In this document: one piece after another, positions 1 to 64,000 of the stretch
Layout of the letters: each line of letters begins with the position of its first letter
Position numbering within the stretch: the stretch's first letter is position 1
From: Terriglobales bacterium
GTDB lineage: Bacteria > Acidobacteriota > Terriglobia > Terriglobales > Acidobacteriaceae
Reading direction: 5' to 3'
Assembly (NCBI GenBank): GCA_025934735.1
Contig: JAICWP010000010.1
Span: 1-64,000, forward strand
Length of the DNA: 64,000 bases
Translations under genes and position numbers: made by a program
Notes under the pieces: model-generated
Seen by the model: only the letters and a program-made list of their open reading frames with translations
Database searches by the model: none
Told to the model about the DNA's origin: nothing

Positions 1-96
1 CCTCTGCTTTTGTTTGCAGTCGCCGCTCTGGCAAGCTACATCCCAGCCCGCCGCGCCACCAGGGTAGATCCGATGCGTGCCCTTCGCGAGGCATGA
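1..96 (+). CDS. ABC transporter permease, C-terminal end (partial)
   Basis: The first 31 codons visible, ending in TGA, encode the tail of a membrane protein. A hydrophobic segment (LLLFAVAALASYIPA) is followed by RRATRVDPMRALREA. This ending is the hallmark of FtsX/MacB-type ABC permeases, including the large permeases common in Acidobacteriota: the last transmembrane helix, then a cytoplasmic RRA-(T)-x-(V/I)-DPMxALR tail. The 5' part lies outside the window, so the substrate cannot be judged. The identification rests on the tail motif only. Confidence 0.8.
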   Translation, partial: PLLLFAVAALASYIPARRATRVDPMRALREA

Positions 97-411
97 ATTT
101 GTCGGGTTTAGATCCGAATTCGAGTCTACTGCTGTTTGCTGGACCTGCAAATTAACCGCTACCAAAGCCGAATTGTGCTAATCGAGCAAGTATGGTCGGC
201 TAACCCGAAGGCATCCGGCTTCCACGGTGCGGATTGGTACTGACAAGTCGGCTTGTCGGAAGCAATGAGATCGTGCCCGATTGACGGGCAATTCGGAAGT
301 CATCCAGCTAAAGTGGAAACCGACCAGCGACCCACTCCATAAATCAGGCGGACGGACACAGCCGTGGGGAAGAAAGAGTTTGAGAGATGTTTGCGCACCC
401 CTGCAACCCGG
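97..411. other. Intergenic region without a recognisable gene
   Basis: About 315 bases separate the permease end from the convergent gene at 412. I see only weak short hairpins near 240-256 and 273-289, neither followed by a T-tract, and no convincing reading frame or promoter. Confidence 0.4.
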
Positions 412-1401
412 CTACTCCACCGCGTTGCCGTAAGTGGGAATATCCTGCTGCACCAGGAACAGCAGGGTCTGGGCGCGGTCGCTCCATTCACTTTGCGGAT
501 ATTGGGAAATGACCTGCTGCGCCACCGCGATGGCATGCGCCTTGGCCTGGTCCGAATCCTTGGGTTTCTCTTCCGTTTTATAAATCTGAATCAGCGCCGC
601 CTGGCGCCAGGCGGCATCGTAGAGGGCTTCGGGTGCATCCGGCGAGCCGGGGCGCCCGCGGGCATACTTCTCGTAAATTTCGGACTCCTTCTTGGGGCAG
701 CTGGAAGTGCCTTGCCAATCCCCGCAAAGCTTGTTCTCGATCAAGTGAAAGGCGGCACGGTCGGCCCACTTGGTGTTGGGATACTTCTTGATCACCTTCT
801 TCATCAGGTCTTCATTCATGCCTTCGCGCAGGTAAGCTTGCCGGGCGTGGGAGGAAGGGCGGCTCATCACATCCGCGCGGTCGAGTTGCCACTTGACGTC
901 GGCGGCGCGGTAAAGCGCCTCGCCGGCCAGGGGCGAGGTGGGGAAGTACTCCTGGGTGCGCAGGTAGAGAAAGAAAGCGTCGCCGGCGGCGCCTTTGCGG
1001 CCGCCGCGCCGGCTGGCTTCGGCTTCGGCGTCAGCGGCAGCGCCATAAAGAATTTTGTCGCCGTTCGGAGTGGAGGCCGTAACCACACCCTTCCCCACAA
1101 TCCAGCCGCTGACGTCCCGCACATCGGCGACGTCGCTGTCGTCTTCCTGGGTGATGGGATTGTCGCTGCGCTGTCCGGCCAGCGTGGCAAACACGTGCAG
1201 CCACTGATTACTGTGCTCGATGATGGCCACCTCGCGGCCGCGCTCGATCTGCGCCAGTTTCGCCGCATTGCGATCCGGAGAGATATAAATGCTGGCCTGG
1301 CGGATCATGACCCCGCGCTGGGTTGTCTGCTCGGCAGCATAGGCGGAGAACGGAACTGCGAAGATTACCGCGATAATGAATATTCTGACAATAGGACGCA
1401 T
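412..1401 (-). CDS. Exported SH3-domain / TPR-like protein
   Basis: This is a 329-residue protein. Residues 1-22 form a clear signal peptide (hydrophobic core IFIIAVIFAVPFSAYA ending in an AxA-type site), so it acts outside the cytoplasm. Residues about 30-100 look like a bacterial SH3 domain (surface-exposed copies and repeats of VAIIEHSNQWLHV type), a fold often used for cell-wall or protein binding. The rest is helical, with repeated elements such as YPNTKWADRAAFHL and YPQSEWSDRAQTLL, which resemble the BamD/YbgF type of TPR-like repeat. Two cysteines in the middle (LCGDW, SSCPKK) could form a disulfide. It lies downstream of the M16 peptidase pair on the same strand, about 140 bases away, so co-transcription is possible. 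Its specific function is unknown. Confidence 0.75.
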   Translation of the reverse strand: MRPIVRIFIIAVIFAVPFSAYAAEQTTQRGVMIRQASIYISPDRNAAKLAQIERGREVAIIEHSNQWLHVFATLAGQRSDNPITQEDDSDVADVRDVSGWIVGKGVVTASTPNGDKILYGAAADAEAEASRRGGRKGAAGDAFFLYLRTQEYFPTSPLAGEALYRAADVKWQLDRADVMSRPSSHARQAYLREGMNEDLMKKVIKKYPNTKWADRAAFHLIENKLCGDWQGTSSCPKKESEIYEKYARGRPGSPDAPEALYDAAWRQAALIQIYKTEEKPKDSDQAKAHAIAVAQQVISQYPQSEWSDRAQTLLFLVQQDIPTYGNAVE

Positions 1402-1476
1402 AGTTGTTCGACCTTGGTGCCGCTCCTAAGGGTTTCTTTCGCCCCGCTGGGGCTCACGCTCATATTTCGACAGGTT

Positions 1477-1496
1477 CCCCGGGCTTACGCCCGGGG
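1477..1496. repeat. Palindromic intergenic hairpin
   Basis: An 8-bp perfect stem (CCCCGGGC / GCCCGGGG) with loop TTAC lies between the SH3 protein gene and the M16 pair. It has no T-tract on either side. Similar GC-rich palindromes occur near 25400, 29095 and 56257, so it looks like a dispersed hairpin repeat rather than a terminator. Confidence 0.45.
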
Positions 1497-1541
1497 CTAC
1501 ATTCTTTCGCCGCTAAGCGGCTACCGACTCCCGACTACCAA

Positions 1542-3149
1542 CTACCGTTCTCTCGCCGTTTCAAACATGTCCGCCGCTTTCACCACCCTAATATTAGCGC
1601 GCGGAATGTTCAGCGAGTAGGCCGCCCACTGCTTGTCCTGGTCCAGCATCTGCTGTTTGTCCGGGGGAACGGGCTGCGCGATGTGGTATTCCTCCGGCGT
1701 CTTGGACTGCACATTCGTGTCGCCGGCGATATCGCTCGCCAGCTTTCCGCCATTCGCCTCGCTGGTCACGATTACGTAATCCAGGTTCTGCGCCTGCAGG
1801 TATTTTTTGATGGCGGCGTTTACCTGCTCCGGCGTGACCGCGTCAATGCGCGCGAGCATCTGCTCCAAATAGCCCTGGTCGCGCATGCCATAAAACATGT
1901 CGTCCAGCCGGTAACCCAACTGGCGCCAGACGCTTTCAGCATAGTTCAGGTACAGGGCGCGGGCTTTGATTTTGGCCGCGGCCACCTGCTCCGGGGTCAT
2001 GCCCTCGCGCCCGAAGCGGTCCAGTTCGGCGGTCATGGCCTTCAGGATGAAGTGGGTGTACTGATGGCCGACAGGCCGGATCCAGATGCTGAAGTACTGC
2101 TGGTCGCGTGACGTGGTGGGCGGCGGGAACAGGAACTGCGGGCGACCGTACTGATATTCGATATAGGAGTAGTCGCCGTAGTTATAACCGCGCTCTTCGC
2201 GAATTTCCTGGTAGAGCCGGGCAAAGCTGTCGCGGTGCACGCCCAGGAAGACGTTGGCCACGAACATCGGCCAATACTCAGCATCGCTGCGCTTCAGGGA
2301 AATGGGATAGCCCAGGTGCAGCCCGGTGGCAATGGCGTTGGGCTGGGTAATGATGAGCAGGTGCCGTCCTGGGGCCACCACGGAGCGCGCCAGGTTGGCC
2401 GGGCGATATACCGGCTCCCCAGCCGGCAGCGCCGCCATCAGCCGGCTCAGATCCTGCTCGTTGTTGATGGTGGTGGCCACGTACATGTTCCCCGTGGTGT
2501 AGTACTGTTTGTAGAACGAGTTGAGGTCAGCGGGTGTAATGGCCTGCAGCCCCTTCACGGTGCCCAGGGCCAGATGGCCCAGCGCCGTGCCCGAGAATAC
2601 GTAATTGTCTAGCGCCAGTAACCCCAGGCTTTCTTCATCCTCGAAGCGCAGGCCGGACTGAATATCGGTGAGCGTGTCGCGGCGCAGCCGGTCCACTTCT
2701 TTGGGCAGCCACAGAGGCTGGGTAAACATCGGCCTGAGCACCCGCGCCACGTATTGGGCCCAGGACGCGCGCGGCACCATCACGGAAAAGGTTGTGGACT
2801 GCTTATCCACCAGCACGGTGGGAAATGCAGCATCGCCCCAGGGCCGCGTTATCTCGGCCAATTTCTGCGTGGTGACCGGGGCCTGGGGATTGCCGAAGCC
2901 GCCCTCGATCAAGGCGCGCGCCACCAGGTTGGCGGTGCCTTCCTTGCCGGCGGGATCGTCGGCCGCGCCGGTGCGCACCATGATCTTGACCTGATAGAGC
3001 GGGGAATTGGAGGACACCGTCACCAGGTTGGTGGGGAACACGTGCACCTTTTGCGGCTTGACGTGCTTGCTGGAGGGCATGTACTGCGCCGAAAGAGCGG
3101 CGGCTCCAAGCAGCAGCATGACGGCAATCAGGCAGGCGCGGCGCATCAT
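1542..3149 (-). CDS. M16 family peptidase, non-catalytic partner subunit
   Basis: This is a 535-residue protein of the insulinase/mitochondrial-processing-peptidase family (M16). It has a signal peptide at its N-terminus (MMRRACLIAVMLLLGAAALSAQ). The usual zinc site HxxEH is missing: the equivalent place reads TANLVARALIEGG. A conserved Arg/Tyr pair typical of the second M16 domain is present near residues 315-321 (REERGYNY). This matches two-chain bacterial M16 enzymes, in which one chain carries zinc and the other carries the R/Y pair that binds the substrate C-terminal side. The start at 3149 is chosen because its ATG overlaps the TGA of the upstream catalytic gene (ATGA) and directly precedes the signal peptide. 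A longer frame to 3203 lies inside the neighbour. The complex is expected in the periplasm. Confidence 0.88.
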   Translation of the reverse strand: MMRRACLIAVMLLLGAAALSAQYMPSSKHVKPQKVHVFPTNLVTVSSNSPLYQVKIMVRTGAADDPAGKEGTANLVARALIEGGFGNPQAPVTTQKLAEITRPWGDAAFPTVLVDKQSTTFSVMVPRASWAQYVARVLRPMFTQPLWLPKEVDRLRRDTLTDIQSGLRFEDEESLGLLALDNYVFSGTALGHLALGTVKGLQAITPADLNSFYKQYYTTGNMYVATTINNEQDLSRLMAALPAGEPVYRPANLARSVVAPGRHLLIITQPNAIATGLHLGYPISLKRSDAEYWPMFVANVFLGVHRDSFARLYQEIREERGYNYGDYSYIEYQYGRPQFLFPPPTTSRDQQYFSIWIRPVGHQYTHFILKAMTAELDRFGREGMTPEQVAAAKIKARALYLNYAESVWRQLGYRLDDMFYGMRDQGYLEQMLARIDAVTPEQVNAAIKKYLQAQNLDYVIVTSEANGGKLASDIAGDTNVQSKTPEEYHIAQPVPPDKQQMLDQDKQWAAYSLNIPRANIRVVKAADMFETARER

Positions 3150-4618
3150 TTTACCCCCGGTGCGGGAGCCGAGGCGGAAGCGCCCGCCGCGGGCCCCTGC
3201 CATAACGTGGTCACAATCCGTCCCTGCGGAGTGAAATATTCTTTCGCGTACCGGTCAATATCGCTTGGGCGGAGCGAATCAATCGCCTGCATCAATTCGT
3301 CAATGGCGTGCGGATCGCGATTGAACCGGTAATACCAGGCGAAGGTCTGGGCGATATCCAGCGTGGAATCCAGACCGGCCAGGAAATCGTTGCGCACCTT
3401 GCTCTTCACCACCTTCAGCACGCGCGCCGATCCAGGCTGCTGCGAAAAATGCTGCAGGTCGTCGGCGCCGCTGATCACGTCGTTCTGCACGTCGTTGACG
3501 TAGGCTTGCCCCTCTTTGCGGAAGCGGTCGAGCATCAGCTCGGAGTCCAGCAGCAGCAGGTGCGGGTCGGTGGACTGCAGAAGTTCCGTGCCGTCGAGGA
3601 TGGAAAAGCTAGTGACCGTCTGCTTCTGGTAGCGCAGCTTCTGGAAGAGCGGGGCGGAGCGCGAGACCAGCAGCTCCGGCAACACCATGGTGACCGCCGT
3701 CTCCTTGCTGCCGGGGTGCATGGCCGGAGTGTGATAGCCCACCACCAGCCGTGGCGAAACGTCAGCTTCCCAGTTCACGTGCACGTTCTTAGGCCCCTGC
3801 GGCGGCTGCTCGGCGGGAATTTGCGGCGGGTGCGACGGTTTCCAATCGCTGTAGTACTTCTCCACCTGGGCGAACACCGCCTTGGGCTCAACATTGCCCA
3901 CCACGATCAGGGCCACGTTATTGGGTTTGTAGTAGTTGCCATAAAACTCCCAGGCCGCGTCCCAGGCATTGGGCATGTTCTCCACATCTTTTTCATAGCC
4001 GATAACGGTGTGGCCGTAAGGATGGTGGGGAAAGGCCACGGGCGACATCTCCTCAATCATCTTTTCGCCGGGATCAGAAAAAACGCGCCGGTACTCGCCC
4101 AGCACGGCTCCGGCTTCTACCTGAAAGGTCTTGCGCTCGAGCTTGAGGTTTTTGAAACGCGAGGCTTCCAGCTGAATCAGCCCGGGCGTGGGTCCTAAGG
4201 GGCCTTGCACGGGGCCGACGAGATTGGAGGTGAAGGTGGTGGGGTGGTAGAAAGTGAGGTCGTAGTCAGTGAAGGCATTGTTGAAGGCGCCCAGGCGACG
4301 CATGGCTTGCTCGTAGCCGTCGGGCTGGCCATCGTATTCATGCAGGAACATGATGTGCTCGAACAAATGCGCCAGGCCGGTTTTGCCTGCCTGGGTTTCA
4401 TTGCGCGAGCCTGCCAGCACGACCGTGGCCCAGGTCGCCATGCCATGAAATTCAGGTGTGGGAATCACCACCACGTTCAGACCGTTGGGCAAGGCCTTGG
4501 TTTCGATCGGGTAGGGGAAGAATTTGGGAGCGGGCTTGGGCGGCTGGGCCAAGGCTGCGGCCGTTAAAACCAAAGTCAGGGACAGCGCCGCAGCAAAACG
4601 ACTTCTGGCTGGAATCAT
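3146..4618 (-). CDS. M16 family zinc peptidase, catalytic subunit
   Basis: This is a 490-residue exported metallopeptidase. Residues 1-24 are a signal peptide. The inverted zinc motif HLFEH is at residues 84-88 (His84, Glu87, His88), and a downstream Glu in the VLGEYRR region is a candidate third ligand. The segment VALIVVGNVEP is typical of the first M16 domain. M16 enzymes enclose and degrade short peptides. The gene is followed with a 4-base overlap by the non-catalytic partner, so the two chains are probably translated together and form a heterodimer. The ATG at 4618 is the natural start for the signal peptide. Confidence 0.92.
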   Translation of the reverse strand: MIPARSRFAAALSLTLVLTAAALAQPPKPAPKFFPYPIETKALPNGLNVVVIPTPEFHGMATWATVVLAGSRNETQAGKTGLAHLFEHIMFLHEYDGQPDGYEQAMRRLGAFNNAFTDYDLTFYHPTTFTSNLVGPVQGPLGPTPGLIQLEASRFKNLKLERKTFQVEAGAVLGEYRRVFSDPGEKMIEEMSPVAFPHHPYGHTVIGYEKDVENMPNAWDAAWEFYGNYYKPNNVALIVVGNVEPKAVFAQVEKYYSDWKPSHPPQIPAEQPPQGPKNVHVNWEADVSPRLVVGYHTPAMHPGSKETAVTMVLPELLVSRSAPLFQKLRYQKQTVTSFSILDGTELLQSTDPHLLLLDSELMLDRFRKEGQAYVNDVQNDVISGADDLQHFSQQPGSARVLKVVKSKVRNDFLAGLDSTLDIAQTFAWYYRFNRDPHAIDELMQAIDSLRPSDIDRYAKEYFTPQGRIVTTLWQGPAAGASASAPAPGVK

Positions 4619-4751
4619 CCATCTACCTCAACATCTGGGAACCCTGAATTCTACTAGAACCGGGCAGTCAGGAGTCCGGACTCAGCGGGAGATGCGCAAC
4701 GTGTCATGTTGAGTGAGGGCGCAGGATGACATTCCGTGGAATTAGAACTGA

Positions 4752-5840
4752 CTACCGGCTCCTGACCACCGACTCCGGCTTTTCCACGATTTCCGCCAGC
4801 ATCGCGGGCTCGACGTTGCCGCCGCTGATTACGGCCACGTTGATGCGCGTCTGCGGCAGTTCGTCGTGGTGGAAGAGGAAGGCGGCTACGGTGACGGCGC
4901 CGCTGGGTTCGGCCACCAGCCGCGGATTGGGCGCGAGCAGGCGCATCGCCTGGCGAATTTCTTCGTCGCTGACCGTGACGATTCCATCCACGTACTTGCG
5001 AATGTGGGCAAAAGAAATTTCCCCGACGCTCTGGGTGCGCAGGCCATCGGCAATGGTGCGCGTCGTCTCCTCAGCGCCCCAGGAAACCACGTGTCCGGCG
5101 CGCATGCTGGCCAGGGCGTCGGCGGCCAGTTCCGGTTCGACCCCGATTACCTTGCATCCGCTGCCGGACTGCTTGACCGCGACGGCAATGCCGCTGAGCA
5201 GCCCACCGCCGCCCACCGGCGCCAGGATGGTCTCCACCTCGGGCAGGTCTTCCAGAATTTCCAGGCCGATGGTGCCTTGCCCGGCGATGATGCTCTCATC
5301 GTTATAGGGCGGCACGATGACGTAGCCGTGCTGGGCTGCCAATTCCTCGGCACGGGTGCGGCGCTCCTCGCTCCCCGGCCCCACCAGCACCAGTTCCGCG
5401 CCCATGGCCGCGGTGCTTTCGCGCTTGATGGCGGGGGCGGTGCGCGGCATGACGATAACGGCACGAACGCCCAAAGCACGGGCGGCATAAGCCACGCCCT
5501 GCGCATGGTTGCCGCTGGAGTAGGCGATCACGCCCCGGCGGCGCTCTTCCTCATTGAGGGAAGCGATCTTGTTGTAGGCGCCACGCAGCTTGAAGGAGCC
5601 CACCGGTTGCAGGTTCTCCGGCTTGAGATAGAGTTCCCGCTGATCTTTAGAGTCTTCATGCTGCGGGATTTGCGAGAGCACCAGATGGGTGCGCACAATC
5701 ACGTCCTGCAGGCGCTGCTGAGCTTGCTTGATTTGTTCCAGGGTAACGATGGCGGCGATCTCCCGAAGAACGTTAAGTCTAGTGTAGCTGGTCCCAGAAG
5801 GTGAGTGTGAAACGTGGGTCCGTGTACCTTGGGTAGTCAA
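4752..5840 (-). CDS. Threonine/serine dehydratase (PLP-dependent)
   Basis: This 362-residue fold-type II PLP enzyme deaminates L-threonine to 2-oxobutyrate and ammonia, and often L-serine to pyruvate. The PLP lysine is Lys84 in PVGSFKLRG. The phosphate-binding glycine loop GGGGL is near residue 211, and SSGNHAQG is the substrate-binding loop. There is no C-terminal ACT regulatory domain, so it resembles the short catabolic form or a serine/threonine racemase-dehydratase more than the full biosynthetic IlvA. The start is uncertain. The first 30 residues look non-family, the codon at 5840 is TTG without a Shine-Dalgarno sequence, and homologues usually begin close to VTLEQIKQA at about residue 32. 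No ATG, GTG or TTG lies there. Confidence 0.88.
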   Translation of the reverse strand: MTTQGTRTHVSHSPSGTSYTRLNVLREIAAIVTLEQIKQAQQRLQDVIVRTHLVLSQIPQHEDSKDQRELYLKPENLQPVGSFKLRGAYNKIASLNEEERRRGVIAYSSGNHAQGVAYAARALGVRAVIVMPRTAPAIKRESTAAMGAELVLVGPGSEERRTRAEELAAQHGYVIVPPYNDESIIAGQGTIGLEILEDLPEVETILAPVGGGGLLSGIAVAVKQSGSGCKVIGVEPELAADALASMRAGHVVSWGAEETTRTIADGLRTQSVGEISFAHIRKYVDGIVTVSDEEIRQAMRLLAPNPRLVAEPSGAVTVAAFLFHHDELPQTRINVAVISGGNVEPAMLAEIVEKPESVVRSR

Positions 5841-6005
5841 GGTGATGGCTGTCCCGGGTCCCTCAGGGGGCTAAAACCCGCAATTCTGCTGGTCGTGACG
5901 GCTCGGGTAAATCCGAGCCCTTCGGAAGGATATATCCAGATTTCTAATACGGAACCGCTGCAGAACCCGCCAGACGCGAGATGCGCCGGACACCCACTCT
6001 ATCGC

Positions 6006-6197
6006 CTATGCTGATTTCCGGTGCCCCCGCGACCAGCCGCCTTCAGGGTCGCCAGCATATGCCGTTTTCCTGATCGCTCCGCACTGGGTGCAGATGACAA
6101 TATAGACCCGGCCTATGTCGCCACTCCAAGCGTCACATCTGACTTCCTCGGTCTCTTTCCACTCCAGCTTGCCGCCGCAGAAGGGGCAGGTGTCCAT
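6006..6197 (-). CDS. Small zinc-ribbon protein
   Basis: A 63-residue protein is read from the ATG at 6197 (MDTCPFCGG); a further in-frame start upstream would add eight residues. Two CxxC knuckles (CPFC near the N-terminus and CTQC about 30 residues on) form a classic zinc ribbon, and the C-terminus is basic and glycine-rich. No enzymatic domain is visible. Such proteins often bind nucleic acid or act as structural zinc proteins, but the role here is unknown. It sits between threonine dehydratase and RNase J on the same strand. Confidence 0.55.
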   Translation of the reverse strand: MDTCPFCGGKLEWKETEEVRCDAWSGDIGRVYIVICTQCGAIRKTAYAGDPEGGWSRGHRKSA

Positions 6198-6344
6198 CAC
6201 AGTTCTCAACGCCTCTGGCACTTATGTCGGCAATCGTAGCACCAGTTCCCAAAAACGGAAAGGTGTGACGGTTGACGGCTGTCACTGCAGCATCCGCGTG
6301 ACCGATGTGACGAGCCTCGTGCCACGTTCCCTTGTGGAAAGTTC

Positions 6345-8009
<1,665 letters not shown>

Positions 8010-8577
8010 GTTGGAATACTTGGATGCTAGCACAACGCTTGCCCGCGGACTCTACGAGGAACGTGGGCTCCACCTTCTCCTGGGTCTGGAGCTGCTGCCG
8101 GATGGCTTCAATCTGCTCCTCGCTTAACCGGAAGCTGGCCAGCATTTTGCCTTTGCCGGGCTTGCGGAAACGTATGCTGGCGGATTTATCCCACACAATG
8201 TAGTCGCGGCCCAGATTCTCGATCAGCATGAGCATGTAAAACGGATCGGCCATGGAATAGAGCGACCCGCCGTAGTGGGTGCCGACAAAATTCGCATTCC
8301 AGAAGCGCAGCTTCATTTCCACGTCAATGGCGCGCCAGTCCGGCTGCAGGCGGGTAACGCGGATACCGGCGCCCAGGAAAGGGGGCCAGAAGTTCATGAC
8401 ATGACGCATGTGGCGTTTCATAGCTGATTACCATAATCCCTACATGTGTCCGAAGCTTCCGCTGATTTGGGAGTGAATGACTGGCTGAGGTTTTCCAGGG
8501 CAGGTCCGCAGTGTGCGGACCCTATAAGAGCTTTTCTTGTGAGCTGAGATTTTCTGCCGCCGCTGGGGGCGCGTGTG

Positions 8578-8793
8578 TCAGACAGCCGTTGCTTCGCTGT
8601 AGTGCGTACGGGCGTACTGCAGCAGTTCGCGCTTGCTTGACAGGCCGAGCTTGCTGAGCACCGACTGGACGTACACTGCGACTGAAGCATCCTCCGGATC
8701 GAGAAGCACCTCTTCGATCTCTCGTTCCTTCAGGCCCGCGGCCAGGGATTTGAGCACTAGCTCTTCTTCAGTTGTGAATGTGTGGTTGTGCAT
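8578..8793 (-). CDS. Small LuxR/GerE-type helix-turn-helix protein
   Basis: A 71-residue protein consists of little more than a LuxR-type DNA-binding domain. It starts TTEEELVLKSLAAGLKEREI and ends with the recognition-helix-like VQSVLSKLGLSSKRELLQYA. There is no receiver or sensor domain. The usual TVKxHxxxIxxKL element is modified (AVYVQSVLSKLGL), and an acidic insertion (LLDPEDAS) separates the helices. Stand-alone HTH proteins of this kind occur in Acidobacteriota, but their targets are unknown. The ATG at 8793 is preceded by GGCGG. Confidence 0.6.
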   Translation of the reverse strand: MHNHTFTTEEELVLKSLAAGLKEREIEEVLLDPEDASVAVYVQSVLSKLGLSSKRELLQYARTHYSEATAV

Positions 8794-8828
8794 GGTTACC
8801 GCCTGTCTTAAGCACCAGAATCAGGTTG

Positions 8829-8978
8829 TCAGACGGCCGCGCCCCGGCCGCTCACCAACTGGACGACGAGGACTATCAACGCAATCACCAGAAGCAGGTG
8901 GATAAGGGCTCCGGCAACGTGGAAACCAAATCCGAGGAGCCACAGAACCAGCAGAATCACGAAAATTGTCCAGAGCAT
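8829..8978 (-). CDS. 49-residue two-helix membrane protein (lmo0937-like)
   Basis: This short gene encodes MLWTIFVILLVLWLLGFG at its start, then HVAGALIHLLLVIALIVLVV and a short polar tail (QLVSGRGAAV). That gives two closely spaced transmembrane helices. The pattern matches the widespread lmo0937/DUF5670 family of tiny membrane proteins, often stress-associated in soil bacteria. The start is supported by AAGGAG eight bases upstream of the ATG. It lies just upstream of the LuxR-type HTH gene on the same strand. The exact role is unknown. Confidence 0.8.
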   Translation of the reverse strand: MLWTIFVILLVLWLLGFGFHVAGALIHLLLVIALIVLVVQLVSGRGAAV

Positions 8979-9192
8979 TGCGCCTCTCCTTGCACACCCC
9001 TTATCGTGCGCTTTTACTCTGATTCATCCTGCGCTCTTTGGGTTGCAGTTGACCCTCGGGGTTCATTTCGAGTGGCGGCAGATTACATATCCAGCGAGTG
9101 CGGCAAAAATTGGGGCCGGGCCTTATTTCCCCGAAGACGAGCCTGCACCCGGCGTTCGCAGGATTGCTCGCCGGTTGAGGAGGGCGTACCGC

Positions 9193-9225
9193 AAAAAAAG
9201 GGGGCGCTTGCAAACAAGCGCCCCC
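9193..9225 (-). terminator. Rho-independent terminator of the PRC-barrel gene
   Basis: Read on the minus strand, a perfect 11-bp stem (GGGGGCGCTTG pairing with CAAGCGCCCCC) with a 4-nt loop is followed by seven Ts. It lies 22 bases after the stop of the PRC-barrel gene. Confidence 0.92.
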
Positions 9226-9246
9226 TTGCAATGGCAGAGATTTCAG

Positions 9247-9753
9247 CTATCCGACCTTACGCGTCGGCTCCGGGCGCACGCCGCTAGCGCCCGGCCGGTC
9301 ACAGATAGTGGCGCGGTTCCGTACGACTTCATCCTGGAAGGTGACAAAGCGCCGGCTCAATGGCGACTGGCTAGGAATTTCTCGTCCGGTCGGCTGGGAC
9401 GAGCCGGTCCAGGAACTCCGGTATGAAGTTTCGTACTGCTGAAACTTCTGCTTGTCTTCCAAGACTTTCTCGTCGAGTGCCGGAAAGCGTTCGATCTGGT
9501 TCTTGGTCAGGCTAACCTCGAAGTCGTCATCGTGGCTTGCCGAAGGCCGCACCTCGGTGGGCGGGACCAAGAACCTTCGGCTCTTCAACCATCCACCCGT
9601 GTCGATCACCAGGTATTGGATTTGTCCGCTGTCGGAGTCAAAGATCACGTCGTCCACTTTGCCCAGCTTCTCGTCTCCAGGTCCATAAACCGCTGAGCCG
9701 CGGATGTCGTCGATGTCTTTGTTGAATCGGTAGTCACGCAGTGTGCTGTACAT
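9247..9753 (-). CDS. PRC-barrel domain protein
   Basis: This 168-residue protein has a PRC-barrel in its first about 85 residues (RGSAVYGPGDEKLGKVDDVIF, then QIQYLVIDTGGWLKSRRFLVPP). PRC-barrels occur in photosynthetic reaction-centre H subunits, RimM and many stand-alone stress-related proteins, where they bind proteins or RNA. The second half is polar and low in structure. Translation should be strong: AAAGGAGGTTAA directly precedes the ATG at 9753, a near-complete match to the anti-Shine-Dalgarno sequence. It is a single-gene unit with its own terminator. It sits near the lmo0937-like and HTH genes, a grouping seen around general stress functions (inference). Confidence 0.85.
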   Translation of the reverse strand: MYSTLRDYRFNKDIDDIRGSAVYGPGDEKLGKVDDVIFDSDSGQIQYLVIDTGGWLKSRRFLVPPTEVRPSASHDDDFEVSLTKNQIERFPALDEKVLEDKQKFQQYETSYRSSWTGSSQPTGREIPSQSPLSRRFVTFQDEVVRNRATICDRPGASGVRPEPTRKVG

Positions 9754-10453
9754 TTAACCTCCTTTAGGAAATCTGAGGCTAGCGTGATTCCTGAGCGCAT
9801 TCAACCTCCATGCGGGGATGTGTGTTGCTGAATATGCTGAGACTTGCCCTCTGATTCCGGCAATGGCTCTTACGACTGCATTTTACAAAAGGTAAGTATG
9901 TACTTTACGCAAGGCCACCTGAACTCATTCGCGGCGAACTTCTTCCCGCATGGCAAAGATGTCGAAAGATGCCCAGCACGCCGAAGCTAAGTCCACTCCC
10001 TTGGGCGGGAATCCGGCTTGCACGAACCGCTGCCACGCACCGATGTGTGTGCCGCAGTCATCCGAGCCTGGCATTCTCCCCTCTTGGGTTCGGAGAACTC
10101 TCATTCCAGGCGATCCAGTTTTTGGGGCGACGTCAGCCTCACCGTTGTCCAATATAAAATTCGTTTGTGCTGTCGCTGACTGTCTGGTGCCGGAGACACG
10201 TTGAGATTACTCTAGGCTAGCAGCCATAATATCCGGCAGTACAGAACCTGCGCCAGGCTAGGACTTTTGGAAAGCGGTCAGCCCAAAAAATCTCTCCTCG
10301 CGAATTCTCAATTGGAACTAAGCAGAAATACCCGTCAGGTTAGTGTGTTAACCCTAGTCCGGCACCGGCTCCCTGTCGCTTATAGTGCGTTCCATCTGGC
10401 CACCTTCAAGAGTGTTGACGCACACCGAGTGGGCGGCCCCAGGGAGGGGCGCC
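9754..10453. other. 700-base intergenic region without a supported gene
   Basis: The region separates the PRC-barrel gene and the divergent glycosidase gene. Several short frames overlap here on both strands, but none has a Shine-Dalgarno sequence or domain-like composition. The last 20 bases contain the AGGGAGGGG ribosome site of the glycosidase. The region must hold the promoters for both flanking genes, yet I could not identify a confident pair of -35/-10 boxes. Confidence 0.4.
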
Positions 10454-12274
10454 ATGCAGGCACGCTCGCTGCTCGTTGTGGCAGGCATTTTCGCATTATG
10501 CCTGCCTATCTTCGCTACAACCACTATTACTCCAACCACAACCTTGACAGCAGAAACCGCTAACAACACGAGTGCTGCTGGTAGCTTTGCCACACAGTCA
10601 AACGGCAACGAGGGCGCGACCAATATCAGCAAAGTCGCTACGCGCTCGTTGTTGTACCCCAATGCCAGCACTAAGATTTACGCCCACTTTATGGGATGGT
10701 TTGGCACCGCGAACCATATGAACGTAGGTTATACATCGGATGACCCCACTGAGGTTAACAAGCAAGTTACCGATGCGCTGAGCCGAGACCTGGCCGGATT
10801 CATCCTCGATTGGTACGGGCAGAACAACTCCATGCCCAACAACACAGCTTTCACTCTGATGAACGAGGCAGAGTCGCGGAATGGCGCGTTTGCGTTCGCG
10901 ATTATGTACGATGGCGGCGCGCTGACCGCGTGTCACAACACCGCCGGTTGCGATCTGACCCAACAGGCGATCAGCGATCTCACGTACGCATTCAATAATT
11001 TCGAGACCTCCTCCGCCTACATGCTCATCGGCGGTCGACCGGTCCTATTCTTCTTCGATCCCGACCGCTATGGAACCCTGAATTGGTCGCTGATTGCCTC
11101 CAGCGTGCCCGGTAATTCGCTGTTTGTTTTTCGTAATGCCGGCGGGTTTACGCACGCCAATACCAGCGGGAGCTTCGGCTGGGTCAACATCAATACGAGC
11201 AACCCCAATGATTGGGGACAAAGTTACCTCGATAATTTTTACTCCACCGGCCTTAGCCACCCCAGCGAGCACACCTACGGTGCGACCTATAAGGGGTTCA
11301 ATGACACGCTGGCGTCTTGGGGCCAGAACCGCATTATGAATCAGAACTGCGGCCAGACTTGGCTATCGAGCTTCTCGGAAATCGGCAAGTACTATTCATC
11401 TCCCGGAACGCAACTGGAGTCGCTACAAGTGGTCACATGGAACGACTATGAGGAAGGCTCGGAGCTGGAGACTGGCATTGACAACTGTGTTTCACTCACC
11501 GCGGCGCTCTCTGGTAGCACAATCAGCTGGAGTGCCAGTGGAAGCGAGAGCACCGTGAATCATTACGTAGTCTTCATTTCCACCGATGGGCAAAACCTTA
11601 TGGATCTGGCCCATGTGGCCAGCGGAACTCACTCGCTCGAACTGGCGGGCTATGGCTTCGGCCCGGGGACATACACCCTGTACATCAAAGCAGTGGGGAA
11701 GCCGAGCCTAAAGAACCAGATGTCGAGCGCGGTAACGTATACCGCGGGAGGAGATCAGCCGCCCGTAGCTGTCTTGAGTGTCTCGCCGTTATCGGGTCTG
11801 GCACCCTTGATGGTCACGGCGTCGACAACCAGCTCTTACGATCCCGACGGAACCATCTCCTCCTCTATCATCAACTTCGGTGATGGCACGGTTGTTAGCG
11901 GCTCGGCCGCTACGCACACCTATACTGCTGCGGGCACGTACACCGTGACGGGGATGGTAACCGACAATGCGGGGCTGTCATCCTCGGCGGCGCAGGCAGT
12001 AAATATCACAGCACCATCGGGTGGCGTTACGATTTCTACGCCCAGCAACGGCGCGACTGTCAAGGCTCCAGTGCATGTTGTTGCTTCGGCGAGCGGAAGC
12101 TATCCCATTAGCAGAATGGCGCTCTATGTGGACGGCCTACAGGCTTACACCGTCAATGCGGCCAAGCTAAACGCTTACGTTTCGGCTACGAAAGGTCGCC
12201 ATATTATTACTGTTGACGCATGGGACACGAAGGGCAGCATGTTTTCATCTGAGGTAAACGTCACGGTAAAATGA
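10454..12274 (+). CDS. Secreted GH71/GH99-like glycoside hydrolase with PKD domain
   Basis: This is a 606-residue exported protein. Residues 1-23 form a signal peptide (MQARSLLVVAGIFALCLPIFA). Residues about 70-350 match the endo-alpha-1,3-glucanase / GH99-like barrel: KIYAHFMGWFG at the start, a LAGFILDWYG strand, and VTWNDYEEGSELE near the end, whose paired acids are probable active-site residues. Residues about 435-520 are a PKD domain (ending in DPDGTISSSIINFGDG and AAGTYTVTG motifs), followed by a C-terminal Ig-like module (about 525-606). Such enzymes degrade alpha-glucans or related polysaccharides at the cell exterior, and the PKD module aids substrate binding. The ATG at 10454 follows AGGGAGGGG and starts the signal peptide; a longer frame to 10385 is not needed. 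Confidence 0.85.
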   Translation: MQARSLLVVAGIFALCLPIFATTTITPTTTLTAETANNTSAAGSFATQSNGNEGATNISKVATRSLLYPNASTKIYAHFMGWFGTANHMNVGYTSDDPTEVNKQVTDALSRDLAGFILDWYGQNNSMPNNTAFTLMNEAESRNGAFAFAIMYDGGALTACHNTAGCDLTQQAISDLTYAFNNFETSSAYMLIGGRPVLFFFDPDRYGTLNWSLIASSVPGNSLFVFRNAGGFTHANTSGSFGWVNINTSNPNDWGQSYLDNFYSTGLSHPSEHTYGATYKGFNDTLASWGQNRIMNQNCGQTWLSSFSEIGKYYSSPGTQLESLQVVTWNDYEEGSELETGIDNCVSLTAALSGSTISWSASGSESTVNHYVVFISTDGQNLMDLAHVASGTHSLELAGYGFGPGTYTLYIKAVGKPSLKNQMSSAVTYTAGGDQPPVAVLSVSPLSGLAPLMVTASTTSSYDPDGTISSSIINFGDGTVVSGSAATHTYTAAGTYTVTGMVTDNAGLSSSAAQAVNITAPSGGVTISTPSNGATVKAPVHVVASASGSYPISRMALYVDGLQAYTVNAAKLNAYVSATKGRHIITVDAWDTKGSMFSSEVNVTVK

Positions 12275-12520
12275 GCGCAACGAAGGAACGAATGCGCTGC
12301 ACTACGAATAATCCATTGAGTCCCAGATTCACGCGGAACGATACAGGGGACTGCAATTGTGCCATTGGTGGCTGTATCGCACTTGCAGTCCTGCGGCTCG
12401 GGGTCACCATAACACCCGTGGAATTTTGACATGTGTGGCAGGACCCAAATTCATGATGGGCCTTATTGCGCAGGAACGAGGATGATCGACGCTTCGCGCA
12501 GGCGATTGGACTCGGTCTGA
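12275..12520. other. Intergenic region between glycosidase and tRNA terminator
   Basis: I see no gene in this stretch of about 250 bases. A minus-strand frame with several cysteines (12175-12432) overlaps the 3' end of the glycosidase and lacks a ribosome site. Confidence 0.35.
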
Positions 12521-12579
12521 AAGAAGAAAAAGCCGCTCAGGATGTTGCATTCTGTGGCCAAGATGCGTCCTGAACGGCT
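12521..12579 (-). terminator. Terminator of the initiator tRNA gene
   Basis: On the minus strand, just after the tRNA, AGCCGTTCAGGAC pairs with ATCCTGAGCGGCT (one G-U pair) around a loop of about 20 nt. It is followed by TTTTTCTTCTTTC. The position and T-tract fit a factor-independent terminator for the single-gene tRNA unit. Confidence 0.75.
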
Positions 12580-12584
12580 CTAAA

Positions 12585-12661
<77 letters not shown>

Positions 12662-12666
12662 AAACC

Positions 12667-12696
12667 ATGATAGCAATCGTTTCGCCCGCCGGTCAA
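12667..12696 (-). promoter_or_regulatory. Candidate promoter of tRNA-fMet
   Basis: TTGACC and TATCAT are separated by 18 bases, with an upstream TGC giving an extended -10. The -10 box ends only five bases before the mature tRNA 5' end, so initiation would fall at or next to nucleotide 1. Confidence 0.45.
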
Positions 12697-12844
12697 ACCG
12701 GCCAAAACATCCCGCGCACGATACATCTCTCCAAAGCTCGCGACTTTTGTACCTGCGAAACTTTGAAACCTGCGACTTCTGAAAACTTAAAACCTGCGAA
12801 ACTTTGAACCCTGCCAAACCTTTGAAAACCTGTGAAACTTTGCG

Positions 12845-13450
12845 CTAGCTCTTCATCTTCGGCCGCACGCACGCGTCCACCGTCTTGGTCGGATCCACGG
12901 CCTCGTCGTCCACCTGCTCGTGGGTAATCTTTCCCGACTTATCAATCACGAAGGTGGCGCGCCGCGCCGACTCCATGGGAACGCCCTCAATGTCGTAGTT
13001 CTTGGCCAGGCCGTACTCGCGGGTTACTTTGCCGCCCCAATCCCCCAGCAGCGGAAAAGTTACTCCCGCATCTTTCGCGAAGGCAAAGTTCGAAAAGGGG
13101 CTGTCCATGCTCACACCCAGAACCTGGGTGTCGGCGCCTTCCAGCTTGCTCAAATTCTGCTGGAAAGCTTTCATTTCCTGGGTTCAACCCCCGGTAAAGG
13201 CAAAAACATAGAACGCCAGCACCACGTCCTTTTTGCCGCGAAAGTCGCTGAGCGACACCTTCTTCAGGTCGTGCCCATCAAAAGCCAGCAGCGTGAAATT
13301 CGGCGCTTTGTCGCCCACCTTCAATTTGAGCGGCGGCTCGGATTTCGCTTTTGCTTTCTTATCGGCGGCCCACGCGCTCGCCGACAGCAGCGGCATCGCC
13401 AGCGCTACCGCCAGCAGCATGGAGGCCGCCTTCACCAGCTTGTTTTGCAT
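12845..13450 (-). CDS. Periplasmic peroxiredoxin-like selenoprotein (in-frame TGA at 13184-13186)
   Basis: Read through one TGA, this is a 201-residue AhpC/TSA-family protein. Residues 1-26 are a signal peptide (LLAVALAMPLLSASAWA), so it acts in the periplasm. Residues about 40-85 form the thioredoxin-like start (LKVGDKAPNFTL, VVLAFYVFAFTGG). Residue 89 is the TGA, followed by TQEMKAFQ. In cysteine homologues this place reads FTGGCTxE, where the Cys is peroxidatic. The stop therefore replaces exactly the catalytic residue, and the downstream sequence (LGVSMDSPFSNFAFAKD, ATFVIDKSG) continues in the same frame without damage. This points to selenocysteine. A cysteine near the C-terminus (DACVRP) could act as resolving residue. 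The ATG at 13450 follows GGGGGAG. A conventional caller would split it into 13184-13450 and 12845-13174. The alternatives are a point-mutated pseudogene or a sequencing error; the hairpin at 13136-13168 argues for selenocysteine. Confidence 0.85.
13136..13168 (-). promoter_or_regulatory. Candidate bacterial SECIS hairpin
   Basis: On the mRNA, GCUUUCCAGC pairs with GCUGGAAGGC (10 bp, one U-G) around a 13-nt loop that begins AG. It starts 16 nt after the UGA, and the loop begins about 26 nt after it. The location inside the reading frame just downstream of UGA, and a G in the first two loop positions, agree with what is known of bacterial SECIS elements bound by SelB. Confidence 0.7.
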
Positions 13451-13478
13451 TGTTTCTCTCCCCCACTTGCGGCTGCTA

Positions 13479-13507
13479 AGCCTATTACTAATGATCCCCG
13501 AGGTCAA
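13479..13507 (-). promoter_or_regulatory. Candidate promoter of the selenoprotein gene
   Basis: TTGACC (13502-13507, minus strand) and TAGGCT (13479-13484) are 17 bases apart, about 30 bases before the ATG. The -35 is good and the -10 is weak. Confidence 0.35.
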
Positions 13508-13674
13508 TCTTGGCGCGGCCCCGGCTTGCTCATGTTCGCTTCTGGCTGAACGCCTGCAGCAAGCCCTTAGATGGAATGGTTACCTGCAGGTTACGAATTT
13601 CTGCCGCCTCAGTTGACCCCAACTGGCCGCCGTTATACACCTAGGGTGAGTTCCCGGCACTAGATGTCCTTACT

Positions 13675-15450
13675 ATGGGCCTGAACACGATTAACGATGT
13701 TTTCTATACCGTGGTCGAACGCAATTCCGGCCAGGTAATGATGTACAAGCAGGCGGGCAAGTGGATTTCCATCTCTTCCCGCGAGCTCTACCGCGACGTG
13801 CTGGGCGTGGCCCGCTCCCTGGAACAGTGGGGCATTTGTAAAGGCGACCGCGTCGCCATCCTTAGCGAAAACCGCTACGAGTGGGCAGTGGCCGATTTTG
13901 CCGCCCAGCTCCTGGGGGCCGTAGTCGTACCCATTTACGGAACTCTTACCCCCGAGCAGACCGCCTACATCCTCAAGGATTCGGGCGCCCGCGTCATTTT
14001 TCTCTCCTCGGTGGCGCAGCTGCAGAAATTCCTGGCTGCCAGAGAGCAAACGGCGGTTGAGAAGGCATTCATCATGGATGATGCGGGCGTGCCGGACGCG
14101 ATTCCTATGCATCGCCTGATGCAAGCCGGGCCGCCTGACCGCGATTCCCAATTCGACGCCCGCGCCCGCGCCATCTCTGCCGCCGACCTCGCCACCATCA
14201 TTTACACTTCCGGAACTACCGGCGTCCCCAAGGGCGCCATGCTTACCCACGGCAATCTGGCCTCCAACATTGAAGTTTCCCTGCAGGAAATTCCTGTAGC
14301 TCCGGGCGATGTAGGCGTTTCTTTTCTGCCCCTGGCCCACGTCACTGCCCGCCACGTGGACTATGCCTGGCTGTATCGCGGTGTCACCATTGCCTACTGT
14401 CCCGTGCTCGAACAGCTGCCGCCCACGCTGCAGGAAGTGCGGCCCACTATTTTCGTGGGCGTGCCGCGGGTTTATGAAAAGACTTATGCCCAGGTGCAAA
14501 TCAAGGTTCAGGGCGGCCTCCGGCGCGCTCTCTACAACTGGGCCATGAAGGTTGGGCGCGCCCGCCGCGGCGAGTTCCTGGCAGGGAAGCGGCCGGCTTC
14601 GCTCTCCTGGCGGCTGGCCGACAAACTGGTCTTCTCCAAGGTGCGCCAGGGCATGGGCGGGCGGGTGGGCATTTACCTTTCGGGCGGCGCCCCCTTGGCC
14701 CGCCAGATGGCGGAGTGGTTCGCCGACATCGGCATCCGCATTGATGAAGGCTACGGCCTGACTGAAACTTCCCCCGTCATCGCCGTCAATACTCCGTCGC
14801 ATCACAAGCTGGGCACGGTCGGCCGGCCTCTGCCCAATGTCGAGGTCAAAATCGCCGAGGACGGCGAAATCCTGGTGCGCGGTCCCTCCGTATTTCCGGG
14901 TTATTGGAACCGCCCCGAGGACACCCAGAACGCCTTCGCCGATGGCTGGTTCCGCACCGGCGATATCGGCAACCTCGATAGCGATGGCTACCTCAGCGTC
15001 ACCGACCGCAAGAAGGACCTGCTCAAGACCTCCGGGGGCAAGTTCATTACCCCGCAGCCCATCGAGAAGGCCCTGCAGATGAGCCCCTGGATTGCCGAGG
15101 CCGTGGTCCTGGGCGACCGCCGCAAGTTTCCCTCCGCCATCCTCGCTCCCGACTTCCGCATGCTCGAACCCTGGGCTCGCACCAACGGCGTGCGCTTCGC
15201 CTCGCGCGAAGAACTGGTCGCCGATCGGAGCGTGCGCGCTCTCTATGAGGGCATCATTACCGAGCTCAATCAGAAGCTGGCCCGCTATGAGCAGATCAAG
15301 AAAATTCTGCTGGTGGCGGAAGAGTTTTCAGTGACCAACGGGCTGCTCACGGCCAGCATGAAGCTGCGCCGCCGCCAAGTCGAAGAGCGCTACCGTGCAC
15401 AGATTGACGCCCTCTACGCCGAGCCTGCTCCTGTGCCTATCGAAACCTGA
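13675..15450 (+). CDS. Long-chain fatty acid-CoA ligase (AMP-forming)
   Basis: This 591-residue enzyme belongs to the adenylate-forming superfamily and activates fatty acids to acyl-CoA through an acyl-AMP intermediate. The ATP-binding P-loop IYTSGTTGVPKG lies near residue 176, the adenine motif GYGLTETSP near 358, and the hinge segment TGDIGNLDSDGYLSVTDRKKD near 427-447. It ends with the catalytic C-terminal domain containing KTSGGKFI. Its length and the C-terminal insertion after DFRMLEPWA match the FadD15-like long-chain group. It stands alone: the divergent selenoprotein gene lies upstream and a repeat element follows directly. The ATG at 13675 begins the usual N-terminal NTINDVFYTVVER. 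Confidence 0.93.
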   Translation: MGLNTINDVFYTVVERNSGQVMMYKQAGKWISISSRELYRDVLGVARSLEQWGICKGDRVAILSENRYEWAVADFAAQLLGAVVVPIYGTLTPEQTAYILKDSGARVIFLSSVAQLQKFLAAREQTAVEKAFIMDDAGVPDAIPMHRLMQAGPPDRDSQFDARARAISAADLATIIYTSGTTGVPKGAMLTHGNLASNIEVSLQEIPVAPGDVGVSFLPLAHVTARHVDYAWLYRGVTIAYCPVLEQLPPTLQEVRPTIFVGVPRVYEKTYAQVQIKVQGGLRRALYNWAMKVGRARRGEFLAGKRPASLSWRLADKLVFSKVRQGMGGRVGIYLSGGAPLARQMAEWFADIGIRIDEGYGLTETSPVIAVNTPSHHKLGTVGRPLPNVEVKIAEDGEILVRGPSVFPGYWNRPEDTQNAFADGWFRTGDIGNLDSDGYLSVTDRKKDLLKTSGGKFITPQPIEKALQMSPWIAEAVVLGDRRKFPSAILAPDFRMLEPWARTNGVRFASREELVADRSVRALYEGIITELNQKLARYEQIKKILLVAEEFSVTNGLLTASMKLRRRQVEERYRAQIDALYAEPAPVPIET

Positions 15451-15466
15451 CCTGCTTTTGACCTGC

Positions 15467-15537
15467 GTGTGGGGACGGGGCTCTGCTGATTGTGTGGGGA
15501 CGGGGCTCTGCCCCGTCCAGGGCGAGCGCAGCTCGCC
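15467..15537 (-). repeat. Double-hairpin repeat element (one partial, one full copy)
   Basis: The full copy at 15492-15537 has two adjacent hairpins: GCGAGCTGCGCTCGC and GGACGGGGC-n-GCCCCGTCC, ending in CCACAC. A truncated copy (15467-15486) precedes it. It lies directly downstream of the acyl-CoA ligase gene. Confidence 0.85.
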
Positions 15538-15682
15538 TGGGTTCACTCGCATTTTCCCCCACTCGCTGTAGGACTAATTCCCATTACCTCCGTTCGTATG
15601 CTCGTATCACGACATTCTCTACAATTGCATTTTGCAACACAGGACGCCCCCGCCGCTGAAATGTTGGAGGCCCGGAATCATT

Positions 15683-16060
15683 ATGCTGGACCCACAGAAA
15701 AACAGCGTCGACGATCACTCCGCCCATCGGCGTCATCCCCGCCATCACCTGGCCACGCCTTTGAACCTGTGGCGGCGTTGGGGAACCGGCACCATGATCC
15801 CAGGCATTGCCCTGGAAATTAGCCTTTCCGGAATTTCTGTGATTCTGCCCGAGGAGTTGTCCCTGGGCGAAGAGGTTGAATTGCTTATCCAGCTTCCCAC
15901 CGGCCAATTGCGCATGGCGGCCGTGGTGCGCAACCGCACCATGTTCCGCTACGGCTTCGAGTTTGATTTGCCCACCTCGGCGCAACAAAAGCTCATCAGC
16001 GATACCTGCGCCGCTCTTCCCCTCTACAGCAGCCCCGAACAGTCAGATCCCGTGTGTTGA
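15683..16060 (+). CDS. PilZ-domain protein
   Basis: This 125-residue protein has the two c-di-GMP-contacting elements of PilZ: an arginine-rich HRRHPRHHLATPL near residue 10 and a shortened D/NxSxxG-like EISLSGISV near residue 46. The LxLPTGQLRMAAVVRN strand and a closing RYGFEF follow. In the first motif the RxxxR spacing is kept. In the second, Glu-Ile replaces the usual D/N, so binding may be weakened. The ATG at 15683 lies behind GGAGG; the frame is open further upstream but has no domain there. PilZ proteins commonly connect c-di-GMP to motility, pili or exopolysaccharide. The target is unknown here. Confidence 0.8.
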   Translation: MLDPQKNSVDDHSAHRRHPRHHLATPLNLWRRWGTGTMIPGIALEISLSGISVILPEELSLGEEVELLIQLPTGQLRMAAVVRNRTMFRYGFEFDLPTSAQQKLISDTCAALPLYSSPEQSDPVC

Positions 16061-16147
16061 GGGCCTATTTGGCGGCGAGAGCCGGCAGCGGTTTCTCCCT
16101 CAGTGGTTGATTGGCCAGGACGCTGCCGTTGTTTCCGTCTGGCGGTT

Positions 16148-16678
16148 TTACTCCTTCTTCCTTCCTCGCGCCATCGCCTCCCGTGCCTCCCGGTCCGCTG
16201 TCCGCCGCCGTTCCGTCTCCCGCTTGTCCCACAACTGCTTGCCCTTGGCCAGGGCAAGCTCCACTTTCACCCGCCCGTTCTTGAAGTACAGGCGGGTAGG
16301 AATCAGGGTGAGCCCGCGCTGTTGCGTCTTGCCGATCAGCTTGCGAACCTCGTCCTTGTGTACCAGTAACTTGCGGGTGCGCAGCGGCTCATGGTTGAAG
16401 ATGTTTCCGTGCTCGTAGGGGCCGATGTGGGCGTTCAGAAGCCACAATTCGCCGTCTTTGATCAGCCCGTAGGCGTCTTTCAGATTGGCCCGCCCTGCCC
16501 GCACCGACTTCACTTCCGTCCCCGTCAGGGCGATGCCGGCCTCAAATTTTTCCAGAAGAAAGTAGTTGTGGCTCGCCGCCCGGTTCACCGAGGCGTCGCG
16601 CTGGCCGGCGGCAGTGGGGTCGCGGCGGGGGTTCTTTTCCGGTTGCGACCGCGTCGGATGTGCAGGCTGGCGTGGCAT
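16148..16678 (-). CDS. smpB: SsrA-binding protein SmpB
   Basis: This 176-residue protein binds tmRNA and delivers it to stalled ribosomes for trans-translation. The core begins at about residue 33 with [24 protein letters not shown] in two adjoining stretches. It continues with [20 protein letters not shown] and ends in the basic tail [15 protein letters not shown], which becomes helical in the mRNA channel. The first about 30 residues are a poorly conserved basic extension. No tmRNA gene is evident nearby. It is transcribed toward the PilZ gene. Confidence 0.96.
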
Positions 16679-16752
16679 TTAGCACCATCGGCATAGTACC
16701 AAAACCCGCACCTGCTGCTCACTCGGTAATCCCCGGTGTGCTCTTTTTCGGG

Positions 16753-16761
16753 TGCTATAAT
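16753..16761 (+). promoter_or_regulatory. Extended -10 promoter of the secretin operon
   Basis: TGCTATAAT is a perfect extended -10 box. No good -35 is seen 17 bases upstream, which is acceptable for extended -10 promoters. It lies about 100 bases before the secretin ATG and reads away from smpB. Confidence 0.6.
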
Positions 16762-16859
16762 TTGCCTTTCCATGCAAAAAAGCTTTTTCCGTTCGATCCT
16801 TTAACAGGAGAGGCTTGCCGCATGTGCGCCACAGGTCAAATCCGTCTGGGAGCGTCTTG

Positions 16860-19169
16860 ATGCACAAATTGACCCGGTGGTCCGGTGTGCTGCTGCTCGT
16901 TGCCGCGGTTAGCATTCCGGCCGCTGCTGATAAGGCTAAGTCCCTCTACAACAAAGGTAAGGACGCGGAAGCCCGGCAGGACTACGTGCAGGCCTTCGAG
17001 GACTACCGCCAGGCCTACACTCTGAAGCCTAACGAACTCTATTACCGCACCGCCTTTGAGCGCACTCGCTTCCTGGCAGCGGCCACCAAGGTCCACCAGG
17101 GCCAGTTGCTGCGCCAGTCGGGCCAGTTGCAGGTCTCGCTCAAGCTGTTTGAGGAGGCGGCCGCCATTGATCCCTCCAGCTTTATCGCCAATCAGGAGAT
17201 CACGCGCACCCGCGAAATGATCAAGCAGGCGCAGGCCGCCGGCAAAGAGGTGCCGCCGCCCACTCCTCCGGGCGCGTTAGGCAAGATGCTGCAGGAAGCG
17301 GGCGGGCCGGTGGAACTGGCGCCCATTTCCAACACCCCCATCACCCTGAAGATGACCGAGGACAGCAAGGTCGCCTACGACACCATCGGCAAGCTGGCCG
17401 GCATCAACGTGCTGTTTGATCCCGACTACACCTCGCGCCGCATCCACATCGAGTTGAACGGCGTAACCCTGCAGCAGGCGCTGGAGATTGTGGCCCTGGA
17501 ATCGAAAACCTTCTGGCGTCCGGTCACTCCCAACACAATTTTCGTGGCGCAGGACAATCCCGCCAAGCGCAAGGAAGTGGAACAGAGCGTCATCAAGACC
17601 TTCTATCTCTCCAACCTGTCGGCTCCGACTGAGCTCCAGGATGTGGTGAACGCCATGCGCACCATCCTGGAAGTCAGCCGCATCCAGCAGCTGCCATCGC
17701 AGAACGCCATCGTGGTGCGGGGCACGCCCGATCAGGTGGCGCTTGCGGAGAAGCTCATCGGCGACATTGATAAGGCCAAGCCCGAAGTTGTGGTGGACAT
17801 CGCCGTCATGCAGGTCAACCGCGAAAAGGTTCGCACCCTGGGCATCAATCCGCCCACCAGCACCACCGTTTCGCTGCAGCCCAACCTGAGCACCACCAAC
17901 ACAACGACCAACTCCACCACAGGCACCAATACCACTACCGGAACCACGGGTACTGGAACCGGCAGCCCCGGCAGCATCAGCCTGAACGCGCTGGGCAATC
18001 TGAACGCCACCGATTTCCAAGTGAACATCAGCTCCGCCACGGCTACCGCGCTTTATAGCGATAACGACAGCCGTATTCTGCAGGAGCCGCAGATTCGCGC
18101 CGTAGATGGCCAGAAAGCTTCGCTCAAAATCGGCGAGCGCGTCCCCGTTGCCACTGGTTCATTCCAGCCCGGCATCGGCGGCGTTGGCATCAACCCGCTG
18201 GTGAATACCCAGTTCCAATATCTGGATGTCGGCGTCAACATTGACATCACGCCGCACACCCACGCCGACGGCTCCGTGACCCTCAAGGTGATGATGGATG
18301 TCTCGAACGTGGCCGGCAATACCAACATCGGCGGCATCCAGCAGCCCATCATCGGCCAGCGCAAAATCGAGCATGAAATCCGCCTCAAGGAAGGCGAAGT
18401 TAACCTCTTGGGCGGCATGTTCGAGCACGATGACGTGAAAAGCCTCTCCGGGTATCCCTGGCTGGCGCAAGTTCCCCTGCTCCGCTACTTCTTCGGGCAG
18501 AGCAACGTGGACCGCCGTAACAGCGAGATCGTTTTCGTGCTGACGCCCCACATTGTCCGTGGCCAGTTCGTTACGCCCATGAACGAGCGCGTGATTGACG
18601 TGGGCACCGCCAATAACATTGAGCTGCGCCCGGCGAGCGCCACCGTTCCGGCTGCTCCTGCCCCGGCGCCTGCAGCGGCTCCCGCGGGACAGGCTCCGGC
18701 CGCGGCTCCGCCGCAACCGGCAACACCGCCGCCCGCTAGCCCTCAGGGGCCAGGCACGGCCACGCTGAGCTTTGATCCTGCCACCATCAACCAGCAGGTG
18801 GGCAAGACCTTTGCCGTGAATGTGGTGCTGAGCCCGGTGCAGAATGTTTATTCGGTGCCGGTGCAGATCACCTACAACCCGGCCATGCTGGAAGTGGTGA
18901 ACGTTTCCGACGGCAACCTGCTTTCGCGCGATGGCCAGCCCGTCGCGCTGGTCCACCGCGACGATCCTTCCACCGGAACCCTGCAGGTCACCGCCACCCG
19001 GCCGCCCAATTCCGGCGGGGTTTCCGGCGAAGGACAGGTGTTCACCATTACATTCATGGCGAAAGGGGCGGGAACTTCAACCCTGAACATTGCCCGCGAC
19101 GGCTTGCGTGACAGCTCGATGCAGCCCATTCAAGCCACCGGCGCCCAAGCGACCGTGACGGTGCAATAG
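16860..19169 (+). CDS. Secretin (GspD/PilQ-type) with TPR and cohesin-like domains
   Basis: This is a 769-residue outer-membrane secretin. Residues 1-23 are a signal peptide. TPR-like repeats follow (about 25-130, KDAEARQDYVQAFEDYRQAY). A secretin/TonB short N-terminal domain is at about 170-235 (LAGINVLFDP), and a secretin N-domain at about 245-310 (ILEVSRIQQLPSQNAIVVRG). The secretin barrel is at about 380-570, ending in SEIVFVLTPHIVR. A Pro/Ala-rich linker (about 590-635) leads to a cohesin-like domain (about 635-769; LSFDPATINQQVGKTFAVNV). Secretins form the outer-membrane pore of type II secretion or type IV pilus systems. The ATG at 16860 follows GGGAG and starts the signal peptide. Two pseudopilin genes follow. 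The cohesin domain at the C-terminus is not part of classical secretins. Confidence 0.9.
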   Translation: MHKLTRWSGVLLLVAAVSIPAAADKAKSLYNKGKDAEARQDYVQAFEDYRQAYTLKPNELYYRTAFERTRFLAAATKVHQGQLLRQSGQLQVSLKLFEEAAAIDPSSFIANQEITRTREMIKQAQAAGKEVPPPTPPGALGKMLQEAGGPVELAPISNTPITLKMTEDSKVAYDTIGKLAGINVLFDPDYTSRRIHIELNGVTLQQALEIVALESKTFWRPVTPNTIFVAQDNPAKRKEVEQSVIKTFYLSNLSAPTELQDVVNAMRTILEVSRIQQLPSQNAIVVRGTPDQVALAEKLIGDIDKAKPEVVVDIAVMQVNREKVRTLGINPPTSTTVSLQPNLSTTNTTTNSTTGTNTTTGTTGTGTGSPGSISLNALGNLNATDFQVNISSATATALYSDNDSRILQEPQIRAVDGQKASLKIGERVPVATGSFQPGIGGVGINPLVNTQFQYLDVGVNIDITPHTHADGSVTLKVMMDVSNVAGNTNIGGIQQPIIGQRKIEHEIRLKEGEVNLLGGMFEHDDVKSLSGYPWLAQVPLLRYFFGQSNVDRRNSEIVFVLTPHIVRGQFVTPMNERVIDVGTANNIELRPASATVPAAPAPAPAAAPAGQAPAAAPPQPATPPPASPQGPGTATLSFDPATINQQVGKTFAVNVVLSPVQNVYSVPVQITYNPAMLEVVNVSDGNLLSRDGQPVALVHRDDPSTGTLQVTATRPPNSGGVSGEGQVFTITFMAKGAGTSTLNIARDGLRDSSMQPIQATGAQATVTVQ

Positions 19170-19207
19170 CGCAGAGCGCGCGGAGAGCAGTTAAAATAAG
19201 GAAGTTA

Positions 19208-19738
19208 ATGATATTCAGGTTTTCCAAGACGGGGCGCTACTCCCCGTTCCCGCGGCAGAAAGTTGTTCCTCGAACCGCGGCGGCTCGGCTTCGCCGGGCA
19301 CAGGGCGGCTTCACTCTCATCGAGATGATTGTGGCCGTCAGCATCCTGGCCATTCTCACCGGCATGGCCATTCCCCTGGTGCGGGTGAAGGTCCAGCGCG
19401 AGCGCGAGGTGGAGTTGCGGCGCGACTTGTGGGAAATGCGGGACGCCATTGACCGCTACAAGGATGCCGCCGACCGCGGCGCTTTCCAGGTCAAGGCCGG
19501 CACCAACGGCTATCCCCCCGACCTCGATACCCTGGTCAACGGCGTGGATGTGGGCGGCAAGAAGGTGCGCTTCCTTCGCCGCATTCCCATTGACCCTATG
19601 ACCGGCAAAAACGAGTGGGGAATGCGTTCTGATCAAGACGACCCAGATTCCGGGTCCTGGGGCGGGCAAAACGTCTTTGATGTTTTCACCAAGTCGCAGG
19701 GCACAGGCCTCGACGGCAGCAAATACGCAGAATGGTAA
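19208..19738 (+). CDS. Type II secretion / type IV pilus pseudopilin (GspG-like)
   Basis: This 176-residue protein carries a prepilin leader of about 34 residues ending in QGG, followed by FTLIEMIVAVSILAILTGMAIPL. That is the classic prepilin peptidase site (cleavage after Gly, methylated Phe, Glu5). The remainder is a soluble domain with LRRDLWEMRDAIDRYKDAAD and RRIPIDPMTGK, resembling the major pseudopilin GspG. The leader is unusually long. The gene follows the secretin by 38 bases and overlaps the next pseudopilin gene by 7 bases, so the three form an operon. Confidence 0.88.
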   Translation: MIFRFSKTGRYSPFPRQKVVPRTAAARLRRAQGGFTLIEMIVAVSILAILTGMAIPLVRVKVQREREVELRRDLWEMRDAIDRYKDAADRGAFQVKAGTNGYPPDLDTLVNGVDVGGKKVRFLRRIPIDPMTGKNEWGMRSDQDDPDSGSWGGQNVFDVFTKSQGTGLDGSKYAEW

Positions 19739-20139
19739 GCACACTCACAACCCGCAGGCGCCGCGGCTTCACCCTGATTGAGCTGATGATGGTCATCAGC
19801 ATCATCCTGATCCTGGTGTCCATCGCCGCGCCCATTTACAAGACCGCCATCCTGCACGCCCACGAGGCAGTGCTGCGCGACGACCTGTTCACCATGCGTT
19901 CGCTCATCCAGCAGTACACTCTGGACAAGCAAAAGGCGCCGCAGTCGCTTGAAGACCTGGTCAGCGCCGGCTACATCAAGCAGATTCCCAAAGATCCCTT
20001 CACCGGCACCGCCGATACCTGGGTCACCGATCAGGAAGACGTCCTGCTCAGCGTAGACCAGCAGCAGCCCGGCATCGTGGACGTCCACAGCGGCGCCAGC
20101 GGTAGCAGCTCCGAAGGCACCGCCTACTCCTCCTGGTAG
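19732..20139 (+). CDS. Pseudopilin (GspG-like), second copy
   Basis: This 135-residue pseudopilin has a short basic leader (TLTTRRRRG) and the methylation motif GFTLIELMMVISIILILVSI. Its body is shorter than that of the upstream protein but shares the pattern LRDDLFTMRSLIQQYTLDK and IPKDPFTGTADTW. It ends in a Ser/Gly-rich segment. The start at 19732 lies within the end of the preceding gene. It probably assembles with that protein into a pseudopilus working with the secretin. Confidence 0.88.
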   Translation: MVSTLTTRRRRGFTLIELMMVISIILILVSIAAPIYKTAILHAHEAVLRDDLFTMRSLIQQYTLDKQKAPQSLEDLVSAGYIKQIPKDPFTGTADTWVTDQEDVLLSVDQQQPGIVDVHSGASGSSSEGTAYSSW

Positions 20140-20288
20140 TGCATTCAGCGGCTCACGCCAATCAATTGCCACCTGAATGCTCTGTCTGAGTTGAAAGAAC
20201 GGCCGCCAGCCTGAAGCTTGGGGTGTCGCTGGTTTTGAAGTTTACTCACCGTTTCTCGAGGAATATCAACAAGAATTCCGGCCCGGTA

Positions 20289-21566
20289 TCAAACTTTCCA
20301 CGTCCACTCGCCCGCACGCAGCAACGGCTCTGGACCGCTGGCACTGATACCGTCGACGTCGATACGATTGGAGCCGATCATCCAGTCCACATGAATCAAG
20401 CTTTCGTTTGCGCCTCGGGCGGCAAGCTCCTCGCGGCTGAGTTTCTCACCATCTTTCATGCACATGGTGTACGCCTGACCGAGGGCAATGTGGCAGGCGG
20501 CATTCTCGTCAAAAAGGGTATTCAGGAAAAGCAAGCCGCTCGAGGCAATCGGCGAAGAATGTGGCACAAGCGACACTTCGCCGAGCCGCCGCGCGCCCTC
20601 GTCGGTGCCGATCATTTGTTCCAGGACGTGCTGGCCGCGCGACGCATGCGCCTGCACGATGCGGCCGGCTTCGAAGCGCACAGAAATTCCTTCGATCATC
20701 GTTCCCTGATAGGAAAGAGGCTTGGTGCTGGTCACATGTCCATCGACGCGAGACTTGTGCGGCGTGGTGAATACTTCTTCCGTGGGCATATTGGGGATGC
20801 AATAGACGCCGTTGCGCGCCACCGAGCCTCCACCGTCCCACAGGTGCTCGTCGGCAAGGCCGACGCGCAAATCGGTATCCGGGCCGCGAAAGTGCAATGC
20901 GGCGTAACGCTTCTCATTCAGCCAATCGGCGCGCGCGTGCAAATGGGCATCGTGCTCTTTCCACGCGCTCACCGGATCAGCCTTGTCAATGCGTGTGATG
21001 GCGAAAATCGCGTTCCACAGCCGCTCCAAAGCCTGCTCCTGCGGCAGGCCGGGAAAAACCGCCGCCGCCCACGCCGGCGTCGCCCCGGAAACAATCGTCC
21101 AATTAATCTCCTGTCGCGTGATCAGTTCCAACGCCGGCCGGTATGCTTTCGAGGTCGCGCGGTTCAGCCGGCTTACCTTCTCCGGATCTTCCTTCGCCAG
21201 CAGAGCCGGATTGCCGCCGGCGATTGCCAGCCGCGCTGCGCCGCCACGATAGGCCGCGGCCATGCCGTCATAGAGCCAGGCCGGAGCAGTGTCGAAACTG
21301 AAGTCCTGAGCGTGATGGAATCGCAAAAGGGCACATTCCTCGTCGGCAAAGATAGTGGTCACCGCAGAAGCCCCCGCTCTGTAGGCGTGTTCCGTGATGC
21401 GGCGCGCGAGCGGCACCTGCTCGAGCGTTGCGGTCATCACCACTTGTTGCCGCGGCGCAAGCCCCAGCCCGACACGCACGGCGACCTCCGCCAGCCGGTC
21501 CAGCTTCCGCGCAAATTCATCGCTCTCCGTGAACCCTCTCTTCTCCAGCACATTTGCCGTTGTCAT
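20289..21566 (-). CDS. M29 family aminopeptidase
   Basis: This 425-residue metallo-aminopeptidase matches the M29 family (AmpS/PepS/aminopeptidase T type), which removes N-terminal residues using two metal ions. Recognisable segments are LAEVAVRVGLGLAPRQQVVM, WLYDGMAAAYRGGAARLAIAGGNPALL, the metal-site region PNMPTEEVFTTPHKSRVDGH (about residue 240-260), and the C-terminal GEVSLVPHSSPIASSGLLFLNTLFDENAACH in successive pieces. These include the conserved Glu and His ligands. The ATG at 21566 directly precedes the family start. The open frame to 21671 has no matching residues. It is cytosolic, with no signal peptide. Confidence 0.92.
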   Translation of the reverse strand: MTTANVLEKRGFTESDEFARKLDRLAEVAVRVGLGLAPRQQVVMTATLEQVPLARRITEHAYRAGASAVTTIFADEECALLRFHHAQDFSFDTAPAWLYDGMAAAYRGGAARLAIAGGNPALLAKEDPEKVSRLNRATSKAYRPALELITRQEINWTIVSGATPAWAAAVFPGLPQEQALERLWNAIFAITRIDKADPVSAWKEHDAHLHARADWLNEKRYAALHFRGPDTDLRVGLADEHLWDGGGSVARNGVYCIPNMPTEEVFTTPHKSRVDGHVTSTKPLSYQGTMIEGISVRFEAGRIVQAHASRGQHVLEQMIGTDEGARRLGEVSLVPHSSPIASSGLLFLNTLFDENAACHIALGQAYTMCMKDGEKLSREELAARGANESLIHVDWMIGSNRIDVDGISASGPEPLLRAGEWTWKV

Positions 21567-21704
21567 GCCGCAATTATGCCCGGCTCCTCCCCGCCTCCAC
21601 AACTCTGCTGAGGAGAAATGGCGCCCGCGATTCCACTGTGAGAGTGAAGAAGGGATCCTACCGCGGAACATGCAACGAATGGCAGGACTGAGTTCTGATG
21701 AAAG

Positions 21705-22379
21705 TTAAAGGTCGCGGACGATGCGAAAGCCGTAGTCGGCGTACTGGAATCCCGGCGGAATGCTGGACCGCGTATGGCAGCGCGAAACTTTGATGTGGTG
21801 CCGCCACGATCCGCCGCGGGAGGCTTTGCGCGTGCCCTGGGCCGGGCCTTGCGGGTTGCGCTCCGGCGAAACCTGGTAATAGCCGGCATCGAACCAGTCG
21901 TTGCACCACTCGTGCACGTTGTCGCACATGTTGAACAGACGGTATGCATTCGGCGCATAGCGCGCCACAGGCTCGGGGCCGGTGAGCCAGCGCTGGCCGT
22001 AATCAGGCAGCGAGTGCGGCGGCTCATCACCCCAGGGGAACAGCTTGCCCTCCACCCCGCCTCGGGCCGCCCGTTCCCACTCCGCCTCACTGGGCAGGCG
22101 GTAGCGCCGCCCGCTTGCCTCTGAAAGCCACTGGCAATACTGCTCCGCCTCAAACCAGGAGACCGCCGCCACCGGCTGCTGCGGATGGTTGAAGTTGGGA
22201 TCGTTCCAGAAAGGCGGCGGGGCCAGCCTGCACGCCTGCAAAAAGCGTTTGTACTCGGCGTTGGTGACCTGGCAGCAGGCCATCTCGAATGCATCTACCC
22301 ACACCCGGTGCACCGGGCGTTCGCAATCCAACCCGGAAACGTGCCCCATCTCGAACCAGCCCTCGGGAATGCGCGCCAT
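21705..22379 (-). CDS. SUMF1/FGE-fold protein
   Basis: This 224-residue protein has the formylglycine-generating-enzyme (SUMF1) fold throughout: IPEGWFEMGH at the start, VTNAEYKRFL, AAVSWFEAEQYCQWLSEASG, YRLPSEAEWERAARGG, NVHEWCNDWFD and RGGSWRHH near the end, closing with GFRIVRDL. True sulfatase-activating enzymes have a cysteine pair a few residues after GGS. Here only one Cys is seen (SRCHTR), so sulfatase maturation is unlikely. The protein is more plausibly a SUMF1-like accessory, as in EgtB- or PvdO-type proteins. The start at 22379 is chosen because the longer frame to 22574 is translated repeat DNA. It is on the same strand as the decarboxylase upstream. Confidence 0.82.
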   Translation of the reverse strand: MARIPEGWFEMGHVSGLDCERPVHRVWVDAFEMACCQVTNAEYKRFLQACRLAPPPFWNDPNFNHPQQPVAAVSWFEAEQYCQWLSEASGRRYRLPSEAEWERAARGGVEGKLFPWGDEPPHSLPDYGQRWLTGPEPVARYAPNAYRLFNMCDNVHEWCNDWFDAGYYQVSPERNPQGPAQGTRKASRGGSWRHHIKVSRCHTRSSIPPGFQYADYGFRIVRDL

Positions 22380-22445
22380 GGCCGGCGCTACCGCCGACGC
22401 GTTCACTTTTTTCAGCAACACAAATTTCAAATTAGCACAGTGCCC

Positions 22446-22522
22446 ATGTGGGGACGGAGCTCTGCCGACCGAGTCCGTGTGGGGACGGGGCTCTGCCCCG
22501 TCCAGGGCGAGCGCAACTCGCC
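22446..22522 (-). repeat. Double-hairpin repeat element (partial plus full copy)
   Basis: The full copy spans 22477-22522, with a truncated copy at 22446-22465. On the minus strand the element begins GGCGAGTTGCGCTCGCC and follows directly on the TA of the decarboxylase stop codon. It appears to supply the G of TAG. Confidence 0.85.
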
Positions 22523-23958
22523 TACGCGGCGCTGCTGCCGAGTTCTCCCGCCGCCCTTGCCAGCGCCTGCTCAAGCGCTTGCAGGTGCCGCTCCTCGGTC
22601 AAGTAGCTGATCACCATCATGCGTATCATGCTGCGCCCGTTCACGCGCGTTTCGGAAATCCAGCGGCTGCCGTCGACCGTTACCGCCTCTACCACCGCGG
22701 CATGGGCGGCGGCAATCTGCTCCTCGCTGCGTCCGGCGGCCCGAACTCGAAAGTTCACAATGGTGAGCGCCGGCTCCAGCGCCAGCTCGTAATCGGCTGA
22801 ACCCTTCACCCAGTCCGCGAAGCCGCGCGCCAGCTCCAGTTGCCGCTCAATGTGTTCTTCGTACGCCTTGCGTCCATGCACCCGCAGCGTCAGCCACAGC
22901 TTCAGCGAGTTCATGCGCCGCGACCACTGCGTGCTGATGCGGAACAAATCCACGTGCTGCGCCGAGCCGTCCTTGGGCATGTACGGGGTGGAGACGCCAA
23001 ACGCCCGGCTCAACACTTCCGGGTGCCGGGTCAGGATCACGCCCGCGGAAAACGGCATGGCCAGCCACTTGTGGGGATCAATGGTGAGCGAATCGGCCAG
23101 CTCGATTCCGCGCACCACTTCGCGGTGGCGGTCGGAAAAAATGGCGGCAGCGCCATACGCGCCGTCCACATGCAGCCACAGCTGGTGCCGGCTGCAGATT
23201 TCCGCCACGGCGACCAGATCATCCACCGCCCCGGAATTAGTGGTTCCGGCGGTGGCGACCACGCAGAACGGCTTGTGCCCGGCAGCGCGGTCGTGCGCAA
23301 TGGCCTGCTCCAGGACGGCGGGATCAAGTTGCAGTTGCGCGTTGGTTGCGATTCGCCGCACCGCCTTGCGTCCCAGGCCCAGCAGCCCGGCGGATTTATC
23401 CAGCGAGTGGTGCGCCTCCGCCGAAGCGTAGAGCAGGGGCTGCGCTCCAATGGAGGCTACGCCCTCTTCCACCGAGTGCGGAAAATGGGCCGCCACAGCC
23501 AGAGCCAGCCCGGTGAAGTTGGCTTCATTGCCGCCGCTGGTGAAGGTGCCGTCGAAAGCGCCCGGCCAGCCCACGCGCTCGCCAATCCAACGCACGGTTT
23601 CGCATTCAATCTTGGAGGCCAGCTGCGAGCGCGCCAGCGTGGCCAGTTGTGGATTCAACGCCGCCACCAGCGCCTCCGCCAGCACCGCCACATACGTGGG
23701 CGTCGGATTCATCAACCCGAAGTAGTTGGCGCTGGGCACGTGAAAGCCCTGCTCCGTCAGCTCGCGGCAAACTTCGTCGAGCACCGCGCCCGCATCCTCG
23801 CCCGTTTCCGGGAGGGGATCATTGAGCTGGGCGAAGCTACGCTGCGCGCGCGGCAGTTGCACGTCGCGTTCCGGCAGGGAAGAGAAGTAGCCGTCAATGA
23901 ACTCAATAAGCTGGTAGCCCAGGCGGCGGCGTGCGGCCGAATCGAGCGCGAAGGTCAT
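22522..23958 (-). CDS. PLP-dependent group II decarboxylase (aromatic amino acid decarboxylase-like)
   Basis: This 478-residue enzyme belongs to the family of aromatic-L-amino-acid, glutamate and histidine decarboxylases. The PLP lysine is in SLTIDPHKWLAMPF. The cofactor-binding region includes HVDGAYG and VVATAGTTNSGAVDD, and SGGNEANF is the phosphate-binding segment. The N-terminal FGLMNPTPTYVAVLAEAL is also typical. The order and length agree with the aromatic decarboxylase subgroup, but the substrate cannot be read from sequence. The stop codon (22522-22524) coincides with the edge of a repeat element. The ATG at 23958 has no strong ribosome site. Confidence 0.9.
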   Translation of the reverse strand: MTFALDSAARRRLGYQLIEFIDGYFSSLPERDVQLPRAQRSFAQLNDPLPETGEDAGAVLDEVCRELTEQGFHVPSANYFGLMNPTPTYVAVLAEALVAALNPQLATLARSQLASKIECETVRWIGERVGWPGAFDGTFTSGGNEANFTGLALAVAAHFPHSVEEGVASIGAQPLLYASAEAHHSLDKSAGLLGLGRKAVRRIATNAQLQLDPAVLEQAIAHDRAAGHKPFCVVATAGTTNSGAVDDLVAVAEICSRHQLWLHVDGAYGAAAIFSDRHREVVRGIELADSLTIDPHKWLAMPFSAGVILTRHPEVLSRAFGVSTPYMPKDGSAQHVDLFRISTQWSRRMNSLKLWLTLRVHGRKAYEEHIERQLELARGFADWVKGSADYELALEPALTIVNFRVRAAGRSEEQIAAAHAAVVEAVTVDGSRWISETRVNGRSMIRMMVISYLTEERHLQALEQALARAAGELGSSAA

Positions 23959-24226
23959 GGCGCTATTTTTTCAGAAGCGCCCGGCGCAGCGCCAGCCCGC
24001 GCCATCTATCGTGTTGCGAGATGTCAAGGCGTTCGGCAGCGATCTGGTGCGCCCGCCGCCTCAGTGTGCACAATTTTGCGCTGCACCATCCTTGGGTAAT
24101 TGACGGCGTGCGCCCCAGGCTCTAACTTAATTTCTGCTGCTTGCATTCATACCTTTAAATTTTCTTTCCTGGTGTTCGCGGTCTCGAAAAGATTTCGCAC
24201 ATGCCATTGCATTGCAGGAGCTGCCA

Positions 24227-24598
24227 GTGTTCGCGCACGCCTTGGAACTGACAACCCGCCCCGGCAAGCTGCGGGAAGTGATTCGCATCCTCCGGGAAGC
24301 GGTTATGCCCATGTTGCGCGAGCAGCCTGGCTTCGTCGAGGAGTTTATCCTCGCCTCGGACGCCGAGCCCGACCGCCTCCTGGCGTTGACCTTGTGGACG
24401 CGCCACGAGCACGCCGACTGGGTCCATCGTCACCACTCCAGCAAAATTCGCCACCAGCTCGAGCCCCTGCTCGAATTCGAACCCGTCACGCGCACCTTCA
24501 ATGTGGAAGACGGGCAAGCGCCGGCACCCCGCGTCAGGCGGCCCTCTCCGGCCTCGCGTCCCCGCCCGCGTGACCCCGGCAGGGTAGAATCTTTGTAA
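24227..24598 (+). CDS. ABM (antibiotic biosynthesis monooxygenase-like) domain protein
   Basis: This is a small protein of about 123 residues. Residues 1-85 form a ferredoxin-like ABM domain (FAHALELTTRPGKLREVIRI, then PGFVEEFILASD and LLALTLWTRHEHADWVH). ABM proteins include quinol monooxygenases, haem-degrading enzymes and stress proteins; the reaction is not clear here. The C-terminal 35 residues are basic and Pro/Arg-rich, probably disordered. The GTG at 24227 is preferred because AGGAG lies six bases before it; an in-frame TTG at 24212 is less likely. Its stop TAA overlaps the ATG of the uracil-DNA glycosylase (TAATG). Confidence 0.72.
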   Translation: MFAHALELTTRPGKLREVIRILREAVMPMLREQPGFVEEFILASDAEPDRLLALTLWTRHEHADWVHRHHSSKIRHQLEPLLEFEPVTRTFNVEDGQAPAPRVRRPSPASRPRPRDPGRVESL

Positions 24599-25329
24599 TG
24601 TCCTCCCTTTGGTCCCGGTTTAATGAAGAAGTTGTGGCTTGCCGGCGCTGTCCCCGTCTGGTGGCCCATCGCGAGCAGGTGGCCCGTGAAAAGCGCCGTG
24701 CCTACCGGGATTGCGAGTACTGGGGCAAGCCCGTGCCCGGTTTTGGCGACCCCGCCGCGCGCGTGCTTATCCTCGGGCTGGCGCCCGGCGCTCACGGCTC
24801 CAACCGCACCGGCCGTCCCTTTACCGGCGACTCCTCGGGCAACTTCATGTATCCCGTGCTCCACCGCACCGGCTTCGCTTCTCAGCCCGGCGCCACCCAC
24901 TGCGGGGATGGTTTGCGCCTCAAGGACGCCTACATCACCGCCGCGGTGCGCTGTGCCCCGCCGCAGAATAAGCCGCTGCCGGCGGAGATCGCCAACTGCG
25001 CGCTTTTTCTCGACCGGGAGATTGCGCTGCTGAAAAATGTGCGCCTTGTCGTGGCCCTGGGCCGCATTGGATTTGACGCCTACCTCAACTACCTGAAGCG
25101 GCAAGGCACTCTCAAAAGCAAAAAAGATTTTGCTTTTGGGCACGGCGTGCAGTACCAGCTGCCGGACGGGCGCATCCTGCTCGCCTCCTACCATCCCTCC
25201 AACCAGAACACGCAGACGGGGAAGCTGACAGAGCAGATGTTCACGGAGATTTTTCGGCGGGCCGCCCGTCTGGTTGCCGGTACCTCGTCGGAGGCAGCGC
25301 AGAAGAGAGCCGTGGCCGCCGAAGCCTGA
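24598..25329 (+). CDS. Family 5 uracil-DNA glycosylase
   Basis: This 243-residue DNA repair enzyme removes uracil and related damaged bases. It matches the family 5 (UdgB) type: motif GLAPGAHGSNRTGRPFTGD near residue 58, and SYHPSNQNTQTG near the C-terminus for the second active-site loop. Four cysteines (CRRCP at about 15-19, AAVRCAPP and ANCALF further on) are arranged to hold a 4Fe-4S cluster, as in thermophile-type glycosylases. Family 5 enzymes lack the Asp of family 1 and have broad specificity. It is translationally coupled to the ABM gene upstream, and the DNA repair gene nfo lies nearby in opposite orientation. Confidence 0.9.
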   Translation: MSSLWSRFNEEVVACRRCPRLVAHREQVAREKRRAYRDCEYWGKPVPGFGDPAARVLILGLAPGAHGSNRTGRPFTGDSSGNFMYPVLHRTGFASQPGATHCGDGLRLKDAYITAAVRCAPPQNKPLPAEIANCALFLDREIALLKNVRLVVALGRIGFDAYLNYLKRQGTLKSKKDFAFGHGVQYQLPDGRILLASYHPSNQNTQTGKLTEQMFTEIFRRAARLVAGTSSEAAQKRAVAAEA

Positions 25330-25496
25330 CGCCTGTGTCGCAACTGGCCCGTGTGTGAAACGAGCCGAGAATTTCCCAAATCCGCCACGGAGCGGCGCCA
25401 GAATGTAGCCCCCGGCGTAAGTCGTGGGAAAATCCCGCAACCTGCGCCAGCCCCGGAGGGGCGAAAGAATGAACGGTGAAGGCCTTTTGCAGGTCT

Positions 25497-26462
25497 TTAA
25501 CGCCCGCGGCGTGGTTTCGCCGATTGCTCGGGTGCCAATGGCGGCGTCAGCGACCGCAGCGTGCTCACGTTCCGCAGGTCGTCTCCGGGCTCATCAATCG
25601 GGGTTTCCGCGATGAAAGCCGCGTGCGCCAGGCGCGGGTCGCTCAACAAGCGCCGAAACGGCTCCAGCCCGATGGTGCCCTTGCCGATGTGCTGGTGGCG
25701 GTCAAGCTTCGAGCCGCGGGCGGCTTTGGCATCGTTGCAGTGCCACACCGGAATGTTCTTCAGGCCGATGGCAAGGTCTAGGTACCGAATCGTCTGCTGC
25801 ATCCCTTCCTCGCTCACGATGTCGTAGCCGGCTACATGCACGTGGCAGGTATCAATGCAGGCAGCCACCGGAATGATGCCGCGCAGCCGCTCGATAAGTT
25901 CCGCCACCTGGTCGAAACTGCTACCCAGGGAAAACTCCGCCCCGGCGGTGTTCTCAATCAGCACGGTCAGGCCGCCCTTGGCCAGGTCGTATTCGTGGGT
26001 GGCGACCGCAATGGCTTGCGCCGCGCGCGCCAGGCCCTCTTCCCGGCTGCCTCCGCGATAGGAGCCCGGGTGCAGCACCAGGTATTCGGCGCAGAGCGCC
26101 AGCGCGCGTTCCACCTCCCCGCGAAAAGCCTCGATGGACCGGCTGTGAAAACGCGAGGTCGTGCCCGCCAGATTAATCAGGTAGTTGGCGTGGATCACCA
26201 GCGGCTTCAGGTCGTACTTCTCCCGCAGGCGGCGCATTACGTCGCATTGCGATTTACCCAGCTCGTAGGGTTTCCATTGCCGCGGGCTGGAAGAGAAGAC
26301 CTGGAACGCGGTGCAGCCCAGACGCCAAGCCCGCTCGGCGGCATTCTCCACGCCCCCGGCGCTGGACGTGTGGATCCCCACCCGCCGTGAAATCTTCGGC
26401 CACGGCTTTTTGGGCGCGGGCAGTTTGAGGATGTCCTGATGTTTGGCGAGAGAGCTGGGCAT
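25497..26462 (-). CDS. nfo: Endonuclease IV (deoxyribonuclease IV)
   Basis: This 321-residue AP endonuclease cleaves DNA 5' to abasic sites using three zinc ions in a TIM barrel. Family motifs are RRVGIHTSSAGGVENA at the barrel start, FQVFSSSPRQW, LVLHPGSYRG, VLIENTAGAEFSLG, CIDTCHVHVAGYD, WHCNDAKAARGSKLDRHQHIG in adjoining pieces, and FIAETP. These supply the His, Glu and Asp metal ligands. About 25 residues precede the usual start, and the C-terminal tail is basic. A different start slightly inside is possible. Confidence 0.95.
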   Translation of the reverse strand: MPSSLAKHQDILKLPAPKKPWPKISRRVGIHTSSAGGVENAAERAWRLGCTAFQVFSSSPRQWKPYELGKSQCDVMRRLREKYDLKPLVIHANYLINLAGTTSRFHSRSIEAFRGEVERALALCAEYLVLHPGSYRGGSREEGLARAAQAIAVATHEYDLAKGGLTVLIENTAGAEFSLGSSFDQVAELIERLRGIIPVAACIDTCHVHVAGYDIVSEEGMQQTIRYLDLAIGLKNIPVWHCNDAKAARGSKLDRHQHIGKGTIGLEPFRRLLSDPRLAHAAFIAETPIDEPGDDLRNVSTLRSLTPPLAPEQSAKPRRGR

Positions 26463-26520
26463 GAGCGATAAGAATGTTAAAGTCTAGCAGCAGGTTTTCG
26501 CGAATTGTGAGCCTACTTCG

Positions 26521-26634
26521 ATGACGATGAGCCGAGCAGCGACTGTCGGAATTGTCATAATTGCCGCTATCGCCATCTATTTCCTGCTTTTTCCCATATT
26601 CCCATGGGCCATCCATATTCGTTGGCTCAAGTGA
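26521..26634 (+). CDS. Possible 37-residue single-span membrane peptide
   Basis: An ATG-initiated frame encodes a short basic start, a hydrophobic stretch (VGIVIIAAIAIYFLLFPIF) and WAIHIRWLK. It could be a small membrane protein between nfo and the DAHP synthase gene. There is no Shine-Dalgarno sequence and I recognise no family. Confidence 0.25.
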   Translation: MTMSRAATVGIVIIAAIAIYFLLFPIFPWAIHIRWLK

Positions 26635-26707
26635 TGCAGCTAGCCCCTGGCCAATTGCGCCCCGCCCTCCCGGAAAGTAAACTGAACGTTTGCCGTAGGA
26701 GCCATCC

Positions 26708-27781
26708 ATGCTGGTCGTAATGAAGTCGCACGCAACCGAGGAGCAGATCCGGGAGGCGTGCCAGAAAATCGAGTCCATGGGCTATCGCGCTCACCCCATC
26801 CCGGGCGCGCAGCGCACCGCCATCGGCATCACCGGCAACCAGACTGAGGTCGAGCCGGGCACGCTGGAGGAAATGCCGGGCGTCCAGGAAGTCATTCGCG
26901 TCAGCAAGCCCTACAAGCTGGTCAGCCGCGATATCAAGGAAGAAAACACGGTCATCACCTTCGCCGGCACGGATGCCTCCATTGGCGGGCGCACCCTGGC
27001 CGTCATCGCCGGGCCCTGCGCGGTAGAAAACCGCGAGCAGGCTTTCGCGGTGGCCGAGCGCGTGCACGCCGCCGGCGCCCAGTTCTTCCGCGGCGGCGCC
27101 TACAAGCCCCGCACCTCGCCGTATTCCTTCCAGGGCATGGGCGAGGACGGCCTCCGCATCCTGGCGGAAATTCGCGACCGCTTCGGCCTGCGCATCGTTA
27201 CCGAAGCCGTGGACCACGAGACGTTGGACCTGGTGGAGCGCTACGCCGATGTCATCCAGATCGGCGCCCGCAACATGCAGAATTTCTCTCTCCTCAAGCG
27301 CGCCGGGCGCGCCAAAAAGCCGGTGCTGCTGAAGCGCGGCATGTCCGCCACCCTGGAAGAATTTCTGATGGCCGCGGAATACATCATGAGCGAAGGCAAC
27401 TACCAGGTCATTCTGTGCGAGCGCGGCGTGCGCACCTTCGCCGACCACACCCGCAACACCCTGGACCTCAGCCTGATTCCGGCGGTGCAGCGCCTGAGCC
27501 ACCTGCCCATCCTGGTGGACCCCAGCCATGGCACCGGCAAGCGCAATAAAGTCACGCCCCTCTCCCGGGCCGCAGTGGCGGTGGGCGCTGACGGCCTCAT
27601 GATCGAAGTCCACAATAATCCTGACCGCGCCCTCTCCGATGGCATCCAGTCCATCTACCCCGACCAGTTCGATGACTTGATGCGCCAGATCCGGCAGATC
27701 GCGGCCGTGGTGGATCGTTACGTGCCTAACCCGGCGCAAGCTAACCAGCAGAGTTCGGTGCCCGCAGCCGCTCGCTCTTGA
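26708..27781 (+). CDS. aroF: 3-deoxy-7-phosphoheptulonate synthase (DAHP synthase)
   Basis: This 357-residue enzyme condenses phosphoenolpyruvate and erythrose 4-phosphate, the first step of aromatic amino acid synthesis. Residues 1-70 are a ferredoxin-like regulatory domain ([19 protein letters not shown]). The catalytic KDO8P/DAHP-synthase barrel begins near 95 with VIAGPCAVE, continues with [18 protein letters not shown] and [12 protein letters not shown], and ends with [10 protein letters not shown]. The fusion is typical of the Thermotoga-type enzyme, whose N-terminal domain mediates feedback inhibition by Tyr or Phe. AGGAG precedes the ATG at 26708. The last codons overlap the next gene by 4 bases. 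Confidence 0.95.
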
Positions 27782-28959
27782 AGAAGCTCATTCTCTTATG
27801 CGTGCTCCTGGCCGGGGTCGCCGCCCTGGTCTGGTATTTCCGCACCCCCGACCTGCCCCAATACGCTCCCACGTATCGCGAGTACGCCTACGTCACCAAC
27901 GGCAAGAGCAACACCGTCAGCGTGCTCGACCTCACCCCGCGGCCTTACCCGCGCTTCAACGTGATCCGCACCATCCGTGTGGGCGCCAATCCCACCGGCG
28001 TGGCCGTGAACAGCAGAAAGAATGAAATCTACGTGGTCAACACCCAGTCCAACAATGTCAGCGTGATTGACGCCGAGCGCAACCAGTTGGTGGCCACCAT
28101 CGGCGTGCACCGCGCCCCATATTTCATCAGCGTTTCCGCGGACGGGAAGCGCGCTTACGTGGCCAACTCAGGGTCGGCCAATGTCTCGGTTATTGATCTG
28201 GAAACGCGTAAGGTGCTGGCCAACGTTCGCGTGGGCGCTGCGCCTGGCCTGGCGCGGGTTTCACCCGACGGGGAAACCGTGGTTGTCTCCAATCGCGGAG
28301 ACAATACAGTTTCGCTGCTCGACGCTCCTCGCCTTGCGGTGCGCGCCACGGTTCCTGTCTGCGTGCATCCGGAAGATATTGCCATTGTGCCCGACTCCAG
28401 CAAGGCTTTCATTTCCTGCAGCGGCTCCAACCAGGTGGCCGCCGTGGATCTTAAAAACGGCAAACTGCTGGCGCTGCTCGACGTAGGCAAGACTCCCGTT
28501 CATCTCGAGCTGAAGCCTGACGGAGGCGAGCTCATGGTAAGCAACTTCGACTCCGATAATATTTCCATTATTGAAACCACCACCAATGAGGTGGGCGGCA
28601 GCTACCTGATTGGTTCGCACCCCGTGCGCGGCATTGTGACCGCCGACAATTCGCTGCTCTACGAGAGCAACTTCGGCTCCAACGCCGTCGCCGTGTACAG
28701 CATTGATACAGGGAAGGTGCTGGGCTCCGTCGGCGTGGGCAATCAGCCCGACGCACTGGCGCTCACCTCCAACCAGAACTTCCTGCTGGTGGTGGATGCG
28801 CAATCCGATGACGTGGCCGTCATCCGCATGAAGCGCCTGGCCACCACTTCCAAGATCAGCCGCGACCGCGCCCTCTACGCCATCACCCCCGTCGGCGAGC
28901 AGCCCAACGACATCGCTGTGAAGGCCTTCTTTCTGACGGAGCGCGCAGGCCGCCGCTAG
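27778..28959 (+). CDS. YVTN-type beta-propeller protein
   Basis: This 393-residue protein starts at a TTG that overlaps the TGA of the DAHP synthase gene. An N-terminal hydrophobic segment ([18 protein letters not shown]) anchors or exports it. The rest consists of about seven copies of the 40-residue YVTN repeat (for example [45 protein letters not shown]), which fold into a beta-propeller. Such proteins bind ligands or act as surface proteins, and no enzymatic signature is seen. Coupling to aroF looks positional rather than functional. Confidence 0.85.
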
Positions 28960-29001
28960 CCAGTCCGCCTGAACACCGGCGCCCTCGCCTGTGCACCGAA
29001 T

Positions 29002-29066
29002 GTGTGGGGCTTTAGTGAATGTGTGGGGACAGGGCTCTGCCCCGTCCAGGGCGAGCGCAGTTCGCC
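29002..29066 (-). repeat. Double-hairpin repeat element
   Basis: The full copy lies at 29021-29066 (GTGTGGGGACAGGGC, CCCCGTCC, GGGCGAGCG), with a fragment of the leading GTGTGGGG at 29002-29010. It lies between the YVTN gene and the bacilliredoxin gene. Two further short palindromes (29095-29110 and 29130) are different. Confidence 0.8.
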
Positions 29067-29160
29067 AGCTATAAAGGTCGGCTGCACATCGTGGAAGCGC
29101 CCGGCTTTAGCCGGGCGATAAAGGTGGTCGAGAAAAGCGGGCTTTAGCCCATGTGCTGAC

Positions 29161-29183
29161 AAAAAGACCCGGCTCTCGCCGGG
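29161..29183 (-). terminator. Terminator of the bacilliredoxin gene
   Basis: On the minus strand CCCGGC-GAGA-GCCGGG is followed by TCTTTTTG. It lies 14 bases after the bacilliredoxin stop. Confidence 0.8.
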
Positions 29184-29196
29184 CCTGAAAGGACGT

Positions 29197-29625
29197 TTAC
29201 CGCGAGGCCGCTTTGGCGCAGAACTTCTCAAATGCCGCGGTCAAATCGGCGGAAATCTCTTCCGCCTCGCGCTGCTCGATGTCGCTGCGCTGCATCATGT
29301 AAACCAGCTTCCCGTCGCGCAGCAGGCCGATGGAAGGTGAAGAGGGTGCGTAGCCTTCAAAATACTCCCTTGCGCGCTCGGTGGCGTCGCGGTCCTGTCC
29401 GGCAAACACGGTGACGCTCTGATCGGGGCGCACCGCATGTTGCAGCGCCATCCGCACTGCCGGCCGCATGCGGCCCGCCGCGCATCCGCAAATCGAATTC
29501 ACCACCACCATGGTGGTTCCTGGTTTGGCCAGCGCCTGCTCCACGTCCGCCGCGCTGCGCAGTTCTTCAATGCCCAGGCGCGTCAATTCCTCGCGCATAG
29601 GTAGCACCATCAGCTCTGGGTACAT
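29197..29625 (-). CDS. Bacilliredoxin (BrxA/BrxB family)
   Basis: This 142-residue thioredoxin-like protein of the YphP/YqiW family reduces bacillithiol-mixed disulfides on proteins in low-GC Gram-positives. The CGC active site is Cys46-Gly-Cys48 (VVVNSICGCAAGRMRP). Flanking family segments are MYPELMVLPMREELTRLG at the N-terminus and VTVFAGQDRDATERAREYF. Homologues are common in Acidobacteriota and other phyla that make bacillithiol or related thiols. It is a single-gene unit with its own terminator, divergent from murB. Confidence 0.93.
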   Translation of the reverse strand: MYPELMVLPMREELTRLGIEELRSAADVEQALAKPGTTMVVVNSICGCAAGRMRPAVRMALQHAVRPDQSVTVFAGQDRDATERAREYFEGYAPSSPSIGLLRDGKLVYMMQRSDIEQREAEEISADLTAAFEKFCAKAASR

Positions 29626-29716
29626 TCCCGCTCCTTGGATGAGATTGCCTCTATTCTAATACGCCCTGCATGCTCCCGCCGCTGCCCTGCGTGGAAGTGC
29701 GAAAGGAACCAGCGAA

Positions 29717-30853
29717 ATGAACATCGCCGGGGTTAAACGGGCGGCCTCAGGCGGCTGCGCCCGCGCTTCTGGCTGTATGATTGTGCCCATCTCCATGCTT
29801 ATCCGCGAGAGTGTGCCCCTGGCGCTGCTGACCACCCTGGGAGTGGGCGGTCCCGCGCGCTTCTTCGCGGAGGCCGAATCGGTTGAGGATGTCCGCCGTG
29901 CCCTCCAGCACGCCGGCGAGCGCAGCCTCCCCCTTTTTGTGCTTGGCGGCGGCAGCAACCTCGTGATTTCCGATACCGGCTGGCCCGGCTTGGTGCTGCG
30001 CGTCGCCATCACCGGCATGGAAGAGCGCGAGGAAGACGGCAAGGCCATCTTCGAAGCCGGCGCCGGCGAACCCTGGGACAGCCTCGTGGCCCGAGCCGTG
30101 GCCCGCGACTGCGCCGGCATCGAGTGCCTCAGCGGCATTCCCGGCAGCGTGGGCGGCACCCCCGTGCAGAACGTGGGCGCTTACGGGCAGGAAGTTTCGG
30201 AAACCATCGCAGGCGTGCAGGCTCTCGACCTCAAGGACGGACAACTGCGCGAGCTCTGCAATCCCGCCTGCGGATTCGCTTATCGAACCAGCATCTTCAA
30301 CACCAGCGAGCGTGGCCGCTACATCATTCTGCGCGTCACGTATGCGCTTACCCCTGGAGGCGCTCCTCACATCGCCTACGCCGACCTGAAGAAATATTTT
30401 GCCTTGCGCCCAGGCACGCCCAGCCTGGCCGAAGTGCGGGAGGCGGTGCGCTCCATTCGAGCCTCCAAGGCCATGCTCATTGTTTCCGGTGACGAGGACT
30501 GCCGCAGCGCCGGCTCTTTTTTTAAAAATCCCGTGCTCAGCGCCGCCGAACACCAGCAACTCTGCCAGCATGCTGCGGCTCTCGGCCTGCAGGTTCCCAG
30601 CTATCCCGCTCTCAGCGCCCAGCACAAAATCTCAGCCGCCTGGCTGGTCGAACAGTCTGGGTTCAGCAAGGGCTACACTCGCGGCCCGGTGGGCATCTCC
30701 CGCAAGCATGCTCTCGCCATCGTGAACCGCGGCGGGGCCACCGCCGCTGACGTGGTCGCGCTCAAAGATGAAATCCAGCAGCGTGTGACTCAAACGTTCG
30801 GCATTCATCTCTCGCCCGAGCCCGTGTTCGTCGGCTTTGACCAGCAGCCGTAA
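29717..30853 (+). CDS. murB: UDP-N-acetylenolpyruvoylglucosamine reductase
   Basis: This is an FAD enzyme of up to 378 residues that reduces UDP-GlcNAc-enolpyruvate to UDP-MurNAc in peptidoglycan synthesis. FAD-binding segments are LTTLGVGGPARFFAEAESVE, FVLGGGSNLVISD and GIPGSVGGTPVQNVGAYGQEV. The catalytic serine lies in AGSFFKNPV. The presence of the YRTSIFNTSERGRYIIL insertion puts it in the type I (E. coli-like) group. Start choice: ATG 29717 lies behind AAGGA, but 29777 or 29795 would give a product closer to the usual length. Confidence 0.93.
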   Translation: MNIAGVKRAASGGCARASGCMIVPISMLIRESVPLALLTTLGVGGPARFFAEAESVEDVRRALQHAGERSLPLFVLGGGSNLVISDTGWPGLVLRVAITGMEEREEDGKAIFEAGAGEPWDSLVARAVARDCAGIECLSGIPGSVGGTPVQNVGAYGQEVSETIAGVQALDLKDGQLRELCNPACGFAYRTSIFNTSERGRYIILRVTYALTPGGAPHIAYADLKKYFALRPGTPSLAEVREAVRSIRASKAMLIVSGDEDCRSAGSFFKNPVLSAAEHQQLCQHAAALGLQVPSYPALSAQHKISAAWLVEQSGFSKGYTRGPVGISRKHALAIVNRGGATAADVVALKDEIQQRVTQTFGIHLSPEPVFVGFDQQP

Positions 30854-30872
30854 TGGCGAACTCCTTTGTGCG

Positions 30873-30912
30873 CACGCGAGATGCTTCGGGGCTAAAGCCC
30901 CTCTGCATGACG
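30873..30912 (+). repeat. 40-bp hairpin repeat (second family)
   Basis: The unit CACGCGAGATGCTTC-GGGGCTAAAGCCCC-TCTGCATGACG has a GGGGC/GCCCC hairpin. Three close copies occur at 42339-42377, 42460-42499 and 42673-42712. It sits immediately upstream of the double-hairpin array before leuS. Confidence 0.75.
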
Positions 30913-30926
30913 GTTTTCTGAAGAAA

Positions 30927-31121
30927 GGCGAGCTGCGCTCGCCCTGGACGGGGCGGAGCCCCGTCCCCACACAGTCTGACTTGAGCTGCGCTCGCCTTGG
31001 ACGGGGCGGAGCCCCGTCCCCACACACTCTCACTTGAGCTGCGCTCGCCTTGGACGGGGCGGAGCCCCGTCCCCACACAGTCGGAGCCCCGTCCCCACAC
31101 AGTCGGAACCCCGTTCCCACA
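30927..31121 (+). repeat. Tandem array of double-hairpin elements upstream of leuS
   Basis: Three nearly complete copies lie at 30927-30972, 30983-31025 and 31036-31078. They are followed by two truncated copies of the GGGG-CCCC half, at 31081-31100 and 31103-31121. Each full unit has GAGCTGCGCTCGCC followed by GGACGGGGC-GGA-GCCCCGTCC and CCACAC. Most of the intergenic region between murB and leuS (30854-31194) is made of this array and the preceding 40-bp repeat. Confidence 0.9.
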
Positions 31122-31194
31122 CGTGCTGGTGCGTTTTGCGGAGCCGCGCGGCGTCTCGGCCTGGCGCCAAATCCGTGTAAAATCAAACTCAAAC

Positions 31195-33783
31195 ATGCCT
31201 CCGGAACGCCCCCAACCCGAACGCGACGACCGCTACGACGCCCACCGCCTCGAGCAGAAATGGTTCGACCGCTGGCAGGGCGATCCCGCGCTCTATCGAG
31301 CGGAGGCCGGCTCCACCCGCCCCAAGTTTTACGTTCTGGAAATGTTGCCTTATCCCTCGGGCGCTCTCCACATGGGCCACGTGCGCAACTACTCGATCGG
31401 CGACGCCCTCGCCCGCTTCATGTGGATGAACGGCTACAACGTGCTCCACCCCATGGGTTGGGATTCCTTCGGCCTTCCGGCGGAAAACGCCGCCATCCAG
31501 AACAACACGCCGCCGCGGGAGTGGACCCTGCGCAACATCTCCAATATGAGGGCGCAGATGAAGCGCCTGGGCTTCGCCTATGACTGGCAGCGCGAGGTCA
31601 CCACCTGCTTCCCCGAGTACTACCGCTGGAACCAGTGGTTCTTTCTCAAGCTCTACGAGCGCGGTCTCGCCTATCGCAAGAAGAGCAAGGTGAACTGGTG
31701 TCCCAAGTGCGCCACCGTTTTGGCCAACGAGCAGGTGGTGAAGGGCTGCTGCTGGCGCCACGAAGAGACGCCGGTGGAGCAGCGCGAACTCGAACAGTGG
31801 TTCTTGCGCATCACCAATTACGCCGAAGAGCTCTTGCGCGATTTGGACCAACTCGAGCACTGGCCCGAAAAAGTTCGCATCATGCAGCGCAACTGGATCG
31901 GCCGCAGCGAAGGCGCCATGCTGGATTTCAAGCTCGAGGGTGCGGCCGGGCCCGCGGGCGGCAAAATCACCGTCTTCACCACCCGCATTGACACCATCTT
32001 CGGCGCGACCTCCATCCAGCTTGCCCCGGAGCACCCGCTGGTGGCAGATTTCGTAGCCCGCGACCCTGAGTTGGGCGCCAAGGTCGAACAGTTGCTCGCC
32101 GAGCAGCGCAAGGCCAGGGAAGTGGGCGACGTGGGCGCCATTGAAAAACACGGCGTGGATACCGGCCGTTTTGCTCTCAATCCCTTCAATGGCGAGCGCC
32201 TCCCCATCTGGGTGGCCAACTACATCCTGATGGACTACGGCACCGGCGCCATTATGTCCGTTCCCGCGCATGACGAGCGCGACTATGAATTCGCCAAAAA
32301 GTACGGCTTGGATATTCGTGTCGTCATTCTCCCACGGCGCGAGCAGGAGCCCCCGGCCGCGGGCGAGCCCGAAGAGCCGGTGCTGCCCTTTACCGCCACC
32401 GACAGCCTGCTCATTAATTCCGGCCCGTTCAACGGACTCTCCTGTAACGAGGCCATCCAGAAGATGGCCCAGTACGCCGAGCAGCACGGGTTCGGCAAAC
32501 CCACCGTCACCTATCGGCTGAAAGACTGGGGCATCTCCCGCCAGCGGTACTGGGGCACGCCCATCCCCATGCTCTATTGCGAGAAGTGCGGCACTGTTCC
32601 TGTTGCGGAAAAAGACCTGCCCGTGCTCTTGCCGGAACATGTGGAGATCACGCTTACCGGCGGCTCTCCCCTAAGCCGCCTGCCGGAATTCGTCAACGTC
32701 AAATGCCCGAAGTGTGGCGGTGCCGCCCGGCGCGAGACCGATACCATGGACACCTTCGTGGATTCGTCATGGTATTTCTACCGCTACACCGACGCCCGCA
32801 ACGACCGTGAGCCCTTCAGCAGCCGCGAGGCCAATTACTGGTTTCCCATTGACCAATACATCGGCGGGGTCGAGCACGCCATACTCCACCTGATCTACTC
32901 GCGCTTCTGGACCAAGTTCATGCGCGACCTGGGCATGATCAAAAATTCCGAGCCGGTGGTCCGCCTCTTCACCCAGGGCATGGTCATCAAGGATGGCGCC
33001 AAGATGTCCAAGAGCCTGGGCAACGTGGTCACGCCCGACGAGATGGTGGCCCGCTACGGCGCCGACAGCGCCCGCATGTACAGCCTGTTTGCCGCCCCGC
33101 CCGACCGCGACCTCGACTGGCAGGACGCCGGGGTGGAAGGCATCTACCGTTTCCTCGGCCGCGTGTACCGCTTCGTCAGCCGCCATGCAGAGGTGGCCCG
33201 CCCCGTGGGCGCTGATATTCGGCGGGCTGCAGAGGCGCAACTTTCTGCGTCTCAGCTGCCGCCGCAGGCGCGCGCCTTGCAACGCAAGCTGCACCAGACC
33301 ATTAAACGCGTCAGCACCGACTTCCAGGGCCGCTGGCATTTCAACACTTCTATCGCGGCCATCATGGAACTGGTTAACCAGCTCTATGCCACCGAGGAAC
33401 AGAAGGGAATTGAAGAGCGGCAGGGCAACGGCATCCCCGACGCGCTGCTCGCCCAGGTGCAGCGCGACCTCGTGCTCCTGCTCGCCCCGTTCGCGCCATA
33501 CCTGGCTCACGAGTTATGGGAGATGCTGGGCGAACGCGGCAACCTGCTCCACGCGCCCTGGCCGCAGTTCGACCCGGCCCTGGCCAAAGAAGAAGAGATC
33601 GAGATTCCGGTGCAGGTGAACGGCAAGCTGCGCAGCCGCATCGTTGTGGCCGCCGATGCTTCCGAGGAGGACGTTCGGCAGCGCGCCCTGGCCGACGAGA
33701 AAGCTCAATCCTTCGTCGTAGGCAAGCAGGTGGTGAAGGTGATCCTCGTCCCCGCCAAGCTGGTCAACATCGTCGTCCGCTGA
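31195..33783 (+). CDS. leuS: Leucyl-tRNA synthetase
   Basis: This 862-residue class I aminoacyl-tRNA synthetase has HIGH-type motif HMGH (residues 59-62, in [15 protein letters not shown]) and KMSKS (about 603-607, [12 protein letters not shown]). Between them lie the editing domain (about 230-430, with [21 protein letters not shown]) and the catalytic core with [13 protein letters not shown]. The C-terminal anticodon-binding domain ends in [11 protein letters not shown]. The cysteine sets CPKCATV and CPKCGG suggest zinc-binding insertions. The ATG at 31195 is chosen because the frame further upstream (to 30997) translates the repeat array. This is an essential translation gene. Confidence 0.97.
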
Positions 33784-33847
33784 GCCAACAGATTCCTCCG
33801 CCGAGCCAAGAGGACTATGTGGGTAAGGGCTTCGCCCCTCTGAGCCC

Positions 33848-33892
33848 GTGTGGGGACGGGGCTCCGCCCCGTCCAGAGCGAGCGCAGTTCGC
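33848..33892 (-). repeat. Double-hairpin repeat element next to a terminator
   Basis: One copy (GTGTGGGGACGGGGC, GCCCCGTCC, AGCGAGCGCAGTTCGC) abuts the terminator at 33893. Confidence 0.8.
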
Positions 33893-33921
33893 AATAAAAA
33901 GCGGGCCCTTTGGGGCCCGCT
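33893..33921 (-). terminator. Terminator of the exported 131-residue protein gene
   Basis: On the minus strand AGCGGGCCC-CAAA-GGGCCCGCT is a 9-bp stem followed by TTTTTATT. It lies 19 bases after the stop at 33941. Confidence 0.85.
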
Positions 33922-33940
33922 GTAACGAAGCGGCCCGCAA

Positions 33941-34336
33941 CTACGAGCCACTCTTGCTGTGACGCGCGGCTTGCCCAAACATCAGGGCTTCTCGCTGATT
34001 GTTCCACTCGATTTCGCTGATGGTTTTCTTGCCGTTGTTCTTCGTTTTCTCCACCACCGCATCATAGGGCGCCTTTGCCTGCAGTTGCGCTACTTTGGCC
34101 GGAGCGGTCAGCAAAGTTTTCCCATGTTGCAGGAATTTCACTCTCACCGCCGGACCGTTGCCCTGCCATTCCACGTTGTACTGCCCCGGAGGAAGCGTTT
34201 TGCCTGCCAGTTCCACCGGATCCTCCACTACAACGTTCTTCTTCTGTTCCTTGCTGGTATTCTCGCTGGCCAGCGACGCCAGCGGAAACACCATGCTGAT
34301 CATTCCCGCTAATGCTAAGACTCTCAGTATCTTCAT
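33941..34336 (-). CDS. Small exported protein of unknown function
   Basis: This 131-residue protein has a signal peptide at 1-23 (ALAGMISMVFPLASLAS). The mature part starts with a lysine-rich stretch. A repeated pattern of short strands follows (DPVELAGKTLPPGQYNVEWQ, GPAVRVKFLQHGKTLLTAPA), with YDAVVEKTKNN and ISEIEWNNQREALMF. This beta-rich layout is seen in many small secreted Acidobacteriota proteins of unknown role. It is monocistronic and ends at the terminator. Confidence 0.75.
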   Translation of the reverse strand: MKILRVLALAGMISMVFPLASLASENTSKEQKKNVVVEDPVELAGKTLPPGQYNVEWQGNGPAVRVKFLQHGKTLLTAPAKVAQLQAKAPYDAVVEKTKNNGKKTISEIEWNNQREALMFGQAARHSKSGS

Positions 34337-34655
34337 CCGTGCTCCTCCCCTGAAACGGCCGGGTACGCAGGCGACGGCCCTCTTTCGCCGTTGCCGGGAT
34401 CCCTGTCCCGCTCAGCTAAATATGTATTTTGTTCGACATTGGAAATGATGCGGAGCCAGCTACGCGGGTTGCCCCACTGTTCCGAGACAGGAACAAAATA
34501 CAATGCTGTGATTTCCAATTGTCAAGATCTTCGCAGTTATCAAAGGATCCAGAGTTCGTCGGCACGGCCTGGATTACGCAGCCTGTGAAACTTTGAAACT
34601 TGCGAAACCCTGAAACCTGCCTTGAGACTTGCTGTTGCGCTATGCTGAGTTCGAC

Positions 34656-35606
34656 ATGGCTGCGCCATCTCCCATCCGCCGTGGCTTTGAGGCTATCGCC
34701 CGCGAACCCGCTCTTCCGTTGGCGGAAATCACCTGGCGCTGGTGTTTCGCCTCCGCCGGGGGTTTTGTGGGCATAGTCGCCTTACTGGAGTATCTGAATT
34801 CCATTCCCGTTTCCTGGCGCGAGCGGTTGATGCTCGAAAGCAGCGATCCGCTGCTGGCCTTGGCAGCCGTGGTGCATGCCTTGCGCGGCAGCGCCCTACG
34901 CTTCGACCTGGGTGTGATCCTGGCCGCGACCGCCGTCGCCGTTCTATGGATGCTCGGCTCCGCTCTCGGGCGCCTGGTGACTCTCGAGGTTCTGCTGCCG
35001 CAGGCGAACAGCGCAGCCTATGGCTCGCTTTTCGGCTTGAGCTTTCTTCGCGCCGCGCTGTTCTGGGCTGCGCTGCTGGCTGCCGCTGCCGCGCTCATCT
35101 TTGCCGGCTTCGCCAATCCTGGCGCTCCCAGCCTGGTTGTGGCCGTTGTCCTCACCGCCAGCATATGGCTGGTCTGGGCCCTGCTCAACTGGGTGCTTTC
35201 ACTGGCTGCCATTTTTGTTGTGCGGGATGGAGAAGATACGTTCGGCTCCATCATTGGAGCGGTGGATTTCGTCCGCAGCGCGGCCGGCGAAGTCGTGCTC
35301 ACCAGCCTGCCGTTTGTGCTGCTGCACTATGTGGCAATGGCGGCCGCTGTGGCTGCGGGGATCCTGATCGTGGATCTGATGGCGCGGGTCTCTCCCGAGG
35401 CCGCGTGGGCTCTCCTGGCCATCGCCGCGGGATACTTTGCCTACGCCGACTTGCTTTACATTACCCGGCTCGCGGCCTATGTCTTCCTGGCCGGTGGAGA
35501 GACGGTCGTGCCCGCAACAGAATCGCTTGCCTCTCCGGAGCCCCCGAGCGGCGCCAACGTCCAGCTTCCAATTGCCAGCAGCCCACTACCGATTGCTGAC
35601 TCGTGA
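34656..35606 (+). CDS. Multi-spanning membrane protein of unknown function
   Basis: This protein of about 316 residues has six or more transmembrane helices (for example SAGGFVGIVALLEYL, VILAATAVAVLWMLGSALG, ALFWAALLAAAAALIFAG, AMAAAVAAGILIVDLM). It shows no catalytic motif and no similarity I can name. The C-terminus is Pro/Ser-rich. The ATG at 34656 follows an in-frame TTG at 34629 and gives a better N-terminus. It lies upstream of guaA, 56 bases away. Confidence 0.75.
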   Translation: MAAPSPIRRGFEAIAREPALPLAEITWRWCFASAGGFVGIVALLEYLNSIPVSWRERLMLESSDPLLALAAVVHALRGSALRFDLGVILAATAVAVLWMLGSALGRLVTLEVLLPQANSAAYGSLFGLSFLRAALFWAALLAAAAALIFAGFANPGAPSLVVAVVLTASIWLVWALLNWVLSLAAIFVVRDGEDTFGSIIGAVDFVRSAAGEVVLTSLPFVLLHYVAMAAAVAAGILIVDLMARVSPEAAWALLAIAAGYFAYADLLYITRLAAYVFLAGGETVVPATESLASPEPPSGANVQLPIASSPLPIADS

Positions 35607-35662
35607 ACGCTGACGCCTCAGTTTTCCTTTACACTACTACCATCCCTCTGGCACATTAGACC

Positions 35663-37213
35663 GTGGAAGCCCAATCAATCGTCGTCCTCGACTTCGGCGC
35701 CCAGTACTCACAGCTGATCGCGCGCCGCATCCGCGAACAGAACGTCTTCTCCGTCGTCCTGCCCTGCACCGCGCCCCTGGACGAAATCAAAAGCTACGCT
35801 CCCGCGGGCATCATTCTTTCCGGCGGCCCCAGTTCGGTGTACGACCAGGACGCTCCCGCGGCTGACCCCCGGGTCTTCAGCCTGGGCCTGCCCGTGCTCG
35901 GCATCTGTTACGGGCTGCAGTTGATGACGCATGTCCTGGGCGGCAAAGTGCGCCCCGCGGATAAGCGCGAGTACGGGCACGCCACGGTGGAGATTCTGGA
36001 TGGCTCCCGCCTCTTCACCGGTTTGCCCAAGGTGCTTTCGGTGTGGATGTCGCATGGCGACACGGCCATGGAGCTGCCCGAGGGGTTCCGCCTGATCGGT
36101 AAAACTCCGAGCGCGGTTGCCGCCATTGAGAACCCGGAAAAGAAGATGTTCGCGGTCCAGTTCCATCCTGAGGTCCACCACACCACGCTGGGCACGGAAA
36201 TCCTGAAGAACTTTGCCCTCGAAATCTGCGGCGTTACTCCCAATTGGACCCCGCAGCACTTTGTGGACGCCACCGTGGCCCAGGTGCGTGAAACGGTCGG
36301 ACCTGAAGGGCGTGCCATCTGTGGCCTCTCCGGCGGCGTGGACTCCTCGGTGGCCGCCGTGCTGGTGCATCGCGCCATTGGCGACCGCCTCACCTGCGTT
36401 TTCGTCAATAACGGCGTGCTGCGCAAAAACGAATTTGAGAAAGTTCAGCAGAACCTGCGCGACAAGCTAGGCCTCCACATGGTGGCGGTGGACGCCTCCG
36501 AACGCTTCCTCGCGCGTCTGGCCGGCGTCACCGACCCGGAAAAGAAGCGCCACATTATCGGCAACGAATTCATCGCTATTTTTGAAGAAGAAGCGGAACG
36601 CATCAAGCGCGCCCAGAGCCACGTGGAGTTCCTGGTACAGGGCACGCTTTACCCTGACGTGATTGAATCGCGCTCCGTGCGCGGCCCTTCCCAGACCATC
36701 AAGACCCACCACAACGTCGGCGGCCTGCCGGAAAAGATGAAGCTACGGCTGATCGAACCGTTAAAGGATTTGTTTAAGGATGAGGTGCGCAAGATCGGAC
36801 GGGACCTGGGCATGCCCGAGGACATTCTGCAGCGCCAGCCTTTTCCCGGGCCGGGCCTGGCAGTGCGCATTTTAGGGGAGGTAACGGCGGAGCGCCTGGT
36901 GCTGCTGCGCGAGGCCGATGACATCGTGGTCAGCGAAATCAAGCGTGCCGGACTCTACAACCGCATCTGGCAATCCTTCGCAGTGCTTCTGCCGGTAATG
37001 TCGGTGGGCGTCATGGGCGACCAGCGCACCTACGCGTACACGTGTGCCGTCCGTGCCGTCCACTCGGAAGATGGCATGACCGCTGACTGGGTGCCCCTGC
37101 CTACCGAAGTACTCAAAACCATTTCCAGCCGCATCGTGAACGAGATCAAGGGCATCAACCGCGTGGTTTACGACATCACCTCCAAGCCCCCGGGCACCAT
37201 CGAATGGGAGTAA
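35663..37213 (+). CDS. guaA: GMP synthase (glutamine-hydrolysing)
   Basis: This 516-residue enzyme converts XMP to GMP using glutamine ammonia and ATP. The class I glutaminase domain has its catalytic Cys in LPVLGICYGLQ and His in VQFHPEVHHT. The ATP pyrophosphatase domain has the P-loop SGGVDSSVAA. The C-terminal dimerisation domain ends with IVNEIKGINRVVYDITSKPPGTIEWE in two adjoining parts, the usual GuaA ending. The start codon is GTG at 35663 without a clear Shine-Dalgarno sequence. Confidence 0.97.
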   Translation: MEAQSIVVLDFGAQYSQLIARRIREQNVFSVVLPCTAPLDEIKSYAPAGIILSGGPSSVYDQDAPAADPRVFSLGLPVLGICYGLQLMTHVLGGKVRPADKREYGHATVEILDGSRLFTGLPKVLSVWMSHGDTAMELPEGFRLIGKTPSAVAAIENPEKKMFAVQFHPEVHHTTLGTEILKNFALEICGVTPNWTPQHFVDATVAQVRETVGPEGRAICGLSGGVDSSVAAVLVHRAIGDRLTCVFVNNGVLRKNEFEKVQQNLRDKLGLHMVAVDASERFLARLAGVTDPEKKRHIIGNEFIAIFEEEAERIKRAQSHVEFLVQGTLYPDVIESRSVRGPSQTIKTHHNVGGLPEKMKLRLIEPLKDLFKDEVRKIGRDLGMPEDILQRQPFPGPGLAVRILGEVTAERLVLLREADDIVVSEIKRAGLYNRIWQSFAVLLPVMSVGVMGDQRTYAYTCAVRAVHSEDGMTADWVPLPTEVLKTISSRIVNEIKGINRVVYDITSKPPGTIEWE

Positions 37214-37373
37214 CCGCGATTCGGCCAGAGCCGACCTCCAGAGACAAAAGCTGTCAAGAGGAGAAACGGCGAGAACCCGGCGCAAGTTGTTCGCCAGTCA
37301 GGACAAACATTGTGGAGGCGGAAGTCACGGAATAGTTGGTGAATTTGCTATCCTAAAAATATAGGGCAGATAC

Positions 37374-37404
37374 AAGGGATGCGCTGAGAAGGCGTGTCCC
37401 TTTT
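37374..37404 (+). terminator. Hairpin with T-run upstream of the tail-fibre-like gene
   Basis: AAGGGATGCGC pairs with GCGTGTCCCTT (11 bp, two G-U pairs) around a 7-nt loop, followed by TTTTCATTTT. It lies 160 bases after guaA and 83 bases before the next start. It could be the guaA terminator or an attenuator in the leader of the next gene. Confidence 0.5.
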
Positions 37405-37486
37405 CATTTTGGCCGGAACGAAGTCACAAGTGTCCGGCAGGCGCCAAGAGGTTGCACGCGCAGGAACTGCAGGGAGTGAGAAGAGT

Positions 37487-39628
37487 ATGGCGAAGATACG
37501 CCGCCGGACAGGGCGGCTTTTTTGTTGGCTGCTGGTGATAGCGGCCGCGGGCGCGCAGGGCAGCACGCCAACCATGACCACGATCAACGACGTGCTGTAC
37601 CGGGCGGATGGCACGCGAGCGCGAGGCACGCTGCTGATTTCGTGGCCGGCGTTCACCACCGCGGACAGCGCGCCGGTGGCGGCGGGGACCATGGACGTGG
37701 CCCTGGGCCCGGATGGCGAAGTTCAGATCGAACTGGCGCCGAACGCGGGAGCAAATCCGGCGGGCACTTACTACAAAGTGGTGCTGAAGCTGGAGGATGG
37801 CACCACGAATACGGAGTACTGGGTGGTGCCGGCGACCTCTCCGGCGACGATTGCGGGTATTCGCAGCCGTATGGTGCCGAGTTCGATGGCGGTGCAGATG
37901 GTGACGCGCGAGTACGTGGACAGCGCGGTGGCGGGAAAGGCTAACGACGCGGCGGTGGTGCACCGGGAAGGGACGGAGGTGGTCAGCGGGAGCAAGCAAT
38001 TCACCGCCGCACCGACGATGCCCGCACCAACGGGCAATGCAGAGGCAGCGAACAAGGGCTACGTGGATGCAGCGGTGGCAGGCATGGGCGCAGGCAACTA
38101 CTTGAGCAAGGGCGGGGACACGATGACGGGGCCGCTGACGTTGGCCGGGGATCCGACCGGGAGCATGCAGGCAAGCACCCGGCATTACGTGGATGCAACC
38201 ACGTCGAATCTGGTGGCGAGCACGGCGCTGAGCACAGCGCCTTCGGCGGGCAAGACGCCGCAGGCGGGGAGCGTCAGTGCGGTGCTGGATCTGGGCTGGC
38301 TGGGAAGTTCGGCGGGGGCGGGCGATCAACTGCTGGGCAAGAGCGCGGGCACAAGCGGCGGCGCCTGGTGGTGGACGTTGCCCACTACGGGCACGAGTGG
38401 ATGCTCCGGGAGCGGAGATAAACTTCTCTACAACGCGAGCACACACGGGCTGACCTGCGGCACCGACCAGACGGGAGGAGGGGCTATCAGCTGGCCGCTG
38501 CTGCCGCCGAATGACAACCTTTCCGACATTGGCGACGGCACGCACCGATTGCGCACGGTGTACGCGGGAAGCTCGATCAACACACCGAAGATCACCGGGA
38601 TAAGCGATAGCACGGTGGTAAGCAATCTTAATTCCGACCTGCTGGACGGGAAACACGGCAATGAGTTCCTGTCGGTGGTTCCGGCACTGAGCGCGAGCGC
38701 GCTGGGCGGGGTAAAAGGGACGGGAAGCTCGCTGCTGTGCAGCGGCAGCGAGAAGATGACGGGGTTCGCCGCCGATGGAACCATGCAATGCGCCACGGAC
38801 CAGACCGGCGGAGGAGGCGTCAGCTGGCCGCTGCTGCCGCCGAATGACAATCTTTCCGACATTGGCGACGGCACGCATGAGCTCCGCAATGTGTACGTGG
38901 GCACGTCGGTGGCGGTGGCGGGGGGCACGGCGGGCACGCTCACGATCAAGGCGAGCCCGAGCACGCTGGATATCGGAGTGCCGGGGAAGGCCTTGCGGCT
39001 GGGGACGTTTACGGCGGGAACGAGTGGGGCACCGGCGGATGCGAATTTCCAGATTTTCAGCAACTCCGCGTCGTCATTTAAAGGCAGCGTGTATTTCGAC
39101 GCAGGTAACGACGGCGCGTCGTCGTTAAACTTCCGCATCGGCCAAGGCGGGACAGTGGTGAGCCGGCTGGCCATCGTGAATAACGGAGCAGCCACGTTCT
39201 CCAATGGCGATGTGACTATTTCCGGGGCATACAAACTAAACACGCCGAAAATAGCCGGCGTGACGGATACGGGAGTGGTAACAAACCTGAACAGCGACAT
39301 GGTGGACGGGAAGCATGCCAGCGGCTTTGCCCAGGGCGGGTTCAGCAGCGTGGCGTATTCGGCGACGCCCAGCTTCGATGCGGGAGCGGCGAGCGCGTTC
39401 AAGATGACGCTGACGGGCGATGTGAGCAGTTCGACGCTGGCGAACGCGGCAGCCGGGCAGATGCTGAGCTTTGTGGTGTGCCAGGATGCTACCGGGAATC
39501 ATAATTTCGTATGGCCGAGCAATATTAAAGGCGGGATGACGGTGGGGCTGCAACCGAGCAAGTGCTCGGCGCAAGTATTTGTGTATGACGGGACGCAGGG
39601 CTGGGCTGTGGGGATGGTGAATCAGTAG
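37487..39628 (+). CDS. Secreted phage-tail-fibre-like repeat protein
   Basis: This 713-residue protein begins with a signal peptide (GRLFCWLLVIAAAGAQG). An N-terminal domain of about 100 residues (NDVLYRADGTRARGTLLISWP) is followed by a long Gly/Ser/Thr-rich region with tail-fibre-like repeats: YVDSAVAGK, YVDAAVAGMG, YLSKGGDTMTGPLTLAGDP, and twice LNSDLLDGKH / LNSDMVDGKH. The same ending is repeated twice (WPLLPPNDNLSDIGDGTH). The C-terminal about 80 residues (ASAFKMTLTGDVSSSTLANA) look like a trimerising fibre tip. The repeat layout of a viral fibre plus a bacterial signal peptide suggests a surface-exposed adhesin rather than a prophage gene; no phage genes surround it. The ATG at 37487 follows AGGGAG. 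The stop TAG merges into a repeat element. Confidence 0.8.
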   Translation: MAKIRRRTGRLFCWLLVIAAAGAQGSTPTMTTINDVLYRADGTRARGTLLISWPAFTTADSAPVAAGTMDVALGPDGEVQIELAPNAGANPAGTYYKVVLKLEDGTTNTEYWVVPATSPATIAGIRSRMVPSSMAVQMVTREYVDSAVAGKANDAAVVHREGTEVVSGSKQFTAAPTMPAPTGNAEAANKGYVDAAVAGMGAGNYLSKGGDTMTGPLTLAGDPTGSMQASTRHYVDATTSNLVASTALSTAPSAGKTPQAGSVSAVLDLGWLGSSAGAGDQLLGKSAGTSGGAWWWTLPTTGTSGCSGSGDKLLYNASTHGLTCGTDQTGGGAISWPLLPPNDNLSDIGDGTHRLRTVYAGSSINTPKITGISDSTVVSNLNSDLLDGKHGNEFLSVVPALSASALGGVKGTGSSLLCSGSEKMTGFAADGTMQCATDQTGGGGVSWPLLPPNDNLSDIGDGTHELRNVYVGTSVAVAGGTAGTLTIKASPSTLDIGVPGKALRLGTFTAGTSGAPADANFQIFSNSASSFKGSVYFDAGNDGASSLNFRIGQGGTVVSRLAIVNNGAATFSNGDVTISGAYKLNTPKIAGVTDTGVVTNLNSDMVDGKHASGFAQGGFSSVAYSATPSFDAGAASAFKMTLTGDVSSSTLANAAAGQMLSFVVCQDATGNHNFVWPSNIKGGMTVGLQPSKCSAQVFVYDGTQGWAVGMVNQ

Positions 39629-39706
39629 GCGAGCTGCGCTCGCCCTGGACGGGGCGGAGTCCCGTCCCCACACGGGCTTGGTCGGGCGGAGCCCCGTCCC
39701 CACACA
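39628..39706 (+). repeat. Double-hairpin repeat element at the fibre gene stop codon
   Basis: The full copy at 39628-39673 begins with the G of the TAG stop (GGCGAGCTGCGCTCGCC). A second partial copy of the GGGG/CCCC half lies at 39681-39706. Confidence 0.85.
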
Positions 39707-39786
39707 TTTCCCTGCACAGGCGAGGGCGCCTGTGCCCACGCAAGTATTTTTTCGGAGAGATGTATCGAGAGCTGTAAGGATTTATT

Positions 39787-40884
39787 CTAAGCCGGCTGGG
39801 CGCTCGGGTTCGTGCCGCCCTTCTCCGCCACGCCGGGATTCTCCTGGTTCAGTTCCCGAGCGGCCTTGCGTCCTAGCGCGGTAACGAATGAGCGCGTGAC
39901 CCGCGTCTCGCTTTCCCGTCCCAGGTGCCGGTCCCGCCCTCGCCCTTCGGCCTGCGGCAATACCCGGTTCACCACTCCCAGCAGGTCAGCCGTCATGCCC
40001 GGCGCCACGCCATGCAGCAGGGCCAGGGCTTTGGCTTGCGGCGAGAGGATGATTTCCGCCTGCCCCCGGCGAACTGCCGCCACAATCCTGCGGGCCGCGC
40101 GGCGCGCGCTCATGGCTGCCACCGGGAGTGTCGCGCCCAGGCTGAACCAGGTGAACTCATCTTCGTTCTTCCCTTTAAAGTACGCGTTCAGGTGCGAGCC
40201 TGTGCGCATCAGGCCGGGCACTACCGTGGTTACCTTGATGCCCTCGCGCCCCAGTTCCGCCCGCAAGCCTTCGGAGAATCCCACCGCGGCGAATTTGGCG
40301 CAGCCGTAGGGCAGCAAATGGGGCACGCTGACCTTCCCGCCGATGGAGGTGATGTTGGCGATGTGCCCGCTGCCGCGCTGCCTCATCTGCGGCAGCACCG
40401 CCAGGGTGGGATAGACGGTGCCCCAGAACATAACGTCCATGGCTTCCTGAAAATCCACCAGCGTTTGCGATTCCAGCGGCCCCACTTGGATGACTCCGGC
40501 ATTGTTCACCAGCACATCAATGTGCCCGAAGCGCGCGGTGGCCTCGTTGACCAGCGTCTGCACATCGTCCTGCACGGCCATATCGCAGGTGACGGCCAGC
40601 ACCTCCGCTCCCTGGTCGGCCAGGCGGGCGCGCGCCGTCTCCAGTTCGCGCTCATCGCGGGCGCAGATCACCAGCCGCGCTCCCTGGGCGGCAAACTCCT
40701 CGGCCAGGGCCAGCCCCAGTCCGCGCGAGCTGCCCGTAATCAGCACTACCTTGCCGGCCACGCTTTCCCCGGAGCGCACCCGCTGGTAGAGCTTCCATCC
40801 CGCCAGCCCCACGCCCACGCCCGCCAGCGTAGCCATGCCCGCCGTAACTCCCGCGCCGATGCCCACCGCCGTTTTCAACCGCAT
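39787..40884 (-). CDS. SDR-family oxidoreductase with N-terminal membrane helix
   Basis: This 365-residue short-chain dehydrogenase has a hydrophobic N-terminal helix (VGIGAGVTAGMATLAGVGVGLAGW) that probably anchors it in the membrane. The NAD(P)-binding motif TGSSRGLG is at residues 50-57, and NNAG marks the fourth strand. The catalytic serine is in ITSIGG and the Tyr-Lys pair in YGCAK near residue 190. After about residue 260 the protein carries a long basic C-terminal extension. The ATG at 40884 lies six bases after GGAGG. The substrate is unknown. Confidence 0.88.
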   Translation of the reverse strand: MRLKTAVGIGAGVTAGMATLAGVGVGLAGWKLYQRVRSGESVAGKVVLITGSSRGLGLALAEEFAAQGARLVICARDERELETARARLADQGAEVLAVTCDMAVQDDVQTLVNEATARFGHIDVLVNNAGVIQVGPLESQTLVDFQEAMDVMFWGTVYPTLAVLPQMRQRGSGHIANITSIGGKVSVPHLLPYGCAKFAAVGFSEGLRAELGREGIKVTTVVPGLMRTGSHLNAYFKGKNEDEFTWFSLGATLPVAAMSARRAARRIVAAVRRGQAEIILSPQAKALALLHGVAPGMTADLLGVVNRVLPQAEGRGRDRHLGRESETRVTRSFVTALGRKAARELNQENPGVAEKGGTNPSAQPA

Positions 40885-40970
40885 GGTTTGCCTCCGCAAT
40901 TCTGGACTTTAAGATGCTTTGTTGTGCTGGTGTGAATCCAGGAAATCTGGAGAGCAAGTACTTTTCCAGT

Positions 40971-41190
40971 CCCACTCAAGCCAAAGGCGGCTTGAGTGGG
41001 GCACCCGAGCTTTTCCCGCTCAAGCCAAAAGCGGGCTTGAGTGGGGCACCCGAGCTTTCTCCCACTCAAGCTAAAGGCGGGCTTGAATGGGGCGCCCGAC
41101 TTGCTCCCACCGAAGCCAGAAGCGCGCTTGAGTGGGGCACCCGAGCTCTCTCCCACTCAAGCTAAAGGCGGGCTTGAATGGGCCACCCGA
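40971..41190 (+). repeat. Array of five 45-bp hairpin repeats
   Basis: Five degenerate units begin at 40971, 41016, 41061, 41107 and 41152. Each contains CTCAAGCC-n-GGCTTGAG or a variant as an inverted repeat, then TGGGGCACCCGAGCTTTCTC. Spacing is 45-46 bp. The array lies upstream of the methyltransferase gene. It has no spacer variation of CRISPR type. Confidence 0.85.
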
Positions 41191-41247
41191 CCAGCCATGC
41201 GCGGGATGAAGTACAATTTCCCCAAATTCACGTGCTTGGGGGTAAGT

Positions 41248-42318
41248 ATGGCGACATCAGGCAAGGCTCCTCAACTGGACGAAGCAAAGCTGAATGCCTT
41301 CATGGAAAAGGCAGTCATGGATATGGGCGCGGCGATGCATGCCACGCTGGTGGTGCTGGGAGACAAACTGGGGCTGTACAAAGCCATGGCCGGGGCGGAC
41401 TGGATCACGCCGGCCGAACTGGCGGCCAAGACCCAAACCGCGGAGCGTTACGTGCGCGAATGGCTGAACGCCAACGCGGCCAGCGGCTGGGTGATGTACG
41501 ACGCCAATACCCGCCGTTACCAACTGCCGCCGGAGCAAGCGTTCGCACTTACGGTGCAGGACCTGCCTGGGGCCTTTCACATCATCTCCTCCTGCTTTAA
41601 GGATGAGCCCAAAATCACGCAGGCCTTTCGCACCGGGGAAGGCGTGGGCTGGCATGAACACGATAGCAACCTGTTCTTCGGCACGGAGCGCTTTTTCCGG
41701 CCCAATTACCAGAACAACCTGCTCAGTTCCTGGATTCCGGCGCTGGAAGGCGTGGCCGCCAAGCTGAAGGCGGGCGCCTCCGTCGCCGACGTGGGCTGCG
41801 GCCACGGAGCTTCCACCCTGCTCATGGCCCGGGCGTTTCCCAAGTCGCGGTTCTACGGTTTCGACTACCACAGCGGCTCCATCGAATACGCGCGCCATGT
41901 CGCCGGGCACGAGGGCCTGCTCGATCAGGTCAGCTTTGAGGTGGCCAGCTCCAAGAGCTATCCGGGCAATGGCGGCTACGACCTGGTCACGTTTTTCGAT
42001 TGCCTGCACGACATGGGCGATCCGACCGGCGCCGCCAAGCACGTTCTTTCCACGCTGAAGCCGGAGGGCACCTGGATGATCGTGGAGCCGTTCGCCAACG
42101 ACCACCCGGAAGAGAACCACAACGCCATCGGGCGCGTGTTCTACTCCGCTTCCACCATGATCTGCACGCCGGCTTCGCTGGCCCAGGAAGTGGGCGCCGG
42201 GCTGGGGGCGCAGGCGGGAGAGGAATGCATCCGCAAGGTGGTGACGGACGCCGGCTTCACGCGGTTCCGCCGTGCCGCGCAGACGCCGTTCAACCTGGTG
42301 TTTGAAGCTCGACGGTGA
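41248..42318 (+). CDS. SAM-dependent methyltransferase
   Basis: This 356-residue protein has an N-terminal winged-helix dimerisation-like region (about 20-110: MGAAMHATLVVLGDKLGLYKAM, LAAKTQTAERYVREWLNA). The Rossmann methyltransferase fold follows, with motif I VADVGCGHGASTLL near residue 180, FYGFDYHSGSIEYA as the second strand, and FFDCLHDMGDP as the post-I region. The arrangement is that of O-methyltransferase-like proteins of the Rv2258c type. The start at 41248 follows GGGGGTAAG. The frame further upstream translates the 45-bp repeats. The substrate is unknown. Confidence 0.87.
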   Translation: MATSGKAPQLDEAKLNAFMEKAVMDMGAAMHATLVVLGDKLGLYKAMAGADWITPAELAAKTQTAERYVREWLNANAASGWVMYDANTRRYQLPPEQAFALTVQDLPGAFHIISSCFKDEPKITQAFRTGEGVGWHEHDSNLFFGTERFFRPNYQNNLLSSWIPALEGVAAKLKAGASVADVGCGHGASTLLMARAFPKSRFYGFDYHSGSIEYARHVAGHEGLLDQVSFEVASSKSYPGNGGYDLVTFFDCLHDMGDPTGAAKHVLSTLKPEGTWMIVEPFANDHPEENHNAIGRVFYSASTMICTPASLAQEVGAGLGAQAGEECIRKVVTDAGFTRFRRAAQTPFNLVFEARR

Positions 42319-42338
42319 GTGGCGAGCTCCGATAGTAC

Positions 42339-42712
42339 AAGCGAGATGCTTCGGGGCTGAAGCCCCTCTGCATGACGCCTTGCGGTAGGCGAACTGCGCT
42401 CGCCCTGGACGGGGCGGAGCCCCGTCCCCACACGGGTGACAGTCAACTGTTCGGTAATGCACGCGAGATGCTTCGGGGCTGAAGCCCCTCTGCATGACGC
42501 CTTAGGCGAGCTGCGCTCGCCCTGGACGGGGCGGAGCCCCGTCCCCACACGGGCCCGGTCGGGGGAAGCCCTGTCCCCACACGCAAGTTAAAAGCAGGTC
42601 CGTCGCTGCGCTCAGAAAGAAAAACCTGGGGCAGCCCGGTGCGACGGGATAACAGTCAACTGTTTGTTGGTGCACGCGAGATGCTTCGGGGCTGAAGCCC
42701 CTCTGCATGACG
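42339..42712 (+). repeat. Cluster of 40-bp and double-hairpin repeats
   Basis: This intergenic region (42319-42732) consists mostly of repeats. 40-bp elements lie at 42339-42377, 42460-42499 and 42673-42712. Double-hairpin elements lie at 42388-42433 and 42505-42550, with a fragment at 42559-42582. The two families alternate in the same orientation, so they appear to spread together. I see no gene here. Confidence 0.88.
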
Positions 42713-42732
42713 CCTTGCGCTCGATCTGGTGC

Positions 42733-43140
42733 TCAGCAGTGTGAGATGCGCTTGCTGGCCGCCTCTCTCAAAACGAGGGCGGTTTTCAAGCTTTGTAATG
42801 CGGCTGCGGGACGGGTGCCGTTCAGCGTCAGACCAATTCCCACGGCTGCACCCGCGACTCCACTGGTGAGGCGAACGACTTTGCCGTAATAGCTAACGCA
42901 AGGCGAAGAGGAAACGGGTGCGGGAAGCGTCAGCTTGAGCTCAACTTCCTCGCCGATAGCCGGGGTGAAACTGGAAAACAGAAACAGGCCGCTAGCGCTG
43001 ATGTCGCGAATGACCGCGGCATGTTCCGCACGGTCAAAAACAATGGACACGGGGAGGATGAGGAGGGTACGGGCTTTGCCGCGCCGGTCTGAGCCGGGGT
43101 GCAGCATGACATCTTGGCCAGCCAGTTTCGGATGTCCCAT
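42733..43140 (-). CDS. PilZ-domain protein
   Basis: This 135-residue protein ends in the repeat-rich region. It holds PilZ-like features: SDRRGKARTLLILPVSIVF with a split Arg motif, RDISASGLFLFS as the second c-di-GMP motif, EVELKLTLPAP, and a closing GVAGAAVGIGLTL. The first motif is RRGKAR instead of the tight RxxxR. It pairs with the next gene upstream in a short minus-strand group with a second PilZ protein. The c-di-GMP target is unknown. Confidence 0.72.
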   Translation of the reverse strand: MGHPKLAGQDVMLHPGSDRRGKARTLLILPVSIVFDRAEHAAVIRDISASGLFLFSSFTPAIGEEVELKLTLPAPVSSSPCVSYYGKVVRLTSGVAGAAVGIGLTLNGTRPAAALQSLKTALVLREAASKRISHC

Positions 43141-43389
43141 GCACTGTTAATAGGGCAAAAGAAGGGCCAGAAGCTGCTGCTTGGGAATCAGTTCTTTAGC
43201 GAAAGTCTTGGGAGTAAGTTTTACCAGCGCACGTACTGCTTACATATCTCCAGCAGGAAATTACGCAAGTAACTCCCAGAGGCCTGTGGCGTTATGGGAA
43301 CCATCAATTTGATAGCACCTGCTACCTGCGAGGACGGCGGTTGGTCGCATTCTGAAAATGGAATAACACGGGAAACAGATGCGGTGGCT

Positions 43390-43701
43390 TCAGTCCATCA
43401 AGGCAAAGGGTTGATCGCAGCGGAAAGCGATGGCGTAGCGGCCCTGGGGTTGGTCCTCTTCCACCCGCACCACCTGGCAGGTACCGCTCAGGCGGATGCT
43501 GCGTTCCAGGCGGGATTCCAGTACCAGCACCAACTCGGTGCGCATGCCCACGGGAAGCAATTTTTCAGCCAGCAACAGCACGCCATCTTTGCTCACATCC
43601 TGGGTCTCGGCGGAGAGGGTCTCTTCACCCTCGAGCGGGCGAACGAAGGCGGGCTGTTTCAGAGGAAAACGGCGGCTTCTGCGGCGTTCCGACTCGTGCA
43701 T
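43390..43701 (-). CDS. PilZ-domain protein
   Basis: This 103-residue protein is a single PilZ domain. RRRSRRFPLKQP provides the RxxxR-type motif near residue 8. TQDVSKDGVLLLAE gives the DxSxxG-like motif, with Lys in place of the second Ser-x. GRYAIAFR closes the barrel. It binds c-di-GMP if the motifs are functional. It lies 190 bases downstream of the LuxR-type regulator and in the same orientation. Confidence 0.82.
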   Translation of the reverse strand: MHESERRRSRRFPLKQPAFVRPLEGEETLSAETQDVSKDGVLLLAEKLLPVGMRTELVLVLESRLERSIRLSGTCQVVRVEEDQPQGRYAIAFRCDQPFALMD

Positions 43702-43894
43702 GTTGAGGTGAGCTGCAAATGCGTTTGAACACCTGACCTGTACATCATCTTCCGGCGCGGGGTGCGGAGTCCAGCATTAATTTGCCTGGGAGCTTGCGAA
43801 TGGATGCTAACGCGGGCACGGATTGATTAGAGCGGAGGATGGCGGGCCGGATTGTCAGGAAAAGCCGGACAGGCACCGGCGCGCAGGCGCGGGC

Positions 43895-44674
43895 TTAGTC
43901 CATGGCCAGCGTGTTGCGCGCACCCGCGGCTGGTTCGCGGGCAGGGTTCTTGCGCCCGCTGCGGGGCGGGTTGCCGTTTTCGTTCTCCGGTGCTTCGCGA
44001 TGGCTGAGGGCATAGAGCACCAGCTCCACGCGGCCGGAAATGCCCAGCTTGTCGAAGATGCGGAACAGGTAATTCTTTACCGTGTGCTCGCTGAGGTTGA
44101 GCTGGCGGGCGATCTCGCGGTTGGTGAGGCCTTCAGCCACGCAGGCGACCACCTGCTCCTCGCGCTTGCTGAGCAGGCTTTTGCCCTTGGCATTCACGAT
44201 GTGCAGCGGGGATACCTGGCCGAGGGCTTGCAGCACGAACTGCAGTTCGTCGTTGTTGGCCCAGATCTGTCCCTGGTGCACGCACACGATGCACTTGCAC
44301 AGCATCTTGAAGGATTGCGATCGGCTGAAAATTCCGCGCGCTCCGGCGCGGAAGGCGTCCACCACCAGGTCGCGCTCGGAGGAATCCAGCAGAAGGACGG
44401 CGCGAGTTTGGGGATGAGAAGTACGCAGCTCGCGCAGCAGCTGAAACCCGCTCAGCGGCCCATCCTGCAGGTTGACGCTGATCACCGCCACCTGCGCCGG
44501 TTCCTGCTTCAATGACTGCAGCACCTCGCTCATGCTGGTGGCGCAGCCGATTACGCGAAAATTGCTGTTGCGCTGCAGGGAACTGGTGAGGAGTTGGCAA
44601 GCCATGCGGTTCTCGTCCGCCACGAGGACGCTGATGGTCTTCTCCGCTTCCGTGGCTGCCGGATGCCCAGGCAA
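43895..44674 (-). CDS. LuxR-family response regulator with degenerate receiver
   Basis: This 259-residue protein has a receiver-like domain (about 12-125) and a LuxR/GerE HTH (about 165-220: LSKREEQVVACVAEGLTNREIA, then HTVKNYLFRIFDKLG). In the receiver the acidic pocket is partly kept (VADENR), but the phospho-acceptor position after the third strand reads AVISVNL instead of LxD. The conserved Lys is replaced too (GIFSRS). It may therefore work without phosphorylation. Start: the TTG at 44674 has AGGAG seven bases upstream. The longer frame to 44818 adds 48 residues without domain similarity. The gene is divergent from the ExeA-TonB gene, which it may regulate (inference). Confidence 0.82.
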   Translation of the reverse strand: MPGHPAATEAEKTISVLVADENRMACQLLTSSLQRNSNFRVIGCATSMSEVLQSLKQEPAQVAVISVNLQDGPLSGFQLLRELRTSHPQTRAVLLLDSSERDLVVDAFRAGARGIFSRSQSFKMLCKCIVCVHQGQIWANNDELQFVLQALGQVSPLHIVNAKGKSLLSKREEQVVACVAEGLTNREIARQLNLSEHTVKNYLFRIFDKLGISGRVELVLYALSHREAPENENGNPPRSGRKNPAREPAAGARNTLAMD

Positions 44675-45123
44675 TAGACTGCTCCTGTTGGGGTAAATGT
44701 ACAGGCGGTAACGGGGGGACGTATGCCTCCAACAAAATACCACGCCGACATCCCCGTACGAAGCACTAAAATGCTCCTGAGCTGGTTTGGGTATTTCAGT
44801 GTATACCATAGTAAACACAGTGATTGTCGTCCAAAGCTTTGCCCGACCGGCACAGAACTTTTTTCCCTAAGGCCGGGTGGACCGGGCCTTTCCTCTCTAA
44901 CGGCAGGAGTCCCCAATTTGCCGGGCCGGCAGTGTGCTCCAGCGGGACTTCCGTTGGTAACCTGCGAACGAACCGAGGTGGGTCGGGCGGAGCCGGCGGG
45001 GCTGGCGGCGCGTGGTAGTATCGGTAAAACCTGAGCAGCGCGCCGCTGGCCACCCACACAGGCGCGCCCCAGGATGAGCCGCACAGTTTTTCCCCAATAG
45101 CGTGCGGCGGGCTGTTCAAGAGC
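44675..45123. other. Divergent intergenic region
   Basis: About 450 bases lie between the LuxR-type regulator and the ExeA-TonB gene. No reading frame here is convincing. It should contain promoters in both directions and perhaps binding sites of the regulator. I could not identify specific boxes. Confidence 0.4.
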
Positions 45124-47157
45124 ATGTATCTGAATCACTACGGCCTGCAGGAAGAACCGTTCGGAGTCACACCCGATCCGCGTTTTCTATATACGACGCA
45201 CAGTTACCGTGTGGCCCAGTCCACGATGGAGCACGGAATCGCTTGCGAACGCGGCTTTACCGCGCTGGTGGCGGGGCCGGGCATGGGCAAGACCACGCTC
45301 CTGTTCCATCTGCTGGAGCGCTATTCCAGCACCGCCCGCACCGCTTTCCTCTTCCTGACACAGTGCGATGCGCGCGAGTTCCTGCGCTGCCTGGTGTCGC
45401 AGCTGGGAGCGGCCACGCAAGAAACGGATCTCGCGGCCCTGCAGGAGCAGCTGGGCGAACTGCTGCGGCGGGAAGCGGAGGCGGGCAGGAAAGTGATCGT
45501 CGTTGTGGATGAGGCCCACAATCTTGAGCCCAGCGTGCTGGAGACGGTGCGCTTGCTTTCCGATTTCGAAACGTCACGCGCCAAGCTGCTGCACATTATC
45601 CTGTGCGGCCAGGCGGAACTGGCCGACAAGCTGGCCGCGCCCGCCCTGCGGCAGCGCATTTCCCATTTGGCGCGCCTGAAGCCGCTGAACGGAGCCGAGG
45701 TGCGGCACTATATTGAGCACCGCCTGCGGGTGGCGGGTTACTCCGGCGCGCCGCTGTTCACGCGCGAAGCCCGCACCCTGATTCTGCAACGCAGCCAGGG
45801 CATTCCGCGCCTGGTAAACAATCTTTGTTTCCAGGCGCTCTCGCGGGCCTGCGAGCTCAATCGAAAAACCGTGGATGGCCGCATCCTGGCCGAAATTTCC
45901 GGCGAGGTGGATTTGGACGTCCGCCAGGAAGAGACCGCGGCGCCGGCGATTTCAATAAATGAGGAGGAACCCGCGGATGAGCAGCAAGCCGCGGTGGCGG
46001 GAAACAGCGTGCAGCCGGTGAACGGCGACGCCTCGCCGCTGGTGGTGGCTGCTTCCGCGGCGGTGATGCATTTTCCGGCTGCGGACAGCCACGCGCAATC
46101 TCCGGAGAGGTCGGAAACCTCGCCCACGCTGGGCCCGGTGTTGGTGCCCACGCCTAGTGCCGGCAACGGAGCGGCCGCTGCAAGCTCGCTCAATGGAGCC
46201 GCGGTTGCTGCTTCAGGCTCAGCGCCGGCAGGGCCGCAGGCTGCAGAAGCGCCAAAGCCGGCCATTGATGTGGAGGCTCTGGCGTTCGATTGCGCCTTGT
46301 TTGAGATGGAAGCGCCTAAGCGCTGGAAGCGGCCGGAAGGGAAGGCGGCGGCCCCCAACTCTCCGGGCGCGGCGACCCCAGCTTCGATGCCGGCGCGTGC
46401 GCGGGTGCGCCCGCCGAGCGCCACTACGAAGCGTTCCACTCCACCTGCCCCCGCGGGCAGGGCCATACCGCGGTCTGCTCCGGAGCCGGCCCAGCCGGTG
46501 CGAGTCCTCGGCAAGGCTGCTGAGGGCGCGGTGCAGCCGGCACGTTTGGGGGCGGCTATGGTGGCGCCGCACCGGGACCGCATTCTTTACGTGGCGGCGG
46601 GCGCGTCGCTGCTCTTACTGCTGCTGATGGCGTGGCTGCTGGGCACGAGCGGGTCTTCGGCTTTATCCCAGGAGCCAGATGCGGAAACGACACCGCGGGT
46701 AGCGATCACGGCCAATCAGCCTGTAGCATCGTCCAGTGTGGCCACGGAAAGCAGTCCATCCGGCAGCGCCACGTCTGACAGCACCACGTCTAACAGCACC
46801 ACGCTCGACGTGAAGCAAGAGCTGGCGCCGGGTGCAGGACGGACTTCCCATCCGGCAGTGGTGATGCGGGGCATGCGAGCGGGCGAGGAGTTGCTGCAGC
46901 GCGTGGACCCGGTTTATCCGGCAGCGGCCCTGGAGAACCACATTGAAGGGCCAGTAGTGCTGGAGGCGACGATCAGCAGCCATGGTTTCCTGCGCCACAT
47001 TCGCGTGCTCAGCGGGAATCCCTTGCTGGCCAACGCGGTGCTGGATGCGGTGCAAGGCTGGAGTTACCAACCGCGCCGGGTGCGCGGGCGCGCGGTGGAG
47101 ACGGAGACGCGCATTGTAGTCAACTTCCAGCTGTCTGGTTCGGCGCAGAAACACTAG
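45124..47157 (+). CDS. ExeA/GspA-type ATPase fused to a TonB C-terminal domain
   Basis: This 677-residue protein has an AAA ATPase of the ExeA/MshM type in residues 1-270. It begins MYLNHYGLQEEPFGVTPDPRF, with Walker A GPGMGKTT at 51-58, Walker B VIVVVDE at 124-130, and LLHIILCGQAELA as sensor. A Pro/Ala-rich, low-complexity linker (about 270-480) leads to one transmembrane helix (about 483-505). A periplasmic TonB C-terminal domain follows (about 595-673: VDPVYPAAALENHIEGPVVLEATIS, ending in VVNFQLS, in adjoining pieces). ExeA proteins use ATP and peptidoglycan binding to assemble the type II secretin. The fusion puts a TonB-like energy-transfer module on the same chain, an unusual combination. 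It may act with the secretin or with polysaccharide export. Confidence 0.88.
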   Translation: MYLNHYGLQEEPFGVTPDPRFLYTTHSYRVAQSTMEHGIACERGFTALVAGPGMGKTTLLFHLLERYSSTARTAFLFLTQCDAREFLRCLVSQLGAATQETDLAALQEQLGELLRREAEAGRKVIVVVDEAHNLEPSVLETVRLLSDFETSRAKLLHIILCGQAELADKLAAPALRQRISHLARLKPLNGAEVRHYIEHRLRVAGYSGAPLFTREARTLILQRSQGIPRLVNNLCFQALSRACELNRKTVDGRILAEISGEVDLDVRQEETAAPAISINEEEPADEQQAAVAGNSVQPVNGDASPLVVAASAAVMHFPAADSHAQSPERSETSPTLGPVLVPTPSAGNGAAAASSLNGAAVAASGSAPAGPQAAEAPKPAIDVEALAFDCALFEMEAPKRWKRPEGKAAAPNSPGAATPASMPARARVRPPSATTKRSTPPAPAGRAIPRSAPEPAQPVRVLGKAAEGAVQPARLGAAMVAPHRDRILYVAAGASLLLLLLMAWLLGTSGSSALSQEPDAETTPRVAITANQPVASSSVATESSPSGSATSDSTTSNSTTLDVKQELAPGAGRTSHPAVVMRGMRAGEELLQRVDPVYPAAALENHIEGPVVLEATISSHGFLRHIRVLSGNPLLANAVLDAVQGWSYQPRRVRGRAVETETRIVVNFQLSGSAQKH

Positions 47158-47166
47158 CGGGTAGCG

Positions 47167-47901
47167 TCAGCTGCTGGCGCGGGCTGACGAAGTAAGGACC
47201 TTTTCCCCGGAAACGATGGCCCGCGGATTGTGTTCCACGAGGAGGCGCGCCAACTCCTCGCCATGCCACTGCGCGACCAGGTCGCGGGCTCCGGAGAGCA
47301 TGGGCACGCGGCGGCGGCTGTCGTGGGCGTCAGTGGCCAGCACGTGCACCATCCCTTGTTCCAGCAGAGAACGCGCGCTGCGCCGCGCCTGCTCGCCCCA
47401 GTAGCCGGTGAGTGAATTGGCCGTAATCTGCACCAGGCAGCCGTCATCAATCCATTGCCGCAGCCGCCGCAGATCATTGTGCAGCAGGGGATTGCGTTCC
47501 GGATGCGTGATGACGGGGGTGAGCCCCTTCTCGATGAGTTGCAGCAGCGCCCCGGTCATTTGCTGGGGGATAAAGTCATGGCTGAACTCAACCAGCAGGT
47601 AGGCGGTGTTGCCGATAGTGTAGCGCTGCGGGTGGGCGAAGGCGTCTTCGAGGTTTTCGTGGGAAAGGTGGAAATCGCAGCCCAGGCTGAAACGGGGTGT
47701 GCCGCCGGCCATCTGCTGCAGCCGTTCCAGGCGCTCCGCGAAGGCTTCGCGGTTATAGGTGTAGTGAGAATCGGCATGGGGAGTGGCCACGATGTGCTGA
47801 ATGCCGTCCTGCACGGCAATCTCGCACATCTCTGCCGCCATGTCCCAGGAGCGGGCTCCGTCGTCCACTTCCGGGATGATGTGGCAATGGATATCTACCA
47901 T
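47167..47901 (-). CDS. CpsB/YwqE-type tyrosine-protein phosphatase (PHP fold)
   Basis: This 244-residue protein belongs to the manganese-dependent PHP-family phosphatases that dephosphorylate bacterial tyrosine kinases controlling capsule or exopolysaccharide synthesis. Metal-binding motifs are MVDIHCHIIPEVDDGARS at the start (His5, His7), VATPHADSHYT, FHLSHENL, ITHPERNP and LATDAHDSRRR near the end. No kinase or polysaccharide genes are seen in the window, but the neighbouring genes concern envelope functions. It ends 9 bases from the ExeA-TonB stop, in convergent orientation. Confidence 0.92.
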   Translation of the reverse strand: MVDIHCHIIPEVDDGARSWDMAAEMCEIAVQDGIQHIVATPHADSHYTYNREAFAERLERLQQMAGGTPRFSLGCDFHLSHENLEDAFAHPQRYTIGNTAYLLVEFSHDFIPQQMTGALLQLIEKGLTPVITHPERNPLLHNDLRRLRQWIDDGCLVQITANSLTGYWGEQARRSARSLLEQGMVHVLATDAHDSRRRVPMLSGARDLVAQWHGEELARLLVEHNPRAIVSGEKVLTSSARASS

Positions 47902-48267
47902 GACGTTCCAGGGCGGAGGGGGAGAGGCGCGGGCAGCCGCCCATGACCGTCTATGGTAACCGCCAAAAGCGCCGTCCTACAAGCGTTCCCGGCAGGTAAT
48001 GTTGTCGCGGTGAAAGGTGAAACGTCGTCGCTAAAGCATTTTCTATATCTAGCACGATGAGTGAGGGCGCACGTCGGAGTCGAAACACCCTGCCTGATTC
48101 TTGGGAGCCCCGGATTGAATTTCTACGGGTGCTAAAAAGCAATGTGAGGACTCCCTGGAGTTGTTGTGGAGAGTGGGCATAGTAGGGATCGCTTCGACTC
48201 CGCCAGCCGGGTTCGCAAGCGAACCCGGCCGGCTGCGCTCAGGATGACAGTCGAAAGAGGGCGTACC
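47902..48267. other. Intergenic region with strong hairpin
   Basis: A perfect 11-bp palindrome (GCCGGGTTCGC / GCGAACCCGGC, two-base loop) lies at 48204-48227. Sequence related to the 108-bp repeat (CTGCGCTCAGGATGACAG) follows. I see no gene in this stretch of 366 bases. Confidence 0.45.
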
Positions 48268-48714
48268 TCAGAGGCTGCGGTGGAGGGCGGCGTCGAGGGC
48301 GGCGCCTACGCTGGCGAGTTTTTCCGGAGAGAACAATTTCTGGCAAGCTTCGAAGAGCTCGCGTTCTTCTTTGCGGATGTGAGCAGAGAGGAACTGGGCG
48401 AACTCGCGCAAAGTATCGGAATTCAGCTCGCGCCGTTCCGCGCGGGCGAAGTATTCGCGCAGGGTCGCGTGCTGGCTCAGCAACTCTTTCACCAGCGGCT
48501 GGAGTTCAGGGTAGGCGGCGGCTTCGGGGAATAGCACCTCCTCTTCGGCGGCGAAGTGCCAGCGAATTTCCAGGTTGAACATGGTGCGGGCTTGCGCCTG
48601 CAGACCGTCCAGGTCGGCGGCACCGGCCTGAACGGCGCGGTCAATCTGCACGCACAGCGCCAGAGCATGCTGGTGCTGATGGGAGAGCGGGATGAGGTTG
48701 CGGTCGCGCAGCAT
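48268..48714 (-). CDS. Hemerythrin-like HHE-domain protein
   Basis: This 148-residue four-helix protein has the metal-binding pattern of hemerythrins: LSHQHQHALAL near the N-terminus, RWHFAAEEEVLFPEA, LLSQHATLREYF and LSAHIRKEERELFEA. Together the His and Glu residues can bind a diiron centre for O2 or NO sensing, storage or iron repair. The ATG at 48714 is chosen because the frame upstream to 48774 has no matching residues. No sensor domain is attached. Confidence 0.88.
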   Translation of the reverse strand: MLRDRNLIPLSHQHQHALALCVQIDRAVQAGAADLDGLQAQARTMFNLEIRWHFAAEEEVLFPEAAAYPELQPLVKELLSQHATLREYFARAERRELNSDTLREFAQFLSAHIRKEERELFEACQKLFSPEKLASVGAALDAALHRSL

Positions 48715-48893
48715 GAGGTATCTTCCGTAAAACCCAAGTCCGCCACAGAGACACAGAGGCACAGAGAACGGCAACTCAGCGATCAGGGAAACTCTAACGC
48801 GGGCGAGGGTGCCTGCGCCACAGGGCAGGGCGCGAGGTGCTTAAGGTGCTTCGCCGCGCTCAAGTTCGGCTATTGGCCCAGAGGGCGCGTACA
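48715..48893. other. Short intergenic region before the 84-bp repeats
   Basis: I see no gene or regulatory box in these 180 bases. The 84-bp repeat array follows directly, and the next gene starts at 49197. Confidence 0.35.
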
Positions 48894-49100
48894 CGCCAGA
48901 TCCCTCGCGTCGCTCGGGATTTCGGCTGCGCTGGGCTCCCGCTCGTCGCCTGTGGCGACTCGCTCACGCCCGCAAAACGCCAGATCCCTCGCGTCGCTCG
49001 GGATTTCGGCTGCGCTGGGCTCCCGCTCGTCGCCTGTGGCGACTCGCTCACGCCCGCAAAACGCCAGATCCCTCGCTGCGCTCGGGATTTCGGCACGCGG
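48894..49100 (+). repeat. 84-bp tandem repeat, two perfect copies and one partial
   Basis: Units at 48894-48977 and 48978-49061 appear identical. A third, partial unit (49062-49100) continues with CAGATCCCTCGC and CTCGGGATTTCGGC. The unit contains GCCTGTGGCGACTCGCTCACG, read in two parts. The 84-bp length keeps the frame, so a spurious repeated protein frame runs through it. Confidence 0.88.
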
Positions 49101-49196
49101 CTCAGACGCCGCGTAAACGCCTCAACTTTACTAATGTTCCTCCGACGTAGAAAATACTTGTTTACCCGCTCAACGGGCAAACAGCAGGGAGACTTC

Positions 49197-49385
49197 ATGG
49201 CCGCTACCGGCGAACTCATACGCTTGATGAATTACGTGGACGACATTTCCACCACTTTGCGGCGCATTGTGGCCACCATTCCCATGATGGACGACGAGGA
49301 GCGCAAGCGCCTTTCCGACTACATGCGCAAGGTGGAGCCCAACTACGCTTCCGTGCTGGAGCGACTGGAAAAGGCCAGCAAGTAG
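49197..49385 (+). CDS. Small conserved-looking helical protein of unknown function
   Basis: This 62-residue protein is highly charged and helical (LIRLMNYVDDISTTLRRIV, EERKRLSDYMRKVEPNY, LERLEKASK). The ATG at 49197 follows CAGGGAGAC. Its TAG overlaps the GTG start of the dehydrogenase gene (TAGTG), so the two are translationally coupled. I do not recognise a family. It may be an accessory of the dehydrogenase (inference). Confidence 0.7.
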   Translation: MAATGELIRLMNYVDDISTTLRRIVATIPMMDDEERKRLSDYMRKVEPNYASVLERLEKASK

Positions 49386-50269
49386 TGGGGGAAGTGCGCA
49401 CCGTCGCCGTAATCGGCGCGGGCATCATGGGCCGGGGCATCGCTCATGTGGCCGCGCTGGGCGGCTATCGCACGATTCTGGAGGACATACTTCCCGCCGC
49501 GCTGCGCCGCGCCGAGAGCGAAATCCGATCCAACCTGGATAAGGCAGTGGAACTGGGCAAAGTGCCCGCGCCCCAAGCCGAAGCCGCCATGGGGCGCCTG
49601 GAGTTCGCGCAGTCGGTGGAAGAGGCGGCGCGCCAGGCCGACCTGGTGATTGAAGCCGTCCCCGAAGAACTGGAATCGAAAATCGAAATTTTTACCCTGC
49701 TGGACAAGATTTGCCGGCCGGGAACCATCCTGGCGACAAACACCTCGTCGCTGAGCATCACCGAAATCGCTTCCGTCACCTACCGGGCACCGCAGTGCGT
49801 AGGCATGCACTTTTTCAATCCGGTGCACAAGATGAAGTTGCTGGAGATTGTGCGCGGGCTGGAGACCACCGAGGACACGATCAATACGGCGGTGGAGGTG
49901 GGAAGGCGCATGGGCAAAGAGACGGTAGTGATCAAAGAGGCGCCGGGATTCATCACCAGCCGCGTTAATGCGTTGATCGGCAATGAGGCGTTTACCATGC
50001 TGCAGGAGGGCATTGCTTCCGCCCGCGACATAGATAAGGCGCTAAAGCTAGGGTTAAATCATCCCATGGGACCGTTTGAAATGATTGATCTTGTGGGTCT
50101 GGACACGCGGTTGCACATCCTCGAATACCTGCACAAGAGCCTGGGCGAGAAGTACCGGCCGGCGCCGCTGCTGGTGCAGTACGTAAAGGCGGGACGGTTG
50201 GGACGCAAGGCGGGGAGAGGGGTGTATGAGTACCCCGATGTCCAGAAACCTGCGGGGGGGAACGGGTAG
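49385..50269 (+). CDS. 3-hydroxyacyl-CoA (3-hydroxybutyryl-CoA) dehydrogenase
   Basis: This 294-residue NAD-dependent enzyme oxidises 3-hydroxyacyl-CoA in fatty acid beta-oxidation or butyrate-type metabolism. The Rossmann motif VIGAGIMGRGIA lies near residue 8. The catalytic His is in GMHFFNPVHKMKLLEIV with FNPV. TNTSSLSITEIA and EAPGFITSRVN are further family signatures. The C-terminal domain has LKLGLNHPMGPFEMIDLVGLD in adjoining pieces, typical of the 3-hydroxybutyryl-CoA group. It begins with GTG at 49385; a GTG at 49394 is possible. Confidence 0.95.
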   Translation: MGEVRTVAVIGAGIMGRGIAHVAALGGYRTILEDILPAALRRAESEIRSNLDKAVELGKVPAPQAEAAMGRLEFAQSVEEAARQADLVIEAVPEELESKIEIFTLLDKICRPGTILATNTSSLSITEIASVTYRAPQCVGMHFFNPVHKMKLLEIVRGLETTEDTINTAVEVGRRMGKETVVIKEAPGFITSRVNALIGNEAFTMLQEGIASARDIDKALKLGLNHPMGPFEMIDLVGLDTRLHILEYLHKSLGEKYRPAPLLVQYVKAGRLGRKAGRGVYEYPDVQKPAGGNG

Positions 50270-50408
50270 GGGTTTCGAAAGTTTCTGGCCGTGGACCCGA
50301 GGATTCCTCGGGGCAAAAGCCCCTCGGAATGACGCCGTTTTTTTTAATCTAAAGAAGAACAGTAGAAACTCCCTTGGTCAGCGCGGGAGGGCGAGCGGTG
50401 CAGGGGTG
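50270..50408. other. Region with a decayed hairpin repeat and T-run
   Basis: GGGGC-AAAA-GCCCC occurs at about 50310-50323, with flanks resembling the 40-bp repeat family, followed at some distance by nine Ts. It may act as a weak terminator of the dehydrogenase. Confidence 0.35.
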
Positions 50409-50624
50409 TTTCGACTCGGGCGTGCGCCCTCGCTCAACATGACAGTGCTTAAGTAGAGGTCCTTCGCTGCGCTCAGGATTTCGGCAGCGGGCTCGGACGC
50501 CCGCTAAGCGCCTCAATTTCGACTCGGGCGTGCGCCCTCGCTCAACATGACAGCGCTTAAGTAGAGGTCCTTCGCTGCGCTCAGGATTTCGGCAGCGGGC
50601 TCGGACGCCCGCTGAGCGCCTCAT
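50409..50624 (+). repeat. 108-bp tandem repeat, two copies
   Basis: Units at 50409-50516 and 50517-50624 match except for about two bases. Each holds TTTCGACTCGGGCGTGCGCC, CTCAACATGACAG, and CAGCGGGCTCGGACGCCCGCT (read in two parts), and includes two palindromes. Related fragments occur near 4690 and 48190. Confidence 0.85.
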
Positions 50625-50662
50625 GCCGGCCGTTGAGTGTGTCAGGGCAGGAGCGCGGAAAG

Positions 50663-51205
50663 CTAGCGGTGGCTCTTCTTTCTCTCTTTGGCGGTGGCTT
50701 CCTGTTCCTGCTGGAGCTGGCGGTGTTCGGAGCCGCCGTCGCTGACCGCCTGGATGGCGCTGGTCAGCGCGAAGCCGTAGGTCTTCATCTCGTCGGGAGT
50801 AGCGCCCCGGCGGATCTGGTCCAGTTTGACCTTGAATTCCCCATCGCCTGCCACCACCACTTTCAGCGGCTTGCGCAGGTCCTCCTTCTGGTCGGTGTAC
50901 ATATCGAGGTTGTCGCCTAGCTCGTCGTAAATGGAGAGAAAGTCCTGCACGGAACTGTGAATGGTGGCGGTGCGGTCGGCGGCGGAGAGTTTGGGATTAT
51001 CGCGCGCGGCCAGCGCCGCATCCAGTCGCTCGCGGGCGAACCGCACGATGAGCGGCAGCCGTTTCTCCGGCTCCTGGTTGGTGTCGCGCAATTCGTCCAC
51101 TTCCTTGGGGTTGAGGGGATCGCGCTCGCTGCGCTGGGCAAGCAGGGGAAGAACAGCCATAAGCAGCATAAGCGGCAGTACGAACTGCGGGCGGGCCAAT
51201 TTCAT
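50663..51205 (-). CDS. Exported protein of unknown function (last gene of the TPR operon)
   Basis: This 180-residue protein has a signal peptide (MKLARPQFVLPLMLLMAVLPLLA). The mature part is largely helical and charged (KEVDELRDTNQEPEKRL, FARERLDAALAARD, FLSIYDELGDNLDMY, with KSHR at the very end). The length and pattern suggest a helical-bundle protein. It starts two bases after the stop of the previous gene and so forms an operon with two exported helical proteins. The function is unknown. Confidence 0.75.
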   Translation of the reverse strand: MKLARPQFVLPLMLLMAVLPLLAQRSERDPLNPKEVDELRDTNQEPEKRLPLIVRFARERLDAALAARDNPKLSAADRTATIHSSVQDFLSIYDELGDNLDMYTDQKEDLRKPLKVVVAGDGEFKVKLDQIRRGATPDEMKTYGFALTSAIQAVSDGGSEHRQLQQEQEATAKERKKSHR

Positions 51206-51207
51206 CT

Positions 51208-51648
51208 TCAGTGCTCCGAAAACATCTGCATCAGCAGCTGGGTACGGATGTGCTCCAGGTGGTTGACGGCGTCCTGCACCGGCTGGCGGTTATCCACGTC
51301 CACCGTGGGCTTCAGGTCCTGCAGACGGCGTGACATCTTGCGCACCTCGATTTCCGTCTTTTTGATGTGTTTGCGGGACTGCCGGGCAGCGTCGCCGGCT
51401 TTCTGCGCATAATCCACCACTTCCTTCAGCAGCGCCTGGGCCTGGGGAAGCTGCGAAGCCTGGTAGGCCTTTTCGGTGGCGTCGAGTTGGAGGCGGGCGA
51501 TTTCCAGGCACAGCTTGGGCTGATCCGATTCCTTAGCGGAGGCCAGCTTAGCCTTCAACTCGTCCACGGTCTCATGGCGGGCCAAGGCGGGCAGCGCGCA
51601 GGCCAGCAACAGCAGAACGGCAACAGCGGCTTGGCTGCGTCGTTTCAT
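51208..51648 (-). CDS. Exported helical protein of unknown function
   Basis: This 146-residue protein begins with a signal peptide (AVAVLLLLACALPALA). The mature protein is helical and partly coiled-coil-like (VDELKAKLASAKESDQPK, LLKEVVDYAQKAG, HIKKTEIEVRKMSRRL). Its ATG overlaps the TPR gene stop by 4 bases (ATGA). Probably it works with the TPR protein in the periplasm (inference from the operon). Confidence 0.75.
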   Translation of the reverse strand: MKRRSQAAVAVLLLLACALPALARHETVDELKAKLASAKESDQPKLCLEIARLQLDATEKAYQASQLPQAQALLKEVVDYAQKAGDAARQSRKHIKKTEIEVRKMSRRLQDLKPTVDVDNRQPVQDAVNHLEHIRTQLLMQMFSEH

Positions 51649-52967
51649 TTTTTTGGATCAATAGCCAGCAGGCGATGTTGCGCCTGCCACTCCTGTTCCG
51701 GGTTCTTACCCTCGGAAACATTCAGAAACTGGCGGTAGCTCTGGGCTGCCAGCTTGAACTGCTTAAGATGATCCAAAGCAGTGGCGCGCAAGAAATAAGT
51801 TCCGGGATTTTCCGGCAGAAATTTGGCGCGCATGTCCAGGGCCTTGAGGGCCAGCGGGTAATTTTTGTTTTCCGCGGCCGCCACCGCCAGGTCGCCGTAG
51901 ATAACGCCGGCATCGGGCTTGAGCTTGACCGCATTCAACAGTTCGGTTTGCGCTTCCGGATACTTGTGCTCGGCCATGAGCGATGCGCCCAGACCATAGT
52001 GCAGTTCGGCATCATTGGGCGCCTTGGCCACTAAGGCGCGGTAGAGGGCCTCCGCCTTGTCATATTTGCCGGAATTAGCGTAGGAAAACGCCAAATCCCG
52101 CTGGGCGTTCAGATCATCAGGCACAAGCTGCAGGCCCTGCTGTAATTGGGCGGCAGCTTCCGTGTGCTTGCCTTCCGCCTCCAGCACCCGGCCCAGCTGC
52201 ACGCGCGCCGGGCCGTTTTTCGGATCCAGGGCCAAATACTGGCGCAGAGCCGCCTCCGCCTGGGGCAGGCGCTTGCTCTGCATGTAAATGTTGGCGAGGC
52301 CGATCAGGGCGTCGGCGGAATCGGGGGCCACGGCCAAGGCGGCCTGGTATTCGCGCTCTGCGCCAGGGAGATCATTCTGCTTTTCCAGGATGGCGCCAGC
52401 CGAGAGGTGCGGCTCAGGATCCTTGGGCTGAAGCTTGGCGGCCTCCGCGAAGGCCTGCACTGCTTCTGCCGGTTTGCGGTGTTCCAGAACGTGGCCGAGC
52501 GAGAGCCAGGCGCGCGCCAGGCCTTCTTGAGGATTGGCCGAGGCCTTTAGGCGCGTCGCATTGCGCAGAAACTGTTCCGCTTCCGGGCTTCCATTCTGCG
52601 CGAGCAGCAGCCCGAGATTAAGGTTGGATTCAAACACGTCCGGCTTGGCGGCGACCGATTTGCGGTAGGCCTCGATGGCCTCCGGCTTGCGTCCGGTCGC
52701 CGTATAGACGTAGCCGAGGTCGAACCAGGCACGATAATTATTGGGATTTTTGCCGGTGACCTGCTGCAGCATGGGCTCAGCGGCGGAATAATTCTTCTTA
52801 TCGAGGGCGGCTTCCGCCTGGCGTAGCTCGGGGGGGAACAGCGGGTCGGAGTCCTCCACACGAACGTGGTGAACGCTTTTGCCCGTCTGTTGCGCCCACA
52901 ACCCGCTGGCCGACACGGATAGCACCGCGGCGGCCGCCCAGCCCACCAGCTTCTGTCTACCGCTCAT
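51645..52967 (-). CDS. Exported TPR-repeat protein
   Basis: This 440-residue protein has a signal peptide (LVGWAAAAVLSVSASGLWA) and about ten tetratricopeptide repeats. Examples are ALDKKNYSAAEPMLQQVTGKNPNNY in part, YTATGRKPEAIEAYRKSVAAKPD and EHKYPEAQTELLNAVKLKPD. TPR arrays bind partner proteins. As first gene of the three-gene operon it probably scaffolds the two small exported proteins. The ATG at 52967 directly precedes the signal peptide; the frame from 53009 adds residues without similarity. Confidence 0.88.
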   Translation of the reverse strand: MSGRQKLVGWAAAAVLSVSASGLWAQQTGKSVHHVRVEDSDPLFPPELRQAEAALDKKNYSAAEPMLQQVTGKNPNNYRAWFDLGYVYTATGRKPEAIEAYRKSVAAKPDVFESNLNLGLLLAQNGSPEAEQFLRNATRLKASANPQEGLARAWLSLGHVLEHRKPAEAVQAFAEAAKLQPKDPEPHLSAGAILEKQNDLPGAEREYQAALAVAPDSADALIGLANIYMQSKRLPQAEAALRQYLALDPKNGPARVQLGRVLEAEGKHTEAAAQLQQGLQLVPDDLNAQRDLAFSYANSGKYDKAEALYRALVAKAPNDAELHYGLGASLMAEHKYPEAQTELLNAVKLKPDAGVIYGDLAVAAAENKNYPLALKALDMRAKFLPENPGTYFLRATALDHLKQFKLAAQSYRQFLNVSEGKNPEQEWQAQHRLLAIDPKK

Positions 52968-53079
52968 TTTCGGAGAATCCGCTGCTTTGTAGGATGCGCA
53001 TGGCGGCAATCCAGTAGCTTACCGCGAAAGGGACTGCCAGCCCAATTGGCGTGACTCGGGCCGACAGCTGAACTCGAAG

Positions 53080-56019
53080 CTATCCCTGCGGTCCCGCGCC
53101 GTTGCCGTTCAGGATTTGCGCCAGGAACTTCCCGGTGTAGGACTTGGCGTTTTTGCTGATGGTTTCCGGCGGGCCGGTATCCACCACGTAGCCGCCGCGC
53201 TCGCCGCCTTCCGGTCCGAGGTCAATGATCCAGTCGGCCGTCTTGATAACGTCCAGGTTGTGCTCAATGACCAGCACCGAGCCGCCGGCTTCGATCAGGC
53301 GCCGAAACGCGGCGAGAAGCTTGCTGACATCATCGAAGTGCAGCCCGGTGGTAGGTTCGTCGAAAATGTATAGCGTGCGGTGGCGCCGCTTTGCTTCCTG
53401 CGGCAGGCGCAGGCTGTGGCGCGGCTGAAGGTGCGCCGCCAGCTTCATGCGCTGGGCTTCGCCCCCGGAAAGGGTGGTGGCCGACTGTCCCAGGCGCAGG
53501 TAGCCGAGTCCAACTTCCTCCAGTACCCGCAGCTTCTCCGTGATCTTGGGCACCGCGGCGAAGAACTGCAGGGATTCGCGGACGGTCAGGTTCAGCGCCT
53601 CGTGGATGTTTTTGCCTCGGTAGCGGACCTCGAGCACCTGCGGCTTGTAGCGCGTGCCCTTGCACTCCTCGCAGACCAGTTCGACGTCGGCCAGAAACTG
53701 CATCTCCACCGTGACCGTGCCATCGCCCTGGCAGGTTTCGCAGCGCCCGCCGGGAATATTGAAGGAAAAATGGCCGGCGCTGAAGCCGCGCTTGTGCGCT
53801 TCGGGTAGGGAAGCAAACAGATCGCGGATGGCGTCGAACGCCTTGATGTAGGTAACTGGGTTGGAGCGGGGCGTGCGCCCGATGGGCGACTGGTCCACCA
53901 GCACCACCTCGTCAATCCATTCGGCGCCTTGCAGTTCTTCCAGCGTGCCCGGCGCCGGGCCACTGCCATTGGTTTGGCGTTTGGCGGCCGCCAGGGACTG
54001 GTAGAGCACGTCGTGCACCAGCGTGGATTTGCCAGACCCGGAAACGCCGGTGATGGCCACGATCATGCCCAGGGGAATGGTGACGTCAATGGCCTTCAGG
54101 TTATGAGCCCGCGCGCCCACGATGCGCAGCTTCTGCGCGCCCGGCTGGCGGCGCTGGTTAGGCGGCTGGATGCGCAGCTCGTGCGCCAGATAGCGCCCGG
54201 TGAGGGAAGTGGGCGTGCGCTTGATCTGGTCGTAGGTGCCGGCGGCGATGACCTTGCCGCCGTTCTCGCCCGCCCCGGGGCCAAGGTCCAGAATACGATC
54301 GGAGGCCAGCATGATCTCCGGGTCGTGTTCTACGATCAGAATAGTATTTCCCAAATCGCGGAGGTCGTGCAGAATGTGAATCAGCCGGTTAGTGTCGCGG
54401 CTGTGCAGGCCAATGGAAGGTTCGTCCAGCACGTAAAGCGTGCCCACCAGGCGCGAGCCCAGCGAGGTGGCTAGCTGAATGCGCTGCGCTTCGCCGCCGG
54501 AAAGCGTCGCGGCCAGGCGATCCAGAGTCAGGTATTCCAGGCCAACATCGTTGAGGAAGGTCAGGCGCTCGCGGATTTCCTGCAGCAGCTTGTCGGCGAT
54601 AGCGGCTTCCTGCGGCGTGAGCTTAAGCGCCTTAAAAAAGTTAAGCGCTTGCTCCACCGTGAGCGAGCAGACTTCGCAAATGTCCTTGCCGGCTATCTTC
54701 ACCTGGCGGGCCTCCAGGCGCAGGCGAGCGCCGCCGCAGGTGGAGCATTGCGAATAGCCGCGATACCGGCTGAGGAACACGCGGACGTGCAGCTTGTATT
54801 TCTTGCGCTCCAGGTGGGCGAAGAAGCCGGAGATGCCGGGATAGCGGCCTTCGCCCTCAATGATTATCTGCTGCTGCTCGGGGTCGAGTTCCGCCCAGCG
54901 CACGTCCAGGGGAATGCCGCGCTGCTTGGCAAAGCGCTTGAGTTCCGCCTGCAGTGGGCGGTATTTGGGCTTGGTCCAGGGCTCGACCGGTCCTTCGGCG
55001 ATGGTGCGGGTCTTGTCGGGAACAACCAGGTCAAGATCGAAATCAATGGTGTTGCCAAAACCCTGGCAGCGCGGGCAGGCACCGTAGGGATTGTTGAAAG
55101 AAAATAGCCGCGGTTCAGGCTCCTCCAGGCGCAGGCTGCAGCGCTTGCACTCGAAGCGCTGGGCAAAGCGCAAAGTCCGCGCCGATTCCGGCTCGCGGGG
55201 CGCGGTCTGAAAAATCACTTCGCCGGCTTCGCGGTAGCCGGTTTCGATTGCATCCACCACCCGTGGGCGGCAATCGGGAGCCAGGGCAATGCGGTCCACC
55301 AGCATGAACACCGGTTTGGAAAAATCAATGTCCAGCAGAGATTCAGGGGTGGAGAATTCGAACAGCTGATCGTTCTGAAACAGGCGGTTAAAGCCGCGCT
55401 TGCGCAATTCGAACAGGCGCTGCTTCATTAGGTCGGTGGCGATGCTGTCGGTGCGCGGGCGTGGCGCCCGTGCCACGGCCGACGTGGCAGTGCGGCCCTT
55501 TTTGACTCCCCGCTTCTTCTCGGGCGTGGCGACGGGTTGCTGGCCGGGTTGCAGCGGGAACAGCACGTTCAAGCGCGTGCCTTCACCCAGGGCGACGATG
55601 GCATCGGCCACCTCGTCCACCGTGTCCTTTTTTACTTCGGCGCCGCATTGCAGGCAATAGGTGCGTCCGACGCGGGCAAAGAGCAGGCGCAGGTAGTCGT
55701 AAATCTCAGTCGCCGTGGCCACGGTGGAGCGCGGGTTGCGGGTGGTGTTCTTCTGCCGGATGGCTACCGCGGGTGCGATGCCGTCAATCACGTCAGCGTC
55801 CGGCTTCTCGATGCGCTCCAGGAACTGGCGGGCGTAGGCGGAGAGCGACTCCACGTAGCGGCGCTGGCCCTCGGCGTAGATGGTGTCGAACACCAGCGAC
55901 GACTTGCCGGAGCCGGAGACACCCGTGACCACGGTCAGGGTGTTGTGCGGGATCTCAAAATCAATGTTCTTGAGATTATGGACCCGGGCGCCGCGAACAA
56001 TAATGCTGTCGTTTGACAT
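53080..56019 (-). CDS. uvrA: Excinuclease ABC subunit A
   Basis: This 979-residue DNA damage recognition ATPase of nucleotide excision repair is slightly longer than the usual about 940 residues. The first Walker A is [14 protein letters not shown] near residue 34, the second [14 protein letters not shown] near 660. Both signature motifs appear ([13 protein letters not shown] and [13 protein letters not shown]). Zinc-binding cysteine groups are [24 protein letters not shown] and [17 protein letters not shown]. An insertion of about 30 basic residues ([21 protein letters not shown]) explains the extra length. The gene stands alone between the TPR operon and the respiratory genes. Confidence 0.97.
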
Positions 56020-56461
56020 CGGCAGGACTGTACTCGACCCTGCAGCGCTCTGACACTACGGCCACCCCACTACTGCCCTCAGGAGCGCTGCGGAATCTTT
56101 CTATTATAAGTTGCCGAAGGGGGCAGGCTCAATCGCGGTTCGGCTTTGAACGGGCGGGGCTTCAGCCGCGCCGATATATGCTGCTGAGATGCGGCTTTAG
56201 CGAGGGGTTAGCGGCGTTCTTACAATCGCCAGCGCCGTTGGCACGGATGAAAGTAGCCCGCCAGTTTACTGGCGGGTAAGGGTAGCATTCAATCGCCAGT
56301 CCCGGAGGGACGGCTGAAGATCTTTAGTCGTCCTTACAGGACTCTATTCTTCTCGCGCGTTGATTGCCGCCACTGAAGTGGCGGGCTACTTTCATGGCCT
56401 CCCTTTGGGGACGCACTGCGCTGGAGCCTAGAGCGACTAGCGGATTACTGGTAGAAAATAG
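56020..56461. other. Intergenic region with hairpin repeats
   Basis: Two related palindromes occur: CCCGCCAG-TTTA-CTGGCGGG at 56257-56276 and CCGCCACT-GA-AGTGGCGG at 56367-56384. Both are next to CTACTTTCAT-like sequence in inverted orientation. This looks like a further dispersed repeat family. I see no gene. Confidence 0.5.
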
Positions 56462-56693
56462 CTGAGAGGACAGCATGAGGCCCCTACCTGGAAGTATGGT
56501 CATATTGAGGGAATTACCACCGGTTTGATTGATGGATTGCCTCGCGACGACCAGATCGCGATCTCCGATGTGTTAGGCAAGGAGGTGCTATTGGTCGAAT
56601 ATGAGGAGGATGGCCCGGGCTGAGCTTAGGTTTACCGACCCACATGGCGTGATTCATTCGATCTACGTGGATCCGAGCTTTATCGGAGGCTAA
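56462..56693 (+). pseudogene. Frameshifted remnant of a small gene
   Basis: Two frames join into one protein-like sequence if one C of the CCC at 56614-56616 is removed: HEAPTWKYGHIEGITTG, LGKEVLLVEYEEDG, then RAELRFTDPHGVIHSIYVDPS with TAA at 56693. The first frame meets a stop in its current state at 56621, and upstream there is no start codon before a stop at 56459. It is therefore probably a truncated and frameshifted remnant of a protein of about 75 residues or more, not a working gene. The family was not identified. Confidence 0.5.
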
Positions 56694-56747
56694 CCTTCAT
56701 AAACGCGCAACTGCCAACTAGGTATGCGAGTTTTCAGATTTTTGACT

Positions 56748-56999
56748 TCAGACTATCTGGGTTTCCTCTTCCTCGACCCGCTGATCTCGCTTGCGCGCGT
56801 AAACGAATCCCGCGCCGATCAGGATGGACATCATGCTTACGGGTGGAACCAGGAGAACGACCACCCCTTTGCTCAGCGCTTTCTGGCTCTTGGGGGTAGT
56901 GCCCAGAGCGGAGGTGTAGCACATGGCGCAGCCCTGGCCGAAAGCTGGCGCGGCCCACAGCGCGACGGCAAACCCCAGCATAGCCAGGCGCGATTTCAT
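56748..56999 (-). CDS. Small exported CxxC protein of the oxidase cluster
   Basis: This 83-residue protein has a signal-like N-terminus (LAMLGFAVALWAAPAFGQG), a GCAMCYTSALG segment with a CxxC pair, and one transmembrane helix (VVLLVPPVSMMSILIGAGFVYA), then a charged end. Its ATG overlaps the stop of the subunit IV gene by 4 bases. It may help metal insertion or stabilise the oxidase (inference from position and the CxxC). No family was recognised. Confidence 0.72.
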   Translation of the reverse strand: MKSRLAMLGFAVALWAAPAFGQGCAMCYTSALGTTPKSQKALSKGVVVLLVPPVSMMSILIGAGFVYARKRDQRVEEEETQIV

Positions 57000-57325
57000 C
57001 TCACACCCAGGTGAATGATGCGGAAGGCATCCGCGAAGAACACAAACATGAGCGTCAGGCAGACCACCAGGGACACCATCAGCACCCACTTCATGCTGGC
57101 GATCTCAAATTTCAGGTGCATGAAGTAGGCGATGATCATCGCTGATTTGATCACCGAGAGCCCCATCAGCACTTCCAGCATGCGCACCGGGGCGAACACC
57201 TGGTTATAAGTGAGCACCACCTCGATGCCGGTCAGCACCAGCAGCGCCACCCATACGAAGTAGTACGGCGTCCGGCTTTCCTCGTGGACTGCAGCAACCG
57301 GCGGTTTCAGGGCTACATCATGCAT
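56996..57325 (-). CDS. Cytochrome c oxidase subunit IV
   Basis: This 109-residue protein with three membrane helices (YYFVWVALLVLTGIEVVLTY, SAMIIAYFMHLKFE, WVLMVSLVVCLTLMFVFFADA) matches the prokaryotic COX4 family. SAMIIAYFMHL is the family signature. It is the small accessory subunit of heme-copper oxidases. It lies 30 bases downstream of subunit III in the same operon. Confidence 0.88.
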   Translation of the reverse strand: MHDVALKPPVAAVHEESRTPYYFVWVALLVLTGIEVVLTYNQVFAPVRMLEVLMGLSVIKSAMIIAYFMHLKFEIASMKWVLMVSLVVCLTLMFVFFADAFRIIHLGVR

Positions 57326-57355
57326 GGTCGTTTCGGCTCCGCTTAGCAGAGTGCG

Positions 57356-58114
57356 TTACACCACCTTGGTGGACATCAGGTAAACCAGCGGGAAAATGAA
57401 CATCCACACCAGGTCTACGAAGTGCCAGTACAGTCCGGCAATTTCCACGTCGTGCGCGTCATAAACTTTGGGCTTCAAAACCAGAATGACAGCGGAAACC
57501 ACCGCCACCAGCAGCAGCACGTGGATGCCGAGGTGGAAGACATTGGTGGCCGGCGTCAGCAGCCATCCCAGCAGCCAGATACCCAACAAAATGGGCAGCC
57601 ATTTCTTGCGCAGCGCCACTACGCCCAGGTAACAGACGCCGATGGTGACGTGCAGCATGTGCATGCCGGTCAGGGTGAAGAAGGTGCCGCCGAACTGGGG
57701 AACATTCTTGGCCCAGGGATTGCTAAAAGGCCGCAGGCCCTCGTGGATCAGCCCATTCCACTCTTTGGCGTGCAGCACGACGAACAGGGCGCCGAAAAAC
57801 ATGGTGGCCAGCAACCAGCGCACGGTTGCCTTGTGGTCGCCCTTTTTGGAGGCGAGCACGCCCAGCACCATCGTCAGCGAGCTGGAGAGCAGGCAGACCG
57901 TCATGATCGTGGCATTGACGATGCTGGCCTTGCCGAAGGGAGTAGGCCAGTTGGGGGTGGAAATGCGGCCGTAAGAATAGGCAAACAGCAGCGCGCCGAA
58001 GGTGAGGGAATCGGAAAGCAGAAACAGCCACATTCCGATTTTTTTGGAGTAGGTGCCGAACAGCGACGGCTCATAAGCTCCCGCTACGCTGTGTTGCACC
58101 GCAACATCGGCCAT
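57356..58114 (-). CDS. Cytochrome c oxidase subunit III (copy 2)
   Basis: This 252-residue multi-spanning protein belongs to the COX3 family: GMWLFLLSDSLTFGALLFAY at the start, WLLATMFFGALFVVLHAKEW, and the signature TGMHMLHVTIGVCYLG with histidines, ending YWHFVDLVWMFIFPLVYL. It is the second of two COX3-like genes in tandem, 18 bases after the first. In heme-copper oxidases subunit III stabilises the core without redox centres. Confidence 0.92.
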   Translation of the reverse strand: MADVAVQHSVAGAYEPSLFGTYSKKIGMWLFLLSDSLTFGALLFAYSYGRISTPNWPTPFGKASIVNATIMTVCLLSSSLTMVLGVLASKKGDHKATVRWLLATMFFGALFVVLHAKEWNGLIHEGLRPFSNPWAKNVPQFGGTFFTLTGMHMLHVTIGVCYLGVVALRKKWLPILLGIWLLGWLLTPATNVFHLGIHVLLLVAVVSAVILVLKPKVYDAHDVEIAGLYWHFVDLVWMFIFPLVYLMSTKVV

Positions 58115-58132
58115 TGTGCCAGTCTCCTCGCG

Positions 58133-58882
58133 CTAATGCGCAACTATCAGCAGGGCAAAAATGTAGAGCCACAGCAAAGCCATGAAATGCCAGTACCAGG
58201 CGGTTACGTCCACCACGATGTGACGTGCCTCCGGCGGCCGCTTCAGCCAAACCGTGACCACCGCATAACTCAACGCGATTACGCCACCCAGCAGGTGGAG
58301 AGCGTGCATCCCGGTCAGCAGGTAGAAGAACGAGCTGCTGGGATTGCTCGACAAGAACAAGCCGCGGGCCTCCATCTGGCGCCAGGCAAGCACCTGGCCT
58401 GCCAGAAAACCAAGTCCCAGGGCCACGGTGATGCCCAGCCAGGGGAAGGAGCTCTCATCATCAGCGGCAATGCCCGGCATGGCGGTAATGGGCGCGATCG
58501 CCGCCAGGCGCGCCGCATAGCGGCGGGCAAACTCCATGGTCAGGCTGCTGAGCAGCAGAAGGCAGGTGTTGATCACCAGCAGCAGCATGGGCATGCGCAG
58601 GGGCGCCCAGTCATTGATGTAGCTGTTGGTCCGCAGGTCCCAGGAAGCCAAACCTTGGCGCACCAGGTAAGCGCTGCTGAAAGCGACAAACAACATCACG
58701 ATGGGGGCGATGCCCACCGCCAGCCCCAGGCGGCACCGGCGCAGGCGTTCTCCGTAATCGGGAGATTCGTCGCCTCGTCCGCCGCCGCCCCCTCCGCCGC
58801 CGGGATAGTGGGGGATGTCCCCACCTCCGCCGTGGCGGGATTTTGGCTGCTTAACCGTTAGGGTCGGGGTCAATGTGGCCAT
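58133..58882 (-). CDS. Cytochrome c oxidase subunit III (copy 1)
   Basis: This 249-residue COX3-family protein has a glycine-rich N-terminal tail (HYPGGGGGGGGRGDES) that is probably cytoplasmic and flexible. The body has helices LAVGIAPIVMLFVAFSSAYL, LLLVINTCLLLLSSLTMEFA and TGMHALHLLGGVIALSYAV, ending in WYWHFMALLWLYIFALL. It begins 6 bases after the subunit I stop. With the following gene it makes a duplicated COX3, as in some oxidases where the two may pair or serve different partners. Confidence 0.92.
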   Translation of the reverse strand: MATLTPTLTVKQPKSRHGGGGDIPHYPGGGGGGGGRGDESPDYGERLRRCRLGLAVGIAPIVMLFVAFSSAYLVRQGLASWDLRTNSYINDWAPLRMPMLLLVINTCLLLLSSLTMEFARRYAARLAAIAPITAMPGIAADDESSFPWLGITVALGLGFLAGQVLAWRQMEARGLFLSSNPSSSFFYLLTGMHALHLLGGVIALSYAVVTVWLKRPPEARHIVVDVTAWYWHFMALLWLYIFALLIVAH

Positions 58883-58888
58883 ACCAAT

Positions 58889-60646
58889 CTAGTGCGCAGG
58901 CACGGGCGTCGGATCAGTCTGCATGATGTAATCCTTCTCTGCACCCGGCACGCTGTACTCATAGGCTCCGTGATAAACCACCGGGGTGACGCCCCCAAAG
59001 TTGTCATGCGGAGGCGGCGTGGCCGTGGTCCACTCCAGGGTTGTGGCTTCCCAGGGATTCTGGGCAGCTTTCTTGCCTTTCTTCATGCTCCAGAAAAAGT
59101 TGAAGAGGAAGAGCAGCTGGGCGCTTACGGTGATGATTGCAGCATAGGTGATGAACTTGTGGATGGGGATAAGCGGCGCCAGGTACTTGACCTCGGTGAA
59201 TTGCGAGTAGCGCCGTGGATTGCCCGCCATGCCCAGGTAGTGCATGGGCATAAAGATGCAATAGGCGCCCACGAAGGTCATCACGAAATGAATTTTGCCC
59301 AGGGCGTCGTTCATCATCCGCCCGTACATCTTGGGGAACCAGTAGTACGTTGCGGCGAAGATGCCGAAGATGGCGGCCACGCCCATGATCAGGTGGAAGT
59401 GGGCGACGACGAAATAGGTGTCGTGGAGCGGGATGTCAATCGCCGGCTGCGCCAGGAAGGGGCCGCTCAACCCGCCAGACACGAACAGAGAAACGAAGCC
59501 AATAGCGAACAGCATGGGCACGGTGAAGCGGATTTTGCCCTTCCACATGGTGCCCAGCCAGTTGAAGGTCTTGATGGCGGAGGGCACGCCGATGGCCATG
59601 GTCATGAAAGAGAAGGCAAAGGCCGAGTAAGGGCTCATGCCGCTCATGAACATATGGTGACCCCAGACCATGAATCCCAGAATGCCGATGGCCATCATCG
59701 CGTACACCATCGCCCGATAGCCGAAAATGGGCTTGCGGGAAAAAGTGGAAAGCAGCTGCGAGGCCACGCCCATGCCCGGAAGGATGGCAATGTACACCTC
59801 GGGATGGCCGAAGAACCAGAACAGGTGCTGCCATAGCAGAGGCGAGCCTCCACTATGCTGCACCGGCACACCGCTGACCACCAGACCACCAGGGACAAAG
59901 AAGCTGGTGCCGAGGTTGCGATCCATGAGCAGCAGAATGCCGCCGGCTAGAAGCACGCCGAAAGCCAGCAGGCCGAGAATGGCGGTGATGAACCACGACC
60001 AGCAGGTCAGGGGCATGCGCATCAGGGTCATGCCCTTGGCGCGCAGGTCCAGGGTAGTGGTTATAAAGTTCAGCGCTCCCATCATGGAAGCGACGCAGAA
60101 CAGGGCGATGCTGATCAGCCACAAGTCCTCGCCCAGCCCCTCACCTGGACCGGCCATAGGGATGGCGCTCAGCGTGGGATAGTTGGTCCAACCCGAGAGC
60201 GGCGCGCCTCCGGCCACGAAGAAGGCGGAGATCATCACCGCGAACGACAGGAACGTGGTCCAGAAGGAGAGCATGTTCAGGGTGGGGAAGGCCATATCCG
60301 GCGCCCCAATCTGAATAGGCAGGAAGTAGTTGCCAAAGCCGCTTTGCGGGGCCGTGGTCAGCACGAAGAAGACCATGATGGTGCCGTGCATGGTCATCAG
60401 CGTCAGGTACTGTTCCGGCTTGATGGCGCCGAAAAAGGGAATGGAAGCGTCCGGCCAGACCATGTGAATGCGCATGGCCAGGGAGAGAATCATGCCTATG
60501 CAGACCGCGGTCAGAGCCAGGAAGTAATACTGGATGCCGATAACTTTGTGATCAAGACTGAAAACGTATTTACGGATGAAGCCAGTGGGGGCGTGTCCGT
60601 GAACCGTGGCCGGTGCTGCGTCTGCCGGGCCGTGTGCCTGAGTCAT
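58889..60646 (-). CDS. ctaD: Cytochrome c oxidase subunit I
   Basis: This 585-residue catalytic subunit of an aa3-type heme-copper oxidase has twelve membrane helices. Haem and CuB ligands are visible: MTMHGTIM (first haem a ligand), GHPEVYIAILPGMG (CuB His and the E of the proton channel), VWGHHMFMSGM (CuB histidine pair) and YFVVAHFHLIMG (haem ligands). The E in HPEVY places it in the A1 type. Its ATG overlaps the end of subunit II by 4 bases. It is part of the oxidase operon that begins with subunit II. Confidence 0.96.
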   Translation of the reverse strand: MTQAHGPADAAPATVHGHAPTGFIRKYVFSLDHKVIGIQYYFLALTAVCIGMILSLAMRIHMVWPDASIPFFGAIKPEQYLTLMTMHGTIMVFFVLTTAPQSGFGNYFLPIQIGAPDMAFPTLNMLSFWTTFLSFAVMISAFFVAGGAPLSGWTNYPTLSAIPMAGPGEGLGEDLWLISIALFCVASMMGALNFITTTLDLRAKGMTLMRMPLTCWSWFITAILGLLAFGVLLAGGILLLMDRNLGTSFFVPGGLVVSGVPVQHSGGSPLLWQHLFWFFGHPEVYIAILPGMGVASQLLSTFSRKPIFGYRAMVYAMMAIGILGFMVWGHHMFMSGMSPYSAFAFSFMTMAIGVPSAIKTFNWLGTMWKGKIRFTVPMLFAIGFVSLFVSGGLSGPFLAQPAIDIPLHDTYFVVAHFHLIMGVAAIFGIFAATYYWFPKMYGRMMNDALGKIHFVMTFVGAYCIFMPMHYLGMAGNPRRYSQFTEVKYLAPLIPIHKFITYAAIITVSAQLLFLFNFFWSMKKGKKAAQNPWEATTLEWTTATPPPHDNFGGVTPVVYHGAYEYSVPGAEKDYIMQTDPTPVPAH

Positions 60647-61446
60647 TGTTTATCAGCCTCCCGTGCCGCCAACCATTTCTCGAAATCCTGTTCGCTCACC
60701 ACGCGCATGATGCCGTGCATCTTGTAGTGCCCCAGGCCGCAGAGCTCGGCGCAGGCGATTTCATAATCGCCCGTTTGCTCCGGCCGGAAGTGCATGTGAA
60801 TCATCAACCCGGGCACCGCATCCTGCTTGAAACGCATGGCGGGAACAAAAAAGCTGTGAATCACGTCCTGGGCACGCAAGGTAAGGTCTACCTCGCGGTT
60901 GACCGGCAGGAATAGAACGCCGCTCACCACGTCGTCTTTGGCCGCCGGATCAGCGGAATCCACGCCCAGGGCGCTAAGGCCGCCCAGGGAAGCGTCCTCA
61001 AGTTCGGGGCGGGTGCGACCGAACTTGTTATCCGGTCCGGGATAGCGGAAGTACCAGGCAAACTGCAGGCCCGTGACCTCCACCTTCATGGCGCTGGTGT
61101 CGGCGCTGTGAAAGCGCTCCGCCGCCCAAATGGGGCTGCCGATGGCGTTCAGTCCCAGAAAGAGGATCGCCGTAAGCACCGTCCAGGTCAGTTCCAGCTT
61201 GTTGTTGCCGTGGGAGTAGCTGGCTTTGGCTGCGTCGCCGTGATCGCGATAGCGCCACACCACAAAGCCCAGTGCCACCTGCGCCGCGATGAACACCACC
61301 CCCATGGCGATGAAGGTCAGGTGCCACTGGTGGTCAATGTAAGGAGCGCTTGCTGAAATTGCGTGGGGCCACCAAGTGTGAGCTACGAAGAAGTAGGAAC
61401 TGAGAAAGGTGATCAGCCAGATAATCAGCAGAAGAGCCAGGCCCAT
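60643..61446 (-). CDS. ctaC: Cytochrome c oxidase subunit II
   Basis: This 267-residue protein has two N-terminal membrane helices (LLLIIWLITFLSSYFFVAHTW and MGVVFIAAQVALGFVVWRY) and a periplasmic cupredoxin domain with the CuA site. The ligands lie in FHSADTSAMK-VEVTG and YEIACAELCGLGHYKMHG (Cys, Cys, His, Met). LPVNREVDLTLRAQDVIHSFFVP in adjoining pieces is typical. CuA receives electrons from cytochrome c. It is the first gene of the oxidase operon. GGGAGG precedes the ATG. Confidence 0.95.
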   Translation of the reverse strand: MGLALLLIIWLITFLSSYFFVAHTWWPHAISASAPYIDHQWHLTFIAMGVVFIAAQVALGFVVWRYRDHGDAAKASYSHGNNKLELTWTVLTAILFLGLNAIGSPIWAAERFHSADTSAMKVEVTGLQFAWYFRYPGPDNKFGRTRPELEDASLGGLSALGVDSADPAAKDDVVSGVLFLPVNREVDLTLRAQDVIHSFFVPAMRFKQDAVPGLMIHMHFRPEQTGDYEIACAELCGLGHYKMHGIMRVVSEQDFEKWLAAREADKQ

Positions 61447-61478
61447 CCCCTTGCCTCCCGGGTTCGAAAAATTTCAGT

Positions 61479-61492
61479 ACTAGGAACCTAGT
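61479..61492. promoter_or_regulatory. Palindromic site in the oxidase leader
   Basis: ACTAGG-AA-CCTAGT is a 6+6 inverted repeat with a 2-base centre, 33 bases upstream of the ctaC ATG. Size and position suit a repressor or activator site. No match to a known consensus is claimed. Confidence 0.4.
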
Positions 61493-61641
61493 TGTAGTGC
61501 GAAACGACCCCAATTGCTTTGTTGGGCGGGAGTGTATCACAAGGGAGTGTGAGGGAAGCAAGAGGCGGGCAAAGAAGGTGGCTGGTAGTTAGTAGATGGT
61601 AGTTGGGCCAGCCACCCGAGCTTCCAGCTACCAACTACCCG

Positions 61642-62883
61642 CTACTGGTTTTTCTCGATTTCCTTGATGTACAGGCGCAGCGCCACGACCACGAAGACGA
61701 TGGCCACCAGCGACATGCCCAGCCCAGTACGGCGGTAGTCGCGCTCGCGCAGGGCACCCTCGCCTTCGCCGTAGGTCTTGGTGGTGATTTTTAAGCCTGA
61801 GTCCACATCCGCGCGCACGGGATGGGCGGCGAAAGTGTGCACGGTCACCCGCGCCTTGGTGAGAGCGTCGCGCGCCTGATCCAGCTCCAGCCGCGGCTGG
61901 CTCACTTCCATGCCGGAGGATTCCGCCTGGCTGAGGATGCGATCCGAGCGGACAATGGAAGTCTCCAGGCCCGAGATCTGCTGCTGCATATCGCCGGCTG
62001 CCTTGTAACCGGCGTCGCCCTGGGTGTGGCAATTGGTGCACACCGAGTGCGCGCTGGTGCCCAGCATGGCGTCGCTGGGCTTGCTGATCCCGTGATTGCT
62101 GTGGCAGGTGACGCAACCGGGCAGGCCGGCGGAAGCGAATGCCGCCTTATGCGGACTGGCTTCGAACAGCTGTGCCTGGAAGACGTGGCAGGTGGAGCAA
62201 ACGTTGGCCACCGAGCCCACGCCCGGCGGGGTGGCGCCATGATTGCCGTGGCAGGTGGTGCAGGTGGGCGCGCTCAAGTCGCCGCGTTCCACCAGCGCTT
62301 CGTGGTGGACGCTGGTCTTATAGTCGGCGAACTGGTTCGTGGGGATCTTGTAAGTGGCCATGTACTCCGCATCGGCGTGGCAGCGGGAACAAGTGGTGGC
62401 GATGTTCAGGGGATGAACCTTGGAACGCGTGTCGCTGGCCGGGCGCAGATCATGCACTCCGTGGCAGTCGGTGCAGACTGCCACCTTGGTATCGCCCGCC
62501 GCCTGGCGCTTGCCGTGAATGCTGGTCTGGTACTGGCTGAACTGGTCAGTGCGCAACGACGGGTTGTACTGGCGCATGAACGCGGGGTCGGAGTGGCAGG
62601 ACCCGCACAGCTTGGGCACGCCGGCGCGCTCGATTTTGCCCTTGAAGCCTGCGGCCTTGCTCATGGCGCTGTCGTCGGTTTTGCTGGGATCGCCGCCATG
62701 GCAGCTGGCGCAGGTGAGCCCCTTCTGGGCGTGAATATCCTGCGCGAACTGCTCCTGGGTAACGTGCAGCTCGCCTTCCAGCGCGGAATGGCAATCCACG
62801 CAGCTGTTGGGCTGCTGCGCCTGGGCGAGGGCAACCGTGATGATGAGTACGAATATTGCACCGAGGCTTCTATTTCGCCACAT
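61642..62883 (-). CDS. Multihaem cytochrome c (nine CxxCH motifs)
   Basis: This 413-residue protein has a signal peptide ([14 protein letters not shown]) and nine CxxCH haem sites: CVDCH, CASCH, CGSCH, CTDCH, CSRCH, CTTCH, CSTCH, CVTCH and CTNCH. After them a helical region ([20 protein letters not shown]) leads to a C-terminal membrane helix ([20 protein letters not shown]). It carries electrons in the periplasm, anchored in the inner membrane. It overlaps the cytochrome b gene by 14 bases, so it is part of the bc-type complex and may replace cytochrome c1, passing electrons to the oxidase downstream. Confidence 0.93.
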
Positions 62884-63949
62884 AACCGTATGCCGTCATC
62901 ATTCCCATGTAGGCCACCACAAACATGGCCGCTCCCGTAACCAGGCGCTGGGTGCGCTTGGTGCCGTCAAGAAAAGGCACCAGCAGCCATATGAGGCCGG
63001 CCAGGGAAAATGTCAGGATGCCCACCACCTCGCCGTCCAGCAGGCCCAGCTTGGCGGGAATGAGTTTCAAAGTCTGGAACATGAACAGGAAGTACCACTC
63101 CGGCTTGATGCCGGCGGGCGCGGGCGCAAAGGGATCAGCCTTGGTTCCCAGTCCCCAGGGCGAGAACGCCGCCAGGGCGCCGAGCACGCCAAGCGCGATG
63201 TACCAGGCCATCAGTTCGCGCAGCAGAAAGCTGGGAAAGAAGCGCATCTCCCGCTTCTCCTGCGGCAACTCGCGCCATTCAGGCTCAATACGCGCGGGCA
63301 CGCTGATGCCGAAACGCTGGATCAGCAGCAGGTGTACGCCGACCAGCAAGGTGGTCAGCCCGGGCAGGACTGCCACATGGAAACCGAAGAAGCGGCTGAG
63401 CGTGGCCCCGGTCACCTCTTCGCCGCCGCGCAGGAAGATCATGGTGCGATGGCCGACGAAGGGCACCTGGCCGGCGATGTCGGTGCCTACCTTGGTGGCA
63501 AAGAAGGCGAGCGTGTTCCAGGGCAGCAGATAGCCGCTGAACCCAAATCCCATGGCAAGGAAAAGCAGCAGCATGCCGCTGACCCAGGTGAGCTCCCGCG
63601 GCTTGCGGTAGGCGCGCAGGAAAACCACGCTGAACATGTGCAGAAAGGCGGTTAAGATCATCAGGTTGGCGGCCCAGGAATGCACTGAGCGCACCAACCA
63701 GCCGAACTTTACCTGGGTCATCAGGTACTGCACGCTCTCAAAGGCTTCGTTGGCGCTGGGCCGGTAATAGAGCAGAAGAAGAATGCCGGTACACACCTGC
63801 ACGCCAAACAGGAATAGCGTGATGCCGCCCAGAAAGTACCAATAAGAATAGCGATGAATGGGGACCGTCTTATGGCGCAAAGGAGCCAGCAGTTCATCCC
63901 AGCCGAAACGTTCATCCAGCCAGTTGCGGACACGGGCCAGAGGAGCCAT
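62870..63949 (-). CDS. Cytochrome b (bc/b6f-type complex), fused form
   Basis: This 359-residue membrane protein has the b6-like N-terminal part with haem ligand pairs in [19 protein letters not shown] (about residue 90-106) and [19 protein letters not shown] (about 190-208), including spacing of 14. A C-terminal subunit IV-like part holds [19 protein letters not shown], the PEW motif of the quinol site. It transfers electrons from quinol to the Rieske protein. The Rieske gene end is just upstream, at the window edge, and the multihaem c gene follows with an overlap. Confidence 0.94.
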
Positions 63950-64000
63950 CTATGCCTCCCGCCGGCGGCTGACGATAATTTCGTCGCCGCGGACATGCAC
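63950..64000 (-). CDS. Probable Rieske iron-sulfur protein, C-terminal end (partial)
   Basis: The last 16 residues (VHVRGDEIIVSRRREA) and a TAG are visible, immediately upstream of the cytochrome b gene. The beta-strand-plus-basic-tail ending and the position before cytochrome b suggest the Rieske protein. The cysteine/histidine cluster motifs lie outside the window, so this is inference from context. Confidence 0.55.
   Translation of the reverse strand: MHVRGDEIIVSRRREA

Follow-up and report, generated by a model that had tools for sequence, protein, structure and literature searches.

What can a TonB-type domain be doing at the end of a cytoplasmic ATPase? The question is raised by a gene in the 64,000 nucleotides of soil-bacterium DNA analyzed here (the window), whose product carries on a single chain an ExeA-type AAA+ ATPase, a linker, one helix in the membrane and, last, a domain of the TonB C-terminal type. 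We know of no settled account of how polysaccharide exporters of the outer membrane are put in place across the cell wall, nor of the role of the ExeA-like ATPases that are found in exopolysaccharide loci. Fusion of an ExeA-type ATPase to TonB_C was not found in the open-licence literature, as judged from titles and the beginnings of abstracts.

The open reading frame starts with ATG and encodes 677 amino acids. Pfam, NCBIfam and structure prediction agree on the architecture just named and confirm it. The features are collected in Table 1.

Table 1. Features of the window gene and its immediate neighbors
Feature	Position	Strand	Basis
Divergent LuxR-type response regulator	43895..44818	-	Pfam GerE and Response_reg
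Whole gene, ExeA-type AAA+ ATPase-linker-membrane helix-TonB C-terminal domain	45124..47157	+	Pfam, NCBIfam, AlphaFold
AAA+ ATPase domain, cytoplasmic, aa 1-262	45124..45909	+	Pfam AAA_22, AlphaFold model, Foldseek
Walker A, GPGMGKTT, aa 51-58	45274..45297	+	Conservation in aligned rows
Walker B, aa 124-130, ending D129 E130	45493..45513	+	Conservation in aligned rows
Pro/Ala-rich cytoplasmic linker, predicted disordered, aa 263-486	45910..46581	+	Composition, pLDDT
Short conserved linker stretch, ~aa 382-400	46267..46323	+	Alignment with L046, L018 and L138
Single predicted membrane helix, aa 487-507	46582..46644	+	Hydropathy 2.36 at 487; AlphaFold helix
TonB C-terminal domain, aa 586-677 (Pfam 596-670)	46879..47154	+	Pfam, NCBIfam, Foldseek
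Convergent CpsB/CapC-type protein, capsule-type PHP phosphatase by family name	47167..47901	-	Pfam CpsB_CapC, E 1.6e-54

The ATPase domain was matched by Pfam AAA_22 at residues 43-170 (E 2.1e-19; 70.6 bits against a cut-off of 27), and in a Foldseek search its model resembled AAA+ ATPases of the Cdc6/ORC, TnsC and MuB type. The TonB_C match had E 6.4e-14 and 52.6 bits (cut-off 24.6), and NCBIfam TIGR01352 (tonB_Cterm) scored 36.4 bits, above its cut-off of 27.1. An AlphaFold model of the full protein, calculated with six sequences, gave a mean pLDDT of 57.9. It contained an AAA fold and a TonB-like fold at residues 590-671, both mostly at pLDDT 77-89, with most of the rest below 50. Folded alone (27 rows), the TonB domain reached a mean pLDDT of 80.6 and pTM 0.67. 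Its best solved match was 6i97_D, a TonB C-terminal domain bound to FoxA (Foldseek E 1.7e-5, TMt 0.86, rmsd 1.2), and its best solved matches were TonB C-terminal domains.

Between the folded ends lies a linker of 224 residues, of which 14% are proline and 25% alanine, with pLDDT below 50 over most of its length. Membrane helices were called by hydropathy. In the window protein 19-residue stretches with hydropathy above 1.6 start only at positions 485-496, so the predicted topology is that of one membrane-spanning helix with a periplasmic region behind it. The same scan reached only 1.21 in one fused relative (L046), where the maximum lies elsewhere than in the stretch that aligns with the window helix, and only 1.59 in another (L018).

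Conservation was counted over 96 aligned rows, window included, with the L138 fragment left out. G53, G55, K56, D129, E130, G162, R200, G226, P228 and R229 are invariant in all 96, and T57 and R178 are each kept in 95. The AAA_22-type domain with its Walker A and B motifs intact indicates that the window protein is probably of the ExeA/GspA type. The ATPase with Walker motifs, the Pro/Ala linker with one membrane helix, and the TonB C-terminal domain, as given in a preliminary description of this DNA, are thus borne out. The window copy lacks three residues directly before the conserved R178 loop that are kept in L138, L046 and others, and for this reason its ATPase activity is not certain.

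L138 is a fragmentary copy encoded in another genome of the family; compared with it, the window protein is 72% identical in TonB_C, and 45% and 48% in the two linkers. Columns 380-405 of the linker are 73% identical, against 45% for the whole linker. This region includes the short stretch listed in Table 1, with a predicted helix at 383-391, which may act in docking. Evidence from dN/dS for a particular constraint on TonB_C is weak: the value of 0.20 with L138 compares with 0.27 and 0.25 for the linkers at near-saturated dS, and with L046, where TonB_C is 40% identical, it rises to 0.54 (0.69 for the membrane helix).

How widespread is the fusion? Among 100 sampled genomes of this family (the window's own is one of them), 63 contained a match at E ≤ 1e-20; in G031 only a TonB_C part was matched. 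The fusion occurs in at least 11 copies in eight genomes of this one acidobacterial family, one copy being a fragment; the figure is a lower bound because only some of the ATPase matches were retrieved. Beside the window copy these are found in G010 (L018), G022 (L030 = L083), G029 (L029, L134), G041 with four (L017 = L046, L115, L138, L139), G089 (L019 = L080), G091 (L147) and the named locus L089. The named records carrying the fusion are Acidobacteriales, Acidobacteriaceae and Candidatus Angelobacter. In L138 Pfam sees only TonB_C, because the fragment begins inside the ATPase domain. Within its own genome the window ATPase is the sole ExeA-type copy found (best match 74.7 bits, next 35).

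We then consider the genes that accompany the ATPase. A scan of contigs gave 183 relatives, and the loci of the best 80 were kept; by their titles 79 are acidobacterial, including the Candidatus-named loci that we take to belong to Acidobacteriota, and one (L093) is labelled Betaproteobacteria. Neighbors within 9 kb were clustered and named through representatives, one or two members per cluster, those for the kinase, Wza and Wzz scoring under their respective NCBIfam cut-offs. Wza and/or Wzz was present in 59 of these best 80 loci, with a Wza-type exporter in 55, a Wzz-type protein in 56, a BY-kinase-like protein in 56, an UpxY/NusG-type antiterminator in 46 and a sugar transferase in 41; these counts are lower bounds because many contigs end inside the searched range. 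The association extends to fused copies. The L046 operon reads UpxY-Wza-Wzz-ATPase::TonB_C before the contig ends, and that of L134 reads UpxY-ATPase::TonB_C-kinase-UGDH-Wza-Wzz. Five fused loci are among the best 80, four with Wza and only one with Wzz. L115 has no Wza gene, and in L080, L083 and L089 the Wza gene lies ~5-7 kb upstream with other genes between. In L083 one of the intervening genes encodes a CarboxypepD_reg/kelch-type protein. L018 adjoins a peptide-type ABC transporter and a GGDEF/HD protein, and labelled export families are absent from its 18 kb. This readout of fused copies covers those other than L138 (on a contig of 5.6 kb), L139 and L147.

The preliminary description had proposed as outer-membrane partner either the secretin encoded at 16.9 kb of the window or a polysaccharide exporter. 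The second proposal gains from the export genes in 59 of the 80 loci, with the window copy itself located elsewhere; the first does not, since no relative of the window secretin was found by blastp (E 1e-5) among open reading frames of at least 70 aa in the 80 loci, a search in which many contigs end within 10 kb and which a distant secretin could escape. Of the type II secretion genes expected near GspA proper, it was the secretin that this search covered, with the same negative outcome.

At the window locus the divergent response regulator is the sole labelled neighbor. Its nearest relative found, with 77% identity over 252 aa, is the regulator beside the L046 operon, and the shared regulator suggests that the window locus resembles the L046 locus without UpxY-Wza-Wzz. 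Relatives of the Wza, Wzz and kinase set were absent from the 64 kb window (blastp E 1e-8). The genome has three Wza clusters (contigs C5, C26 and C43), and the stretches read there hold no ExeA-type ATPase. Two other candidates were set aside. The CpsB-type neighbor is not a conserved partner, blastp relatives being absent from all 80 related loci, and the one exosortase-like gene of the genome has no labelled export families around it, and an exosortase locus was rejected as the home of the ATPase.

The C-terminal module of the ATPase is exchangeable, and may be LysM, Amidase_3, PEGA, OmpA, AMIN, Sel1, GAF or TonB_C. In 97 aligned rows Pfam found LysM in 22, TonB_C in nine, PEGA in four, Amidase_3 in three and HSP20 in two, with single cases of OmpA (L043) and GAF (L082). 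Outside this set AMIN occurs in L141 and Sel1 in L148 and L151; Sel1 falls under the cut-off in L031, and in L035 it has no Pfam match. Of the 97 rows, 38 are short forms of no more than 375 aa, without a strong hydrophobic stretch past the ATPase domain (highest value 0.86); in two of these (L036 and L110) the frame runs off the contig or stretch.

A separate TonB_C gene, in the same orientation and no more than 10 kb upstream, is found in 21 of 36 short loci (21 of 35 if L110 is excluded) and in none of 44 loci of other architectures (Fisher 5.5e-10, a value that overstates independence because the short ATPases are nearly one clade). In 20 of the 21 the gene product belongs to one protein cluster of 21 members, in which Pfam identifies TonB_C in 21/21 and GAF in 20, with a helix between the head and the TonB end in 20. 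The remaining locus (L097) has a 120-aa TonB_C piece at the edge of the stretch. In L110 a TonB_C gene lies on the opposite strand, 342 bp away, and was not counted. In ten of the clade's short loci a separate TonB_C gene is missing; their upstream sequence is less than 5 kb in five and ~10 kb in five. In L082 an ATPase of the same kind, from the same part of the tree, is fused to GAF (Pfam), which may be taken as a second sign that the ATPase and the GAF-TonB_C protein belong together.

A quick tree of the ATPase domain, from which L138, L139 and L147 were left out, contains one group of 46 rows comprising 33 short forms, eight with TonB_C and five others (SH-aLRT 94, one short of the 95 needed for a star). 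The window, L046 and L018 group together (99), L018 on a long branch. A single origin of the fusion is rejected on this tree: the TonB_C label needs three changes, at least two of them forced by starred branches.

Which known system does this most resemble? GspA is described as an AAA+ ATPase that has a membrane helix and binds peptidoglycan through its periplasmic part; the latter is missing from the GspA of Alteromonas and Pseudoalteromonas, where GspB is longer, and in Vibrio vulnificus and others GspA and GspB are naturally fused (PMC9239104, PMC6532946). ExeA is reported to bind peptidoglycan through its own periplasmic part, and ExeB to be 39% similar to TonB and to bind the N0N1 part of the secretin (PMC4098917). 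The likeness to GspA/GspB (ExeA/ExeB) and to the fused GspAB (EpsAB) is twofold: an ATPase of the ExeA kind is joined to one membrane helix and a periplasmic arm, and across genomes the TonB-like partner is separate or fused and the ATPase has or lacks a periplasmic part. Unlike GspA, the window protein has TonB_C as its periplasmic arm, and the usual context of its relatives is polysaccharide export rather than type II secretion. PG_binding_1 (PF01471), a feature of GspA proper, was absent from the window protein in a Pfam scan to E 1. As for the GspB homology-region domain of GspAB, the Pfam and NCBIfam scans give TonB-type families for the C-terminal part, with no GspB family listed.

There is also a likeness to the ATPase of the XrtA/PEP-CTERM system. 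TIGR03015 (pepcterm_ATPase) is the best NCBIfam match over residues 1-263 of the window protein, and the representatives of Wza, Wzz and kinase from the related loci have XrtA-system or Eps families as their best or nearly best match. Unlike that ATPase, the window protein adds a linker, a membrane helix and TonB_C, and its 207.1 bits lie below the cut-off of 324.5, so that by this rule it is no member of the family. The relatives also score under the cut-off (L046 235.8, L050 242.0, L101 255.3 and the clade-B L044 303.4 bits). The C-terminal domain is like that of a TonB energy transducer by Pfam, NCBIfam and structure, but unlike in a transducer of this kind the helix sits inside the chain, preceded by ATPase and linker over 486 residues, and not at the N-terminus. 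From these sequence comparisons the window ATPase appears to belong with the ExeA/GspA-like AAA+ ATPases that accompany polysaccharide-export genes.

With moderate confidence, we interpret the window protein as a counterpart of GspAB that serves polysaccharide export in assembly or gating. The ATPase would oligomerize at the inner membrane, and ATP binding or hydrolysis would be used to build, position or gate a Wza-type outer-membrane polysaccharide exporter, a role modelled on what GspA/GspB (ExeA/ExeB) do for the secretin of type II secretion. Through the TonB domain, an arm crossing the peptidoglycan, the protein would dock by strand addition onto an outer-membrane partner. As the window gene lies apart from the export clusters of its own genome, its product would act in trans. 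This reading is favored by the short ATPase with separate TonB_C protein, or the fusion of the two, which mirrors GspA/GspB. The export genes in the related loci, the L046 and L134 operons, the grouping in the tree and the shared regulator all point the same way, and the GspA/GspB precedent, together with a single ExeA-type copy in a genome whose three export clusters hold none, would be consistent with it. Against it stand the position of the window copy outside an export operon, the CpsB-type neighbor that is not conserved, the single Wzz gene among the five fused loci, the Wza genes set apart in L080, L083 and L089, the lack of Wza in L115, the context of L018, the ten short loci without a TonB_C gene, and the deletion in the window loop before R178.

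The exchange of modules invites another explanation, in which TonB_C is one of a set of interchangeable envelope modules that passively fix the ATPase in the cell wall, exerting no force and having no specific outer-membrane partner. LysM, PEGA, Amidase_3, OmpA, AMIN and Sel1 take the C-terminal place in relatives, and the peptidoglycan binding of ExeA noted above offers a parallel. Against this, binding of proteins is what TonB domains, as arms, are mainly known for. Moreover, the TonB_C forms cluster in one part of the tree with the short forms that have a separate TonB_C gene, suggesting a specific role over free exchange. We consider a passive anchor unlikely.

The genome of the window encodes further TonB_C proteins with an internal helix, namely GAF-TM-TonB_C (L135), PilZ-TM-TonB_C (L006) and two with heads that have no Pfam match (L007 and L137). 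The L007 head is receiver-like in look, for which Pfam gives no support. Three others (L002, L003 and L004) resemble ordinary TonB proteins, with an N-terminal helix. The AAA head is thus one of several cytoplasmic heads carried on TonB arms. These could form a class of their own among trans-envelope transducers, with cytoplasmic modules (AAA+, GAF or PilZ) rather than ExbB/ExbD driving or setting TonB, the AAA+ form being an ATP-powered TonB used in polysaccharide export; we regard this as quite improbable. The preliminary description had also held the protein to be independent of ExbB-ExbD. The strict SHLS motif, a membrane-helix feature for coupling to ExbB/ExbD, is indeed absent from all nine fused copies scanned, but it is likewise absent from L002, L003 and L004, so the test does not discriminate and its outcome is no proof of independence.

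The same set of proteins, with AAA, GAF and PilZ heads, could instead be one-pass devices carrying information between cytoplasm and outer membrane. The occurrence of GAF-TM-TonB_C genes in the same loci as the short ATPases would fit such signaling, as does the variety of heads in the genome, L007 and L137 included. The ATPase motifs are fully kept, however, which would be needless for a mere sensor, and we judge the explanation decidedly improbable.

Least probable of all, and in our estimation very unlikely, is an ATP-driven TonB that directly supplies energy to a channel or receptor of the outer membrane with no part played by ExbB/ExbD, the window secretin being a possible target: intact ATPase motifs and a TonB fold do share one chain, and the C-terminal domains of TonB and TolA bind targets by strand addition (PMC12204202), but secretin relatives were absent from the 80 loci by blastp, the predicted flexible linker between motor and helix would be a poor transmission, and TonB_C is replaced in relatives by modules without a known pulling role (LysM, OmpA, AMIN, amidase and PEGA), so that anchoring or scaffolding, not pulling, may be what the periplasmic part does.

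For the assembly or gating of a polysaccharide exporter, the pairing of ATPase and TonB_C, separate or fused according to the genome, provides a concrete hypothesis for the partner of the ATPase. It repeats the logic of GspA/GspB in another export pathway. TonB domains carried on cytoplasmic regulatory heads would widen the view of how TonB-type arms are driven.

The window ATPase was compared with three relatives, L038 and the fused ATPase-TonB_C copies L046 and L138, the last a fragment that starts inside the ATPase domain. The window copy lacks three residues ahead of the conserved R178 loop, and these are kept in all three relatives.

In several TonB_C proteins of the window's own genome the membrane helix is internal and the heads, classified using Pfam, are cytoplasmic. 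A Pfam scan matched no family to the heads of L007 and L137.

Features of the ATPase and of TonB_C proteins from the same genome
Feature	Location	Strand	Remark
PilZ head, internal membrane helix, TonB_C	L006:181-1617	-	One of a set with PilZ (L006), GAF and two Pfam-unmatched heads
GAF head, internal membrane helix, TonB_C	L135:5851-7158	+	Pfam
Head without Pfam match, internal membrane helix, TonB_C	L007:46-1926	+	Pfam
Head without Pfam match, internal membrane helix, TonB_C	L137:4768-5883	+	Pfam
Three-residue gap site, ATPase aa 174-178	Window 45643-45657		Compared with L138, L046, L038

Two adjacent genes with PilZ domains by Pfam (window 42733-43701, minus strand) adjoin the response regulator gene. 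An 84-nt tandem repeat (48893-49094), comprising two identical copies and a partial third, is flanked by genes for a hemerythrin and a 3-hydroxyacyl-CoA dehydrogenase. The secretin (16815-19169) has an N-terminal TPR match, and its secretin domain is followed on the C-terminal side by a Cohesin match; a gene at 19732-20139 encodes a pilin-type N-terminal methylation motif.

Three of the ATPase relatives have unusual C-termini. Two of them, L116 and L125, carry Hsp20 there, and L102:3232-6174 (plus strand) has PEGA together with a tail similar by eye to the kinase of the operon. L082:10001-11338 (plus strand), also a relative of the ATPase, is fused to a GAF domain and lacks TonB_C, as though it had been joined to the head domain that GAF-TM-TonB_C proteins carry in related loci.
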